In this document: positions 1 through 64,000 of the stretch, piece after piece
Layout: every line of letters begins with the position of its first letter
Position numbering within the stretch: the first letter of the stretch is position 1
Assembly (NCBI GenBank): GCA_963971425.1
Contig: OZ020515.1
Coordinates: 6,588,291 to 6,652,290 of the forward strand
DNA: 64,000 nt
Direction: 5' to 3'
DNA from: Bryoerythrophyllum caledonicum
Taxonomy: Eukaryota; Streptophyta; Bryopsida; Pottiales; Pottiaceae
The notes under the pieces: model-generated
The model's database searches: none
The model's input: only the letters and a program-made list of their open reading frames with translations
Told to the model about the DNA's origin: nothing
Made by a program: the position numbers and the translations under genes

Positions 1-182
1 TGTTCTGAGGTCTTCCAACAACTATGATCTACCTCTCAAGCCACACCAGCACCTAGATCTTGAACAATGTGGGCTCACAGTAAGGCCAGCAACCTCTTAC
101 TGCACAAACTCCAAGATTTTCTAGACTAAGTCCTTGTGCCCCCCCTCACCACGAAATACGGAGCTCACTCTCTCCTAAACAT
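1..182 (-). repeat. LINE 5'-end repeat (R1), copy cut by window edge
   Basis: These bases match 4160-4340 in the same orientation. Shared blocks include 'tctagactaagtccttg' and 'ggagctcactctct'. On the minus strand the repeat begins right after the ORF1 stop at 184, where ORF2 would be expected. A related stretch opens the LINE leaders at about 60826 and 12640 (plus strand). It is best read as the start of a further LINE unit in tandem. A long terminal repeat cannot be excluded because the left side is outside the window. Confidence 0.6.
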
Positions 183-183
183 C

Positions 184-1797
184 TCACATCCGTACAATTG
201 TCACGGCGGACATCTTTTGTACTAGTGAGAACATTGTAGCTTGGATGTCTTCCATGTGGTGCTTGAGTTCTTCGTGCTTCATGTCGGTGTAGTCCTTGTT
301 TGTTTGGATCACCTTCTTGTTATTGTCTTCAATCATCTTTGCCACTTCCTTCGTGGTGCAATGAGAGGGTGATGATGGAGGAACTTGAATGTTAAATGTG
401 GTGATTGTGTTGATGAGGGCGGTGTTGATGTCGTCAAAGCCAAAGTCCTTGATGGCATCGGTGGTAGGTGGGTGTAGCCCTTCCAAGCTCCTTGAGTGTG
501 GTGAGAAGTCCACATAACTTCCTTTTATCACGTGAATTTTCTTCACAAAGGTTCTATACACAATGGGGTTAGCACAAAGCACATTGCAACTTCCATTGTA
601 GTGAGTGTCTCTCTCTCTATGAAACCAAATTTCTCTCACATTGAGGGCTCCCATAATCTTATATATTTCTTGTGAGGTGTCCAATGTGTTCAAAGTGATA
701 GGGAGAGAGGAGAGAGTAAGGGTTAGAGCTTCTTTCTTTGCCTTTGTCTCGGTGATTCCATTTGGTCCTTTGGTGTCCATCACTTGTCTTGGGAGTATGA
801 CTTCGTTTTGTACTATGATGCGGTTGGTGACCATGTTCTTTACTTGTGTTGGTGTTGAGGCTATGATGAATGCCCATGATTCACCATACACCTTTTGCAC
901 ATCGGTTATCTCATAGTCATGCCCTTGTGCAAAGCTATGTCCAAGAATTTCTTCAAACACCATTTGAGCTGAAATTGCCACTAAACACTCACTTTTCACT
1001 TTCACGGAGAGGTTAGAACTTTTGGAGAGATTGTTAAAAGTCTTGCAAACTTTGCCAACAACATCTTGACCATCAATATTTAAGATGAACAATCTAAGTC
1101 CTTTGAGCAATGCAATTCCATCATATTCGGGTTTGAGGAGGTGTACCTTAAAGCTTCCCGCCCATACTCCTTTTGTTTTCCCTTGTTTGATGCTAAGGCA
1201 TGATATGTATAGGGGGTCGTAGACCCTGGTGCCAAGCATGATGTTCATTTTCTCCAATCTTTTAACGATCATATCCTTAGCCGTCTCATACATGATAGGT
1301 GTGTTAGGAATTTCAAAATGTACCGCAATATGAAAGTCAAGGGACAAACCTGTGGATTCGTGTGTTTTAACTTCGCAAGGAAGTTGTGTGATGTTGTAAT
1401 GTTGCTTGGCAACACCTTTCCTTACCTCCATAGGGTATAGGAGTTGTGGGATTCGAGGGAAGGCCACCTGTGCTCCATGGGCCTCTTTGGCTTCTTCTTC
1501 TTTGAGTCCTCTAGTTATCATGTCCATCACCGTTTCGCCGCTAAAGAGTTCTTCAGCTCCTTCTTCCATTGCAAGTGCTTCCATGGCCTGAAATCCCATC
1601 CAAAACTTGTAAGTAGAAAAAGCGGGTTTAGTGGACTTACCTTCATTGGTGTTGGATCTTTTGCTTCTCTTGCTACTGCTAGTTTCAACACCTTTGTCTC
1701 TTGGTGTCTTTGATTTTGTGGTAAAATTGAGGCTTTCGTCGGTTTGGTCCACCATCTCTAAGTCTATGGATAGATTCTTCCTTGCGGTTCCTGTCAT
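184..1797 (-). CDS. LINE ORF1 protein (RRM-like, C-terminal coiled coil)
   Basis: This is a 537-residue open frame starting at an ATG. It is homologous end to end with the open frames at 17761-19287 and 57741-59367. Conserved blocks are 'FWMGFQAMEALA' (about residue 65), 'AFPRIPQLLYP' (112), 'QHYNITQLP' (131), 'ALLKGLRLFIL' (228), 'GHSFAQGHDYEIT' (287) and 'GSYVDFSPHSRSLEG' (430). The segment around residues 355-435 reads like an RRM fold: a strand with 'LTLTLSSLP', a helix, a strand 'VREIWFHRE', then 'GSCNVLCAN'. The last 60 residues are charged and heptad-like, so a coiled coil is likely. By analogy with other LINE ORF1 proteins it would bind the element RNA. The frame is uninterrupted, yet its ORF2 is not next to it. 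No database check was possible; the RRM call is by pattern only. Confidence 0.7.
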   Translation of the reverse strand: MTGTARKNLSIDLEMVDQTDESLNFTTKSKTPRDKGVETSSSKRSKRSNTNEGKSTKPAFSTYKFWMGFQAMEALAMEEGAEELFSGETVMDMITRGLKEEEAKEAHGAQVAFPRIPQLLYPMEVRKGVAKQHYNITQLPCEVKTHESTGLSLDFHIAVHFEIPNTPIMYETAKDMIVKRLEKMNIMLGTRVYDPLYISCLSIKQGKTKGVWAGSFKVHLLKPEYDGIALLKGLRLFILNIDGQDVVGKVCKTFNNLSKSSNLSVKVKSECLVAISAQMVFEEILGHSFAQGHDYEITDVQKVYGESWAFIIASTPTQVKNMVTNRIIVQNEVILPRQVMDTKGPNGITETKAKKEALTLTLSSLPITLNTLDTSQEIYKIMGALNVREIWFHRERDTHYNGSCNVLCANPIVYRTFVKKIHVIKGSYVDFSPHSRSLEGLHPPTTDAIKDFGFDDINTALINTITTFNIQVPPSSPSHCTTKEVAKMIEDNNKKVIQTNKDYTDMKHEELKHHMEDIQATMFSLVQKMSAVTIVRM

Positions 1798-2159
1798 GTT
1801 AGTTTTGCTACTTTCTAATACTACTAATGTAGTTAATTTGTGGTGGTATATTAATGTTAGCTTAGATTAAGGGATAGAAAAAGAGGAGGTTTTATGGTGA
1901 GAGGGGAGGATTATACTAAGAGATAGGGGGTTTGAGAAGGATGGAAGGAATGAACTAAGAGTACCGTATTTTTCGCGGATGAGGAGGTATTTCCTGTGGA
2001 AGAGAAGGTTTGTGTGAGGGAAAGGAAGGTTGTAGTTTGAGGAGGGGGTCACTGAAATTGATGGGGATGCTTCTGTTAGGATTAGGGGGGTGAGTAGTGG
2101 GGTTAGTAGGGGGGCAGTATAGGAGGGGATTCGGTAGGTCTCGGGGAGGGTACGGGGGG

Positions 2160-2540
2160 GCGCTGCGTGGGCAGCCTTTGTCTCTACAGAGGTCGCTGTT
2201 GAAGGGGACTGGGTTATTGAAAGGATAGCTAGGTCGCTGTGGAAGGGAAACAAGTCGTTGTGGGGGGAAACCAGGTCGCTAGGAGAGATCGTTGGGTCGC
2301 TGTGAGGGGAACAGCTAGGTCGCAGTGAGAAAGCAGCTAGGTCGCTGCGAGAAAGAGTTGGGTCGTTGTGAGGGAAAGCTAGGTCGCTGCGAGAGGTTGT
2401 TAGGATGTTGTGTAGAGGGGCAGTGTCGCTACCAAGGTTTTGTGGGTCGCAACTGATCTTCCTAGTGTCGCTACCAGGGTTTTTGAGGGTCGCTAGTTGT
2501 TTTCTGGGTGTCGCTTGGGTTTTGGGGGTCGATAGTCTAG
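2160..2540 (+). repeat. Dispersed GGTCGCT repeat block in LINE leader
   Basis: About 15 copies of 'GGTCGCT' or a one-base variant are spaced roughly 20-35 bases apart, separated by purine-rich spacers. On the element's sense (minus) strand the motif reads AGCGACC. The same motif recurs in the homologous leader at about 63760-64000 ('tgcgacc'). Confidence 0.8.
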
Positions 2541-2942
2541 GAGAAAGGGGTCCTGAATGACTACTGGAAGGGAGGGTTTGAGGAGCGTCTATCCAAGGCT
2601 GCAGTCTCTGAAGTCGAGGAGGAGCTGGGGCGGAGTCTAGAGAGGAGGGATTGGGGTTTAGATAGGGGGTGTTGATCGGGAGGGGCTGGGGTACATGGAG
2701 GGGAGTGTAGTCGGGGGGGTTGGTATACAGGGAAGGGAAGTTGGCATGGAGAGGGAGGGGGGGATTGGTGCACAGGCAAGGGAAGTCGGCAGGGAGCAGG
2801 AGGGTTGGGGTGTCTTCTGGGGAACGAGAGAGAGGTTGGGTGGGCAGTAAGTGGAAGCGGGGCGGAAGAAGGGGGAGGGGGGGGGGAGCGAGAAGGGGAG
2901 AGGGAGGGACCTTGAGGGAGGGGCGGGAGGGCTGTTGATGTT

Positions 2943-3012
2943 CTGGGAGGTAGAGGGGGGAGGGGAAGGGGAGGGGAAGGGGAGGGGAAGGGGAGGGGAA
3001 GGGGAGGGGGAG
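2943..3012 (+). repeat. 12-bp GGGGAAGGGGAG tandem repeat
   Basis: About five nearly perfect copies of a purine-only 12-mer sit inside a longer G-rich stretch (2840-3110). The strand is capable of G-quadruplex formation, and the duplex could form a triplex. It corresponds to the pyrimidine tract of the element's sense strand (compare 63390-63480). Confidence 0.85.
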
Positions 3013-4030
3013 GTTGTAGAGGTAGAGGGGGAGGTGGTGAGAGATCCTGTAGGTGGAAAGTGGGGAGATGGGAGGGGTGTGGTAGGGGGAACTTTGAGAG
3101 AGAGATCTGAAGGTTACCTTGTTGTCTCTTGTGTTGCATTGTTGGCGTTGGATCTCCTCTTGTTGATGTATTGATGTAAGTTGTTTTTCGATGTAGTGTT
3201 GCGGCGGGTCAATCTTTGCTGCTGCGTTCATGTCTTCTGCGGTCTTGATGTGGATGTCACCTTGTGTTGTGCCCTTGTTGTGAATCCTTGCTGTGATCTT
3301 GATGTGGATATAGTTAATGCGGTTTTGTTGGTTGATCCGTTGTGTTCTCGTGTCCTCTCGCTCTAGTGTCAATTTTTTATGTGCTGATGGTGTGGTTGTC
3401 TACTGCTGCTGCGTAGGTTGATCCAGATCTGGGAAATTTGGCGAGCGCTTCCGCGTGCAATCTGCAAATACGAACTTAGAGTACTTTTCTTTTAGGGTTT
3501 TAGTATGGATCTTTAAGTGTGTGATATCATAGTGAGGTTTTGGTGTACTACTGCTAGCGTGAGTGGATGTGGTGAGGTACGCAGTGTTACTAGTAATTAG
3601 AGTGTCTACAACAGAAAAACAATGGAGATGGAGAGGAATGGCCTGATTTGGTGTCTTGTTGATGCCTTGAAGTAGATCTTTGATGCTTGTTGTGTCGAGC
3701 TTCACTCCAAGGATTGTGCTGCGGTGTTGGTCTCCAGATCCGGTGTGTAAATTTCTAAAGCAAGTGATGTTAGATCTATTGCGTAATGTGTGTGTGTTTC
3801 TAACAAAACATGGTGACAGCGTGAAAGGAAAGAACAAAGAAGTGAGAGGGAGGTAAGAGATAGCCTGTAGGTGATGGCGTAGATCTGGCTTCGTCGGGTG
3901 CTTGCATCCTAGTAACAGCGTTGGCTCCTTGTGCTGCTCAATCTCTCGTATAATGGGATCGTGGTTCAAGGAGGAACAAGGTCTAAGTGGTGGGCATGCA
4001 GATCCCATTCTAACTACACTTGATCTGGAC

Positions 4031-4345
4031 AGATCAAAGGTTAGGGAGGGTCATTGAGTTCAGATCTGTGCACAACACTAGTTTCCCACGCTTCAGATAA
4101 AACTTGCAACAGTCTCCCTCAAAGATTTGTCCATAATCTCTCAAAAAGTCCAGATCTAATGCTTTGAGCGCTTCCAACAAGTGTGATCTGCCTCCCCAAC
4201 CACACCAACATCTAGCTCTCGAACAATATGGGCTCACAATAAGGCCAACAACCTCTTACTGCACATCCCTCAAGATTCTAGACTAAGTCCTTGCACCTCC
4301 CCTCACCACGAATTGCGGAGCTCACTCTCTACTCATTCCAGCTCT
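4031..4345 (-). repeat. LINE 5'-end repeat (R1), copy 2
   Basis: This is the 5' boundary of the minus-strand element. It is a direct repeat of 1-182 and is related to 60826-61200 through shared text such as 'gtgagg', 'ggacttagtct' and 'gaggttgttggcc' on the sense strand. It abuts the 5'-truncated plus-strand LINE copy 1, so the two elements meet head to head. Confidence 0.65.
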
Positions 4346-4479
4346 CCCCCCTAGCCGTCACTATACACCCCAACATGACCTAGATGGATTCACATTAGAA
4401 AAAAGAGAAGACCCGGAAATCCCACTACACACATACTTTAATTAAGCTACATATGACACTTGCCTACGTAACCTAGGAA

Positions 4480-6280
4480 ATAATAAGGCCCCCGGACCGG
4501 ACCGCATACCGAACTCTATCCTAAAAAATATGCCCTTGAGGTTCCATAAACTACTAAACCTTTTCTTCTCCCACTGCTATAAACAAAAATAAATCCCTGC
4601 TTCATGGAAAACAAGCGCAACAATCCTACTATACAAAAAAGGAGACCCATCCATGCTACCGAACCATAGACCTATTGCATTAGCCAATACCATCTATAAA
4701 CTATTTACAACCACATTCACATCAATACTATCATCATATGGCGAAAAACATAAAATACTGCATGATAGCCAAAAGGGGTTCCGCGCAGAAAGAAGCACTG
4801 CTAGACAAATCCAAACACTAATAGCGGCATTAGAAGATGCACAATTTACAAACCAAGACATATTTATTCTGTATGTTGACTTTAAAAATGCCTTTGGCTC
4901 CATTGACCACGCTAGACTTTTAGCCATAATGATGGACCTTGGATACCCCAAAGACGCCACCGCACTAGTGGGAAATATATACTCTGAATCCTCAACCTCC
5001 TACTTAGGAGAACACTTTGGTAAAACTAAACCCATAGCCATCCAAAGGGGAACAATACAAGGAGATACCCTAAGCCCATATCTATTCATCATATTCCTAG
5101 AACCACTACTTAGATGGCTAGATAGAGGCAACAATGGATACACATTTGGGACATCACAAACCACCATTAACTCCACGGCATACGCGGACGACCTTGCGGC
5201 CATAACCAACAAAATCAACGCCATAAAAATACAACTTAACAAAATAGACAGGTACTGCAAATGGACAGGCATGGATGTAGGTGTCCCAAAATGTGCCGTC
5301 ACTAGATGCCCAAATAAATAAAAAACAAACCCCACCGCATTCAAAGCCCTAATACAAACCTCTAATATTAATTATTGAAACCAACAAATACCCGTACTAC
5401 ACCAAAACGAACCATACATATATTTAGGAATAAATCTCGTCCCCTCCCTAAAATGGAAAATCCAAATCCATGCCACCACCAAAAAATTAACCAAACAATG
5501 CAAAGAACTAGTAGTTTGTCCGGCCACTATGAAACAAAAAATAAAAATGATCGACATAGTCTTAAGACCGGGTGTGGCATACAGCTTTTACGCGGTACCA
5601 TACTCAATGCCCGCCATAAAAAAACTGGACCAAAAAATAACTGCCACACAAAAATCCGTATGTGGCATGCCAAAATGTATGTCTAATATAATAACCCAAC
5701 TACCACACAACCTCTTTGGACTAGAAGCCTTCTCGCTAAAAAACGCATACCTTAGATGCATAGGAGAACAACTCCAGAACGCTCTAAATGACAGTGGCAG
5801 ACTTGGGAAAATATACAAGGGCCTATCACATCACATCCTCGCCCAATATAGGGGGGCCGAAAACATACCTAGAATAAAAAAGACAAATTGCACAAGATCA
5901 CCAATAACACGGACCTTCTTCTTACTAAAACACGTAGCAAAAGTCCACTTAAAAAGTACCCTCCCCAACTTTCTTATAGAACCAACAACACTAGAAAAAG
6001 TTTGGACTCTTGAAACACAAAGCCATAATACACTCAACACACAATTATCTCAAAAGTTATTACAAAAAATCCTCTCAAAAAATATCTACCAACTAAAACA
6101 AATTTCCCTACCTAACGGAACACACATTATGAACAATGAAGAATTTAAAACCTACCACTTCACCCCATCAAAACTAATTAAAAGTGCCCTCAAAATCGTA
6201 AGAAATCTTTTGCCACCCAATATACCCCCCTCCACCCAATACCCACACCGATACACATATACACTCCCACACACTTAGAG
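4480..6280 (+). pseudogene. LINE reverse transcriptase domain, copy 1
   Basis: RT motifs can be read in order: 'GPDRIPNSILK', 'PNHRPIALANTIYKLF', 'GFRAERSTARQIQTL', motif A 'YVDFKNAFGSIDH', motif B 'QRGTIQGDTLSPYLFI', and the catalytic 'AYADDLAA' at about 5178. Downstream comes 'PYIYLGINLVPSLKW', typical of the LINE RT thumb border. This is the only copy in the window that keeps the YADD box. Stop codons near 4590, 5320 and 5376 interrupt it, so no intact enzyme is made. Use: target-primed reverse transcription of the element RNA. Confidence 0.85.
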
Positions 6281-7009
6281 ACCCATTCATCACTCTAAAC
6301 AACGACATCACCCCAAGAAATACCCCCCCACAATCAATACACCCTCCCCACCCCCACCCATACCACCCCCACCCCCCAAACCACATCCTTGAAAACCCCA
6401 CCACATATCCCATTAACAACATCATACACCACGAATACAAGAACAAAATAGATAAAAACCAAATTGAAAACAATCACACTAGATATCTATGCCAATGGAC
6501 TCACAATAACTACACCTACAACAAATGGCTCCCCCAAAGAAACCTCTTCCCTAGACACAACCAAAACACCATTACACATAATACAAATAAATTGACACAA
6601 TATTATCAAAGAATTCAGCACAAATTCTACACCAAAATTATCCGAGCTCACCACCCACAAAATCAACCCCAGGACACAAGGTCCGTCATCCCACCCACAA
6701 TAATTCCCCTACTAAACATCTACACGACGGAGTGTAACCCCGAAAACGACATTCTCACCTCATCTAACACAATTAAAATTGACAAAGACCAAGCACACTT
6801 ATACGAAGAAGATGGACGACACCTCTTCACCATCCCAATCACTAGGCTCACATGGTTATGGAATCAATACAATACTAAACTACAAACCCCTACAAACATT
6901 GAACCAACAACCCAACCATTTGAAACCGAAGTTATATGGCTATACCAAAGATACAAACATAGAATTCCAAAAAATAACCCCCTTTAACTTACACAATATA
7001 CACTACCCA

Positions 7010-7674
7010 TATCTATACTAAACTCATTAATCTCCACATTCAACATCCAACACTCATACTTCTCCTCCCCCGTCACATGCTCCACCAAACTCAACAAATT
7101 TTACTCCCCCTTTGAAAGAGATAAAATATTCGGATCACTAGGTAAAGCCTTTGACCACAAATGGATAGGGAATGGTATGGCCCACCCCCACAATGAAGAA
7201 GAAACACAACAAGCACTACATTGGGCCCGCCTCGCCGCCAAACATGACCCAAACCACACCTCCACTCTAATCATAACCCCTGACAAAAATTGGTACCAAA
7301 ATCCTAACCCACACTCGGGCCCCTTTCTTGACACACACATCATTACACTATTTGAAGCGGACTCAATAACATACAAAGAACCCACTATTCCACTAGATCT
7401 AAAAAAGCCCAGAATTGAATCATCCACTGTACAAATAATATGCATCTACCACCAAAATCAAACTCTAGGCACACAAGAACAACTAGAAGAACTCTCCTCA
7501 ATAGCAAAGACTCTAAACATACACTGGATACTTACAAAATTGGCCCCACCAACGCCAATGCAAACACCCGTCAACAGAAACAAAAAATGGTCAAAACTAC
7601 ACTACAATAACAATACACTACTCTACACCCTAACCCCCCTACTCCTCCCGGAGTATCAAACTAACACCACCTAA
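7010..7674 (+). pseudogene. PCIF1-like (cap methyltransferase-like) block in LINE ORF2, copy 1
   Basis: The frame is open from about 7001 and has no need of its own ATG, being part of ORF2. Motifs in order are 'SYFSSPVTCS', 'FYSPFERDKIFGSLGKAFD', 'AHPHNEEETQQALHWARLAA', 'TLIITPDKNWYQ' and 'HIITLFEADSITYKEP'. From memory, human PCIF1 has 'ELFASPLNCYF', 'YCSAFPDTDGYFGSRG', 'ANPPFCEELMDAM' and 'FIVFIPEW' in the same order and spacing. The catalytic NPPF is replaced by AHPH here and also in copy 2, so this is a family trait and not decay of one copy. Function is unknown: a dead or altered methyltransferase, or an RNA-cap/RNA-binding fold. A profile search would decide. Confidence 0.55.
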
Positions 7675-8461
7675 ATTTAACCCCGCATATAGCTACTATA
7701 CTGACGGCTCCTTCAAACCGCCAAATCAAATTAGCCCGGGATCTTGGCGCAGAGAAAAAGCCGGTTATGGAATATACAACGCTACGAAAGAAATCAAACT
7801 AGCCAAAAGACTTCATGGACTACAAAATATCCTTAGAGCAGAACTAATGGCCATCCATAAAACACTAGAAATCGTCACAACAAAATACAACAATGAACCG
7901 GTGCACATATTTACAGATTGCATTAACGCACTATATTTATTAAACACCCAAATAACACATCCTACCCTCCATAATAGTCACCCCGACCAAATCATACTAG
8001 AATCAATGGTCCAAATGATACTAAAACGAGGACAAATCACAACCGTCCACAAAGTCCGAGCCCATGCTAATATTGATGGCAATGAACAAGCAGATAAACT
8101 TGCAAAAGAAGGAAGAGAAAAATCACATAAAAATGCCAAAGACCCACATGAACACGCCCACGCCACCCCTTACTATTTCCAAAAAGAAGATTGGACTTCC
8201 AAAGAAGACACCCCCGATAAAGGCCCGGTTAGATTCCTGAGTAAATACCTCAAAAAACAAGACCTATATAACAATCTTGACACAATCACAGACAACTTTC
8301 ATAACATAGAAAAGTGGACTAACAACAATGACATAGACAATGAACTCTCTACAATTTTTTGGAAAAATCCATCATCACCGATTCACAAATCACATGCCTT
8401 ATCAAATTCCGTACCGGTCAATACATGGAAAACGCCCGTAAACAACTCTTCTTTGGAATAG
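7673..8461 (+). pseudogene. LINE RNase H domain, copy 1
   Basis: The RNase H catalytic set is complete: D in 'YYTDGSF', E in 'LRAELMAIHKTLE', D in 'HIFTDCINALYLL' and D in 'GNEQADKLAKEGR', preceded by 'VHKVRAHANI'. It would remove the RNA strand after reverse transcription. The domain is in a different frame from the block upstream, so a frameshift lies near 7670. A second one near 8380 cuts it from the CCHC region. Confidence 0.85.
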
Positions 8462-8469
8462 AAAGATTT

Positions 8470-9165
8470 CCATCCATGACATGCCCCATATGCCCCTCAA
8501 CGGACCCCGACACATGGCTTCATGTTCTACTCAAATGCCAAAACCACCACATACACTCCCTAATTGTTAAAAGACATAATAAAGCGGTATGGGAAGTCCA
8601 AAAACTAATCATCTCTTACAATAAATCGAGATGTTTTATACTAATGAACGGCCGGCACTTTTAATAACAATCCACAAGAAAATACGGTCCCCCCTTGGCT
8701 ACTCCCATGCTCATGTGTGACCCAAAGATGCCATTGCAATGCTAGGCTCAAACCAGACATCCTCTGTGTTAGAGGTTTACCATACAATGATCCGCCACCC
8801 GACCACATCAACCAAGACTACACCATTCAATTCATTGAATTCACATATTGCAACGATAGATTTTCCCCGGAAACAATCCAAAATAAAATAGATAAATACT
8901 AACCCCTTATTGACAACATCATCGCCCTCGGATGGAATGTTGACCCCCTTATTGTAATCACATCCGGCACTCGTGCCACCACCTTTATCCCATCTATGAA
9001 AACTCTAGAAGATACCTTCAAGATACCCATTGAAACAATCAAAACCTCCTTTAAAAACATTAACACCATAGCTATTCAATATGCCATGTCCATTCTTCTA
9101 CATAAACGCAAAATCGAAAACAACCATGCCCTCCTCGATACCCAGGACCCCCCCCCCTTAAATTC
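8470..9165 (+). pseudogene. LINE CCHC knuckle and restriction-like endonuclease (RLE), copy 1
   Basis: A zinc-knuckle pattern 'CPICPSTDPDTWLHVLLKC' is followed by 'RHNKAVWEV'. About 65 residues later come 'RLKPDILC', 'IQFIEFTYCNDRF', 'NKIDKY' and 'GWNVDPLIVIT', the order PD...E...K..KY...GW seen in PD-(D/E)XK endonucleases of R2-like and Dualen-like LINEs. One stop (TAA for CAA) follows KY near 8900. The copy-3 equivalent (37967-38479) is open throughout. Role in the family: cleavage of target DNA. Confidence 0.6.
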
Positions 9166-9306
9166 TTCCCCCGCCTTGATTTATCATGACTAGTTGGTTT
9201 TGAGGTTTTTTACTACTTACTTGGTTTGTGGTTGGTTCGTTGGCTAGTTGCTTGGTTAGTGATTGGTTGGTTGGTTGGTTTGTGGTTCTTTGGCTACTTG
9301 TTACAT

Positions 9307-9446
9307 AGTGTCTACCCTCGAGAGAGGGAAGTAGTTCCAGCTTACTAATTCCTTGTCCAGTGGGCATGGTCTTAGTAGTGGAACGAACAGACACTTTATT
9401 CACGCCGGCCTCCTTTGGAGACTGGCGTTCTTCTTCTTCTTCCTCT
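9307..9446 (+). other. Structured LINE 3' UTR with (TTC)n tail, copy 1
   Basis: The outer stem is AGTGTCT (9307-9313) with AGACACT (9389-9395). Nested inside are GTTCCA/TGGAAC, CTTACTAA/TTAGTAG and a hairpin CTACCCT...AGGG..GTAG. A second hairpin follows at 9403-9427: CGCCGG-CTCC-TTT-GGAG-CTGGCG. The element ends in TTC repeats (9429-9441). The same folds are in copies 2 and 3. It is probably the RT recognition signal. Confidence 0.7.
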
Positions 9447-9593
9447 GTGGGCAACTAATATCACCAGGCTGTGTTTCCAAAGTTCTTGAAAATTATTAAG
9501 TTTTAGTATGTGTTAAAAATGTATTTAAATGAATGTGCGGTGTGCTTTGAATAGCTGAAATTAGAAGTGGAGAGACTGAGAAGCGCACACCAC
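9447..9593 (+). repeat. Host repeat shared with 30836-30976
   Basis: 'caacta/gatatcaccaggct' and, further on, 'aatgaatgtgcgg' and 'gctgaaattagaag' are shared with 30836-30976 in the same orientation. The homology starts exactly where LINE copy 1 ends, which fixes the LINE 3' border. The nature of the repeat is unknown. Confidence 0.65.
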
Positions 9594-9621
9594 AAATCTT
9601 CTATGAAATGAGGTTGGGTTA

Positions 9622-9964
9622 GGGCCAGTTTACATTACGGTGGAGAAGTCTACCGGTCATGAATTCTAGGGGAATTCTGAAATTTGATTGGCCAAGAGTG
9701 ACGCTCTTCTCCGATGGGGGTTTACACTACGGCCAAGAGTCCTCCGGTGGAGAACTTTGTGCATGGATGAAAAAATGACATGGCTGCTAATGTGGCGACA
9801 CTTTTTGGAGGGGAGGTTTTTCGGAGGTCAAGTTTCTTGGGCAAGCTCAAAGCCTCGAACAAGAAACATGGCCTTGCACATCGTCCCTTGCCTCAAATAA
9901 CGATGTCTTGGGCTGAAATTCTTGACCGACGGGTGCACTTCTTCACCTTAGTGTAAAGTGGCCC
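9622..9964 (+). mobile_element. Harbinger-like MITE
   Basis: This 343-bp element has imperfect terminal inverted repeats, GGGCCAGTTTACATTACGG at the left against the inverted GGGCCACTTTACACTAAGG at the right. TTA flanks it on both sides (9619-9621 and 9965-9967). A TWA target duplication with GG..C ends fits PIF/Harbinger. There is no coding capacity. Confidence 0.75.
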
Positions 9965-9967
9965 TTA

Positions 9968-10783
9968 GTCACTCCCACTGCAATCTGCTCAAGTGAACAG
10001 AGTTTTCAGCAAAGACGTTCATTGCTCTTTTAGTGATTTTGATACAATGATCATTTTGCGCTTTTCAAAGTAGCCGCTTTTAACCCTTACAATCTATACG
10101 TTGTAGTATACTCTGAATTCTAAATAACTTAGGCATGTTGAAGGTTTTCAACATATCGAGATCAATCATGCAACATCCGAAATCACACAATGTGTGTACA
10201 TTTTATTTTCTTGTGACCTCAATTTTATATATAACCTTAACTAAAACAGTGAACATCATGAAGAGTGTTATGATTCTTGATAGTGGAAAATATAGAATAA
10301 TGAAGAGTGCAAAATCTCAAAACTTTGTGTCTATTTTTCTGGAAGAATGTGAGTTTTTTTACGCTACCTGGAATTTGTTTGTTTTAGTCACCTTACAAGA
10401 GAAAAATGAGATAAATATATGGAATTAAAACACTGAGTTAAAAAAACTTAGATGCATTGCTATGGAAGCTGACATCATTCCTTGTGAGCAACCATTGGTT
10501 GTTTATTTGCATCATGTGTTGTGTCGACTAGAGCATGGATGTATGTTATATCATGATGACCTGAACCTACCCCACCGTGGTTTGTCTAAGCTTGGATTTG
10601 AAGTGCTCATTAAGAAGTTCAGTAAAACATTCGATGAGAACTTTATCAGAGACGGACGGTGCTATTGATATGGTGCTATTGATTTGGTGCTTCACTTCAT
10701 GCTTTTGAAAATACAATAAATACCTTCGATTGACCTTTCTCTAACTTTGAGAGCTTTCCCATACAAATTGGTCATTTTGTAGT
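9968..10783. other. Intergenic, no feature recognised
   Basis: AT-rich sequence with several short open frames (such as 10135-10428), none with a recognisable motif or homologue in the window. Confidence 0.6.
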
Positions 10784-11872
10784 TCACAAGTAATTTTTTG
10801 ACAAAGATTGCTTGTAGGTCTTATGAGCTTCTAATGCATCTTTTGAATATACTTGAATACATTTGCTAAAACATCCTCCATTAGCTCTCTTTTTCTCAAG
10901 AACAATCTCTGGTAAAACTCTAGATGCCATCAAGGTGTATTCACCAAAACCTGATGAATTTCTTGATTCATTGCCAAGTGGAATCCGCGTGACTAAAAAC
11001 TTCAGTCTGAGAATTGCATATTCTCGGCCTTTCAAGCAAAGTTGGCGATGAGGATAAAAGAAGTAGTGACATCTTGTTTGATGCTTGTCCAAGTCATGGA
11101 TAATATTGTTTGGAGGAAAAAAATTCTTACATCTTACTTTGCACTCAGGTACATCATATTTGACGTTGATCCATAACCCATTTGTTGTTTGATCACAACA
11201 GATTTCAAAGAATGTCGTCGATAGTTGAATATCATTGTCCTTAGTACTAGTTTGATTTTCATAAGCACCTTTGTCACCAACTTTAAAATGGTCCTCCAAA
11301 GACTTCAGCTTTGTAACAATTATCATGTTCCTTACTCTTCTTAGTTGTTTGGGATGATTTTGTGGTTGTTGTCACTGTATCAATATCAAGATGCCTAAAA
11401 CTATCGTGTTCGAGGCGTCCAAATTCCACATTATCCCCTTCTATACCAGACGAAACTCTATGGTCACAATGAGACCAAACCACCTTATTACTTTCTCCGG
11501 CTTTGTCATCAACCAAATCTTCAAGAGCAAAGGTGAGCCATCTAGCGGTAATTGGAATATCTTTATCACCACCTTCGCTAGTGAAAATGAACTCCAACTT
11601 TGGAATACTAATATTTTCCACAAACTTCAATTTCTTTGTGTCATCGGCACCATCAACATCATCAAAACTTCCCCCCTTCATCAATTCAACCAATACCGTG
11701 GCATTTGCTCTTGTGGGTCCAATATCGAGATCTGAAGGATCTTCATTGAGTTGATTGTTGCGCCTGCCATAACCTTCTTCATTGTCTTCATCATTTTCTT
11801 TGGGGTAATGTAGAAACTAGTGCCAAAATCCTTCACATAAAACATCGACAACACCACTAGAGTCTTGATCAT
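10784..11872 (-). pseudogene. Decayed open region, unknown protein
   Basis: Open frames at 11693-11283 and 11326-10784 (minus) overlap in different frames. A further stretch upstream to about 11872 reads on in the first frame with one stop ('NDEDNEEGYGRR', 'DPSDLDIGPTRANATVL'). The first frame is acidic and ordered ('ISIPKLEFIFTSEGGD', 'ITARWLTFALEDLVDD'); the second has a Cys/His-rich part ('ICCDQTTNGLW', 'CHYFFYPHRQLCLKGREYA'). Biased composition and continuity suggest a once-coding sequence, either a transposon protein or a host gene with a missed intron. I do not recognise the family. Confidence 0.35.
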
Positions 11873-12640
11873 TTTTGTACATGAAGCTTGTGGATTTGAA
11901 CTCGATGCATCACTAGCATTCGCATATTAAGCAAATTCCTCTCTCTTCTCAAGTGTGCCAATGATTTCCAGCAATGTGACATATTTTGCCCGGTCCCAAA
12001 GAAGAGGTCGTGAAACACCACATCACCATCATTTGTACCCTGTGATGAAGATTACCCTAACTGGATTGTCAAAAACAGGGAACTCATGGTCAAACTTGAT
12101 TGAACTTTGTTCCACCTTTGTAACACCAATCCTCCTCTATCATTTTTCTGCATTGTTCATCCTTCTATAGACACAGCCTTTGCAAACTCTAGCCCCACAC
12201 CAACAACTTAACATGTACCATGTCTTGACGATTGTTGAAGAATAATTCAAGTAAACTCTTCTTTGCGTTGTAGCAACAAGGTATAATGACTCCTTGATGA
12301 GCTTTTTTCTTGTTTTTGTTTTGGACTAGTTTGATCTGTATACTTTTTGTTTGTGGTTCATTTTGAATGCTTGCGTTGGGCTAATGGCTCTTTTCCATGA
12401 TTTGAGAATTTGAACTGGCTGAGCGCTCACTTTTGGTTTGTGGATGATTTCGTTTTCATGATTTGACCTTTGGGCTTTTGGGTAGTGTAAGCGGAATAGG
12501 CTGCTATGTATGTTACAACTGTGGAAGACCTGTGGTTGAGACTATAAAGATCTGCTGAGGCTGGAGACTACGTCCTACTTCAGTACATGTATGATCTATG
12601 TTTTGGGATGTGACATACAAGGTGTAAGAATTGAGATGAC
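11873..12640. other. Intergenic, no feature recognised
   Basis: No convincing coding frame, RNA gene or terminal repeat was seen. The right end runs into the LINE copy 2 leader, whose exact start is uncertain; 12490-12640 may already belong to it. Confidence 0.5.
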
Positions 12641-14321
12641 AATTAGGTCGGATTCGGAGAGATGAGAGAAGAATAGCTGCGCAAAACCTGGTGAGGAGGG
12701 GGTTTGGGTGATAGGCGCATATGTAATACACACAACAATGAGGGTTGTTGGGCTCATTGAAAATCCCTGTGTGTACTTCTTTGCTGTTGAATGGTATACT
12801 GATGGTGTGTAGAGTGTTGAGGGATTGCAAATCTTAGATCTTTTGATACAAAGTATATATGAGGATGCAACAATCTAGCGCTAGTTTGGGAGAGTAGATC
12901 TGTGGCGGGGCTCTGTGTTGGCCCAAATCTAGATCTAGAGGTTGCAACCCCTTATCATATCTCAATCAATCAGATCTAGATCTAGGATACCATGACACCA
13001 CAGAAATACCACACCAATCCCCTCCTCAGCTGGGATACTAAGCACTGATATGAAGACAAACTGCTGCCTACACGAGTCTCAAACCAGCCGCCAAGATGCA
13101 AGATCAGTTTACCAAGGACGCCATTCAACAAAGTCAGCTAAGTATTCTTTTTTCAAATCACAACCTATAATGTTTTGTCTTAGAGAGTGTAAGTTAGACT
13201 CCTCTTGTAAAATGTATCTTGAAACTCTTCATGTTAGAAAATGCATGTTAGTATCATACACACCGGGGATAGTAGTAGAAGTAGGACCATTCACTAATTC
13301 CCCAGACATAGAGAAGGACAACAACCGCCTCCGTAGAACATCAGCTGCAGACAAATGTGTTGCAAACCGCAACATGCTTGTACTCGAAATATATCACGAG
13401 AACTATACCAAGGGATCGACACCACGAAACCAAGAGCAGGTACTACGCCACACCCGCACAGGAGAGGCAGCCGCACCGAGAGGCATGTTGTGTCAACTCG
13501 ACCTGAACACGCACAGGAGCAGCAACAACACCGACAGGCACACCGCGTCAACACGCCCGGAACACTACGTCTCCACAGCAGCAGCCGACCCACACCTGCA
13601 CCGACATCGTCAAGCCCACGTCAACAACGACACGTTGAAAACCCCAACCAAAGACAAGTTCAAGAACACATCACCTACGCTGACCAAGGTAAGTATTTCT
13701 ATCTCTTATCCATACACTGTATGCTTTCAATTCCTTGTCATCAGAGAACACTACGACACCCTCCGCCGCGCGGCAATCAACAGAAGAAAACATCGACACA
13801 AAAATCAGAAGCAGAAAGAGACACCATCGACACTCAAGAACTCACCAAAACCAGAAAGGAAGAAAATGCTAGACCCTGGTCTCCACTCCTTGAACAACTC
13901 CACATCGCGACCAACACAGTGACAACACCACCTCCAACACCAAACACAACAACAACACGCAAACAAGACTTCAAGCCCTCAAGACATCAGGTACGTGTAC
14001 AAACAGGTAAACAACCTCAACATCACCTCATCTCCTTTCTTCATTGTCAAGAAAACACCACTAAATACTAACAGGATGCCTAAGGACACACAGGGAAGCT
14101 TGGCCAACCACAAGCACATAGACAAAATCCTAGCCGCCACCACAAAAACGACGAACTCACGAAAGTGCAAGATTCAAACTTCCATCGAAGCCATGACAAT
14201 CAACTAGCCGCAACCCAACGGCTACCAGAAGAAGCTAACCCTTGAAGATCAACAACCCAAAAACGAAGTCATTCGTCAACAACAACTACATCCATCAAAC
14301 ACCAACACAACACAAGGTATA

Positions 14322-15940
14322 CAGTGTCTAGCAAAACTGAGTCAAGTTCTGGTAATTCAAAATTCAATTACCAATGTAGGAAAACTGGCCATAGATTTGC
14401 ACAAATCATAAATTGTACAAGATAGCAATTTCAGTGGGCTACAATTTGATGCAAAAGAAAGTTCTTCTTACATTCATATGTACAAGAAAATTACATTCGA
14501 AGGAAATTGTGTCTCTTGACTCAGTTTTGCATCATCAACCAAAAAAAAAACTTAATATTTTGTCCACTTGCCTTTGGCAGCTAAAACAGCTTGGATTCGT
14601 CGTGGCATGCTTTCGTACAACCTCCTACACTCCTCTGGTTTTATAGAAGCTCAACACTCCTCAATACGTTCTGACAACTCTAAAATTCCTTTTGGAGCAC
14701 TTTCATACTGGTTAAGACGACGTTCGAGCCTTACCCAAAGATGTTCAATTGGATTTAGGTCAGGAGATTGTGCAGGCCACTTAAGAACATCAAAGTTTTG
14801 TGATTTTAGCCATTGGCGAACACTTTTTGCTATATGTTTGGGATCACTGTCATGCTGAAATATCAAATTCGAAGGATCAAGATCATATGCCATCACCGTG
14901 TACATTAAATCTCTTTGCAAAATTTCTTTGTACTGATGTTGATCCATTCTTCCTTCAATTCTACAAAACATGCTTGGGCCTTGAAATGTCATACAACCCC
15001 ACAACATGATAGAACCACCACCAAACTTTACAGTTTGATTCACTTTTTTAAAATCAGAAGACCATTCATTGCGAATCCAACAGCAACTGCGACCATCGGA
15101 GCAAAATCGATTTACCTTTGTCTCATCAGAGAAGATGATGTGCTCCCAATCATGAATGGTCCAATGTTCATGGCGCCTAGCAAATTCAAGTCAATCCTTG
15201 ATGTGTCTCTGGTTCAATTTCGGTTTATTCTGCTTCACTTTTGATCTCAGTCCTCCTGCACGTAAGACCCTTCTCACCGTATCAACACTTACAGTAACTT
15301 GGCATTCCTCACGTACATGTTGGGTAGCATATGTCGCAGTTTCAAATCCTCCTGATGTGATAGTTCTAATGCATGCTCTCTTTTGAGCATCTGTTAATAC
15401 TTGTGGTCTACCACCACTACTAGTAGGAATATCAGACAATCTCTTCCTTCTAAGTCTTGCAACATGACTTTGAGACACCTGCAACTCACTTCCTACATCC
15501 CTTGTGGATCTACCAGCTTGCAACTTCACCAAAATAGAGTTATCAAGGTCTGTACGAGCGCTTGCAGAAAGCTCCTTCAAGTACACCATGTTGAGTAATA
15601 AAAGTATACTAACAATGTGCATGGAGTATTGCAACATTGTAGTTTAACATGCCCAAGCCAATTTGAGCTCATACATCCTCAATGCATTTCTGGCATGCAA
15701 AACACATGTCTTGGCTCATGAGTCCTCAATGGCATGCAAAACTGAGTCAGAGACACAGTTTCCTTCGAATGTAATTTTCTTGTACATATGAATGTAAGAA
15801 CTTTCTTTTGCACCAAATTGTAGCCCACTGAAATTACTATCTTGTACAATTTATGATTTGTGCAAATCTATTGCTAGTTTTCCTACATTGGTAATTGAAT
15901 TTCGAATTACCAGAACTTGACTCAGTTTTGCTAGACACTA
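14322..15940 (-). mobile_element. Tc1-like DNA transposon with about 210-bp inverted repeats
   Basis: The ends read CAGTGTCTAGCAAAACTGAG at the left and its inverse (last base changed) at the right, each next to TA. The inverted match continues for about 210 bases on each side (14322-14532 against 15730-15940), far longer than the usual Tc1 ends. The element sits in the leader of LINE copy 2 and so is younger than that insertion. It carries one transposase gene on the minus strand. Confidence 0.9.
14552..15637 (-). pseudogene. Tc1 transposase (DD34E), two nonsense mutations
   Basis: An N-terminal helix-turn-helix region ('STRDVGSELQVSQSHVARLRR') is followed by the Tc1 catalytic core. First D is in 'IIFSDETKV', second D in 'FQHDSDPKH' and E in 'DLNPIEHLW', with 34 residues between the last two, so DD34E; 'GGGSIMLWGCM' is also typical. 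The single frame runs from 15637 (or the Met near 15589) to the stop at 14552 and is broken only twice, both by TGA: near 15191 (CGA expected) and near 14651 (TGG expected). Both are C-to-T type changes, which fits decay by cytosine deamination. The enzyme would cut and paste the element at TA sites. Confidence 0.9.
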
Positions 15941-17760
15941 TATATCACACCCTCACTTCACTCTCAAACCCTCTTTCATTGCTTCACCACGCAGACACCC
16001 TCTCCCAACGTTGTGAAGACACTGCGACATCTGCTCAGCCCAGGCAGTGGGCACGAACCTGCTAGAAGTCACAAAGGACCGACGGAGGAGAGAAACGCCA
16101 CCACCACGACCGGCTCGGACACTCCTCGCCTGGGCACCCCACGACAGTGAAGCGCAACCTACTTCCCTTTTTGTAATTTTGTTGCCTTTTATGTTGATTG
16201 CTTGCAACTTGGTAGACGCTAATTGGACGTTGACATGCCTCTCACAGAAAAAGCGGCACCTGCAGACAACAAGCGTGGGACTGCCTCTGTTAGACGTCGC
16301 CACTCAAGCAGGAGACATACAAGTGAAGACAACTAGAAGACCCCAAGACAGAAGGGACCAAGAACCCGCAGCCCAACACAAGAGAGACGTATATAGCAAG
16401 GACACTAGATTGGAAGACACAACAGCCGTGAAAGAAGGAGTAAGAAGATCGTACCTCAAGGAAGAAACAAGAAGGCCAAAGTACACTGTCGCAGATCATC
16501 GCGGGCTGCTACGCCGGAAGGCCAAAATAAAGAGAAGAAAAGTAACAGTACGAGAGGAAGGAGACCTAACACCGGAGAAGAGAAGACGGCGAAGCCCGAA
16601 TCCCAATGCACAAGACGAGGCAACGGTTTCTGCAGAACAAAAGATCGAATGGAGGAGGAGACGGCTGCTCCCAACCTACCCACACGCTGCCGAGACCTAC
16701 CCACACGCTGCTCTCACGCTGCGTACGATCCCGCTCCACGCGCGTAGCCTCCCAACGGCCCCGACATCCACTGCCAAGACCCCACCACAACCCCGCCAAA
16801 CCCTCGCGAGGTCCACAGTTGCGCTCACGAGCTCGACAACCGGCGCGCACGAGCAGATTCCGCCAACGCGCCGTGGCAACTTTCTAGACCTCCCTCGAAA
16901 CCCTAAATTCGGCAACGGTTGGTGAGGCACTCCGCGAGGAAGGGGATCGATAACGGCCGACTCAAAAGGGGAGGACGTCTATTCAAGGTTCGATCAGGGA
17001 CCCTCAACTCGGCGCCAACCAGGGAGTCGCGACAACAGTGCGTACGCAACACCAACTCGGGGGGGCGAAGTGCGCGGTAGCTAGACAGGGTCCACCAAGC
17101 CACGACATCAAACTCTACCCTCCGAGGACAACCACAGGTACCCAGCCTTTAGCAGCACCTAAAATCGTGGATGCGTGTATGCAAGTAGCCCATGAACCTG
17201 GAGGTGACGAGTTAAGAGGAGCAGATACAACTTTTAAAAACTCGAAGTTGTGGTACTCAACCTTAGAGGTGCATAAACCAACCAGCCAAAGACTATAGCC
17301 AGAGACAAGCGAGAGGTACACTACTGGAAGGTGTGCCCATCAAATCAAGACCCTACCCCGCAGTGCGCAAGGTGGGATCATACATTCAAGTCGTACTCTT
17401 CCCACACCTCCCTTACAATCTATTGGGCTTTACCACCATGGGGATTATTATGCAATCCAATGGACATGTAAACAAAATGTAATATCTAAGCCACTTACTT
17501 GGGGAGGCGGCCAATATTTTGACGCCTCCCATGTGTGTGTATGTGTAAAGAGTCATGTGTTGCAATCCCTACCATTAGAAATTGTTTTAGTATATTGTTG
17601 GTACACCATCAAAATTGGTTTTCACCCCTTCTTGATAAACTCTCCTTCAAAAAGCCCTCAACGTATGTTGGGGGGAGAAGTTGAGATCAAGAGGATAAGG
17701 GGTGATGAGATAAGACGATGTACCACTATGATTGACATTTTTTGTTTTGATTTCTACAGC

Positions 17761-19287
17761 ATGTCTCAAGGTGCTGCAACCTCCTCCAAGCGGTTGTTCA
17801 TTGATGTGGTTGACGAAAATCCTAGTCCAGTAAACATCAATCATAACACCCTATTTATCACAAATACTACCCAAAAAAAAGTGAAGGCAACAAGTTTGCC
17901 TTACACTGAACATTGGCTAGGATTTCATGCAATGAATATGTTGGCAAAGAGGAATGGGAGTCAGAAAATACCAATTGTTAGTGTTGAAGAATCGGTCAAG
18001 TCCGGTCTAGATATAAAAGAGGCGAGGGAAAGCTTTGAAGCAATCTCTGCCTTCCCATTCATCGCCCAAAATGAATGGCCATCCACAAGGGTAGATGGAA
18101 AAGAAGGGAACCACTTCAACCTCACTCAACTTCCAAGTGAAGTTGAGGTGGATAGCAATGGTTACGCACTAGACTACCAAGTGTCCGTTTATTTCGAACT
18201 TGGTAACCAAATTTGGAAAAAAAATATAGTAGTAGATATGATAAAAGCTCGATTAAACGAAATGGAAATTCCCACTGGGGTAGATATTGGCGAGCCCATA
18301 CCTATCTTTTGCTTCCACCAAACTGACAATTGGAATGGGGTCCTAAAATTACACCTAAAAAATCCAAGCACGAATGGAAGGGGACTATTGAAAGGCTTTA
18401 GGCCCTTCATTCTCATCTTGAATGAAGGGATCCTACACAAGGGAAAAGTATGTAATTCATACGACTCCCTTGCCTTCTCACACCTTCTATCTGTCAAAAT
18501 CTCCAGTCCAAATCTTGCAAACAAGGAGTCATACGAATTGCATGATGAGATTATTAGAGAGAGCTTTGCAAGGGGTCATGACTTCGAAATAACCGAGGTG
18601 GAAAAAAAGGGCTCATCCGAATTTGCATGGGTCAAAACTCCCTCCCCGGAACAAATGGCCAAAGTAAAAGACTATAAAGTCTCATTCTCCAATGAGATCT
18701 TTGTGACGGTTTTTGCGACTAGGAAGTTAGATGAAGACAAAATTGCAAAAAAGAATTGTCTTATCCTCATCGCTAAAAACCTTAATAAAACAAAAAATGA
18801 AAAAGAACTTGCAATTGGAATCAAGTCTATATTCGGCGAAGAGAATGTGGTTGATATATTCTTCAAGCTTGAACATGGGCGACATGTGGGGACATGTAAC
18901 ATTGAATGCTTAAATGCTGCAGTATATAAAAAACATGTCAAACAAAGCAAAAAACTCCATGGAAAGTACGTCATGTTTACTCCTCACCCTAAAAGTTTGG
19001 ATGGTAGTAACAAACCAAATGCGGATGAACTTGCAAGATTAGGGTTCTCAGATATAAATTTGGCAGTAGTAAACGCTGTAATCGCCATGGAGAATGGACC
19101 AAACAAGGGCAATGGCGTCACCCTTGACCAACTCCGGAGGGAAATGAAAACCATGAAGGGGGAGATCGTGCAAGAGGCAAGACAATACGCGAATATGGTT
19201 CAAGCTAACACGGTGAAATCCCTTAGAGGAGAAATGTCAACTCTACGATCCCAACTCATCCAAACAATCATGGCGGCCGAATCCTAA
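17761..19287 (+). CDS. LINE ORF1 protein, copy 2 (RRM-like, coiled coil)
   Basis: The open frame extends back to 17533, but homology with the other two ORF1 copies starts near the Met at 17761 ('MSQGAATSSKRLF'), giving 508 residues. Conserved blocks are 'HWLGFHAMNMLAKR', 'HFNLTQLPSEV', 'LLKGFRPFILIL', 'SFARGHDFEITEVEK' and 'HGKYVMFTPHPKSLDG'. An RRM-like stretch covers about residues 330-420 ('LILIAKNLN', 'VVDIFFKLEHGRHVGTCNIE'). The tail ('DQLRREMKTMKGEIVQEA') has heptad-like spacing, so a coiled coil and self-assembly are likely. The frame is intact although ORF2 downstream is not. Role, by analogy: RNA binding in the retrotransposition particle. Confidence 0.75.
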   Translation: MSQGAATSSKRLFIDVVDENPSPVNINHNTLFITNTTQKKVKATSLPYTEHWLGFHAMNMLAKRNGSQKIPIVSVEESVKSGLDIKEARESFEAISAFPFIAQNEWPSTRVDGKEGNHFNLTQLPSEVEVDSNGYALDYQVSVYFELGNQIWKKNIVVDMIKARLNEMEIPTGVDIGEPIPIFCFHQTDNWNGVLKLHLKNPSTNGRGLLKGFRPFILILNEGILHKGKVCNSYDSLAFSHLLSVKISSPNLANKESYELHDEIIRESFARGHDFEITEVEKKGSSEFAWVKTPSPEQMAKVKDYKVSFSNEIFVTVFATRKLDEDKIAKKNCLILIAKNLNKTKNEKELAIGIKSIFGEENVVDIFFKLEHGRHVGTCNIECLNAAVYKKHVKQSKKLHGKYVMFTPHPKSLDGSNKPNADELARLGFSDINLAVVNAVIAMENGPNKGNGVTLDQLRREMKTMKGEIVQEARQYANMVQANTVKSLRGEMSTLRSQLIQTIMAAES

Positions 19288-19378
19288 GCATCGGAACGGG
19301 AGCAACGGGCCATAGAAGGCAAGATGGACTTGTCAAACTAACAAAGTCAAAGAACGCTGCAATAAATCAATACACAAT

Positions 19379-19379
19379 A

Positions 19380-19434
<55 letters not shown>
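19379..19434. repeat. (AT)n microsatellite
   Basis: A run of about 27 TA units just after ORF1 of LINE copy 2. Confidence 0.95.
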
Positions 19435-19435
<1 letters not shown>

Positions 19436-19466
19436 TATAATATATAATAAAACTATCCAGAAAAAA

Positions 19467-19626
19467 CATCCTAAAAATACATATAAAACAAAAACAATAA
19501 CTTGAGTATATGTATACACTATTAAACACAACAAATACAACAAAAACATCCTAAAAACACATATAAAACAAAAACAATAACTCGAGTATATGTATATACT
19601 ATTAAACACAACAAACACAACAAAAA
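19467..19626 (+). repeat. 80-bp direct tandem repeat between ORF1 and ORF2
   Basis: Two copies of a unit beginning 'catcctaaaa' (19467 and 19547) share 'acaaaaacaataact' and 'gagtatatgtata' with only a few differences. Confidence 0.85.
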
Positions 19627-19778
19627 CATAAATAACAACATAATTAAAAACAAAAAAGATGTAATATAGTATATACATATAATAAAAAAACTATTGTAAA
19701 AATATGAAAAATTTACAAAAATATAAATAAAAAGAAAATCAAGATACATCGAAATTCTACTAAACAAACCAAAAACAA

Positions 19779-20820
<1,042 letters not shown>

Positions 20821-21620
20821 GAAACACATATATTACCACATGGAACGCCTCAACGTTAAACATTGCTTTACCATGCATCCACAATCTAACCGCCCACACC
20901 AACACACCACCCGCCATAATTGCCATACAGGAAATTAAACTAACCGCTATTAAATCCACAAAATACATCCAAAAAACATTCCCCGATTATAAACTTATAT
21001 TTAATAACACTTACTCTCTCACACGATGCATCCAACAACGAAGACCATATACACCGGCAAGAGGAGGTCTACTCATGCTCATACACCAATCATATGCCTT
21101 CCCCGGGAATATTACTAAAATCCCTACCCCGGCTAATATATCACCATATCTTCAAATTATTGAAATTACTCACTGACCTCTCCAACCATGGCTCATTCTT
21201 CATCTATACATGCTTTCGCACATAGAAGACTCTAGGCATATTCCAGAGATTCAAAATTCCATCACCTCACAAATAAATACACATTAACCATACAATAATA
21301 CTTTGCGGAGACTTCAACCGAGACATCGCCCTTATTGGACGACAAAATGGAGGGGTTTTTACCCCCCACTTGACATAGACTATCAATGGCAAAATTATAC
21401 GAATAACCTAGAATTATATTTAATCCCAACTGATACACAATACTCTCGTCAAGGTGGACTTAATTACACGCACACTAGCCTAATTGATGGATTTTACATT
21501 AAAACATCTAACCATACCCGATATACATCTAACACCAATACCACAACCAACTTAAACTCGGACCACTTCCCAATCCAACTCAATATACCTCACAACACCC
21601 TTATAAGTAGACCTCATACA
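20821..21620 (+). pseudogene. LINE AP endonuclease (APE) domain, copy 2
   Basis: Endonuclease/exonuclease/phosphatase motifs appear in order: 'TTWNAS' (about 20833), 'IIAIQEIKL' (20918, catalytic E), 'LCGDFNRD' (21303), 'TSLIDGFYIK' (21475) and 'NSDHFPIQLNI' (21555). The set N, E, DxN and SDH is complete. Stops and frameshifts between 21175 and 21340 break it. The role in LINEs is first-strand nicking of the target. Confidence 0.8.
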
Positions 21621-22399
21621 ACCATCAACTCAAATGATATTAAAATACTAAATTCCATCCCAAAAGAAAACCTTGATAACTTTAATACAATATTCTTTGA
21701 AAAAAACTCACTACAAATAGACTTCCTTACAGATACTCTTTCTAACCACCAACACCTCACACACATACAATGGCAAGAAGCTTGCACGACTCTTGACAAA
21801 CTTATAAATGAAATTTCTACTACATTAGAAAAGACTTGTTCAGCGCCCCCGATTCCACAACTCACACCTAGAACCTCGAAACAAGGGGGGTATCTCCCGA
21901 GAAAACTAGCCAAAAAGTGGAAACAACATCTTGTCACATATCACACTATTTGTAAAACAATTTATAGTGCTAAAACTAACCAAAATTGGCAAACCCACCC
22001 CATACTCTACGAACTATAAAACCTCCGCCACCCTCAAATCCCACAAGTACCACTACCCAACACCCCCCACGAAGACTGGCTAAAAGACATTGCAATCATT
22101 GCAAAAGCTGCCAACAAATAAGCTCGGAAAATTACTACAAAATATGCAAGAGAGTGTCAAAAAAGCCATTTCTAAGTATCGTCAATTTTATGAAACTAGC
22201 CCAAAGAAAATTAATAGAAAAGTCTTTAAAAATAACACAAACCTACCACTAGACTGCATTTTAAATCAAAACAACAACATTCTAACCAACCCAGATGACA
22301 TCGCAAACGAAATACATTTTTAACAATCTATGAACAATAGACCATCTACCCCCCATGTCACTTCCAACCACAACATACATCAACATGCACGTGCGGAGT

Positions 22400-23330
22400 T
22401 AGGCAATACCCGTGGCATGATTTGGACGGATTTACCATGGATAAAAGAGGCGAACCATCAACACCTCTCCACACATATCATAACAGAGACACATACAACA
22501 TGTGCCTAAAAAATTTGGGAACCAACAAAGCCCTCGGCCCGGACCATATACCGAACTCAATTCTAAAAAACATGCCCCCAAGATTCCATGACCTTCTTTC
22601 ATTATTCTTCCTTCATTGTTACAAACAAAAATCCATTCCCGCATCTTGGAAAACAAGTTTAACAATCTTATTATACAAAAAAGGCAACCCATCCGTGCTA
22701 CCTAACCACCAACCTATTGCCTTAGCTAACACCATTTACAAATTATATACTAGCACACTAACATCAATATTATCGGCCTACGGGGAAAAACACCAAATAT
22801 TACACGAAAGCCAAGAAGGGTTTAGAGCCGAAAGAAGCACCACACGGCAACTTCAAACCCTCATTGCCGCTCTTGAGGATGTAAAATTCACTAATAAAGA
22901 CATTTACATACTCTACATTGACTTCAAAAACGCATTCGGTTCCATTGACCATCCTCAATTGCTAGCCATTATGAGTGATCTTGGGTACCCGGAAGACGCA
23001 GTCACACTGGTTGGCAATATATACTCCCAATCTACCACTACATACACTGGAGAATTCTTTGGTAATACACACCCTATCCCCATCCAACGTGGTACCATCC
23101 AAGGCGATACATTGAGCCCATACCTCTTTATTATTTTTCTAGAACCTCTATTGAGATGGCTTCAAAGAGGTTCTCAACCAATCACGGTCCACTATCGTAA
23201 CCAACCAATCCCGGTTCTCAACCAAAACCAACCCTATATATACCTTGGAATAAACCTAGTCCCATCGTTAAAATGGAAAATTCAAACTCACACTACCACT
23301 ACAAAACTTATTAAATAATGCAATGAACTT
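22400..23330 (+). pseudogene. LINE reverse transcriptase, copy 2, YADD deleted
   Basis: An open frame at 22422-23318 carries 'GPDHIPNSILKNMP', 'PNHQPIALANTIYKLY', 'GFRAERSTTRQLQTL', 'YIDFKNAFGSIDH' and 'QRGTIQGDTLSPYLFI'. After 'EPLLRWLQRG' it jumps to sequence equivalent to 'PYIYLGINLVPSLKW' of copy 1. The roughly 200 bases that encode YADD in copy 1 (5130-5380) are absent, so the enzyme is dead. Confidence 0.85.
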
Positions 23331-24860
23331 ACACTATGTCCGGCCACATTGCAACAAAAAATAAAAATGATTGATACTGTCATACGTCTGGGTATCTCAT
23401 ATAGTTTCTATGCGGTCCCCTACTCCATGCCCGCCATAAACAAATTTGATAAAAAAAATCATAGCCATACAAAAGAAAGTATGCGGACTCCCTAAATGTA
23501 CGCCCAATGTCATAACACAACTCCCCCACGAACTATTCGCATTAGAAGCTTTTTCCCTCAAAAATGCCTACCTAAGTTGCATTGGAGAACAACTCCAAAA
23601 TGCACTTAACGACAAGGGAAGACTAGGACTAATTTACAGTGGACTCCTTTGGCACATCCTTGCCATTTATGGAGGAGCACAATACCTCCAAAGACTTAAA
23701 AATCTGATTGCCTTCGGTCTCCCATTACCCGCACACTCTTTCTACTCAAAACAAAAGGCCAAACATTTCTAAAAAGCACACTAGAAGATTTCCTACTAGG
23801 CCCTACGTCGCTTGAACAAAATTGGGCAAATGAAATACATAACCTCCCTAGACTTGACTCACAACTATCCGCCAAACTCCTACAAAAAAAAAATTCCGCA
23901 AACATTATTGATCTAAAACAAATTACACTACCAAATGGAACACACCTTATGGACGACAAGAGCTACAAAATATTCTACAGTACCCCTCACAAATTAATAA
24001 AAAGTGCACTAAATATTGCTACAGAATGATTTTGTCATCCTCCATGCCTCCCCACATGCCCCAACCCTTGCACCACTCACGCCCCTCCCTACACACTTAA
24101 AGACCCGTACATCATTGGTCACAATGACATCCACCCCAACACCAACCTCCCATTAATCCCTCCAAGCCCGTCACATTCACGACCATATGCCCCTCCACCA
24201 CATATATTAAAAAATCCTTCCATGCACCCAATCAACAATATAACCGCGCACAAACATAGTAAGTACATTGACTCCAACAACATAAGCAAACAATATACGT
24301 CATACCTATGCCATTGGCCCCACAATAACACCACCTACACCAAATGGCTCCCGCAAAGAAATCTTTTCCCTTGGCACAACCCAAACGCTTCCTTACATAA
24401 CACCGAAATCCTCACACAATACTACCTTAGAACTCAAAACAGTTATTACCTGAATATCATACAATTACACCACCCACAAGCACAACCTCGAGATAGAAGA
24501 TTTGTTACGCCACCTCATATTATCCCCCTCCTCAACATCTTTACAACCGAATGCAACCCCAAAACTGACATCCTCGCACAAACAAATACAATCAAAATAC
24601 AACAAGATAATGCCCACATATACAAAGGTAATGGTAGGCACCTAATAACCATACCACTCACTAGACTACAATGGATGTGGAACCAATATCACAACGCACT
24701 ACAAACCCCCATTAACATTGAACCAATACCCCAAACATTTGAAACCGAAATTGTTTCGCTATGCCAAAGATATAAATACCGTATACCCAACAATGACCCC
24801 CTTAAAAATGCACACTACACACTACCCGACCCTATCGTGGACTACCTTATTACATCTCTG
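23331..24860 (+). pseudogene. LINE ORF2 connector between RT and PCIF1-like block, copy 2
   Basis: This is colinear with 5500-7000 of copy 1. Conserved text includes 'LPHELFALEAFSLKNAYLSCIGEQLQ' split over two frames, 'TKWLPQRNLFPW', 'LLNIFTTECNPKTDI', 'GRHLITIPLTRLQWMW' and 'FETEIVSLCQRYKYRIP'. No family is recognised. It may be the N-terminal helical part that accompanies the PCIF1-like fold. Confidence 0.5.
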
Positions 24861-25480
24861 AATATCACACATTCATACTTCTCATCTCCCGTTACATGCT
24901 CCACAAAAATTTCAAAGTTCTAAACTCCATTCGAACGTGATAAGATTTTTGGTTCTCTTAGTAAAGCTTTTGATTATAGGTGGAACGGAATAGGCCTTGC
25001 ACACCCTCACAACGAAGAAGAAACACAACAAGCAACACATTGGGCTTGCCTAGCGGCAAACAATGATCCCAACCACAACATCACCATTATTATTACTCCC
25101 GACACTCATTGGTACCACAACTCTAACCCACACTTAGGCCCATTCCTTGACTCTCACATCATAGTACTATTTGAAGCGGACTCTATGACTTACAAAGAAC
25201 CCACCATACCACCACAAATATAAACACCCCGCCTTGAACCAGCAACCCTACGTATCCTATGTATACATCACCAAACTCGAGAGATAGGCACTCTAGAAAA
25301 TCTCACTCATCTCACTTTGATAGCAAAAAATCTGAACAATAACAAGGTATACACCGCAATTGCCCCTCCCACACCTATTTCAATCCGTGTAAACCGTAAC
25401 AAAAAATGGTCTAAAACCCTCCACACAAACATATCCGCACTACCAATTACCAAATTGAGCCTCCCACTCCTCAACTTCCA
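24860..25480 (+). pseudogene. PCIF1-like block in LINE ORF2, copy 2
   Basis: The motifs are 'SYFSSPVTCS', then after one stop 'TPFERDKIFGSLSKAFD', 'AHPHNEEETQQATHWACLAA', 'IIITPDTHWYHN' and 'HIIVLFEADSMTYKEP'. The order and the AHPH replacement are the same as in copy 1, although the two copies differ at many other positions. This argues that the block was kept by selection while the family was active. Confidence 0.55.
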
Positions 25481-26100
25481 AATCAATACCGACCTTAAAT
25501 TTGACCCCAACTTTAGCTACTACACTGACGGCTCCTTTAAAGAACCAACTGAAGTAAGCCCGGGACATTGGCACCGAGAAAAAGCCGGTTATGGGGTATA
25601 CAATTCAACCAAACAAATAAAACTAGGCAAAAGACTACATGGACTCCAAAATATTCTAAGAGCCGAAATGATGGCTATACACAAAACCCTTAAGATAATC
25701 ACCACTCAATATCCAAACGAACCGGCTCACATTTTTACAGATTGCATAAATATATTATATCTTCTTAATACACACTTAAAACACCCCCACTTTACACAAC
25801 AGTCACCCGGACAAAACTATCCTCACATCTATGGTTGTAATGCTCCAAAATTGCACACAAATTACTACACTCCACAAAGTCCGAGCTCATGCTAATATCG
25901 CCGGCAATGAACAAGCCGACAAACTAGCAAAGGAAGGAAAAGAAAAAACCCACAAGAATGCCGAACACCCATACGAACACGCCCATGCCACCCCATACTA
26001 CTTCCATAGATATAAATGGCCCTCTATTGGCAAAACTCCCGATAAAGGCCCCATACGATTCTTGGACAAATACCTCAAAAAACATGATCTTGTAAATAAC
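25480..26100 (+). pseudogene. LINE RNase H domain, copy 2
   Basis: Catalytic residues lie in 'YYTDGSFKEP', 'LRAEMMAIHKTLK', 'HIFTDCINILYLL' and 'GNEQADKLAKEG', with 'LHKVRAHANIAG'. A frameshift near 25830 separates the first three from the last. Otherwise the arrangement equals copy 1. Confidence 0.85.
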
Positions 26101-26209
26101 CTGGAAAAACTTACAGAAAATTTTCCCAATATTGATAAATGGACCAGCAACCCAAACATTCACAACGTACTGTCCAACAATTTTTGGAAAAAAACCATAA
26201 TTACGGACC

Positions 26210-26990
26210 CACAAATCACATGCCTAATCAAATTCCGCACCGGACAATACATGGGAAATGCCTGCAAACAACTCTTCTTCGGAATAGAAATATTTCCTAC
26301 AGTAACATGTCCAATTTGCAACACCACGGACCCGGACACATGGCTACATGTCTTACTCAAGTGCCAAAACCCCCATATACACTCACTAATTGTTAAAGAC
26401 ACAACAAAGTCGTATGGGCTATTCGTAAACTACTTGTATCATCAACCAAATCCCGTTGCTTCATTCTCATGAGTGCCGGAACCTTTAACGACAACCCACA
26501 AGAAAATACGGTCCCTCCTTGGCTATTAGCATGCATATGTTGCACTCGCAGATGCCACTGTAATGCAAGATTAAAACCAGACCTACTTTGCATTAGAGGA
26601 CTATCATACAAAGACCCCCCACCAAACCACATAGACCCTAGTCTCACTATTTAGTTTATTGAATTCACATATTGCAATGATAGATTCTCTCCAGACACTA
26701 TTGCAAACAAAACAAATAAATGTCAACCACTACTTGACGATATTCAAGCACTAGGATGGAAAGTAGACCTTCTCATTGTCATCACCGCGGGTGCTAGAGC
26801 CACCACCTTCATTCCCTCAATGACAACCCTTGAAGAAACATTTAAAATCCCCATCACTTCAATCAAAACCACTTTTTCAAATATTAACACTATTGCGATT
26901 CAACATGCTATGTCGATACTCCTACATAAACGAAAACTTGAAAACAACCAACCCCTTCGTGACACTTTGGACCCCCCTCCATAGACTTAC
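26210..26990 (+). pseudogene. LINE CCHC knuckle and RLE, copy 2
   Basis: The knuckle is 'CPICNTTDPDTWLHVLLKC' (about 26310). The RLE pattern follows: 'RCHCNARLKPDLLC' (26553), 'FIEFTYCNDRF' (26656), 'NKTNKCQPLLDDIQALGWKV' and 'VITAGARATTFIPS'. A frameshift near 26400 and a stop near 26650 break it. APE upstream and RLE downstream in one element is the Dualen/RandI arrangement. Confidence 0.6.
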
Positions 26991-27079
26991 ATATGCATTT
27001 CACCGTACACGCCCTCCCTCTTTTTGGAGACTTTTGGGACCTATGGATTTTGTTCTTGGCTACTTGTTACTAGGTACAT

Positions 27080-27210
27080 AGTGTCTACCCTCGAAAGGGG
27101 GAAGTAGTTCCATACTACTAACCCATGCCTGGTGGGCATGGACTTAGTGGTGGAATGAACGGACACTTTAATCACGCCGGCCCCCTTCGGAGACCGACGT
27201 TCTTCTTCTA
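27080..27210 (+). other. Structured LINE 3' UTR, copy 2
   Basis: The outer stem is AGTGTCT (27080-27086) with GGACACT (27161-27167). Inside are GTTCCA/TGGAAT, ACTACTAA/TTAGTGGT and CCATGCC/GGGCATGG. A second hairpin lies at 27175-27199, and the end is in TTC units. The changes relative to copy 1 keep pairing through G-U or compensating bases. Confidence 0.7.
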
Positions 27211-27215
27211 TGTTT

Positions 27216-28416
27216 TGGTGCCTTTGGTTTACTGGCTTGCCAAGACCCTAATTAGGTTCAAAACCGGAAGAATGACACCGTATTTTGAATTTTCCATAGC
27301 ATTCAAGAGGGGTTTTCAATGCCAATTTTGAATCAAGTGATGGTTTTCATCTAGGAGCCCCCAACCCATTGTAATGGCACCTAACACTTAGCCAACAATT
27401 AAAATTCGTACTAACTCCATCCAACAATTATGATAGTCACACTTGTAGCGCCTCAATACTCTATTTAGATGTCAAACTCCATTCTCATCTTCAAGTGGAG
27501 CATCTTGAATCTCCATTGTAAATTCATGGTAAATTCATTGTAAATTCATATTCTACGAATTGACCAACGTGAAGGGTGCCTGAAAAACAAGCCAAGGATG
27601 CACTCAAACAGCATTGAAAGTTGTTGGATGACTTCTCGAAAAGTTATTGATCTGAATATCAAACTACAGATAGCGTGATACTTGTGAGTGCTTCAATTTG
27701 CAGACTCCTCGAAGTCAATGTTTCTCCGCATCTGATTATTATAAAATTCAGCCCTTGATACAGTAGTATCAAACAATAGAGGAGTCAGCTGCAAAAAGTT
27801 AAATATATTTTTAAATACTCATGTACTTTCAAGTGATACACTAAGAAATGTCCGAAAAAACTTACGCACGACAACTTGACCACTAACATTTTCATCACCT
27901 CCGTCATGTTCGACTCGCCCGTCACTTTTGTTCAATCGTCACGTCGCTAGTGTCCATGAAGCGGCTCGTCCGTCGTGTCCATGAAGGCTCGTCCGTCTAT
28001 CTACGTAACCCTGGTCCCCTCCTCATCTCTAGTGTCTTTACTCTTTACATCATGACGCGGCGACTGTAAGTTGTCAGGCATATATCCTGATATCTAGTAG
28101 CTGGAGCACAGAAGATCTGATCCACTTTTGCCCTGAAAAATATATATTCTAATACTACTGTTGGTCCGATCAGGTTACATGATATACATTTCTAAAACAT
28201 AACCTTCTATGAATTTCTGAGACTGAGTTTCCAACCCTTCCAACAAGTTTCAGCTTGCAATCCAAAGTGAGACTGAGTCTTGAATTCATACAGTTGGGCA
28301 GACTTTATGCTTATCGAAGTGAGCCTGTGAGACGGGAAATACACAACACTTGTGTGTTAAGACAGGGCCTAATCGATAGTGAATGACTTCGAGTTGATTG
28401 CAGAATTGAGGTGACC
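27216..28416 (+). promoter_or_regulatory. Upstream region of haloperoxidase copy 1
   Basis: From about 27640 the sequence matches the upstream regions of the other two gene copies (50770-51660 and 44310-46660), for example 'ttattgatctgaatatc', 'cttgtgagtgcttcaa' and 'gagactgagtcttgaat'. In all three genes 'cagaattgaggtg' precedes the ATG by a few bases, so a 5' UTR intron ending there is likely. No TATA box was assigned. Confidence 0.5.
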
Positions 28417-30382
28417 ATGGCCACCATGACGAGATGCTACGTCGTCGGCGCTCTGCAAATGTGTGTTCTAGCAGCGGTCTTGACGTCGACGTCATGGACG
28501 CAACCCGCGGCAGCAGCCATCGACAACGTCGCATTCCAGTGGACCACTCTCCTGAACCAGCTCTTTTGCCCGACGAACACCGTCTTAACGTCGGGCATCC
28601 AAGCACAGTTGCACCTCTCGCAGTGGCACGCGCTCCTGGCGCTCAGGTCGACGGGCGACTGCACCACGGAGGAGGCCGCGGTGGCGTACGCGAGCCACAA
28701 GATCCTGTCGCACTACTTCAGCTGGGCGCAGGATTTCTCCATCAGCCCGCTCCTGGACCAGCAGCTGCGCGCCTGGAGCCTCAGCGCGCGCCAGAAGCGC
28801 CTGGGGAAGCGCCTGGGCGAGGCCGTGGCCACGAGCATGATCGCGCGCCGCAGCCCTGCGAACGAGTTCGCGCTGGGCGCCGTCAAGGACGCGCTGGACG
28901 CCGACCCGCAACCCGCAGTCGGCGTCTTCCGCTACTTCGCGGACACACCGCCGGCGAGCGCCGCGTTCCTGTTTGATAACAACGGGATTCAGCGGCCGTT
29001 CGTGGTGTCGGATGCGTTGCAGTTTGTGCAGGATCACTTGCGTGAGCTGCGGCCTATGGCGATCCCGTCCGCGGAGTGGGACAAGAACTGGAAGGAGTTG
29101 AGGGACTTGGGACGAAAGGATTGGCCCGGGCGCACGGCGGAGATGAATCTCATGGCGCACCTTCTCGGGTGCGGCCGCGTAAACACCAGCATCTGTTCCC
29201 GCGAACAGGTACGTGGTTTTCCTACTTTGTGAAGCAAATGTGTAGTGATATCGGTCGGGGCCGAATCAATTGGATATCATACATAGCCGACTCTGCGTCT
29301 GAATCGATCTAATTCACCAGAGGATCATCTAAAATCTCTTTGATTGAACTGCTCACATGATTAGTAGAACTGAAAATCTTGTGTTCCGGGCTGTGAACCA
29401 GCTGCCTTGACCTCCAGTAATTATGCTCCAGCTCTAAATCTGCAAGAAATCAACAGCTGCCAGCTACGAAGCATGATAAAATCTACACACATCTAAGATT
29501 CTATTGAAACATGATTTCGAGGAAAGATACTTTGGATATACGACCACGTCTTAAAAAAGACTTTTTTTTTTTTACAGCATCATTACATCATACGTTGCTG
29601 AATATGAGACTGATAATAACCAGACATTGAACAATTGCTTGGACGAAGGTGACGTCATGTTGTTCTAGTGAAAGTACTACTAGGCTCTGTGTGTATATTT
29701 TACGTCTGAATAGCAACTTAAGCCGTAACACAATCATTTCACATTGGCACCTCTGCGCGTGCACCAGGACGCGACCGCGGCGGCGCAGTCAGCTCTCCCT
29801 TCAAGCACTTCACTCTACGACAGCGTCGTGCTCCTGGCGAAGATCAGCGTCTCCATCTATGACGCGTCGTTGGTGCACATCGTGATCAAGTACGGCTACT
29901 GGTTCTGGCGCCCTGTGCACGCGTACCCGGCGGGCGACCCGCAGCACGCCGCCATCCCCAACTGGCAGCCCTTCCGCCGCACTCCGCCCGAGCCGGAGTA
30001 CCCGTCCGGCACGGTCACTGCGGTTTCGGCGGGGGCGCGGCCGCTGCGTACCTTCCTGGGCCGGGACGTGGGGTTCACCATCAAGGGCGGCGGCGTGTTC
30101 AACTGCGATACGGCCATGGGTGTGGCGATCCCGGATCGCACTTACGGCTCCGTGGATGACCAGGTGCGCGAGGCGCAGATGGCCAGGATCTACGCTGGAG
30201 CGCACTGGCGCAAGAGCGTCGACGCCGGCTTGACGGTGGGCTACACTGTGGCGGATTATGTGGAGCGCCACTGGACGGATACGGCGCCGTCCGGCGTATT
30301 GCCTGACCCTATCTATCTAGATATTCATGCGAAGTTGCCCAAGAAGTCTGGAGAGTTTAGTCCCATCAAGTTTGATATCTGA
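28417..30382 (+). CDS. Vanadium-haloperoxidase/PAP2-like secreted protein, copy 1
   Basis: Two exons, 28417-29208 and 29768-30382, join in phase to give 468 residues. The start is the ATG after the in-frame GTG. The N-terminus is a signal peptide ('CVLAAVLTSTSW', then 'QPAAAA'). The active-site arrangement of vanadium haloperoxidases is visible: K and R in 'KYGYWFWRP' (KX6RP) and the vanadate-site R and H in 'ARIYAGAHWRK' (RX5H). The third motif, PSGH, reads 'PEYPSGTVTA', so the acid-base His is Thr. The family binds vanadate or phosphate; with this change the activity is uncertain. Donor CAG|GTACGT and acceptor CACCAG|G look normal. The gene is GC-rich, unlike its surroundings, which produces long antisense shadow frames. 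Likely a secreted or apoplastic protein. Confidence 0.85.
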
Positions 30383-31933
30383 GTTTGGATTATCCAATCA
30401 CAATAATGACACAATAAGTGACACTCCGGAGCCAGAAACCCATACTTGGATGCTTAACCTGAACTAGTGACTCACAGTTCGAAGTCTTCATTTTCTAGCT
30501 CGTCATTTGAGCCTGAATAAATGGGTACAGTCGCATCTCTCCGGTGGAAATGTCTGCCATTGCCTCAAATATGGTCTATGTGATTTGATACATGTCTAGA
30601 ACTAGTATTGCAAAATTCCTGTATAATCTTCAAGGATGTTGACAACTACAACTGTCACCCTGATGGAAGGGATTGAGTATGACAAACTGGGCCCACCTAA
30701 AATGCTCAATTCAATGGAGCGTTTCAAAAGAAGATATTTGCAGTCAATTCCTGTAATGGCAGCATGATGAGACCACCAACACAAACTCTAGCAAAGAAGT
30801 TCGTTGGCTTGATACTCTACACATTGGATAATCATGCTGGCAACTGATATCACCAGGCTGATATCAGATAATTCTCAATAAACATAATAAACTCTATGAG
30901 GTAAAAAATGTATTCAAATGAATGTGCGGCGTGCTTTAAGGGCTGAAATTAGAAGAGGAAAGACTGAGAAGCGCGTTCTATCCGAGAAGGGTCCCCGATT
31001 GTTCATGCCACGGGACAATTTCTAGGCAGGATAAGTGAATGCAGCGGCAATCTAGGGTGAGGGAGCTCACAGATGCAGCAGCGATGGTGACGTAACGAAG
31101 CTCCCCAGCTTGGCGACAAGCGCCAGGCGCCTCGACGGAGACGAGAGGCGTCGCGGCAGCACGATTCGAGGAGCGTGCCAATGGGCACTGAGACGCGACA
31201 GAGCCGACGCCATGACCGTCCCGCAATGCATCCTCACGCTTCTCAACATGTGCTGGGCACGGAGCTCATGGTCATGACGCAGTCGTGTGGACAAACAAGG
31301 TGGAATTCGGGTTGGAAATTGTGGGAGTTCTCGGATCACGAAGCAGCATATCCCAATTTCGCTCACTGCTGCTGCTGTCCCATACTCGTAAGATTGATTG
31401 TGTTGGCGTTGCGGTGGTTTTGCAAGAGGGCTGTGGCTCTTGCGGAACTCTCTTGTTCGGGGTCCAACCTCTGTTTCTGGGCACGGTCTTAGGGTGGATC
31501 CGACGGATATGGGAGAGGACCAATGCGATTCGATGTATCGAGAAGCATTAGGAGACAATGCGAGATCAACAACGTGCTTGCTAAATGAGGTTGTAAAATA
31601 TTCGGATTCTGTAAAATAAATGCCACCTTCCAGAGAAACTCTTGCATCATTCTCATCCTAAAAAATTTGGAAGTGCTTCGATAAATTCATGGAGTCCACT
31701 TGCCAAGCATACTCTTTGTTAGGACTGATAGGTGTAATCAAACGAGAAACTGCCCCTCTTCGCCAAAACTCAGATTAGAGAGTCGGTTTCTGTTAATTTG
31801 CCACTGTTGTGAGAAAAAATAGAGGCAAATTCTGACATTAATCGGGAGGCAAATTGTCTCATCCATTACAATTCGGTTGATGGCAAATCATTTACAATTA
31901 ATCATAGCCTATGTTTACAATTAATCAAAGGTT
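30383..31933. other. Intergenic with ABCC 3' remnant and host repeat
   Basis: About 30585-30745 is a copy of the segment 'tgatacatgtctagaactag'...'aaggatgttgacaacta' that also lies at 43690, 49025 and 55015. There it forms the 3' flank of ABCC remnants. 30836-30976 is the repeat shared with 9447-9593. From 31000 to 31900 I see no convincing gene; short frames on both strands have no motif. Confidence 0.55.
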
Positions 31934-34865
31934 CTACGCAGTTTGGAGCTGTTCTTCAGCCACCGCAGCAGGGCGCCACAGTGTGCCATCTCCCCCATCC
32001 ATCAGAGCAATGCCTAGCGCCGCCAACTCGGCTCTAATCTGGTCAGACCGTGCGTAATCCTTCGCCTCTCGTGCTGCTGCTCTCTCCCGAAACCGAGCCG
32101 CCAAGTCATCCATGCTCAGCCCTGCTCTCTTCAAAGCCAGCTCTTTGATCTCGTCCAGTACCTGACCCAGAAACAAACCATGGCAAGAGTATTGGAATAT
32201 CCGCCATGAGATTGTAATGAAATTATCAGATGGGAAAGGTAAGTGTTTAGAAACATGACACAGACCAGTGTCGCATGTCTCTGTTGAAGGTAACCCCTGA
32301 TAGCACTCATCTACGATTGACTGTTCATGAAGAGGGGAGCGGTGAGTGTATTACCTTGGAATAGCTTGGAACTTGGAATCCTAGAATACTGAGAATCTCT
32401 TGAATCTCGGTCATGAGCAGCTGCAGGGATGCCAGACGAGATTTGTCTTTGCGTCCCTGGAAGAAATCATGGATGGAATGGTTACACGAGATTTACATTC
32501 ATTGTACATATCAGTGGAACCTTTCTATAGACGGAAGTGCTGGTACCTTGCGAGTGTGTAGGAGATTGTTCATAAGCTTCAAGGGATCCGAAAAAGAGGA
32601 AACGACCACTGGGGTGTGCAGATCATCAGCCATTGATGATTTGAAAGTGGTCTTGAAGCTTGTGACAAGCTCTGCAGCTTCCTTCGAAGGGTTGCCGCCA
32701 GCGACTTTGTTGTCTTGCTCACTCATGACCTGCTCACAGTCTGCTAGTGCCTGCCGCGACAAAACTAGGCTTCAGTACTTCACTTCCATGATCAGATTCT
32801 ATTTCAGAAGACAGGTCTCAGATCTGTATATGTAAGAAGTAGAATACATGTCCGTGTAATCTGGGAGCTTTCCTAGACAGAAAAGTGTTCCTAGACCACA
32901 AACAACTAGCATCCATTAAGTGACATTGTCAACAAAGGGACCCAAAATTGTGCTTGCGCTCTGTCAGGATAAAGTATGGAATAACCCTGATTGTAAGAGA
33001 CTTGGAATAAGCACGAAACCTCACCTGATACAGATAGAAAATGCGGTCAGAAGCCAGTTCTAGCTGGCGCTTGGAGTAATTCACTGGGGATCGATAGTGA
33101 GTGCCCAGTAAAAACCAACGCAATGCCAGCGGGTGATACAGCTCCAGCACCTTCATCATGGTTTCAAACGAACGGATGACATTAGACTTTCACTTCGCTA
33201 GTATAGGTGCTAGTCAAGACGTAATCTAAATGACTAGCACGACAAAGCGAGAAGCCCCTTCAAACATATCGGTACGCATGCAAAAGACCATCTAGGATGT
33301 ACAGATTCACCGCAAGCGCACATTACAGTCACCTCCGCAAAAGAATGATGTTTGGAATCTAACCCTCAGCAACAGCGAATGGAAAATTAGTCGGCAACAT
33401 ACCTCTCGAATGGTGAAGAAGTTGCCGAGTGACTTGGACATCTTCTCCGAATCCACAGTGACAAAGCCATTATGCAGCCAGTAGCTGACTCGACTATCCG
33501 CGCATGCAGCACAGCTCTGGGCAATCTCGTTCTCGTGATGAGGGAAAACAAGATCCATTCCACCGCCATGTATGTCGAATGTAGAGCCTAGATGTTCCGC
33601 GCTCATTGCACTGCATTCTATGTGCCAGCCCGGGCGTCCAGAGCCCCAGGGACTATCCCAAGCAGGCTCTCCCGGTTTCGTACTCTGCGAACCAAGCACT
33701 CTTCAGCTGACAGAACCGAGAGAGGCTGAACCAAACAAGATCATGGACTCGGAAAGGAGTGATTTCTTCTCACCACCTGCAAGGGCGCTGACCTTCCATA
33801 GAGCGAAGTCGGCAGGGTTTCGCTTCCGGTTGTCCACCGTCACACGCTCTCCAGCTCGATTCTCGTCTTGCTTCCGTCCCGACAAGCATCCGTACGTTGG
33901 AAAGGTATCCACTGAGAAGTATACGTCTCCTCCCTCCATCACATACGCGTTTCCGTTCTCTATAATCTGCACGTTTCGCCCAAATCCAGTCATGGGATTA
34001 TTCCTACAATTTTAAACTCTCCATGCTATTGAAACCGTACTCACCTTCGATATCATTTCTATGATCTGCGGGATGTGGTCAGTGACACGAGGCTCCACAT
34101 TCGGTGGCAGGCACCTAAGCAGTTCCATGTCTACTTGAAACTCGTCACAAAATCTTCTACTTAGCTTCACGGGGTCTTCTCCCAGCTCATTCGCCCTCTT
34201 TATGATCTGCAAACACAAACCAAAGATTCAGTTCAGTTGCACCATCACCAAACATGACCAATAACTTATTAGATCATGTCATAATGCGATTGCTTAGTTG
34301 ATGGACGAATGAGTTACCTTATCATCGATGTCGGTAAAATTCCGCACGTAAGTCACGTCGTAGCCTATGCTCTTCAAGTACCTAATCCGGAAGAACCCAT
34401 TATTCAATTGTTCATGGGAATGAGAATTGCTCAATTGGCGACGAAGAGTACTCACCGAAAGAGGACATCAAAGGCGACGTAGACGCGAGCGTGGCCGATA
34501 TGACTGTAATCATACGAAGTCACTCCGCACACATACATACTCACTTTCCCGGGCACAATGGGCCGGAACAATTCCTTCTGCCGCTTCATGGTATTGTACA
34601 GCTGAATTTGCACTTCGCCATTCTCAGAAACTGCATTAGGGCTAGCGCTACAACACTCTACCTTCCTGTGGACCCTACGAGTTCTCACTCTCTCCTCGTC
34701 CCGGACTGCTACCCTTCCCACCGCCGCTGCGCTAAAACGCCGCACACTAGCCAGGCAATGCGCCCTGTCGACGACGGCGGCTCGGCACAACATCGCCGTG
34801 GCCGAGCTCACCATGAGGCGCGCGGCCATCGCCATGGCTCCCCCCTCACCGCCGTTCCCTACCAA
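31934..34865 (-). CDS. Cysteinyl-tRNA synthetase, organellar type
   Basis: Nine exons on the minus strand: 34456-34865, 34318-34381, 34045-34206, 33793-33966, 33403-33684, 33025-33150, 32547-32750, 32355-32456 and 31934-32161. All junctions are GT-AG and keep phase; the total is 583 residues plus stop. Class I motifs are present: HIGH as 'SHIGHARVY' and KMSKS as 'KMSKSLGNF'. Zinc ligands of CysRS are C in 'MYVCGVT', C in 'WHIECSAMS', and H and E in '[10 protein letters not shown]'. Residues 1 to about 70 are rich in Ala, Arg and Ser and lie outside the enzyme core, which suggests a chloroplast and/or mitochondrial transit peptide. The enzyme charges tRNA-Cys with cysteine. The gene appears intact. 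The donor of exon 4 (GTCAGC) is weak but the join is confirmed by the family sequence. Confidence 0.95.
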
Positions 34866-36686
34866 AGCATTCTATCTGCGACACATTCCCCGCACATGCC
34901 CTTCATCAGAACCCACAACAAAATCAGGCACAACCCATCTCCCAAACTCCCGAAACTCCAATTCTTGTCCCCGCAGCCTCGAAAAAAAGCCTCGAAACAG
35001 AACCAAAATCGGTGAAATAGAGCGCAGCGTACCTTGCTGAGAGGTCTGCGACTGTGATTGCGAGACGACGCGCATAAAAAGCTGTAAACCCCGCCACGAA
35101 TTCGATGCGCAAGCGACGATTCGCAGGTCGATGAGACGAAGACGACGACGAAGAAATTGAACAGAATCCCGTCATTACACCCAATACGGTTATATTGTAA
35201 TATTTTGTAAACTTATCTGACAAAGATGAATTTGTATGATACTTTTTGCTTCAAATGTAGTAACTATTTTAACCCCTAAACAACGGAGCAGTCAAAAAGT
35301 GCCTCCTCGAGTCCTCTCCAAGGACATTTCAAGAACGATAACCAATGTAAACGATTGTTTTTCATCCAATTCTTTTTGGGAGAGTTCATTGAATGTGTAA
35401 GTATAACCGCCCCTTAGGGTTGGATTTGGCAAATAACAATTCTAAAAATTGCGCAAAAATGGAATGGATTTTTTTTTTTAAAACATCAATTTTTTCAACT
35501 CGATGAAAAAATGGATTCTTGAGAATATTCTATTTTCAGAACTTGCAAACAGTTTAAAATAAATATTTATTTGGCCCAAGAGTGCCACATCCGACACTCG
35601 GATATGGTAGATGATGATGAAACTTGCCTCATTGAGATATTCATGAGTTGTCTTAAAAAAATGTTTGTAACATGGATCTCAATGTAGTGATATTTTGAAA
35701 ATTCTAGTTGTAGCCCCAAATCTGAATTTGAGTCACTTAAAATGATATCTTCTGAATTTGAGTCCAACTACTGAAATGAAGCTTATGAAGTCTAGTTTCC
35801 ATTCCAAATTGAAATATTGAAAAATACATAAAATTAAATACGCCATTGCAATTTGGACTTATGGCCAATTACCATGATTTTAGCTCAATACGGAAGTTTC
35901 ATTTGCACCACAAGCTTTGGCACTATAATGTTTATTTTTGGTGACATTTTCAGAATATTTCAGCATAATTTGAATTGGCTGTGAATATTCTTCACATTCT
36001 TGTAAAAAAAATACAATAACTTCAAACTTTTACAAATATAGGTGTGATTATTGTGACATTAACCAGAGATGTGATCTCATCTCTAATAATATATATTAAA
36101 AAAAAAAATTTAAATGAAAGTTAGTGTACAAAGTAGAATGGAAATTGGGTTTGTTGCCACGGTCATAGGCTTCGTCCTAAGAGGTTAAGTTTTCTTAGTT
36201 TTGATCATACAAAGCATTTCCACCGGGGTACGGGGCCCCGACACATTAGCCGCCATGGAGTGAAATTTACTAAAACGTGCCCCACCTAAATTGCTTCTCC
36301 GGCATCCTAGTGGACGAGGCTGGTGCAACGTAGCTTCACCATCAATTTACCATATTTTGACAATTTGTTGTGGACACTCTAGGTTTTGGCGTTGAAGGTG
36401 GCCACTCTCGTGCCGCCAAGTGGCAACATAGGAGTCGATGCGGTTGCATAGACCGCAATTTCACTCACACTTAACTTCGGATCACGTTTATTGGCAATTG
36501 TACGACCCTCTGCATCTTCCATGCACAACAATTGATGGCACATGTTGTTGGTTGCAAGTCCTAGCTTTCTGTTTCAGCTCACCACTAGTGCGAATTATTC
36601 TTTGAAGCATCCCCCCCATGCACGATCCACCCTTGTCTCTTGCCTCGTGTGGAATGGATTGGCATTCAAGGGTAGAGATGCTCTAA
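34866..36686. other. Intergenic, promoter side of CysRS
   Basis: 34866-35220 is the likely CysRS promoter and 5' UTR. 35220-36686 is AT-rich with no recognisable gene or terminal repeat. Confidence 0.5.
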
Positions 36687-37078
36687 GAGCATCTCCACTC
36701 CTGGCATGGAATTTTCCACGCTAGGTCGGAAAATCTACTCCACGCCAGGAGTGGTTTAGGGTTTGGAGTAATAATAGCTCCACCGCAAAGCTCCAAAATT
36801 TTCAACCCACAAAAATGCTTTCACCTTTCACCTCCCACCACCAATGACACGGCGCCACATGTCGCCATCAATGACATGGCGCCACATGTCGCGAGGGTAT
36901 GGGTGTGTCCCCAACATCAAAAAATGGCGCACTCCCTCCATCCAAAGAGATTTTGGTGTGCCATGGACCAAAACTTCTAAAATTTTATAAAGTTTCCCCG
37001 TTTTGAGGTGTTGGGTGCAACTTTTTGACCTCACAAAACTCCAATTTGGTGGTTCTCTGTCTCCGGGTGGAGATGCTC
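36687..37078 (+). mobile_element. Tourist/Harbinger-like MITE
   Basis: This 392-bp element starts GAGCATCTCCAC and ends with the inverse GTGGAGATGCTC. TAA flanks it on both sides (36684-36686 and 37079-37081). The TAA duplication fits PIF/Harbinger. No coding capacity. Confidence 0.8.
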
Positions 37079-37261
37079 TAAAACTGGCATTGAACTTGAA
37101 ACTACAATTATCTAGAAGGACGTATATCCCAATTATAAAATCAAGTAAGGTAAGCCCCCCATAGCCAACGCATATAAAATTGGGGTATATCCAATCCTCT
37201 TCCATCTCACTATCACCAACCCACCTCCAAATAGAGGTTTGCTATTAGTCAAGGCCCTTAC

Positions 37262-38765
37262 ACTAAACACTCAAATAACACACCCTACCCTTCACAATAG
37301 CCACCCCGACCAAACCATACTAACGTCAATGGTCCAAATGTTACAAAACCGCACACAAATCACAACCCTCCACAAAGTGAGAGCCCATGCCAACATTGAT
37401 GGCAACGAACAAGCAGACAAATTAGCAAAAGAAGGCCGAGAAAAAACACACAAAAATGCTAAAGACCCACACGAACATGCCCATGCCACCCCATACTACT
37501 TTCAAAAAGAAGATTGGCCTTCCAAAGAAGATACCCCCGTCAAAGGCCCGATTAGATTTTTGGGCAAATATCTCAAAAAACAAGACTTCTACAACAACCT
37601 TGACACAATCTCAGATAACTTCCTTAACATAGAAAAATGGACTAACAACAACGACATAGACAATGAACTCTCTACTAATTTTTGGAAAAACCCCATCATA
37701 ACCGATTCACAAATCACATGCCTTATCAAATTCCGCACCGGTCAATACATGGGAACGCCTATAAGCAACTCTTCTTTGGAATAGAAAGATTCCTATCCAT
37801 AACATGACCCATATGCCCCTCAACGGACCCCGACACATGGCTTCATGTTCTACTCAAATGCCAAAACCACCACATACTCTCTCTAATTGTTAAAAGACAT
37901 AATAAAGCGGTATGGGAAGTCCGAAAACTAATCACCTCCTACAATAAATCGAGATGTTTTATACTAATGAACGCCGGCACTTTTAATAACAATCCACAAG
38001 AAAATACGGTCCTCCCTTGGCTACTCCCATGTTCCTGTATGACCCAAAGATGTCATTGCAACGCTAGGCTCAAACCGGACATCCTTTGTGTTAAAGGTGT
38101 ACCATATAATGACCCACCACCCGATAACATCAACCAAGACTACACCATTCAATTCATTGAATTCACATATTGCAACGATAGATTTTCCCCAGAAACAATC
38201 CAAAATAAAATAGATAAATACCAACCCCTTATTGACGACATCATTGCCCTCGGATGGAAGGTGGACCCCCTTATTGTAATCACATGCGGCGCTCGTGTCA
38301 CCACCTCTATCCCATCTTTGAACACTCTAGAAGATACCTTCAAAATACCCATTGAAACAATTAAAAACACCTTTAAAAACATCAACACCATCGCTACTCA
38401 ATATGCCATGTCCATTTTACTATATAAATGCAAAATTGAAAACAACCAAGCCCTTCCCGATACACAAGACCCCCCTTAATTCCTTTCCCCCGCTTCGATT
38501 TGTCTTGATTGGTTGGTTTTGTGGTTCTTGGCTACTTGCTTGGTTGGTTTGTGGTTTTTGGCTACTTGCTTGATTAGTTGGATGTTTAGTTGGTTGGGTG
38601 TTTAGCTTGGCGGGTTTCTGGCTACCCGTTACATAGTGTCTACCCTCGAAAGGGGGAAGTAGTTCCAACTTACTAATTCCTTGTCCGGTGGGCACGGTCT
38701 TAGTAGTGGAACGAACAAACACTTTATTCACGTTGGTCCCCTTCGGGAACCGGCGTTCGTCTTCT
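37262..38765 (+). mobile_element. LINE copy 3, strongly 5'-truncated
   Basis: It starts inside the RNase H domain ('HPTLHNSHPDQ', 'LHKVRAHANI', 'GNEQADKLAKEGR') and runs to the structured 3' UTR. It is visibly more similar to copy 1 than to copy 2. A frameshift near 37760 separates the RNase H part from the CCHC/RLE part. The left junction near 37262 shows no clear target duplication. Confidence 0.85.
37967..38479 (+). pseudogene. LINE RLE domain, copy 3 (open reading frame)
   Basis: A 170-residue frame holds the whole C-terminal endonuclease region: 'RCHCNARLKPDILC', 'TIQFIEFTYCNDRF', 'QNKIDKYQPLIDDIIALGW', 'PLIVITCGARVTT'. It is the best copy for testing whether the C-terminus is a PD-(D/E)XK fold. 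It is only the end of ORF2 and would not be translated on its own. Confidence 0.6.
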
Positions 38766-38770
38766 TCTTT
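38635..38770 (+). other. Structured LINE 3' UTR, copy 3
   Basis: The outer stem is AGTGTCT (38635-38641) with AAACACT (38717-38723), which has one mismatch. The second hairpin is CGTTGGT-CCC-TTC-GGG-ACCGGCG, fully paired with G-U wobbles where copy 1 has CGCCGG. Before it lies a variable TTGG-rich tract (38508-38620), also seen in copy 1 (9190-9300) but not in copy 2. The end is TTC-rich. Confidence 0.7.
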
Positions 38771-38799
38771 TGGTCGTTGGTTGTGGGGGATACCTACTG

Positions 38800-39452
38800 C
38801 TGGCCACCCACTAAACATGGCTGCATAGTTTGAAAATTCATAACTAATTCAATTTTTATCAAAAAAAATACGAAATCACTTGGGTTAGAATTGTAATTCT
38901 ATTGGCTATCACTGAACTTAAATATTAGTATTATTATCTCCTCTCTCCATATATGCACATTCCTTAACTTGTCGGTTCTAGGGCTTACCTTAGTACTCTA
39001 CCTCAACATGGAAGATACGGTCTCCAACCCGTCTGGTGGGACGGTGGCCTAACCTACGGAACCGGGTATCTGAAGGGTGACCGTATCTAAAGTAAGTGAC
39101 GGGTGTCTGAAGGGCATCTGAAGGGTATCTACACCGGGTATATGAAGGGTATCTGCAACCGGGTATCTAAAGGGTGACCGTATATAAAGTAAATGACGGG
39201 TGTCTGAAGGGTATCTGACGGGTGTCTGGAGTGTGCGGCTGCGGAACCTAAAGCCCTAAACCTGGAATTGGCAGTTCCTTTTCGCAGGAGCCAAGCTCTC
39301 CGACAGAGCTCCGGAGTCCTGCTCTCGAGTTCCTTCGTTTTCCAAGTCCAGGGTGTGGTCGGGTTTTGGGTTTTCGTGGTTTGTTTGGGGTTTCGTTTTT
39401 TGGAGAGGTTTTCGTAGGGTTTAAGGAGGGGGTTTGAGGGCTGCCCGCAGCC
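38800..39452 (+). promoter_or_regulatory. NOG1 upstream region with 104-bp tandem repeat
   Basis: Two units starting near 39064 and 39168 share 'aaagtaagtgacgggtgtct' (or a close variant) and 'agggtgaccgtat'. Inside them is a shorter recurring 'GGGTATCTGAAGG' motif. Downstream is a GC-rich 5' UTR that reaches the NOG1 ATG at 39453. Confidence 0.6.
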
Positions 39453-42067
39453 ATGGTGCTCTACAATTTCAAGCGGATTACGGTGGTGCCGTCGGGCAAG
39501 GAGTTCGTGGACATCATCTTGTCGCGGACGCAGCGGCAGACGCCGACGGTGGTGCACAAGGGGTATGCCATCAACCGAATTCGCCAGTTTTACATGCGGA
39601 AGGTGAAATACACGCAGACGAATTTCCACGAGAAGATCTCTACCATTCTCGAGGACTTCCCACGCCTCGACGACATCCATCCTTTCTACGGGGAGCTGCT
39701 CAACCATCTGTACGACAAGGACCACTACAAGCTTGCGCTCGGGCAGCTCAACACCGCTCGCAACTTGATCGAGAAGATTGCCAAGGATTACGTCCGCTTG
39801 TTGAAATATGGCGACTCGCTCTACAGGTCGGTGCCGTGGTCGCTGTCTTTGGGTTTTGTTGCAAGTGCAGCGGGTTTAGGGTTTTAGGGTTCGGGATGTT
39901 ATTTTGATCGTGAGGTCCATGCAGGTGCAAGAACTTGAAGAAAGCAGCTCTGGGGAGGATGTGCACTGTGATGAAGCGTGTGAGCCCTAGTTTGGCTTAC
40001 CTCGAACAGGTCAGGCAGCACATGTCGAGGTTGCCCTCGATCGACCCCAACACGCGAACGATCTTGATTTGCGGTTACCCTAATGTTGGCAAGAGCAGTT
40101 TCATCAACAAAATTACACGCGCTGATGTAGACGTGCAGCCTTATGCATTCACCACCAAGTCTCTGTTTGTTGGTCACACCGATTATAAGTACATGCGGTG
40201 GCAGGTGTGCAACTCATCATACTTAGCTTTCGGTTTCGTCGCTTGGTTTGTTTGTTTGGTTTCTTTTAAAGTGGGACTTGTTTGTTTAAGCGAGCGCGCC
40301 TGAAACGGAGTTCATTGATATCGTGCAGGTGATTGATACTCCCGGTATTTTGGACCATCCTTTGGAGGAGTGCAACACTATCGAGATGTTGAGTATCACC
40401 GCTCTTGCATATCTCAGAGCGGCAGTTCTCTTCGTGGTCGACTTATCTGGAAACTGTGGCTACACCATCGCTCAGCAATCTGCGCTGTTTCATTCGATCA
40501 GAGCTCTCTTCGCCAATAAGCCTGTCATTATCGCCTGCAACAAAACCGACCTGCAACCATTTGAGACCCTTCCCGAGTCTGATAAGAAGCTCATCGAGGA
40601 AATGAGGAAGGAAGCTGCGAAGGCCGGAGCAGGTCTTGTCGATGGTGCCCCGCCCGATGAGGAGAATTGTATGTTGCCAATGAGTACCATGACCGAGGAG
40701 GGCATTATCGCCGTTAAGAATGCTGCATGTGAGAAGCTCCTCCAGATGCGGGTGGAGATGAAGATGAAATCGAAGAAGATCAATGATTGTCTGAACCGGA
40801 TTCACGTGGCTATGCCCAAACTCCGGGATCAGAAGGAACGTCCTCCTGTCATTCCTCAGGGAGTCCTTGAAGCGAGGGCGGCTGAGAACAAGGCGGCCGA
40901 GAACAAGAGGAAACTTGAGAAGGATCTGGAGAACGAGAACGGTGGTGCAGGTGAGTTGCGTTTAATATTGGTGATTGGTTGGATAATGTCTAGTATCAGT
41001 TGAAAAGATGCACAACTGAGTTCACTTTCAATAACTGATAAGCGAATTTTCATGTTGTGTTATGACAGGAGTGTACTCGGCGAACTTGCACAAACACTAC
41101 TTGCTGATGGATCCGGACTGGAAGGATGACATCGTTCCTGAGATCATGGATGGGCACAACATTGCTGACTTCGTTGATGCGGACATCCTCCAAAGGCTGG
41201 ATGAGTTGGAGAAGGAGGAGGATGAGCGTGCAGCGGCAGCGGAGGGAATGGATGAGGACGAGGAGATGAGTGATCAGGTCAGTCTGTTCGGAAGGGCATT
41301 CTTGTAATTTTCCGCTTATTTATCAGCTACCTTGTTCTTACGTCACACTTCTAACCGCCTTGGATGTCCTTCAAGACAGGACTTGACACCTGAGGAGGCT
41401 GAGGCTCTTGCAGCAATCCGGCGCAAGAAGAAATTCATGTTGGCTGAGCACAGAGCAAAGAAGAAAACTGCCGACAACAAGCCAGTGGTGCCTAGAAGGC
41501 ACAATGTGGAACGACAATTCAACACGAGTAGGATGGGCAGGCATCTCTCAAGCTTGGGCTTAGACCCTACTGCTGCAGTAAACAGAGCAAGGAGTAGGTC
41601 CACTGCTGGAACGAGGAGCCGGAAGAGAGACAGATCTGAAGGTGCAGGTGGAGATAGCATGGAAGTGGATGAGCAAGCTAACAAGAGAATGCGTTCACGA
41701 ACTCGTTCATTGTCCCGGCCACACAAGGAAGCACTTCCAGGTAATATTTCTCTCTGCGGATGTAGTCATCTGCTTACAATAGGTACTCAGGTCTTGACTT
41801 CATAGTCCTGCCAATCCTTATATTCTTTGTGATGTTGCGGTCTCAGTTCATTTCATTGTTCTTTGACACGATTCTACTTGAATTGATGCAGGTGAAGGAT
41901 TCAAGGACAGTGCTCAAAAGGTTAAGGCGATGCAGATCGGTAAGAATGCGGTGAAGGACAGGAATAAGGATGCGAGGAAGGGAGAGGCAGATCGTGTGCA
42001 TTACAACAAGAAGCCGAAGCATTTGTTCTCCGGTAAACGGGGCACTGGAAAAACAGACCGGAGGTAA
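39453..42067 (+). CDS. NOG1: Nucleolar GTP-binding protein 1 (NOG1)
   Basis: Six exons: 39453-39826, 39925-40204, 40329-40950, 41069-41277, 41380-41740 and 41892-42067, all GT-AG and in phase, 673 residues. The N-terminus '[18 protein letters not shown]' and the following helical domain are nearly identical to plant NOG1. The Obg-type GTPase shows G1 'GYPNVGKSS', the G2 region '[13 protein letters not shown]', G3 'DTPGIL' and G4 'NKTD'. The C-terminus is basic with '[14 protein letters not shown]'-like nuclear signals. NOG1 is an assembly factor of the pre-60S ribosomal particle in the nucleolus. Length equals the usual 670 or so. The stop codon lies inside a 20-bp perfect tandem repeat (42054-42093). 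The gene looks intact. Confidence 0.97.
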
Positions 42068-43683
42068 CCGGTTCAGACCGGAGGTAACCGGTTTGGATTA
42101 CTTCAGTGTAGGAAATTTTTGCTTAGGCTAATGAGTAGTTGTATTATCTTAGAGTGTGCTTCTTTGTTCAGCGCAAACTTCAGGAGTAACGGCTTTCATC
42201 TGCCACAACCTTCTCAAAATTTTTATCGCACAATATACTGGGCTGTCTTTGCTTTGGCCTAATTTTGTCTTGCATGATTTTCACGTGTATTTGGCCATGG
42301 AATTTGGTGTATTTAATCTGTGTTTGTAGAATGTGTTGTGTAATGTGGAGCGACCCAATTCCGATAACTCAAACCAGTTGGGGTCTCAAATGACATTGTA
42401 CCGTAGGTCACTTGGACGCCAAATAATTAATTTAAGTAAAAAAAGTGGGTTCGACTTTCTAAAGGAAATTTTAGCAGATTCTGGCAGGTTACAGATTGCA
42501 GTAACTAGCCTATTTTGAGGGTCAAGGAGATTAAACCTGAGACCTCAAGCTCCCTACTTGGAGCTCTTTTGCTCACACTTCCAAGAATCAAGGCTTTCCA
42601 AGCCATAACTCCCCATTCATGTCCCTAGAATTTGCTATTTTCTATTTGATTCTACATACTTTAATGGGAGATGACATGTTCCAATATTTACAAATCTAAC
42701 TTGGTACAGACAAAAGTTGACAAGCTTTTGCATTACCAAAGTTCAAAATTTTATACCATTACAAATTATGTGATGTTTGTTTCTCATACACCAAGTTTTT
42801 AGCAGTATTGGAGACATGAAGCATTTCCAAAATAATTGATCCCTAAATTTCCAAGAGTCCCCTCGAGGGACTCTAGAAGGTTCGGGTAGGTTCCTATGGT
42901 GTCATTTTGTTATAAATTTTCTTTAAATTCAAAATGTAGATGGACATTACTAAAAGATTTGTGTGAGTCCAACTTTTTCCTGAATCCGACATTTAATGAA
43001 AAAGTTATAGGATTTTGAAGTTCAAATGGGGAGAGTGGGCAACTTGGGCAACTCCAAAAACTTTTGCTAGGACACTCTACTGAATGTGAAATTTACAATA
43101 CTAGCTAATAATATTATTTCCTTTTATATCGTCAAAAAAATCTCTCGTCTTTAGTGAAAAATGGCATAAAAAACCTAAGTCAAACATTTTCGCACATTAT
43201 TGCACATTGTCAGGCAAGGTATCCAAAAAATATCTTCTTTTTCACATAAAACTTTGAGATCATCATATTTTTTACTTTTTATTTTTTCCGCAGCATTATG
43301 TGGTGTAAACCTTCTAATTGACCATTTGGATTCTCATTCTAAAACATGCTAAGTTCACAAAAAATTATAAAGCAAATTGGTAATTTTTGAACCTCCACTC
43401 CTTCCACAATTTTTGAATAGGTTACATCCTTTTTCTACCTCTAAAAATTGGAGTACAAGGAGCTAAATCCATGCTTGACATGATGGTAATGAATTTAGAC
43501 CTTAAGTAGTGCAAAACTTTGACACCAAGTGAAATCAAAGTCTATTGATCCACTAAACGTAGGGAAGAAAATGGACCCTTTTCACTACTTCAAACACTAT
43601 AATATGTCAATCCGTGCGGTCAAACTTTACGAATTTTTTACATAAGTTACTTCATAAGTCTTAATTGAGATCCTACGGTTTAA
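42068..43683. other. Intergenic, NOG1 3' UTR then nothing recognised
   Basis: The NOG1 3' UTR probably covers 42068-42350. The remainder is AT-rich, with no coding frame, terminal repeat or RNA gene that I can support. Confidence 0.5.
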
Positions 43684-44065
43684 ACTTGATTTGATACATG
43701 TCTAGAACTAGTATTGCAAAATTCCTGTACACTCTTCAAGGATGTTGACAACTACGACTGTCATGTTGAAGGAGAGGATTGAGTGTAACAACCTAAAAAC
43801 TTAAAATGAGTAATTCAATGGACAGTCTAAAACGACGAATTCTCATGAGATGGAGCGACAACTGTGACCTCGTAAACCCCCACAGAAGATAATTTCCATA
43901 TTCGTCAATATCGAGGCCCTCAATAAAGTGCCGCATTTGTGACGAACTGTTCGTCTTGAGGATTCACATATCGACATGTCGGCGTGTTGAATATTCCTTG
44001 ACCATGTCCGCGAACAAGGATGGTTTGCTACCATCCATGGTCAGCAACCTCGATGGGCTATCATA
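43684..44065 (-). pseudogene. ABCC transporter last-exon remnant
   Basis: On the minus strand from 44065 it reads 'YDSPSRLL', 'DGSKPSLFADMVKEYSTRRH', then a stop. This is the C-terminal tail of ABCC transporters (consensus E(Y/F)DSP..LL......F..LVKEYS.R). It is a paralogue of 49169-49416 and includes the same 3' flank (43684-43840 against 49022-49170). No nucleotide-binding domain precedes it. It lies at the outer side of haloperoxidase copy 2, probably the remains of a complete gene pair. Confidence 0.7.
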
Positions 44066-44096
44066 TTGTCTAGTAGTCTTCCAGGTGTTGCGCTGG

Positions 44097-44205
44097 TCCA
44101 TGCCTGGGGGTTACTAAAGTCCATGCCTGGAAGTTGAAAATCCATGCCTGGAAGTTAAAAGTCCATGCCTGGAAGTTAAATGTCCATGCCTGGGCGTTGT
44201 TAATG
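44097..44205 (+). repeat. Minisatellite, about 22-bp unit, five copies
   Basis: Units of the form 'GTCCATGCCTGGAAGTTAAA' are repeated five times with small changes. A single related unit lies at 50640-50670, in the equivalent place upstream of haloperoxidase copy 3. Confidence 0.9.
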
Positions 44206-44299
44206 TCTAATGTGCACGTGTAACACATCATAGTATGAATTACAAAATAGAACAAAGCAGATAGAATCAATATAGAATTCCAAATAGCAGTGGAAGTAC

Positions 44300-46672
44300 T
44301 CAGGCAACGACTTCTCGTAGTGTTATTGATCTGAATATCTTACTGCGGTTCTACACATGGCATGATGCTTGTGAGTGCTTCAACTTGCAGACTCCTCCTC
44401 AAAGTCAATATATATCCTCTACCGATCATCATAAAATTCAACCTTTGACACAATAGTATCATACAATAGAGAAGTCAGTTGCAAAGAGTTGCGTTTGTCA
44501 TTGGAAAGTCGTAGCGGTTTGCAAGGCTGGCTCGGAGCTTCCAATCGACTCAGAGCTCATCGAATACTCACGGTATTCGGTTGGGTCAATCATGACAAAA
44601 AATACAACGCCCTCATCGCCGATTACAACACCTCCTCGCCGATTTTAAGGCTTCCTTGTTGAAAACACTGACCTCCTCGTTCAATACGATGACCTCCTCG
44701 CCAGTTTAGCGAGCCAGGGTCGCTACGCAGTCCATATAAGCTCAAGAAATATTCTAAGAAAATGTTCGATAAAAATTCTCTAATGGGTCATAGCACGCTA
44801 CGTAATTACGTTCAAGGGTGAAAAAACTACCACTTTTGAGGTCACAGTGTCACACTTCAGGAACTAGTTTATTTTAAGTGAACTAGTTTATTTTAAGTGT
44901 AGATAAATGAGGAGAATTACATGCATCAATATGGTGTAATGATTGACATTACTACACTAAAGATGATATTTAGTGTTTAGGGACCATTAGTGTAGTTACC
45001 CCTATGACCTGACTTTCACTAAATGTCAATTTGTTTACATTTAGTGTTTAATGTCAAAAAATCAGTCTAGCAAAATTGCTCATAACTTTTGCATCACGAC
45101 GAATTATAAGATGTACCGTATACCAATGGAATCTCCTTGAAAAAAAACATAAGCTGGTCACCTCACTCGATAGAATTGGTGCGAAATTGATAAAGATATG
45201 CCTCCTCAAACTTTCAACCAAAACTCAAGAAATCTGCCCAACAATATTCACTATAACTTTTTATTTAAGACGAATTTGAAGATGGGTAAGATGCCATTGG
45301 AAGCGTCTTTTCAAATCAATTTAGATTGGCAGTGCGAGAAACTCTCAAATTGGGCAAAAACTGCCCCCGAAATCATCATTTGAAAATCCAACCTTAAAAA
45401 ACTCAGCCCAACATGGAAGGTTTGCTTTTGACATGTGGCGAGATTTGGGTGACTTGCAATGAAATGTGGCATATGACATTGTTACATAACCAAAACTAAA
45501 TGTCAATATGTTAAAATGTAATAAGGGCAAAAGTTACAGAAATTGACAATTAGTGTTTAAATTGACATTTAATGTTGTTACAATAGTAGGGTAATTGACA
45601 TTTAGCGTTCAAGTTTGTAATTAGTGTTGCGAACACTAAATATCATCTTTAGTGTAGTGTATCCTAGGGTTCATTGGCAATTTGTTGTTTCTAATTGATA
45701 TTTAGTTTTATCCACGGAAATTCACTAAAAATGGGGAGTATAATGAAAATTTGAAAATATAGTTTTTAACACTTTGGTTGGTTGGTGGAGGAGGAAGCAA
45801 ACAAGATTCTATAGGTGGGCCTGTTTCTTTTATCATTTAATTCTTGTTTGGGATAATTCTAAACTTAGGTTTAGAAGAAATTTTAGAGTCACATTGTACC
45901 CCCTTTCAAGTTTAGTATTCCTAAAAATCTCTTGTAAAGGAAATGAAATAATAAAAAATTAGACCTACTTCCAGAAACTTGTTAGCTTCCTTCACACTCC
46001 GACCGTAGCGTGGTAGAGGCACATTGACTTTGAGGAGTCTGCAAGTTGAAGCACTCTCAAGCCGTCAATCTACATAAGCCTGGTCCCCTTCATTCTCTAC
46101 TCATCTCTAGTGTCTTCACTCTTCACATCAAGGGGTGGCCAAACTTACATAGCTATGACCGTAGCGTGGTAGAGGCACATTGACTTTGAGGAGTCTGCAA
46201 GTTGAAGCACTCTCATTGAGCCGTCAATCTACATAAGCTGCCTGGTCCCCTTCATTCTCTACTCATCTCAAGTGTCTTCACTCTTCACATCAAAGGGTGG
46301 CCAATGTAAGTTGCCAGGCTTGTATACATCCTGATGTGTAGCTGTAGCTGTAGCACAGAAGATCAGATCGACTTTGGCCCTGAAAAATCGATATCATAAT
46401 ACTACTGTAGTTACGGTCAGGCTACAAATTAAATATTTCTGTAACATGACCTTCCATGCAAGTTTGAGCTAGAAATTCAACCCTTCCAACAGTTTTCTGC
46501 TTGCGCGCCAAAGCGAGACTGAGTCTTGAATACATACACTTGGGCAGTTTTTTTCTTACCGAAGTCAGCCTGGGAGACTTGAAATACACCACATTTTTAT
46601 GTTTAGAGAGGGCCTAGAATCGATAGTGAATGACTCTATGTTGTTTCTCTTTATTGCAGAATTGAGGTGAAG
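44300..46672 (+). promoter_or_regulatory. Upstream region of haloperoxidase copy 2, rearranged
   Basis: 44310-44480 and 46000-46660 are two parts of the upstream region that is continuous in copy 3 (50770-51660). A 702-bp MITE (44955-45656) lies between them. A direct tandem duplication of about 150 bp is present (46004-46152 and 46158-46310, 'gtagcgtggtagaggcacat'). 'gtgcttcaacttgcagact' at 44375 is inverted at 46040-46060, as it is upstream of copy 3. Confidence 0.6.
44955..45656 (+). mobile_element. TA-flanked MITE, CACTAAA ends, copy A
   Basis: The 702-bp element begins CACTAAAGATGATATTTAGT and ends with its inverse; TA lies on both sides (44953-44954 and 45657-45658). Subterminal copies of 'atttagtgtt' occur inside. 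The ends begin with CACTA by chance; the 2-bp duplication excludes En/Spm. Confidence 0.75.
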
Positions 46673-48631
46673 ATGAGTACCATGAGAAGATCTTACGGCG
46701 CTCTGCAGATATGTGTCCTAGCAGCGGTCTTGATGTCGACGTCGTCGACGCAGCCCGCGGCAGCAGCCATCGACAACGTCGCATTCCAGTGGACCAACCT
46801 CCTGGACCAGATCTTTTGCCCGACGGGCGGCCTCTTCACGTCGAGCATCCGGCCACAACTGCACCTCTCGCAGTGGCACGCGCTCCTGGCGCTCCGGTCC
46901 ACGGGCGACTGCACCACGGAGGAGGCCGTGGTGGCGTACGCGAGCCACAAGATCCTGACGCACTACTTCAGCTGGGCGCAGGACTTCTTCATCAGCCCGC
47001 TCCTGGACCGGCAGCTACGCGCCTGGAGCCTCAGCGCGCGCCAGAAGCGCCTGGGGAAGCGCCTGGGCGAGGCCGTGGCCACGAGCATGATCGCGAGCCG
47101 CAGCCCCGCGCACGAGTTCTCGCTGGGCGCTCTTAAGGAGACGCTGGACGCCAACCGGAAACCCGCAGTCGGCGTCTTCCGCTACTTCGCGGACACGCCG
47201 CCGGCGAGCGCCGCGTTCGCGTTTTCTAACTACGGGCTTCAGCGCCCGTTCGTGGTGCCTCATGCGCTGCAGTTTGTGCAGGATCACTTGCGTGAGCTGC
47301 GGCCTATGGCGATTCCGTCCGCGGAGTGGAACAAGAACTGGAAGGAGTCGAGGGACATTGGACGAAAGGATTGGCCCGGGCGCACGGCGGAGATGAATCT
47401 CACTGCGAATATTCATGGGTGCCAGCGCATCAACAACACCGTCTGTGGCCAAGAACAGGTACGTGCTTTTTCTACTTTGTGAAGCAACTGAGTAGTGTTA
47501 TCGGTTAGGGGCGAATCAATTGGTTATCATACATACCCGAGTCTGCGTCTGAAACGATCTAATTCACCAGAGGATCATCTAAATCTCTTTGATTGAACAA
47601 CTCACATGATTAGTAGAAATGAATCGATCGTGTTCCGGGTTTTGAACCAGCTGCCTTGACCTCCGGTGATTTTGCTCCAGCTCTAAGTCTTCAAGAAATC
47701 AAGAGCTGCCAGCTACGAACCATGCCCAAAAAATTCACACATCTAAGATGCTACTGAAACATGAGTTCGAGGGAAAGCCATACTTTGGATATATGACCAC
47801 GTCCAAAATATAAACTATTTTTTGTTGCAGCTAGTTCAAACAGATTTTCTGAATATGAGACTGATAATAACCAGATACTGATCACCCATTGTTTGGACGA
47901 CGACGACGCCATGTTGTTTGAGTGAAAGTATTAGCGGTGTGTATGTTTTGCGTCTGAATGGCAACTTAAGCCGTAACACAATCATTTTTACATTGGCACC
48001 TCTGCGTGTGGACCAGCATGTGATCGCGGCGGCGCAGGCAGCTCTCCCCTCAAGAACTTCACTCTACGACAGCGTGGTGCTCCTGGCGAAGATCAGCGTC
48101 TCCGTCTATGACGCGGTGGCGGTGCACATCGTGATCAAGTACGGCTACTGGTTCTGGCGCCCTGTGCAAGCGTATCCGGCGGGCGACCCGCAGCACGCCG
48201 CCATCCCCAGCTGGCTGCCCTACCGCTTCACTCCGCCCGAGCCGGAGTACCCGTCCGGCACCGTATCCGCGGTGACGGCAGGGTTGCGGCCGCTGCGCAC
48301 CTTCCTGGGCCGGGACGTGGGGTTCACCATCAAGGGCGGCGGTGTGTTCAACTGCGATTCGTACAGGGGAGTGCCGATCCCCGATCGGAAGTACGGCTCC
48401 GTGGACGACATGGTGCGCGAGGCGCAGATGGCCAGGCTCTACGCTGGAGGACACTGGCGCAAGAGCACCGACGACGGCGTGAAGGTGGGCTACACTGTGG
48501 CGGATTATGTGGAGCGCCACTGGACAGATACGGCGCCGTCCGGCGTGTTGCCGGACCCTACCTATCTAGATATTCATGCCAAGTTGCCCAAGAAATCTGG
48601 AGAGTATAGTCCCATCAAGTTTGATATCTAA
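46673..48631 (+). CDS. Vanadium-haloperoxidase/PAP2-like secreted protein, copy 2
   Basis: Exons 46673-47458 and 48017-48631, in phase, 466 residues. Signal peptide: 'CVLAAVLMSTSSTQPAAAA'. The motifs KX6RP ('KYGYWFWRP') and RX5H ('ARLYAGGHWRK') are kept. PSGH again reads 'PEYPSGTVSA', so the acid-base His is Thr as in copies 1 and 3. The donor is CAG|GTACGT and the acceptor GACCAG|C. The gene looks intact and is the closest paralogue of copy 1 in structure. Its 3' neighbour on the opposite strand is the ABCC fragment at 49169-50540, so the pair is convergent. Confidence 0.85.
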
Positions 48632-49168
48632 ATTTAGATTATCCGATTATGATAATGACACTCCGGAGCAAGAAAACCATTCTTGGATACTTAACCCGTA
48701 AAGGACCAGAGTCTCCTTTTTTAATGTTTGGGCAGGTTCCTAAAATTTGAAAAAAAATCAATTTTCTCTGAAATTTTTACTCTAGATTGCCTTTGATAAG
48801 AGCTTCGTGGACATATTTTTATTTTATTTTTTGGATTTGTAGTTTGAAAGTTAGTATCACTTATAGTTTTTGTGGGAAATTGTCAAGGAACTTTAGTGGT
48901 TAACCCGAAATAGTGACTCACAGTTCAAAGTCTTCATTTCCTAGCTCTTCATCAGAGCCTGAACAAATAGATACAGTCGCATCTCTCCAGTGGAAATGTC
49001 TGCCATTGCCTCGAATAAGGTCTATGTGATTTGATACATGTCCAGAACTAATATTGCAAAATTCCTGTACACTCTTCAAGGATGTTGACAACTACGACTG
49101 TCATGTTGAAGGAGAGGATTGAGTGTAACAACCTGGGATCACTTAAAATGATCAATTCAATGGACCGT
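48632..49168. other. Convergent 3' region between haloperoxidase copy 2 and ABCC fragment
   Basis: Haloperoxidase 3' UTR (related to 30383-30560 and 53552-53650), then the ABCC 3' flank from about 49022. A stretch at 48690-48900 is absent from the other copies and looks like a small insertion. Confidence 0.5.
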
Positions 49169-50540
49169 CTAAAACGACGAATTCTCCATGAGATGGAGCG
49201 ACAAATGTGACCTGGTTAACCCCCACAGAAGATAATTTCCATATTCGTCATTATCGAAGCCCTCAATATAGTGCCGCATTTGTGAGGAACTGTTCGTCTT
49301 GAGGATTCGTATATCGACATGTCCGCGTGTTGAATATTCCTTGACCAGGGCCGCGAACAAGGATGGTTTGCTACCATCCAGCAACCTCGATGGGCTATCA
49401 TATTCTTTCACCCTTTCTGAAAACAGAAATTAAAATAAAAAATTTCGGTCGGAGAACAGAGTCATTTGTAAAGGCCCCCAACATTTCAATAAGATACCCC
49501 CTCTTTGAGTTTGAAACTCCTCGTTCCTCACTCTTAGACCAATGCAAGAGCTTGGTTGTCTTTAAACTCAAGTTAGAGGCAATTTTAGCCACCTTTGAGA
49601 TTGAAGAAACAGAGGACCTCATGTTATGCCATGAATGTTAGCCGCCTTTTTTCTTTTGTTGCGACCTGGTTACAGAAAGTTATTTAGGGCTGATTATAAT
49701 ATTTAAATTGAGAAAAGAGGTCATACCATCTTTTTCTCACTTTCAAAAATGAAGACGATGAATTTGACTTTAAGTAAATAGTGCTGCAAGGGGGTGGTTG
49801 GTTGATTACTTGCCAGCGTCTAAGACGAGCACTTTGTTGCTGTTCATGACAGTCGGGATGCGGTGCGCAACGCTGACGACGGTGGAATCTGCAAACGCCT
49901 CCTGAACCGTTTTCTGAATCAACCAGTCTGTGTGCGCGTCGACAGACGCTGTGGTTTCATCCAGCACCATGATCTTGGCCCGCTTGAGGAGTGCTCGCCC
50001 AAGGCAGAAGAGTTGCTTCTGCCCCACACTCCAGTTGTCGCCGTCGTCCGCCACGGGCGAGTCCAGTTTCTCGGGTTTCCCCCGGATGATGTCTTCCAAT
50101 TGACACGCCCTTAAGCACTGCAACATCTCACATTATCAGGTTCTGTGAAAAGAAGAATGAGTAGGCGAGGGAAACTGATGGTGGAGAGGCTCACCTCCCA
50201 AATCTCGTTGTCAGAGTATTGTCCAAGAGGGTCAATATTTGCGCGCACTGTACCGTCAAAGAGAAGTGGCTCTTGAGGTATGATGCCGAATTTGGAGCGC
50301 AAGTCGCTGAGCCCCAACGTCGCAATGTCCACCGTCAATCACTATATGCCCTGCTGAGGCCGGAAGAGCGCTTGAATAAGTGTTGACTTGCCTGTCAAAC
50401 TCATTAATGTTAAGAAATGCAGCGAAGTAAAAATTATTAACTAGACTATTTGCAACAATTCTGCTGTTGGTGTATGAGTTGAATTTGTCGGTTATCCTTA
50501 CCGCTGCCTGTTCTCCCCACGACACAAATTTTACCACATC
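49169..50540 (-). pseudogene. ABCC (MRP-type) transporter, C-terminal NBD2 fragment
   Basis: Four exon pieces on the minus strand: up to about 50540 to 50502, 50391-50195, 50117-49810 and 49416-49169, all with GT-AG borders. They encode Walker A 'VVGRTGSG|KST' split by an intron, Q-loop '[13 protein letters not shown]', the signature '[16 protein letters not shown]', Walker B '[13 protein letters not shown]', H-loop 'SVAHRIPTV' and the ABCC tail 'KRVKEYDSPSRLLDG', 'LFAALVKEYSTR'. The text is typical of the second nucleotide-binding domain of ABCC exporters. Everything upstream (both membrane domains and NBD1) is missing. A pair of small frame changes after 'FRPQQG' breaks the second exon. It is a truncated gene relic. 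Confidence 0.8.
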
Positions 50541-50639
50541 ATCCCATACAACATTAGATGAGGTTCCTACGGTGACATTCTCAAAAAGTTAAACTTGGCA
50601 GGTTGAAATCAATAGAGTAGAGATTCCTCTAAATGCCTT

Positions 50640-51670
50640 GGTCCATGCCTGACGGTTGCTAATGTCCATGCACATGCAACACTTTACAATATGTAGCACA
50701 AAATAAAAGCAGAAAGAAACAATTTTAGAAGCAAGGACGTTCTCAAATCGCGGTGAAAGTTCTTGCACAACTTCTCGTAATGTTATTGATCTGAATATCG
50801 TACTGCGGTTCTACACATGGCATGATGCTTGTGAGTGCTTCAACTTGCAGACTCCTCCTCAAAGTCAATGTATATCCGCTACCGATTATCATAAAATTGA
50901 ACCTTTGACACAGTAGTATCATACAATAGAGGAGTCAGTTGCAAAGAGTTGCCTTTGTCATTGGATATTCGTAGTGGTCTGCAAGGCTGGTCCAATTGAC
51001 TCAGAGCTCATCGATTACTAACGGTATTCGATTAGGTAAAACATGACGCTCTCCTCGCCAATTCCAACACCTCCTCGCTGAATACAATGACCTATTCGCC
51101 AGCTCAGCGAGCCCGGATCGCTACACAGTCCATACAAGCACAAGAGATATACCAAGAAATTGTCCGATAAAACTTAGGCCCAGTGACTTTGAGGAGTCTC
51201 CAAGTTGAAGCATACTCAAGCCGTCAATCTACATAAGCCTGGTCCCCTTCATTCTCTGCTCATCTCTAGTGTCTTCACTCTTCACATCAAGGGGTGGCCA
51301 ATGTAAGTTGCCAGGCTTGTATACATCCTGATGTGTAGCTGTAGCTGCAGCAGAGACGTTCAGATCGACTTTGACCCTGAAAAATCGATATCAAAATACT
51401 ACTGTAGTTACGATCAGGCTACAGATTATATATTTCTGTAACATGACCTTCCATGCAAGTTTGAGCTAGAAATTCAACCCTTCCAACAGTTTTCTGCTTG
51501 CGCGCCAAAGCGAGACTGAGTCTTGAATTCAAACACTTGGACAGTTTCTATTCTTACCGAAGTGAGCCAGGGAGACTTGAAATACACCACATTTAAATGC
51601 CTAGAGAGAGCCTCGAATCGACAGTGCATGGCTCAATGTTGTTACTCTTTATTGCAGAATTGAGGTGAAG
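50640..51670 (+). promoter_or_regulatory. Upstream region of haloperoxidase copy 3 with inverted repeat
   Basis: The region is colinear with that of copies 1 and 2. 'gtgcttcaacttgcagact' (about 50837) is inverted at 51190-51215 ('gaggagtctccaagttgaag'), so about 380 bp could fold into a long-armed hairpin. 'tattgcagaattgaggtg' just before the ATG marks a probable 5' UTR intron acceptor. Confidence 0.55.
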
Positions 51671-53551
51671 ATGGGTACCATGAGAAGATGTTATGGCACT
51701 CTGCAGATGTGTATGCTAGCAGCGGTCTTGACGTCGACGTTGTTCACGCAGCCCGCGGCAGCAGCCATCGACAACGTCGCATTCCAGTGGGCCGCCCTCC
51801 TGAACCAGCTCTTTTGCCCGAAGGGCGGCGCCTTCACGTCGAGCATCCAAGCACAGCTGCACCTCTCACAGTGGCACGCGCCTCTAGCGCTCCGATCCAC
51901 GGGCGACTGCACCACGGAGGAGGCCGTGGTGGCGTACGCGAGCCACAAGATCTTGTCGCACTACTTCAGCTGGGTGCAGGACTTCACCATCAGCCCGCTC
52001 CTGGGCCAGCAGCTGCGCGCCTGGAGCCTCAGCGCGCGCCAGAAACGCCTGGGGAAGCGCCTGGGTGAGGCCGTGGCCACGAGCATGTCACGCGCCGCAG
52101 CCCTGCAAACGAGTTCGTGCTGGGCGCCGTCAAGGACGCGCTGGACTCGAACCCGCAACCCGCGGTTGGCATCTACCGCTACTTCGCGGACACGCCGCCG
52201 CCGGCGCTGGGGTTCCTATTTGGTAGTTACGGGCTTATGCGGCCGTTCGTGGTGCCGCATGCGCTGCAGTTTGTGCAGGATCTCTTGCGTGAGCTGCGGC
52301 CGTTCGTGGTGCCGCATGCGCTGCAGTTTGCGCAGGATCTCTTGCGTGAGCTGCGGCCTATGTCGATTCCGTCCGCGGAGTGGGACAAGAACTGGAAGGA
52401 GTTGAGGGACTTGGGACGAAAGGATTGGCCCCGTCTGACGGCGGAGATGAATCTCATTGGCAATCTTATTGGGTGCAACAGGCGCATCAACAACAGCATC
52501 TGTTATCGCGAACAGGTACGTCGTGCTTGTTCTACTTTGTGAAGCATATGAGTAGTGTTTATCGGGTGAATCGATTATGCTGCAGCTTCAAGTCTTCAAG
52601 AAATCAAGAGCTGCCAGCTACGAATCATGCAAAAAAATTCACTCATCAAAGATACTACTGAAACATGAGTTTGAGGAAAACCCATACTTTGGATTTCTGT
52701 CCAAGTCCAAAACATAAACTATTTTTTGTTACAGCATCATTACATGATATGTTGCTAGTTTAAACAGATTTTACAGAATATGAGACTGATAATAACCAGA
52801 TACTGACCCATTGCTTGGACGAAGGCGACGCCATGTTGTTTGAGTGAAAGTACGAGGGGTGTGTGTTTTGAGTCTGAATGGCAACTTAAGCCGTAACATA
52901 TTCATTTTACATTGGCACCTCTACGCCGTGCACCGGGGCGCGACCGCGGCAGCGCAGGCAGCTCTCCCCTCAAGCACTTCACTCTACGACAGCGTGGTGC
53001 TCCTGGCGAAGATCAGCGTCTCCATCTTTGACGCGGTGGCGGTGCACATGGTTATCAAGTTGGGCCACTGGTTCTGGAGCCCTGGGCAAGCGTATACGGA
53101 GGGCGACCCGCAGCACGCCGCCGTCCCCAGCTGGCACCCCTACCACTACACTCCGCGTGAGCCAGAGTACCCGTCCGGCACCGTAACCGCGGTGTCGGCA
53201 GGGGCGCGGCCGCTGCGCACCTTCCTGGGCCGAGACGTGGGGTTCACGATCAAGGGCGAGGGTGTGTTCAACTGCGATTCGTACATGGGTGTGCCAATCC
53301 CAGATCGCACTAACGGCTCCGTGCACGACCTCGTGCGCGAGGCGCAGATGTCCAGGATCTACTCTGGAGCACACTGGCGCCAGAGCACCGACGACGGCGT
53401 GACTGTGGGCAACACTGTGGCGGATTATGTGGAGCGCCACTGGACGGATACGGTACCATCCGGCGTGTTGCCCGACCCTGTTTATCTAGATATTCATGCC
53501 AAGTTGCACAAGAAATCTGGAGAGTTTAGTCCCCTCAAGTTTGATATCTGA
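51671..53551 (+). pseudogene. Vanadium-haloperoxidase/PAP2-like, copy 3, broken
   Basis: The layout is the same as in copies 1 and 2 (exon 1 51671-52515, exon 2 52937-53551) with several lesions. One base is lost near 52087 relative to copy 1 ('gagcatgatcgcg' to 'gagcatgtcacg'), which shifts the frame. A perfect-length 57-bp (19-residue) direct duplication follows (52240-52296 and 52297-52353, 'RPFVVPHALQFVQDLLREL'). The acceptor AG before exon 2 reads GG. The vanadate-site Arg is Ser ('KLGHWFWSP'). PSGT is as in the other copies. Together these mark it as a pseudogene. The intron is shorter (421 against about 558 bases). Confidence 0.85.
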
Positions 53552-53654
53552 GTTTAGATTATCGAATTACAATAGTGACAGTCCGGAGCACGAAAATCAT
53601 ACTTGGATACTTAACCTGAAATAGTAACTCAGAGTTCAAAGTCTTCATTTGCTA

Positions 53655-54549
53655 CACTAAAAGTTTCATTTAGTGTAATGGACACTAAATACGAACTCGT
53701 ACACTAATTGTCAACTATGCAATTAGTGTAGTGATAGAATAGTACACTAAACGTGAACTACTACACTATTTGTGAACTTTTGTAAAGATTGGAATATTAA
53801 CTTTTTTACTCGTGCGCGTTTAGAGTATTGAAAGTAGAAGAGAATTATGTGTACAAAAAGGTGAAGATGAGAAAAAATAAAACTTTCAAAGAAAAAATTG
53901 GAAAAATCAACAATTGGGAAAAAACAACAATTAGGAAAAAACAACAATTTGGGGAAACAACAAATAGGAAAAAACAACATTTTTGCAAAAACAACAATTA
54001 GGAAAAAATAATTAGGAAAAACAACAATTAGAAAAAAACAATTAGGAATAACAACAATTAGGAAAAAACAACATTTTCGGAAAAAACAAGAACTAGGGAA
54101 AAACATCAATTCGGGGAAAAAAGACAATTTACTTTTTGAAAAGGTAAACTTTTGTAAAAATAAGGTTTTCCAAATGTAAACATTTGAAAAAGATAACCTT
54201 TGAAAAGTATTTTTTTGAAAAAGTAAAATTTGAAAAAGTAAAATTTTGAAAAAATAAACTTGGAAAGAAATATTTTTTTGAAAAAGTAAATGTTTGGAAA
54301 AATAAAATTTGAAAAAGTAAACTTTTTAAAAAGTAAAACTTGAAAAAGTAATCTTTTGAAAAGGTAAGCTTAAATTTCCATAAAGTGTACTCCGATAAAG
54401 TAATCTTTGATAAAGTATATTTTGATCAAATAATCTTTTGAGAAAGTACACTTGTTTGCAATTAGTACACTATTTGTCAACTTGTTTGCAATTAGTGTAC
54501 TATGGTAAGTACACTATTTGTGCCATTATACTAAATGAAACTTTTAGTG
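53655..54549 (+). mobile_element. TA-flanked MITE, CACTAAA ends, copy B
   Basis: The 895-bp element begins CACTAAAAGTTTCATTTAGT and ends with its inverse, with TA on each side. The paralogous 3' regions of copies 1 and 2 give the empty site ('tcatttcctagctcttcat'), which shows that only TA was duplicated. The interior is A-rich with tandem units such as 'GGAAAAAACAACAATTA' (53880-54130) and 'TTGAAAAAGTAAA' (54130-54430). Confidence 0.85.
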
Positions 54550-55430
54550 TAGCTCTTCATTAGAGTCAGAACAAATGGATACAGTTGCATCTCTCTGATA
54601 GAAATGTCTGCCATTGCCTCGAATAAGGGCAAATCCCCATGTAATGCCCGATCCGAATTATCACTGAATCTTCCCTACTTCCAAAATGTAGGGCCACTTC
54701 CATGCATCACACCCGTCAACTATTTTAATCAACCCAAGGTTTTAGGTGCTTCCAAGTAGTACCCCAATTACCTTTATTAGAGAATCTGACAGGTCCCACC
54801 TTGAAGTTCTCTATGCGTCATTGCTCTCATTAGTATGTTGGGAGGAATGGAGAAGTCGACGGGCTTGAAAAGCTGCTCCATCATCCCCGAGATAATTAGC
54901 TACACCAGACCTATTTTTGGGTAGGGTGAGAAGCTAGCTGCATGGAAGTGACCCGACCCCGTCAGAGATGACGGGTCAGGCATTACATGGAACTAGGCTC
55001 TAAGGTCTATGTGATTTGATACATGTCTAGAACTAATATTGCAAAATTCATGTACACACTTTAACAATGTTGACAACTACGACTATCATATTAAAGGAGA
55101 AGATTGAGTTTGACAACCTAGAATCACGTAAACTGATCGATTCAATGGACCGTCTAAAATGATGAATTCTCCATGAGATTGAAAGACAAATGTGACCTGG
55201 GAAACCCCTAAGTAGATAATCTCCATATCCGGGAGATGAAATGTTGAAGCCCTCCGTCTAATCCGGTGAGGACGCTGCGGTGTTAGTCGCAGGTGGAAGT
55301 GAGTCAGCGGCAGGAATGTTGGACCTGTCGCATTTTCTCCTCGCACTTCCTTCTGGTGACAATCTATATTTCGGGGAGACGTCACAGTGTTGGAAGGGGT
55401 CGGCAAGTCCAGTTCTGCTCTTGTGTTCAG
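54550..55430. other. 3' flank of haloperoxidase copy 3 with ABCC 3' remnant
   Basis: 54550-54620 continues the haloperoxidase 3' region. 54625-55005 is unrelated to the other copies and unrecognised. 55008-55240 matches the ABCC 3' flank at 49022-49210 ('gaattctccatgagat', 'gtgacctgg'), but the coding tail cannot be followed. This is the fourth relic of the pair. Confidence 0.55.
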
Positions 55431-57740
55431 TTCCCGTGTGTTGTGAGTAGATCAGGTGTGGTAAACTGAGGAGAGCCGGGCCATAGTGCTGGAACTCGAT
55501 CTAGATTCACACACCACAAACAGTAAATATAGTAGTAGATCGGACTTCCACAGGAGAAGCTATAACGTCCAAACTCAGATCCCAACACCACAGTTGTCCA
55601 GATCCGGATGCAGCAAATAGACAGACTGGACGAGGAAGCTTAAGCCGCGCCCCTGGATTGCTGCAAGCAGTCACCGCAACACCAGATACGCCTCCCTTAC
55701 TCTCAACTCACCACCACTATTCCACTAGCAGTAGTACCAATATCTAGAATACATCTATGGTCATATTTCATTGCAATACACACTCTAGCTGCAGACACAT
55801 ACTTATAACACATAGATCTAGAAGAATATATACGCTAGAACGTGCAAGAGGAAAGCGGAAGCTCTGGAATTTTTTTTGCAGAATCAAGCAAAGAAGAAAG
55901 GCAAGATCGTGTCTTGGAGCTCATCGACGGTGCATCCCACAGCACGCACCCACGGCACCATTGCCCGAATGTGAGCACAGACATGCACCGCAACGGTATC
56001 AGCACCAACAGTCGAGATAAGAATCTCAACCCCCTCCGTTTTCCCCCACAGCACACACCCACAGAACCATCGCCCAAACGTGTGCACAGACGTGCACCAC
56101 AACAACATCAGCACCAACAGTCCAAGTAAGAATCTCAACCCCTTCCGTTTTTCACGTACTCACCCACTAACACATGCACAAAAACAATTTAGAAAATCAC
56201 ATAAGCACATAATTCAAACCCAAACACAAAAAACAACAGTACTAAATCGAACTAAAAACCAAATAACCAAAAGAAATCCTAAAAACGATCACAGCATAAA
56301 CAACTTAAAATTCCAAAAACACCTAACATGTGTGCAAGTACTTGTGAAACTACGTTGCAGAAGAGACCCAAGTTGTGTACACGCGCTCCTGCACCTCATA
56401 GAAAAGACACCGGCAGCGTGCTCAGCTCATGTCTAGGAGCTCACCGACCAACACAAACGTGCCCATTGACTAACACCGAAACTACTCTTATCCAGGTGTA
56501 ACACCACCACCGAAACCCGAGGTAAGTTTCTAAACCCCTCTCGATTTTTATACACTCACTCACTGGTGTATGCACAAACCCCACGTAGAAACAACGTTTG
56601 TCAACCTAAAAGAGTAGACCACAAAAAAACAAGAGAAAAAAAATACAGTCACAGTGTCCCTTGCCAAGAAACCCTGTTGGAGTAGCACCGCTGGAGAAAC
56701 TCCAAACAACCACCAATCCATGAGCCGCCACCACCAGAAACACAACACAGCCGGAGATGCAGCAATAGCAATCGAGCAGGAGCAAGCAAGAGGAGGAAAT
56801 CCGGATGCTGGAGAAGAAACTCGACGTGCCCGCCCAGCAAGCCGTTGGAACTGCCGAACAACACTTTGCACCCCAACTCAAGCAACGTCCGTGCCCTCCA
56901 AGACAGATACACCGCAGACAAGGTACGACTCTTTTCTCCTCTTATCTCACCCTATCTAACAGACAATGGAATGAATTGTGTGTCATTAGGGAAGTGTAAG
57001 GTGTGGGGAGACGCAGAACGCATCAACAATAAAAGGACAAAAAGACAACTACAGATTACGACATAGGAGACAGAGCAACCAAGAAAGAGACAACCAAACA
57101 GACAACAACAGGTGATAAGTGGAGCAGAGAGGAGCCGCTCAAGAACTAAAAGCTTAAGATTTTGCAACCTTCCTCTTCCCACGACACAAACCTCAAGCTT
57201 CAACCTTAATTCTCTGCCTTCACCAAACTTACAAGTAAGTCAAACAAACTTACATCTTTCTATCTACTATAAGAAACCCGTGTTTTTTGTGATGTCACCT
57301 AAAATCGTAGACGTTCCGCTGGACATTAACATTTTGAAAAGTGACATCTAGAAAAACATCAGAATTAAGAGGACGTTGTAAAAAACATGGAGATCTTAGT
57401 TGGCAAACGTGGGCATGTTAGCTCCCAAACATGGGGATGTTAGCTAGCTACCAATCACGGGGATGTTAGCTACCAAACATGGGGATGTTAGCAAGGACAC
57501 GCGTAAATGTTGGCAGAAATGTTAAGGTAAACATTGTCTATGTTGAGTGCAATTTTTGCCATGTTTTTGCATGTTTCGGTTGATCCAATTTTAGGTGATG
57601 TTTTCATGGACATCATCCCTGTTTTTTTAGACATTTTTCTGCGTTTTTTGGAACATCACAAAAAACACGGGTTTCTTATAGTGATCAGATGAGTTAACAT
57701 GGCATGGGGTGTTAGAAGGAACCTCGAGCTTAGAGACAAC
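55430..57740 (+). other. LINE element 3 leader
   Basis: The stretch precedes an ORF1 copy and is C/A-rich, with intron-like borders (for example 'ccaagtaagaatctcaaccc'). A tandem duplication of about 107 bp lies at 55941-56150 (shared 'aagaatctcaacccc', 'atcagcaccaacagtc'). The left border is uncertain. A CACTA element is inserted at 57265-57683, close to ORF1. Open frames here have no known motifs. Confidence 0.5.
57265..57683 (+). mobile_element. Non-autonomous CACTA (En/Spm-like) element, 419 bp
   Basis: Inverted ends of about 31 bp start (C/T)ACTATAAGAAACCCGTG; the left terminal C has become T. ATC flanks both sides (57262-57264 and 57684-57686), the 3-bp duplication of CACTA elements. 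Subterminal repeats 'atggggatgttagc' occur three to four times. No coding capacity. Confidence 0.9.
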
Positions 57741-59367
57741 ATGGATATAGAAGCCTCGATGGAGAACCTTATGGAGACTAACAAGGAGATCATGGCACAA
57801 CCCCCACAAGACCTGGTGACAAAGAGCACAAATGGAGCAAGGAGACTTTACAAGAGAAAGAAAAGCTCCACGGAAAAAGAAGGTATGTCTCCCATTCTAA
57901 AACCGGTCTTAACTAAATTTCAATTTTGGCTTGGGTTTCAAACTATGGAGGACATGGCCAAAGAGGAGAGAATTGTGCCACTCCAAAACAATGAGGTTGT
58001 GCCCGACATGATCGCACGAGGTATAAAGGAGTTGGAGGCTAAAGAAATCACCTTAGTAACACCTGCATTCCCAAGGATCCCTCAAACCCTCTACCCATGT
58101 GCAAGAGAAGGGATTGTTGGACAACATTACAACCTAACTCAAATCCCGTTCGACATTCCGGTATGTGAAAAAACCAGACTTGCTCTTGACTTTCACGTTT
58201 CCATCCATTTTGAGATTGATAGCCTTGTACGCATGCACGATGATGTCAAAGCATTGGTGGTTGATAGGTTAAAATTCATGGAGATTGAAGTAGGCAAGTA
58301 GGTAATTGACCCTATCTCTATCCTTTGTATGAGTGTAAAAAATGTGGACAAACGAGGGAATTGGGCTGGTACATAAAAATTGCACCTTCACAAACCCGAA
58401 ATTGATGGCATTGAACTTCTCAAAGGTCTTAGACCTTTTATCCTTAAGCTAGATAAACAATATGTTCTCAGCAAGGTATGCAAGACCTACAATACCATTG
58501 CTAAAAACTCTAACCTTTCCACTAAAATCAAAGTGAAACTCTCAAAGGAATTTTAGCCAATGCTCTTTTTGTGGATATCCTCCAAAATAGTTTTAACCGT
58601 GGCCTTGAGTTTGAGATAACAAGTGTGGAGAAGGGAAAGGAGGATTCTCATGCCTTTGTTAAAGCACCAACCCCTCAACAAGTGGCAAAGATCAAACTAC
58701 ATCAAGTAGCAACCCACCACGAGATTTTGCAACCGACAGATAATGTTGGATCTTCATCAAGTGGCAACAACCGTGAGAGTAAGGCAAAAAAGGATGTTGT
58801 ATCTCTAACCCTATCTCAATTGCCCATTTGTATGAGCATGGAGGACACTTGTACAGAGATTCATAAGGTTATGGAAGTGGGAAATGTTGTACACATTTAT
58901 TTCCACCGCCATGATGGACATGGCACAATGAAAGTGCCAATGTCCAATGTGTCAACCCTATAGTCTTTAGAAGGTTTGTGAGCAAGGTTATCAAGATTAG
59001 GGGGCATTACGTGGACTTTGCACCACATCGGCGTAGCCTTGACAGAGTGGAAGCACCTTCCAAGGAGAAAATTGAAGAGTTTGGCTTCTCGGACGTCAAC
59101 AAAGCCATTGTCAACTCCGTGGAGGCCTACAAGATGGATGGACCAACAAACAACATCACGAAGAAAGATGTCATTGCAATTGTGGAGACAAAGATGGAAG
59201 AAAGCAACAAAAAGATATGGTTGGAGGCACAAGAGTACACGGACAAGAAATATGACGAGTTGCAAAATCAAATATATGAAGTCCAAGAATCCATGAGTGT
59301 CACCCTTGCAAACTTGCAAGCCATCACCAAAAGAATGCCCTCTCGAAGAATTGAAGATGGGAAGTAA
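57741..59367 (+). pseudogene. LINE ORF1, element 3, broken
   Basis: Homologous to 17761-19287 and to the minus-strand ORF1 at 184-1797. Blocks present are 'FWLGFQTMEDMAKEE', 'AFPRIPQTLYP', 'QHYNLTQIPFD', 'LLKGLRPFILKL', 'GLEFEITSVEKGK', 'GHYVDFAPHRRSLD' and a coiled-coil-like tail ('KKIWLEAQEYTDKKYDELQ'). Stops near 58300, 58375 and 58555 and a shift near 58960 interrupt it. It is closer in text to the left-edge ORF1 than to that of copy 2. Confidence 0.8.
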
Positions 59368-59372
59368 AAAAT

Positions 59373-60825
59373 GTGAAGATTGAAGACCGCAAAGTTAAAG
59401 GTATTATACACATACCAACTCATTTTTTCTACAAGTTCTACATAGTACTTAGTAATTACTATACCAATAGACATTACATAGTAGAATACAAGGGAATACT
59501 TATAGTGCTACACCTTGTAGTTTCTACCACAATAACAATATTATACATAGAACAATACAGAGTAGAATATATGGAAGTATACATAGTAGAATACCCCATT
59601 TTATACTATATTAAAACAAAAAATAAATACATATATTATATTGAATACATATTGTCCAGTACAAGTAAATACACTTGTATTCATACTGACATAAATACCA
59701 GGTCAGCTACTGGTATGAATATAGATCCAAAAATTGATACAAGTACTGGTATAAACTCTAGTATAAACACCAACGTATATACTAGAAAGAATACCGACAT
59801 AAATATTGACAAAGATACTGAAATAAATACTAACAAAAATATCGGTATACATATTGGCATAAATACTATTACCAATACACATAATAACACACCTACTCAT
59901 TATATACTAGTGTTGATACAAGATTATCTAATACTCCCACAAACACCATTACAAATAATAGCTCAGACACTACAATAAACAGACATACACACAAATGCAG
60001 AGTGCAAAACAAGGAATATAACTCTCTCCACACAATTGATAAATCAAAAGACACAAACATCAACAAAAACACATGCAATAATTCAACCCCCGGAGTATAT
60101 CTACTAAACATCATTACAATACATTTACAAACGCATATTCCACTCACAAGTATAAACACAAAAATACTCTCGTATCAAATAACAAAAATATTGACGAAAA
60201 ATATTGACGAAACATCCCTCTTCTTATTACGTGGTGACATTGAACAAAATCCGAGGCCTATGCCAAATGTACTACACAATCATCCTTCAATACACAAGAA
60301 AAGAGAACAAATGTACTTTATTCCAAGTACTATCAAATTTCAACCGAAATACCAACATCTTGCAAAGTTATACGCGCCCATTGTAAAAACCTCCCACACG
60401 CTTTCTAATTGATACAACATCACATATCCACATTTATATCGGTATATACTATATCCAAACAATACAACATTTTCCCCCATCATACACAATATATGCTATC
60501 ATAATTACAATTAGCCCATCTTTAGAATCATGCAACTACATAATCTCGTCAAATACCCAACAAGACTCACATACTATTTGGACAACTAACTTACTACACA
60601 TACTTGCGGCCCTAGAGAATCCCCACGAGCGACATATTGCCACCGAGCACAAATATACTCTTTTTCAGAAAAATAACCAAAACATAATAAATCCATTGGA
60701 CTTAATTCACAACAAACTATACGATAGCATACACAAACACAACTGTATAGAAGTAACCCCCCACAGACTAAAAAGCAAATTCCCTTTCCTCTCTCAGGAA
60801 TTAATTAATGAATCACTAAGATGTC
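59373..60825 (+). pseudogene. LINE element 3: inter-ORF region and ORF2 start with 2A-like motif
   Basis: 59640-59900 is a degenerate repeat of about 12-bp units reading 'INT.TD' or 'INT.TG' in one frame. At 60217-60260 the text 'LFLLRGDIEQNPRP' is the 2A-like motif with G replaced by R, followed by 'MPNVLHNHPSIHKK' and 'YFIPSTIKFQPKYQHLA' as in copy 2. Homology with copy 2 ORF2 continues in broken frames to about 60825, where another element begins. Confidence 0.65.
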
Positions 60826-61200
60826 GGGTGCCTGGAAATGCAAGAAGATGGTTGAATAGAGCTCTGTAATTTCTGGTGAGGAGGGGGCAAGGGACTTAGT
60901 CTCAGAGAGTGAAGGCACGGACAACAGGAGGTTGTTGGCCCTGTTGCACGTCCAAAGTATGCTTCAAATCTAAGGGGTAGAGGAGGCTGTTTAGTTGTAT
61001 GTGTTGGAAAGGGACGTCAGAAACACTAGATATGCAAGAGGTGAACCGTGTTAGAGTTGTTAAAGCCATTTTTGTGTGGTGTTTGATCTGAAGCAAGGGA
61101 GCACATGTGTTGGTACGCAGATCTCACTCCTTATACACTTCCACGGCAGATCTCAGTTAGATCTAGTGAGGGGGTACCGAAACTAAACACCTCTCCCGTG
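60826..61200 (+). repeat. LINE 5'-end repeat (R1), copy 3
   Basis: Related to the reverse complement of 4031-4345 and to 12640-12750: 'tggtgaggagggggcaaggg', 'ggacttagtct', 'gaggttgttggcc'. It cuts into the ORF2 of element 3, so it marks the 5' end of a younger element that leaves the window on the right. Confidence 0.65.
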
Positions 61201-64000
61201 AGTCCCACCGCCCCTCTCCAACCTAGACTTCGACACTACCATTGAGAGCCACACGAAGCCAAGACAGCAGCGCTGCTGCCATCACATCAAAGCCCTTCAC
61301 CACTTGTAGGCTACCTCTTATCTTTCCTACACATTCTTGCTCTTTCCTTGCTTCATTGTTGTTCTTTTCACATTACCACCATGCTCTCATAGGAACATAC
61401 ACATTTTATACAATAAATCTAATATCATTTGTTCAAGAGTTTTGTACACTAGATCTGGAGGACAACACCGCAGAACAAACTCTGGAGTGAAGATCGACAC
61501 AACACACCTCATAGATCTGCTCCAAGGCAGCAACGACACATCAAATTAGGCCATTTCTACCCATTTCCATTTCTTTTCTGCAGTAGACACTTTGATCTAT
61601 AGTAACACCTTGCACCTCACCACATCCACACACATTAGCTGTAGTACACCAAAATCTCACCATTACACCACACACATACAGATCTACACTAAAACTCTAA
61701 TAGAAAACTACACTAAACTCATAATTCTAGATCGCACGCGGAAGCGCTTGCAAATTTTTTCAAATCTGGATCTACGTGCGCAGAATTAGCAACCCTACAA
61801 CACCAAACTGGAGCCACTCCGTGCGCATCCACAAACAATCTGCACCACCGGCACAATCCTATAGAGCATCAGCAACAAAGACAAGCAACTTGGAAGTGAT
61901 CTACGACAGAAGACCAACGGTCAAGCAACCACAATACATTGGCAAGCACACCACGCACACGAAAAAATAAGAACAAGGACAAAACAGATGAGTATAATTG
62001 CAAAACCCTCAACTTTCCTCACACCCCTCCACAGCCTCTCCCCCCTGCAACATGTTCCCCCTCTCTCCACTATAAGAAACTCGTGATTTTCGTGACGTTA
62101 GCTGTGATCAAGTGTGTTTTTCAAAACATGTTTTCGCGAACGGGCCGAGCTCTGGGCTCTCAGATTCTGGTGGATGTTGCACCAAATATGGAAAAATTGG
62201 CGGAAAAATGCAGAGATGTTAGCATATACGTATTCGTTTTGCGGGACGTCCTAGTGAACATAGTCATGTTTGAGACAACGTCCTCAGAAAGGTGACAGTG
62301 CCACGTCGGCATGTGCTTTCAGTTTGACTGTGGCTTCACTGTGAGTAACTTCGAGATTGTTACTGCAACCTCCTGTAAAACACTGCCCAACGGTTAAAAC
62401 GCAGTGGAGATGGGCTGATCCGCTACAAAAATAAAAACGTGGATGTCGTTACTGACATCACAAAAAACGTGGATGTCCTTACTGACATCACAAAAAACAT
62501 GTTTGAGCAACGTAGGCAAGGTTGAAATCAGCTGCCACGTAGGCAAAGAGGATGTTGGAACAGACGCTTGGATGGACGTCTACTGTGACATTTTAATGTT
62601 TATGCTAACACCATGACAAATCCAAAAATCCCATATGGATTGTCACCACTTGTGCATCCCATTGTATATATATGTAAGGCCTTCTCTCCTATCTCATCAC
62701 ACTTGAATCAAGAGTGATTTACTTTCGTTCATCTATTTGGATGAATTTGAATTACCCTTCAAACTTAAAGTGATATGGTACTTTTTGATGACATGGCGCT
62801 TCTTTTTGGTGACATGGCACTTGCTTTTGCTGACTTGGTGCTTGTTTTTGGTGACCTCCATCTCAAAATCAGATGTCATAACGAACGTCACAGAAAACAT
62901 ACCGTGTTAGAAATGACGTCCCAATTTACACTGTCCACAATTAATTATTGCATTAAACTATGCTGATTGGACATGCCACGTCATATTTTTAAAAGTGACA
63001 CTTCATATTTTAAAGGTGCCACGTCATAAAATGGCGGGTCCACGTATGCAAGCCTAGTCACAATCGTATGCCACGTCATGCGCCACATCATAGGCCACAT
63101 TACCAAGGGCCCGGATGAAAAAATTGGGGATGTGGCACTGCCCGTCCACGTGGCGATGACGTGGACGCGACGTGGCAGCCACATGGCAGATTTTTAACAC
63201 CTTCAACCCCCAAGTTTTTGTGACGTTTTTAAAAAACGTGGGCCTGTTTTTTGAGATTTTGGCATATTTTTCGCATGTCAATTATAACGGATTTTTTTAG
63301 ACGTCAACGTTGACGTGCCAGATGCTGCACAAAACATAATTGCACGTTAGTTGCCCTGTCACAAAAAACACGGGTTTCTTATAGTGCTCCCACCGCCCTC
63401 ACCCTCCCCTCCCTCTCCCTCCCCCCTCTCTCCCTCTTCCCCCCTCTCCCTCTTCCCTTCTTCTCCCTCCCACTTTACCCGTAGCTCTTCCCTCTCTGTC
63501 CTCCCAAAACCCACACATGCACCACAACCCCTCTCCTCCGAAGAAATCTCCGCAGTCCCCCCTCCTCGTAAACCTTCAAACACACACCCTCACAGAAACC
63601 CCCAGTAGCACCCATAACCCCAGCCCGACTCAGATATACTTTCCACAGACTGATCGTGAACACTCCCCACAGACTGATCATGAGCACTCCCCGCAGAATG
63701 ATCATGAGTACTCCCCGCGGCCTGAACCCGTAGACTACACCCCAGCGACCCCGCACACAGACACTGCAACCTTGCTCCCTGCGACCCTGCTACCTTGAAA
63801 CCCTACAATTCTGCGACCTTGCTCCCAACGGACTCCCCAGCAACCACCATGTTTCCCTTCCCCCACATGTGACCTTCCCATTTGCGACCTCCATGTTTTC
63901 AACCCCCCCTCCTCGTGTGACCCCCTTCGCTAACCCTCTACGACCCCCTCCTTCCCCTTTGACCTCCCTTAGCAACCTCCCTCCCCTTCTTGCGACCTCC
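61201..64000 (+). other. LINE element 4 leader, interrupted by CACTA
   Basis: Colinear with the minus-strand leader at 1798-4030. It starts with 'cctcaccacatccacacaca' and 'cacgcggaagcgct', then after the CACTA insert has a pyrimidine tract (63390-63480), a 24-bp repeat (63645-63730, 'actgatcatgagcactcccc', three copies) and 'tgcgacc' repeats (63760-64000). ORF1 would lie beyond the window. Confidence 0.6.
62068..63386 (+). mobile_element. Non-autonomous CACTA (En/Spm-like) element, 1319 bp
   Basis: Ends CACTATAAGAAAC(T/C)CGTG and the inverse, flanked by CTC on both sides (62065-62067 and 63387-63389). Subterminal repeats of the 'acatcacaaaaaacgtgg' type are frequent on both sides. The ends match those of the 419-bp element at 57265, so both could be moved by the same absent transposase. 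No transposase frame is visible. Confidence 0.9.

What the first reader, a model, noticed from the sequence alone, without database searches (positions are those of the whole stretch)
7010..7400. PCIF1-like methyltransferase block inside a LINE ORF2
Between RT and RNase H, copies 1 and 2 (24860-25230) carry 'F-S-S-P-V-T-C', 'F..D..FGSL.KAFD', 'AHPHNEEE' and 'I.TPD..WY', in the order and spacing I recall for PCIF1 ('FASPLNC', 'F.DTDGYFGSRG', 'ANPPFCEE', 'F.VFIPEW'). PCIF1 methylates the cap-adjacent adenosine of mRNA. A LINE that carries a cap-recognising or cap-modifying fold could mark or protect its own RNA, or select capped templates. The NPPF catalytic motif is AHPH in both copies, so a non-catalytic role or altered chemistry is possible. 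I do not know of this domain in LINEs.
Basis: partly seen in the sequence, partly recalled or inferred. Interest (0 to 1): 0.82.

Follow-up and report, generated by a model that had tools for sequence, protein, structure and literature searches.

The report
RNA-cap methylase relative in jumping gene
A self-copying DNA element, present in many copies in a genome that looks plant-like, carries in its copying enzyme a conserved relative of the protein that marks the start of messenger RNAs, but with the usual catalytic residues replaced, which suggests a new job for an old RNA-modifying protein.

Summary
Frame 7000-7671 matches Pfam PF12237 above its cut-off (32.0 vs 31.1 bits); so do 28 of 28 aligned family members at E <= 0.01 and 150 of 150 scored genomic places. 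Against solved structures the family profile finds PCIF1 first (E 0.004 and 0.05); one divergent copy alone reaches it at E 1e-5, another does not. PF12237 is the CAPAM-type methyltransferase, not a WW domain (PMC7641849, passage). The domain lies between reverse transcriptase and RNase H of a LINE whose family has long open copies; its core has dN/dS 0.06-0.11, near APE and RNase H, against 0.31-0.38 in the linker before it. Motif IV is not NPPF: aligners pair NPPF with HPH(N/T/S); AHPH stands in 64 of 68 distinct copies. The PCIF1 catalytic residues were thus replaced by another fixed set, not merely eroded. I read it as a probably non-methylating nucleic-acid (perhaps cap) binding module; altered chemistry is open. 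Fold prediction was uninformative, and no other eukaryote could be searched. No held paper that I saw describes it; a key 2016 survey was not readable.

The parts
4356..9438 (+). LINE copy 1, without the 5' part of the element and with frame breaks: RT to the 3' (TTC)n tail
   Evidence: tblastn with the L067 reading frame 4356-9154; blastn to L067 ends at 9438
4653..5321 (+). Reverse transcriptase domain of copy 1
   Evidence: RVT_1 E 6e-26
6817..7671 (+). PCIF1/CAPAM-like domain of copy 1 (one TAA at 6985-6987); PF12237 match 7003-7284
   Evidence: PF12237 32.0 bits; phmmer to PCIF1 6irv E 0.02; family alignment A1
7060..7080 (+). FSSPVTC, aligned to FASPLNC of PCIF1 (active-site loop)
   Evidence: S126, S127, T130, C131 in 68 of 68 distinct copies
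7117..7164 (+). RDKIFGSLGKAFDHKW, aligned to D.D..FGSRG..LDF of PCIF1
   Evidence: near invariant
7180..7194 (+). AHPHN, aligned to ANPPF (catalytic loop) of PCIF1
   Evidence: AHPH in 64 of 68 distinct copies
7676..8457 (+). RNase H domain of copy 1 and following region
   Evidence: RNase_H E 1e-14
20113..27212 (+). LINE copy 2, more divergent, from the 2A-like motif to the 3' end
24636..25499 (+). PCIF1-like domain of copy 2 (two TAA stops in frame)
   Evidence: PF12237 22.7 bits, below the cut-off; 68% identical to copy 1 over 218 aa
20151..20177 (+). 2A-like motif GDIETNPSP at the start of copy 2 (degenerate NPGP)
   Evidence: pattern scan; GDIETNPGP in L067 and L031

Best explanation
A LINE-type retrotransposon family of this genome has, between RT and RNase H of its long polyprotein, a domain descended from the PCIF1/CAPAM clade of adenine methyltransferases. 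Shown: homology, position, presence in at least three subfamilies, and purifying selection. Inferred: because N and F of NPPF are replaced (by H and N/T/S) while the neighbouring motifs (SSP.TC, RD..FGS.GKAFD.KW, A.P) stay fixed, the domain most likely no longer methylates the N6 of adenosine but keeps a ligand pocket. I think it acts as a binding module of the ORF2-type protein that grips the element's own RNA, plausibly its capped 5' end, beside the RT, and so favours copying of its own, complete transcripts.
For: PF12237 over the cut-off in 150 of 150 scored places (2614 candidates) of the own genome, found in 0 of 14 control genomes, all prokaryotic as far as named; 28 of 28 members; PCIF1 the two top PDB hits of the profile, E 1e-5 for L068 alone. 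Core dN/dS 0.063-0.110 between L067 and L032, L035, L031 and the window, linker 0.308-0.376; 0.02-0.28 in the 39 of 55 pairwise core comparisons where dS could be computed. AHPH 64 of 68, A and P 68 of 68. Columns fixed in all rows with letters: 19 of 40 in the two motif stretches 120-132 and 144-170, 56 of 281 elsewhere. In PCIF1, N553/F556 mutants are the standard dead enzymes (PMC10544176, passages); Drosophila PCIF1 has F to H, flies lack m6Am (PMC9479742, passages), and the fly protein still binds the polymerase tail (PMC9916840, passages).
Against: No binding or activity data. The m7G site of PCIF1 lies between helical and methyltransferase domains (PMC9916840), and no helical-domain homologue was detected in the LINE. 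The model had pLDDT 31 and supports nothing. L041 alone did not find PCIF1 in PDB at E <= 10, though it matches PF12237. L032, L035, L031 and window copy 1 are of one subfamily, so the four dN/dS values are not independent, and 16 of 55 pairs are saturated at synonymous sites. The rest of the domain is also well conserved (mean column identity 0.80-0.87 against 0.87-0.90 in the motifs).
Confidence: 0.42

Rival explanations
1. It is a working methyltransferase with changed chemistry or target: AHPH forms a different active site on the same fold and modifies the element's RNA or cDNA.
For: The FGS.GK stretch and the replaced motif IV are both nearly invariant, and selection on the core is near that on APE and RNase H, as expected of an enzyme rather than a relic.
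Against: Amino-methyltransferases use N/D/S-P-P-aromatic at this place (recalled), and NPPF mutants of PCIF1 are inactive (PMC10544176, passages).
Confidence: 0.2
2. It is only a structural connector between RT and RNase H that derives from a methyltransferase; no ligand is bound.
For: Position between RT and RNase H; PCIF1 catalytic residues absent; conservation is also high outside the motifs.
Against: Fixed columns are about twice as dense in the two motif stretches (19 of 40) as elsewhere (56 of 281), and they are the PCIF1 loop motifs.
Confidence: 0.25
3. Cap-adjacent adenosine methyltransferase activity as in PCIF1.
For: Homology.
Against: NPPF in 0 of 68 distinct copies.
Confidence: 0.05
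4. Chance or compositional similarity.
For: The region is rich in T, N, P and H; copy 2 is below the Pfam cut-off; L041 alone misses PCIF1 in PDB.
Against: 8.1 to 18.3 s.d. over shuffles in 28 of 28 members; matches limited to this block; PF12237 matched also by members only 55-60% identical to L067.
Confidence: 0.02

Closest known systems
PCIF1/CAPAM cap-adjacent adenosine N6-methyltransferase (PF12237)
   Same: Sequence of the methyltransferase part over about 100-135 residues: F.SP..C, D..FGS.G..(F/L)DF, A.P...E, in order and spacing.
   Different: NPPF replaced by HPH(N/T/S); embedded in a LINE polyprotein; helical domain and WW domain not detected in the parts scanned.
Drosophila PCIF1 (NPPF with F to H, catalytically dead)
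   Same: A PCIF1 relative kept after change of the catalytic motif (PMC9479742, PMC9916840, passages).
   Different: A host gene with only F changed; here N, the second P and F all differ.
SymbioLINE-Dnmt, SymbioDIRS-Dnmt3 and KnitGypsy-Dnmt3 retrotransposons (PMC5890265)
   Same: Retroelements that took in a nucleic-acid methyltransferase and keep it under purifying selection (abstract, discussion and passages seen).
   Different: C5-cytosine enzymes, mostly in an ORF upstream of the RT in the LINE, or in Pol of gypsy; KnitGypsy keeps the key residues, and the tested SymbioLINE enzyme did not methylate DNA in yeast. Here an adenine-type domain between RT and RNase H.
DIRS elements with Dam-like adenine methylase
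   Same: Adenine-methylase-type domain in a retroelement polyprotein (passages in PMC5890265 and PMC6338049).
   Different: Tyrosine-recombinase elements, Dam-like and not PCIF1-like.

Membership tests
PCIF1/CAPAM enzymes | PF12237 domain by profile | tested here: met
   32.0 bits vs 31.1 for copy 1, 22.7 for copy 2; 28 of 28 at E <= 0.01; 150 of 150 scored places over the cut-off
PCIF1/CAPAM enzymes | NPPF catalytic motif | tested here: not met
   HPH(N/T/S) in the aligned place; AHPH 64, AHPY 2, APPH 1, ADPH 1 of 68
PCIF1/CAPAM enzymes | N-terminal WW domain | tested here: inconclusive
   No WW family at E <= 1 in the six L067 pieces that belong to this frame; residues 631-750 were in no piece, and the first 620 of 3087 codons of that frame lie outside L067
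PCIF1/CAPAM enzymes | Helical domain forming the m7G site | tested here: inconclusive
   No match upstream of the methyltransferase part; model too poor
PCIF1/CAPAM enzymes | Rossmann methyltransferase fold | tested here: inconclusive
PCIF1/CAPAM enzymes | m6Am formation on capped RNA | not testable with these tools
   needs an assay
LINE (non-LTR retrotransposon) | Reverse transcriptase of the RVT_1 type | tested here: met
LINE (non-LTR retrotransposon) | APE-type endonuclease upstream of RT | tested here: met
   Exo_endo_phos 29.1 bits vs 24.5 in L067
LINE (non-LTR retrotransposon) | Simple-repeat 3' tail | tested here: met
   Shared sequence ends in TTC repeats in L067, L031, L032 and both window copies
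LINE (non-LTR retrotransposon) | Absence of long terminal repeats | not tested
   no search for terminal repeats was made

The most novel reading that the evidence does not exclude
A LINE captured a cap-methyltransferase relative and rebuilt its motif IV into a conserved AHPH site, giving its copying protein either a cap or 5'-end reader or a new RNA- or cDNA-modifying activity used in retrotransposition.
Probability: 0.45. Interest if true: 0.85.

Novelty: new variant of a known kind. Interest (0 to 1): 0.7.

Why it matters
How LINE proteins choose their own RNA and finish its 5' end is an open question (recalled). A pocket-type domain from the cap-methylase lineage, fixed beside the RT in a family with open copies, gives a direct handle on it. 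It would also extend retroelement capture of methyltransferases from DNA-type enzymes to the mRNA-cap clade, and offers a natural case of a methyltransferase whose catalytic motif was replaced by another conserved one. [quoted passage not shown] the plastid contigs of this assembly look bryophyte-like (recalled).

Tried and rejected
Viral contigs (15 pattern matches, none a relative) and prokaryotic genome contigs (62 pattern matches, none a relative); each scan used only two peptide patterns chosen by the tool. A PCIF1 fragment against the own genome gave 150 scored places of 355 candidates. I did not check each: the three loci cut (L068-L070) are LINE-type copies with AHPH, AHPH and AHPY, and at least four more places are ones already listed, the window itself among them. 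No host PCIF1 was recognised, but an intron-broken gene could be missed. The PDB, PHROGs and NCBIfam searches of the C-terminal part gave nothing convincing, so the restriction-like endonuclease that KPD...IEFT suggests stays a recalled resemblance.

Literature: I judged titles and abstract beginnings only, and most lists were capped: 20 of 52 listed; 2 of 2; 7 of 7; 1 of 1; 12 of 30; 10 of 381; 12 of 930; 3 of 2121; 17 of 17, terms PCIF1 and transposon. None listed describes PCIF1 in a LINE. Iyer et al. 2016 on eukaryotic adenine methylases and Boulias 2019 are not held, so an earlier mention there cannot be excluded. Chance and canonical PCIF1 activity were rejected for the reasons under rivals.

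Mended on checking: my notebook says AHPHNEEE in 30 of 30 loci; one search translated the minus-strand loci wrongly, and the valid count is that.

Full report
What is there. The + strand frame starting at 7000 reads TLPISILNSLISTFNIQHSYFSSPVTCSTKLNKFYSPFERDKIFGSLGKAFDHKWIGNGMAHPHNEEETQQALHWARLAAKHDPNHTSTLIITPDKNWY..., between an RT domain (RVT_1, E 6e-26) and an RNase H domain (E 1e-14); the frame translated is a different one. A second copy at 24636-25499 is 68% identical over 218 residues and has two stops.

Is it PCIF1? Pfam gives one family, PF12237 (PCIF1_WW): 32.0 bits against a cut-off of 31.1 for copy 1, 22.7 bits for copy 2. A paper states that this Pfam family is a CAPAM-like methyltransferase and not a WW domain (PMC7641849, one passage). 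Single-sequence search of solved structures with copy 1 gave only PCIF1, E 0.02. A profile of 28 members gave PCIF1 chains 6irx (E 0.004) and 6irv (0.05), then an unrelated viral glycoprotein entry at 0.81. Member L068 alone reached 6irv at E 1e-5; member L041 alone did not find PCIF1 at E <= 10. All 28 members match PF12237 at E <= 0.01. Each of 28 cores aligns to a 102-aa PCIF1 fragment 8.1 to 18.3 s.d. over 1000 shuffles, and of 119 windows along the L067 frame the five best overlap the domain. hhalign of the family profile to that fragment gave probability 81% and E 1e-5, for one template. Homology is, in my judgement, about 95% sure.

The element. The window lies in an unnamed 437-Mb genome. 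The copy-1 domain returned 150 of 150 scored places out of 4324 candidates; PF12237 returned 150 of 150 scored, each over the cut-off, out of 2614 candidates, and nothing in 14 control genomes. Only 150 are scored per search, so candidate numbers are not confirmed copies. Of the 150 rows, by my count 33 have an open frame of 3087 codons, so a young family with open copies exists. In L067, which holds 2467 codons of such a frame, the order is: 2A-like GDIETNPGP (consensus recalled), APE endonuclease (Exo_endo_phos 29.1 bits), RT (E 8e-27), PCIF1-like (47.4 bits), RNase H (cut over two pieces; 25.0 bits against a cut-off of 25.8 in the first; E 1e-14 in window copy 1), a CPxC...H...C motif and a KPD...IEFT motif. 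The sequence shared by L067 and the other copies ends, after a GCCGG hairpin-like stretch, in TTC repeats: window 9438 and 27212.

Conservation. Seventy-two places in the loci and window cover the motif; identical core strings were merged to 68 (L001 repeats window copy 1, and some long loci repeat short ones). In these AHPH is 64, AHPY 2, APPH 1, ADPH 1; the next residue is N 61, T 6, S 1. S126, S127, T130, C131, D145, F148, S150, F155, D156, W159, A165 and P167 are the same in 68 of 68. phmmer, hmmsearch and hhalign pair A-NPPF with A-HPHN. In alignment A1, with gaps ignored, 75 of 321 columns are fixed: 19 of 40 in stretches 120-132 and 144-170, 56 of 281 elsewhere; conservation outside the motifs is thus also considerable. 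At least three subfamilies are present: L067-like, window/L032-like, and L040/L051/L068, with L041 apart from all; L040, L041, L051 and L068 are 55-60% identical to L067. Core dN/dS against L067 is 0.077 (L032), 0.063 (L035), 0.083 (L031), 0.110 (window); RT 0.035-0.049; APE 0.110-0.120; RNase H 0.094-0.106; the linker before the domain 0.308-0.376; the part after the core 0.195-0.209. These four partners are of one subfamily, so this is close to one comparison repeated. Over 55 pairs among eleven copies, 39 gave a finite value, 0.02 to 0.28; 16 were saturated. The domain has been kept as protein by selection in the active lineage.

What it does. In PCIF1 the active-site loop is F479-P494 and the catalytic loop N553-C557; N553/F556 mutants are the standard inactive enzymes (PMC10544176, passages). 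The LINE keeps the first loop's F.SP..C and replaces N, the second P and F of NPPF. Drosophila PCIF1 has F to H and flies lack m6Am (PMC9479742, passages); a review calls it dead but able to bind the Ser5-phosphorylated polymerase tail (PMC9916840, passages). I therefore think N6-adenosine methylation is lost and a pocket is kept, used to bind the element's RNA, perhaps its cap. These steps are inference. That the replacement is itself fixed leaves altered chemistry open.

What failed. A two-row AlphaFold model had mean pLDDT 31.2 and pTM 0.22, every residue under 50, so no fold search was made. No relative outside this genome was found in the viral and prokaryotic collections; no other eukaryote could be searched, so age, origin and spread are unknown. 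LINEs of this family without the domain were not looked for.

Host. Plastid rbcL followed by accD is on small contigs, in two sequence types (L071 and L073 read, L072 not). From memory these look bryophyte-like; that they belong to the same organism as the window was not tested.

Novelty. Retroelements with methyltransferases are known: LINE, DIRS and gypsy elements with C5 enzymes (PMC5890265) and DIRS with Dam-like ones. One of the cap-methylase clade, between RT and RNase H, with a replaced and fixed motif IV, was in none of the papers listed (capped lists, see Tried and rejected). Iyer et al. 2016 was not held; a jumbo-phage paper speaks of a 'Clade 3' of adenine methylases defined by PCIF1 and cites earlier work for it (PMC7824862, one passage), so a listing there is possible.

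Noticed in passing
L067:6690-7380 and matching parts of L031, L032, L035 and the window: The C-terminal part has dS 0.22-0.32 between L067 and the other copies, while the other domains have dS 0.7-2.5, as if 3' ends were exchanged or homogenised between LINE families.
   Followed up: partly
window 20151-20177, 60233-60259; L067:357-383; L031:26; L032:29: 2A-like (StopGo) motifs just upstream of the APE part, several degenerate; L067 has a second, degenerate one 5' of it.
   Followed up: partly
window 8747-8902 and L067 frame residues about 2333-2372: C-terminal KPDIL...FIEFTYCND resembles the PD-(D/E)XK restriction-like endonuclease of other LINEs (recalled); with the APE domain this would be a two-endonuclease element. 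No convincing database match.
   Followed up: partly
window 37262-38766 and 60218-60833: Two further fragments of the same LINE family: a 3' fragment 89% identical in DNA to L067, and an old 5' fragment.
   Followed up: no
window about 19760-20103: Long triplet-repeat tract shortly before the 5' end of LINE copy 2 (reads as V, L or C runs in three minus-strand frames).
   Followed up: no
L071 and L073 (contigs C821, C894): Two different plastid rbcL-accD types in one assembly, suggesting a second plant in the sample or divergent copies.
   Followed up: no
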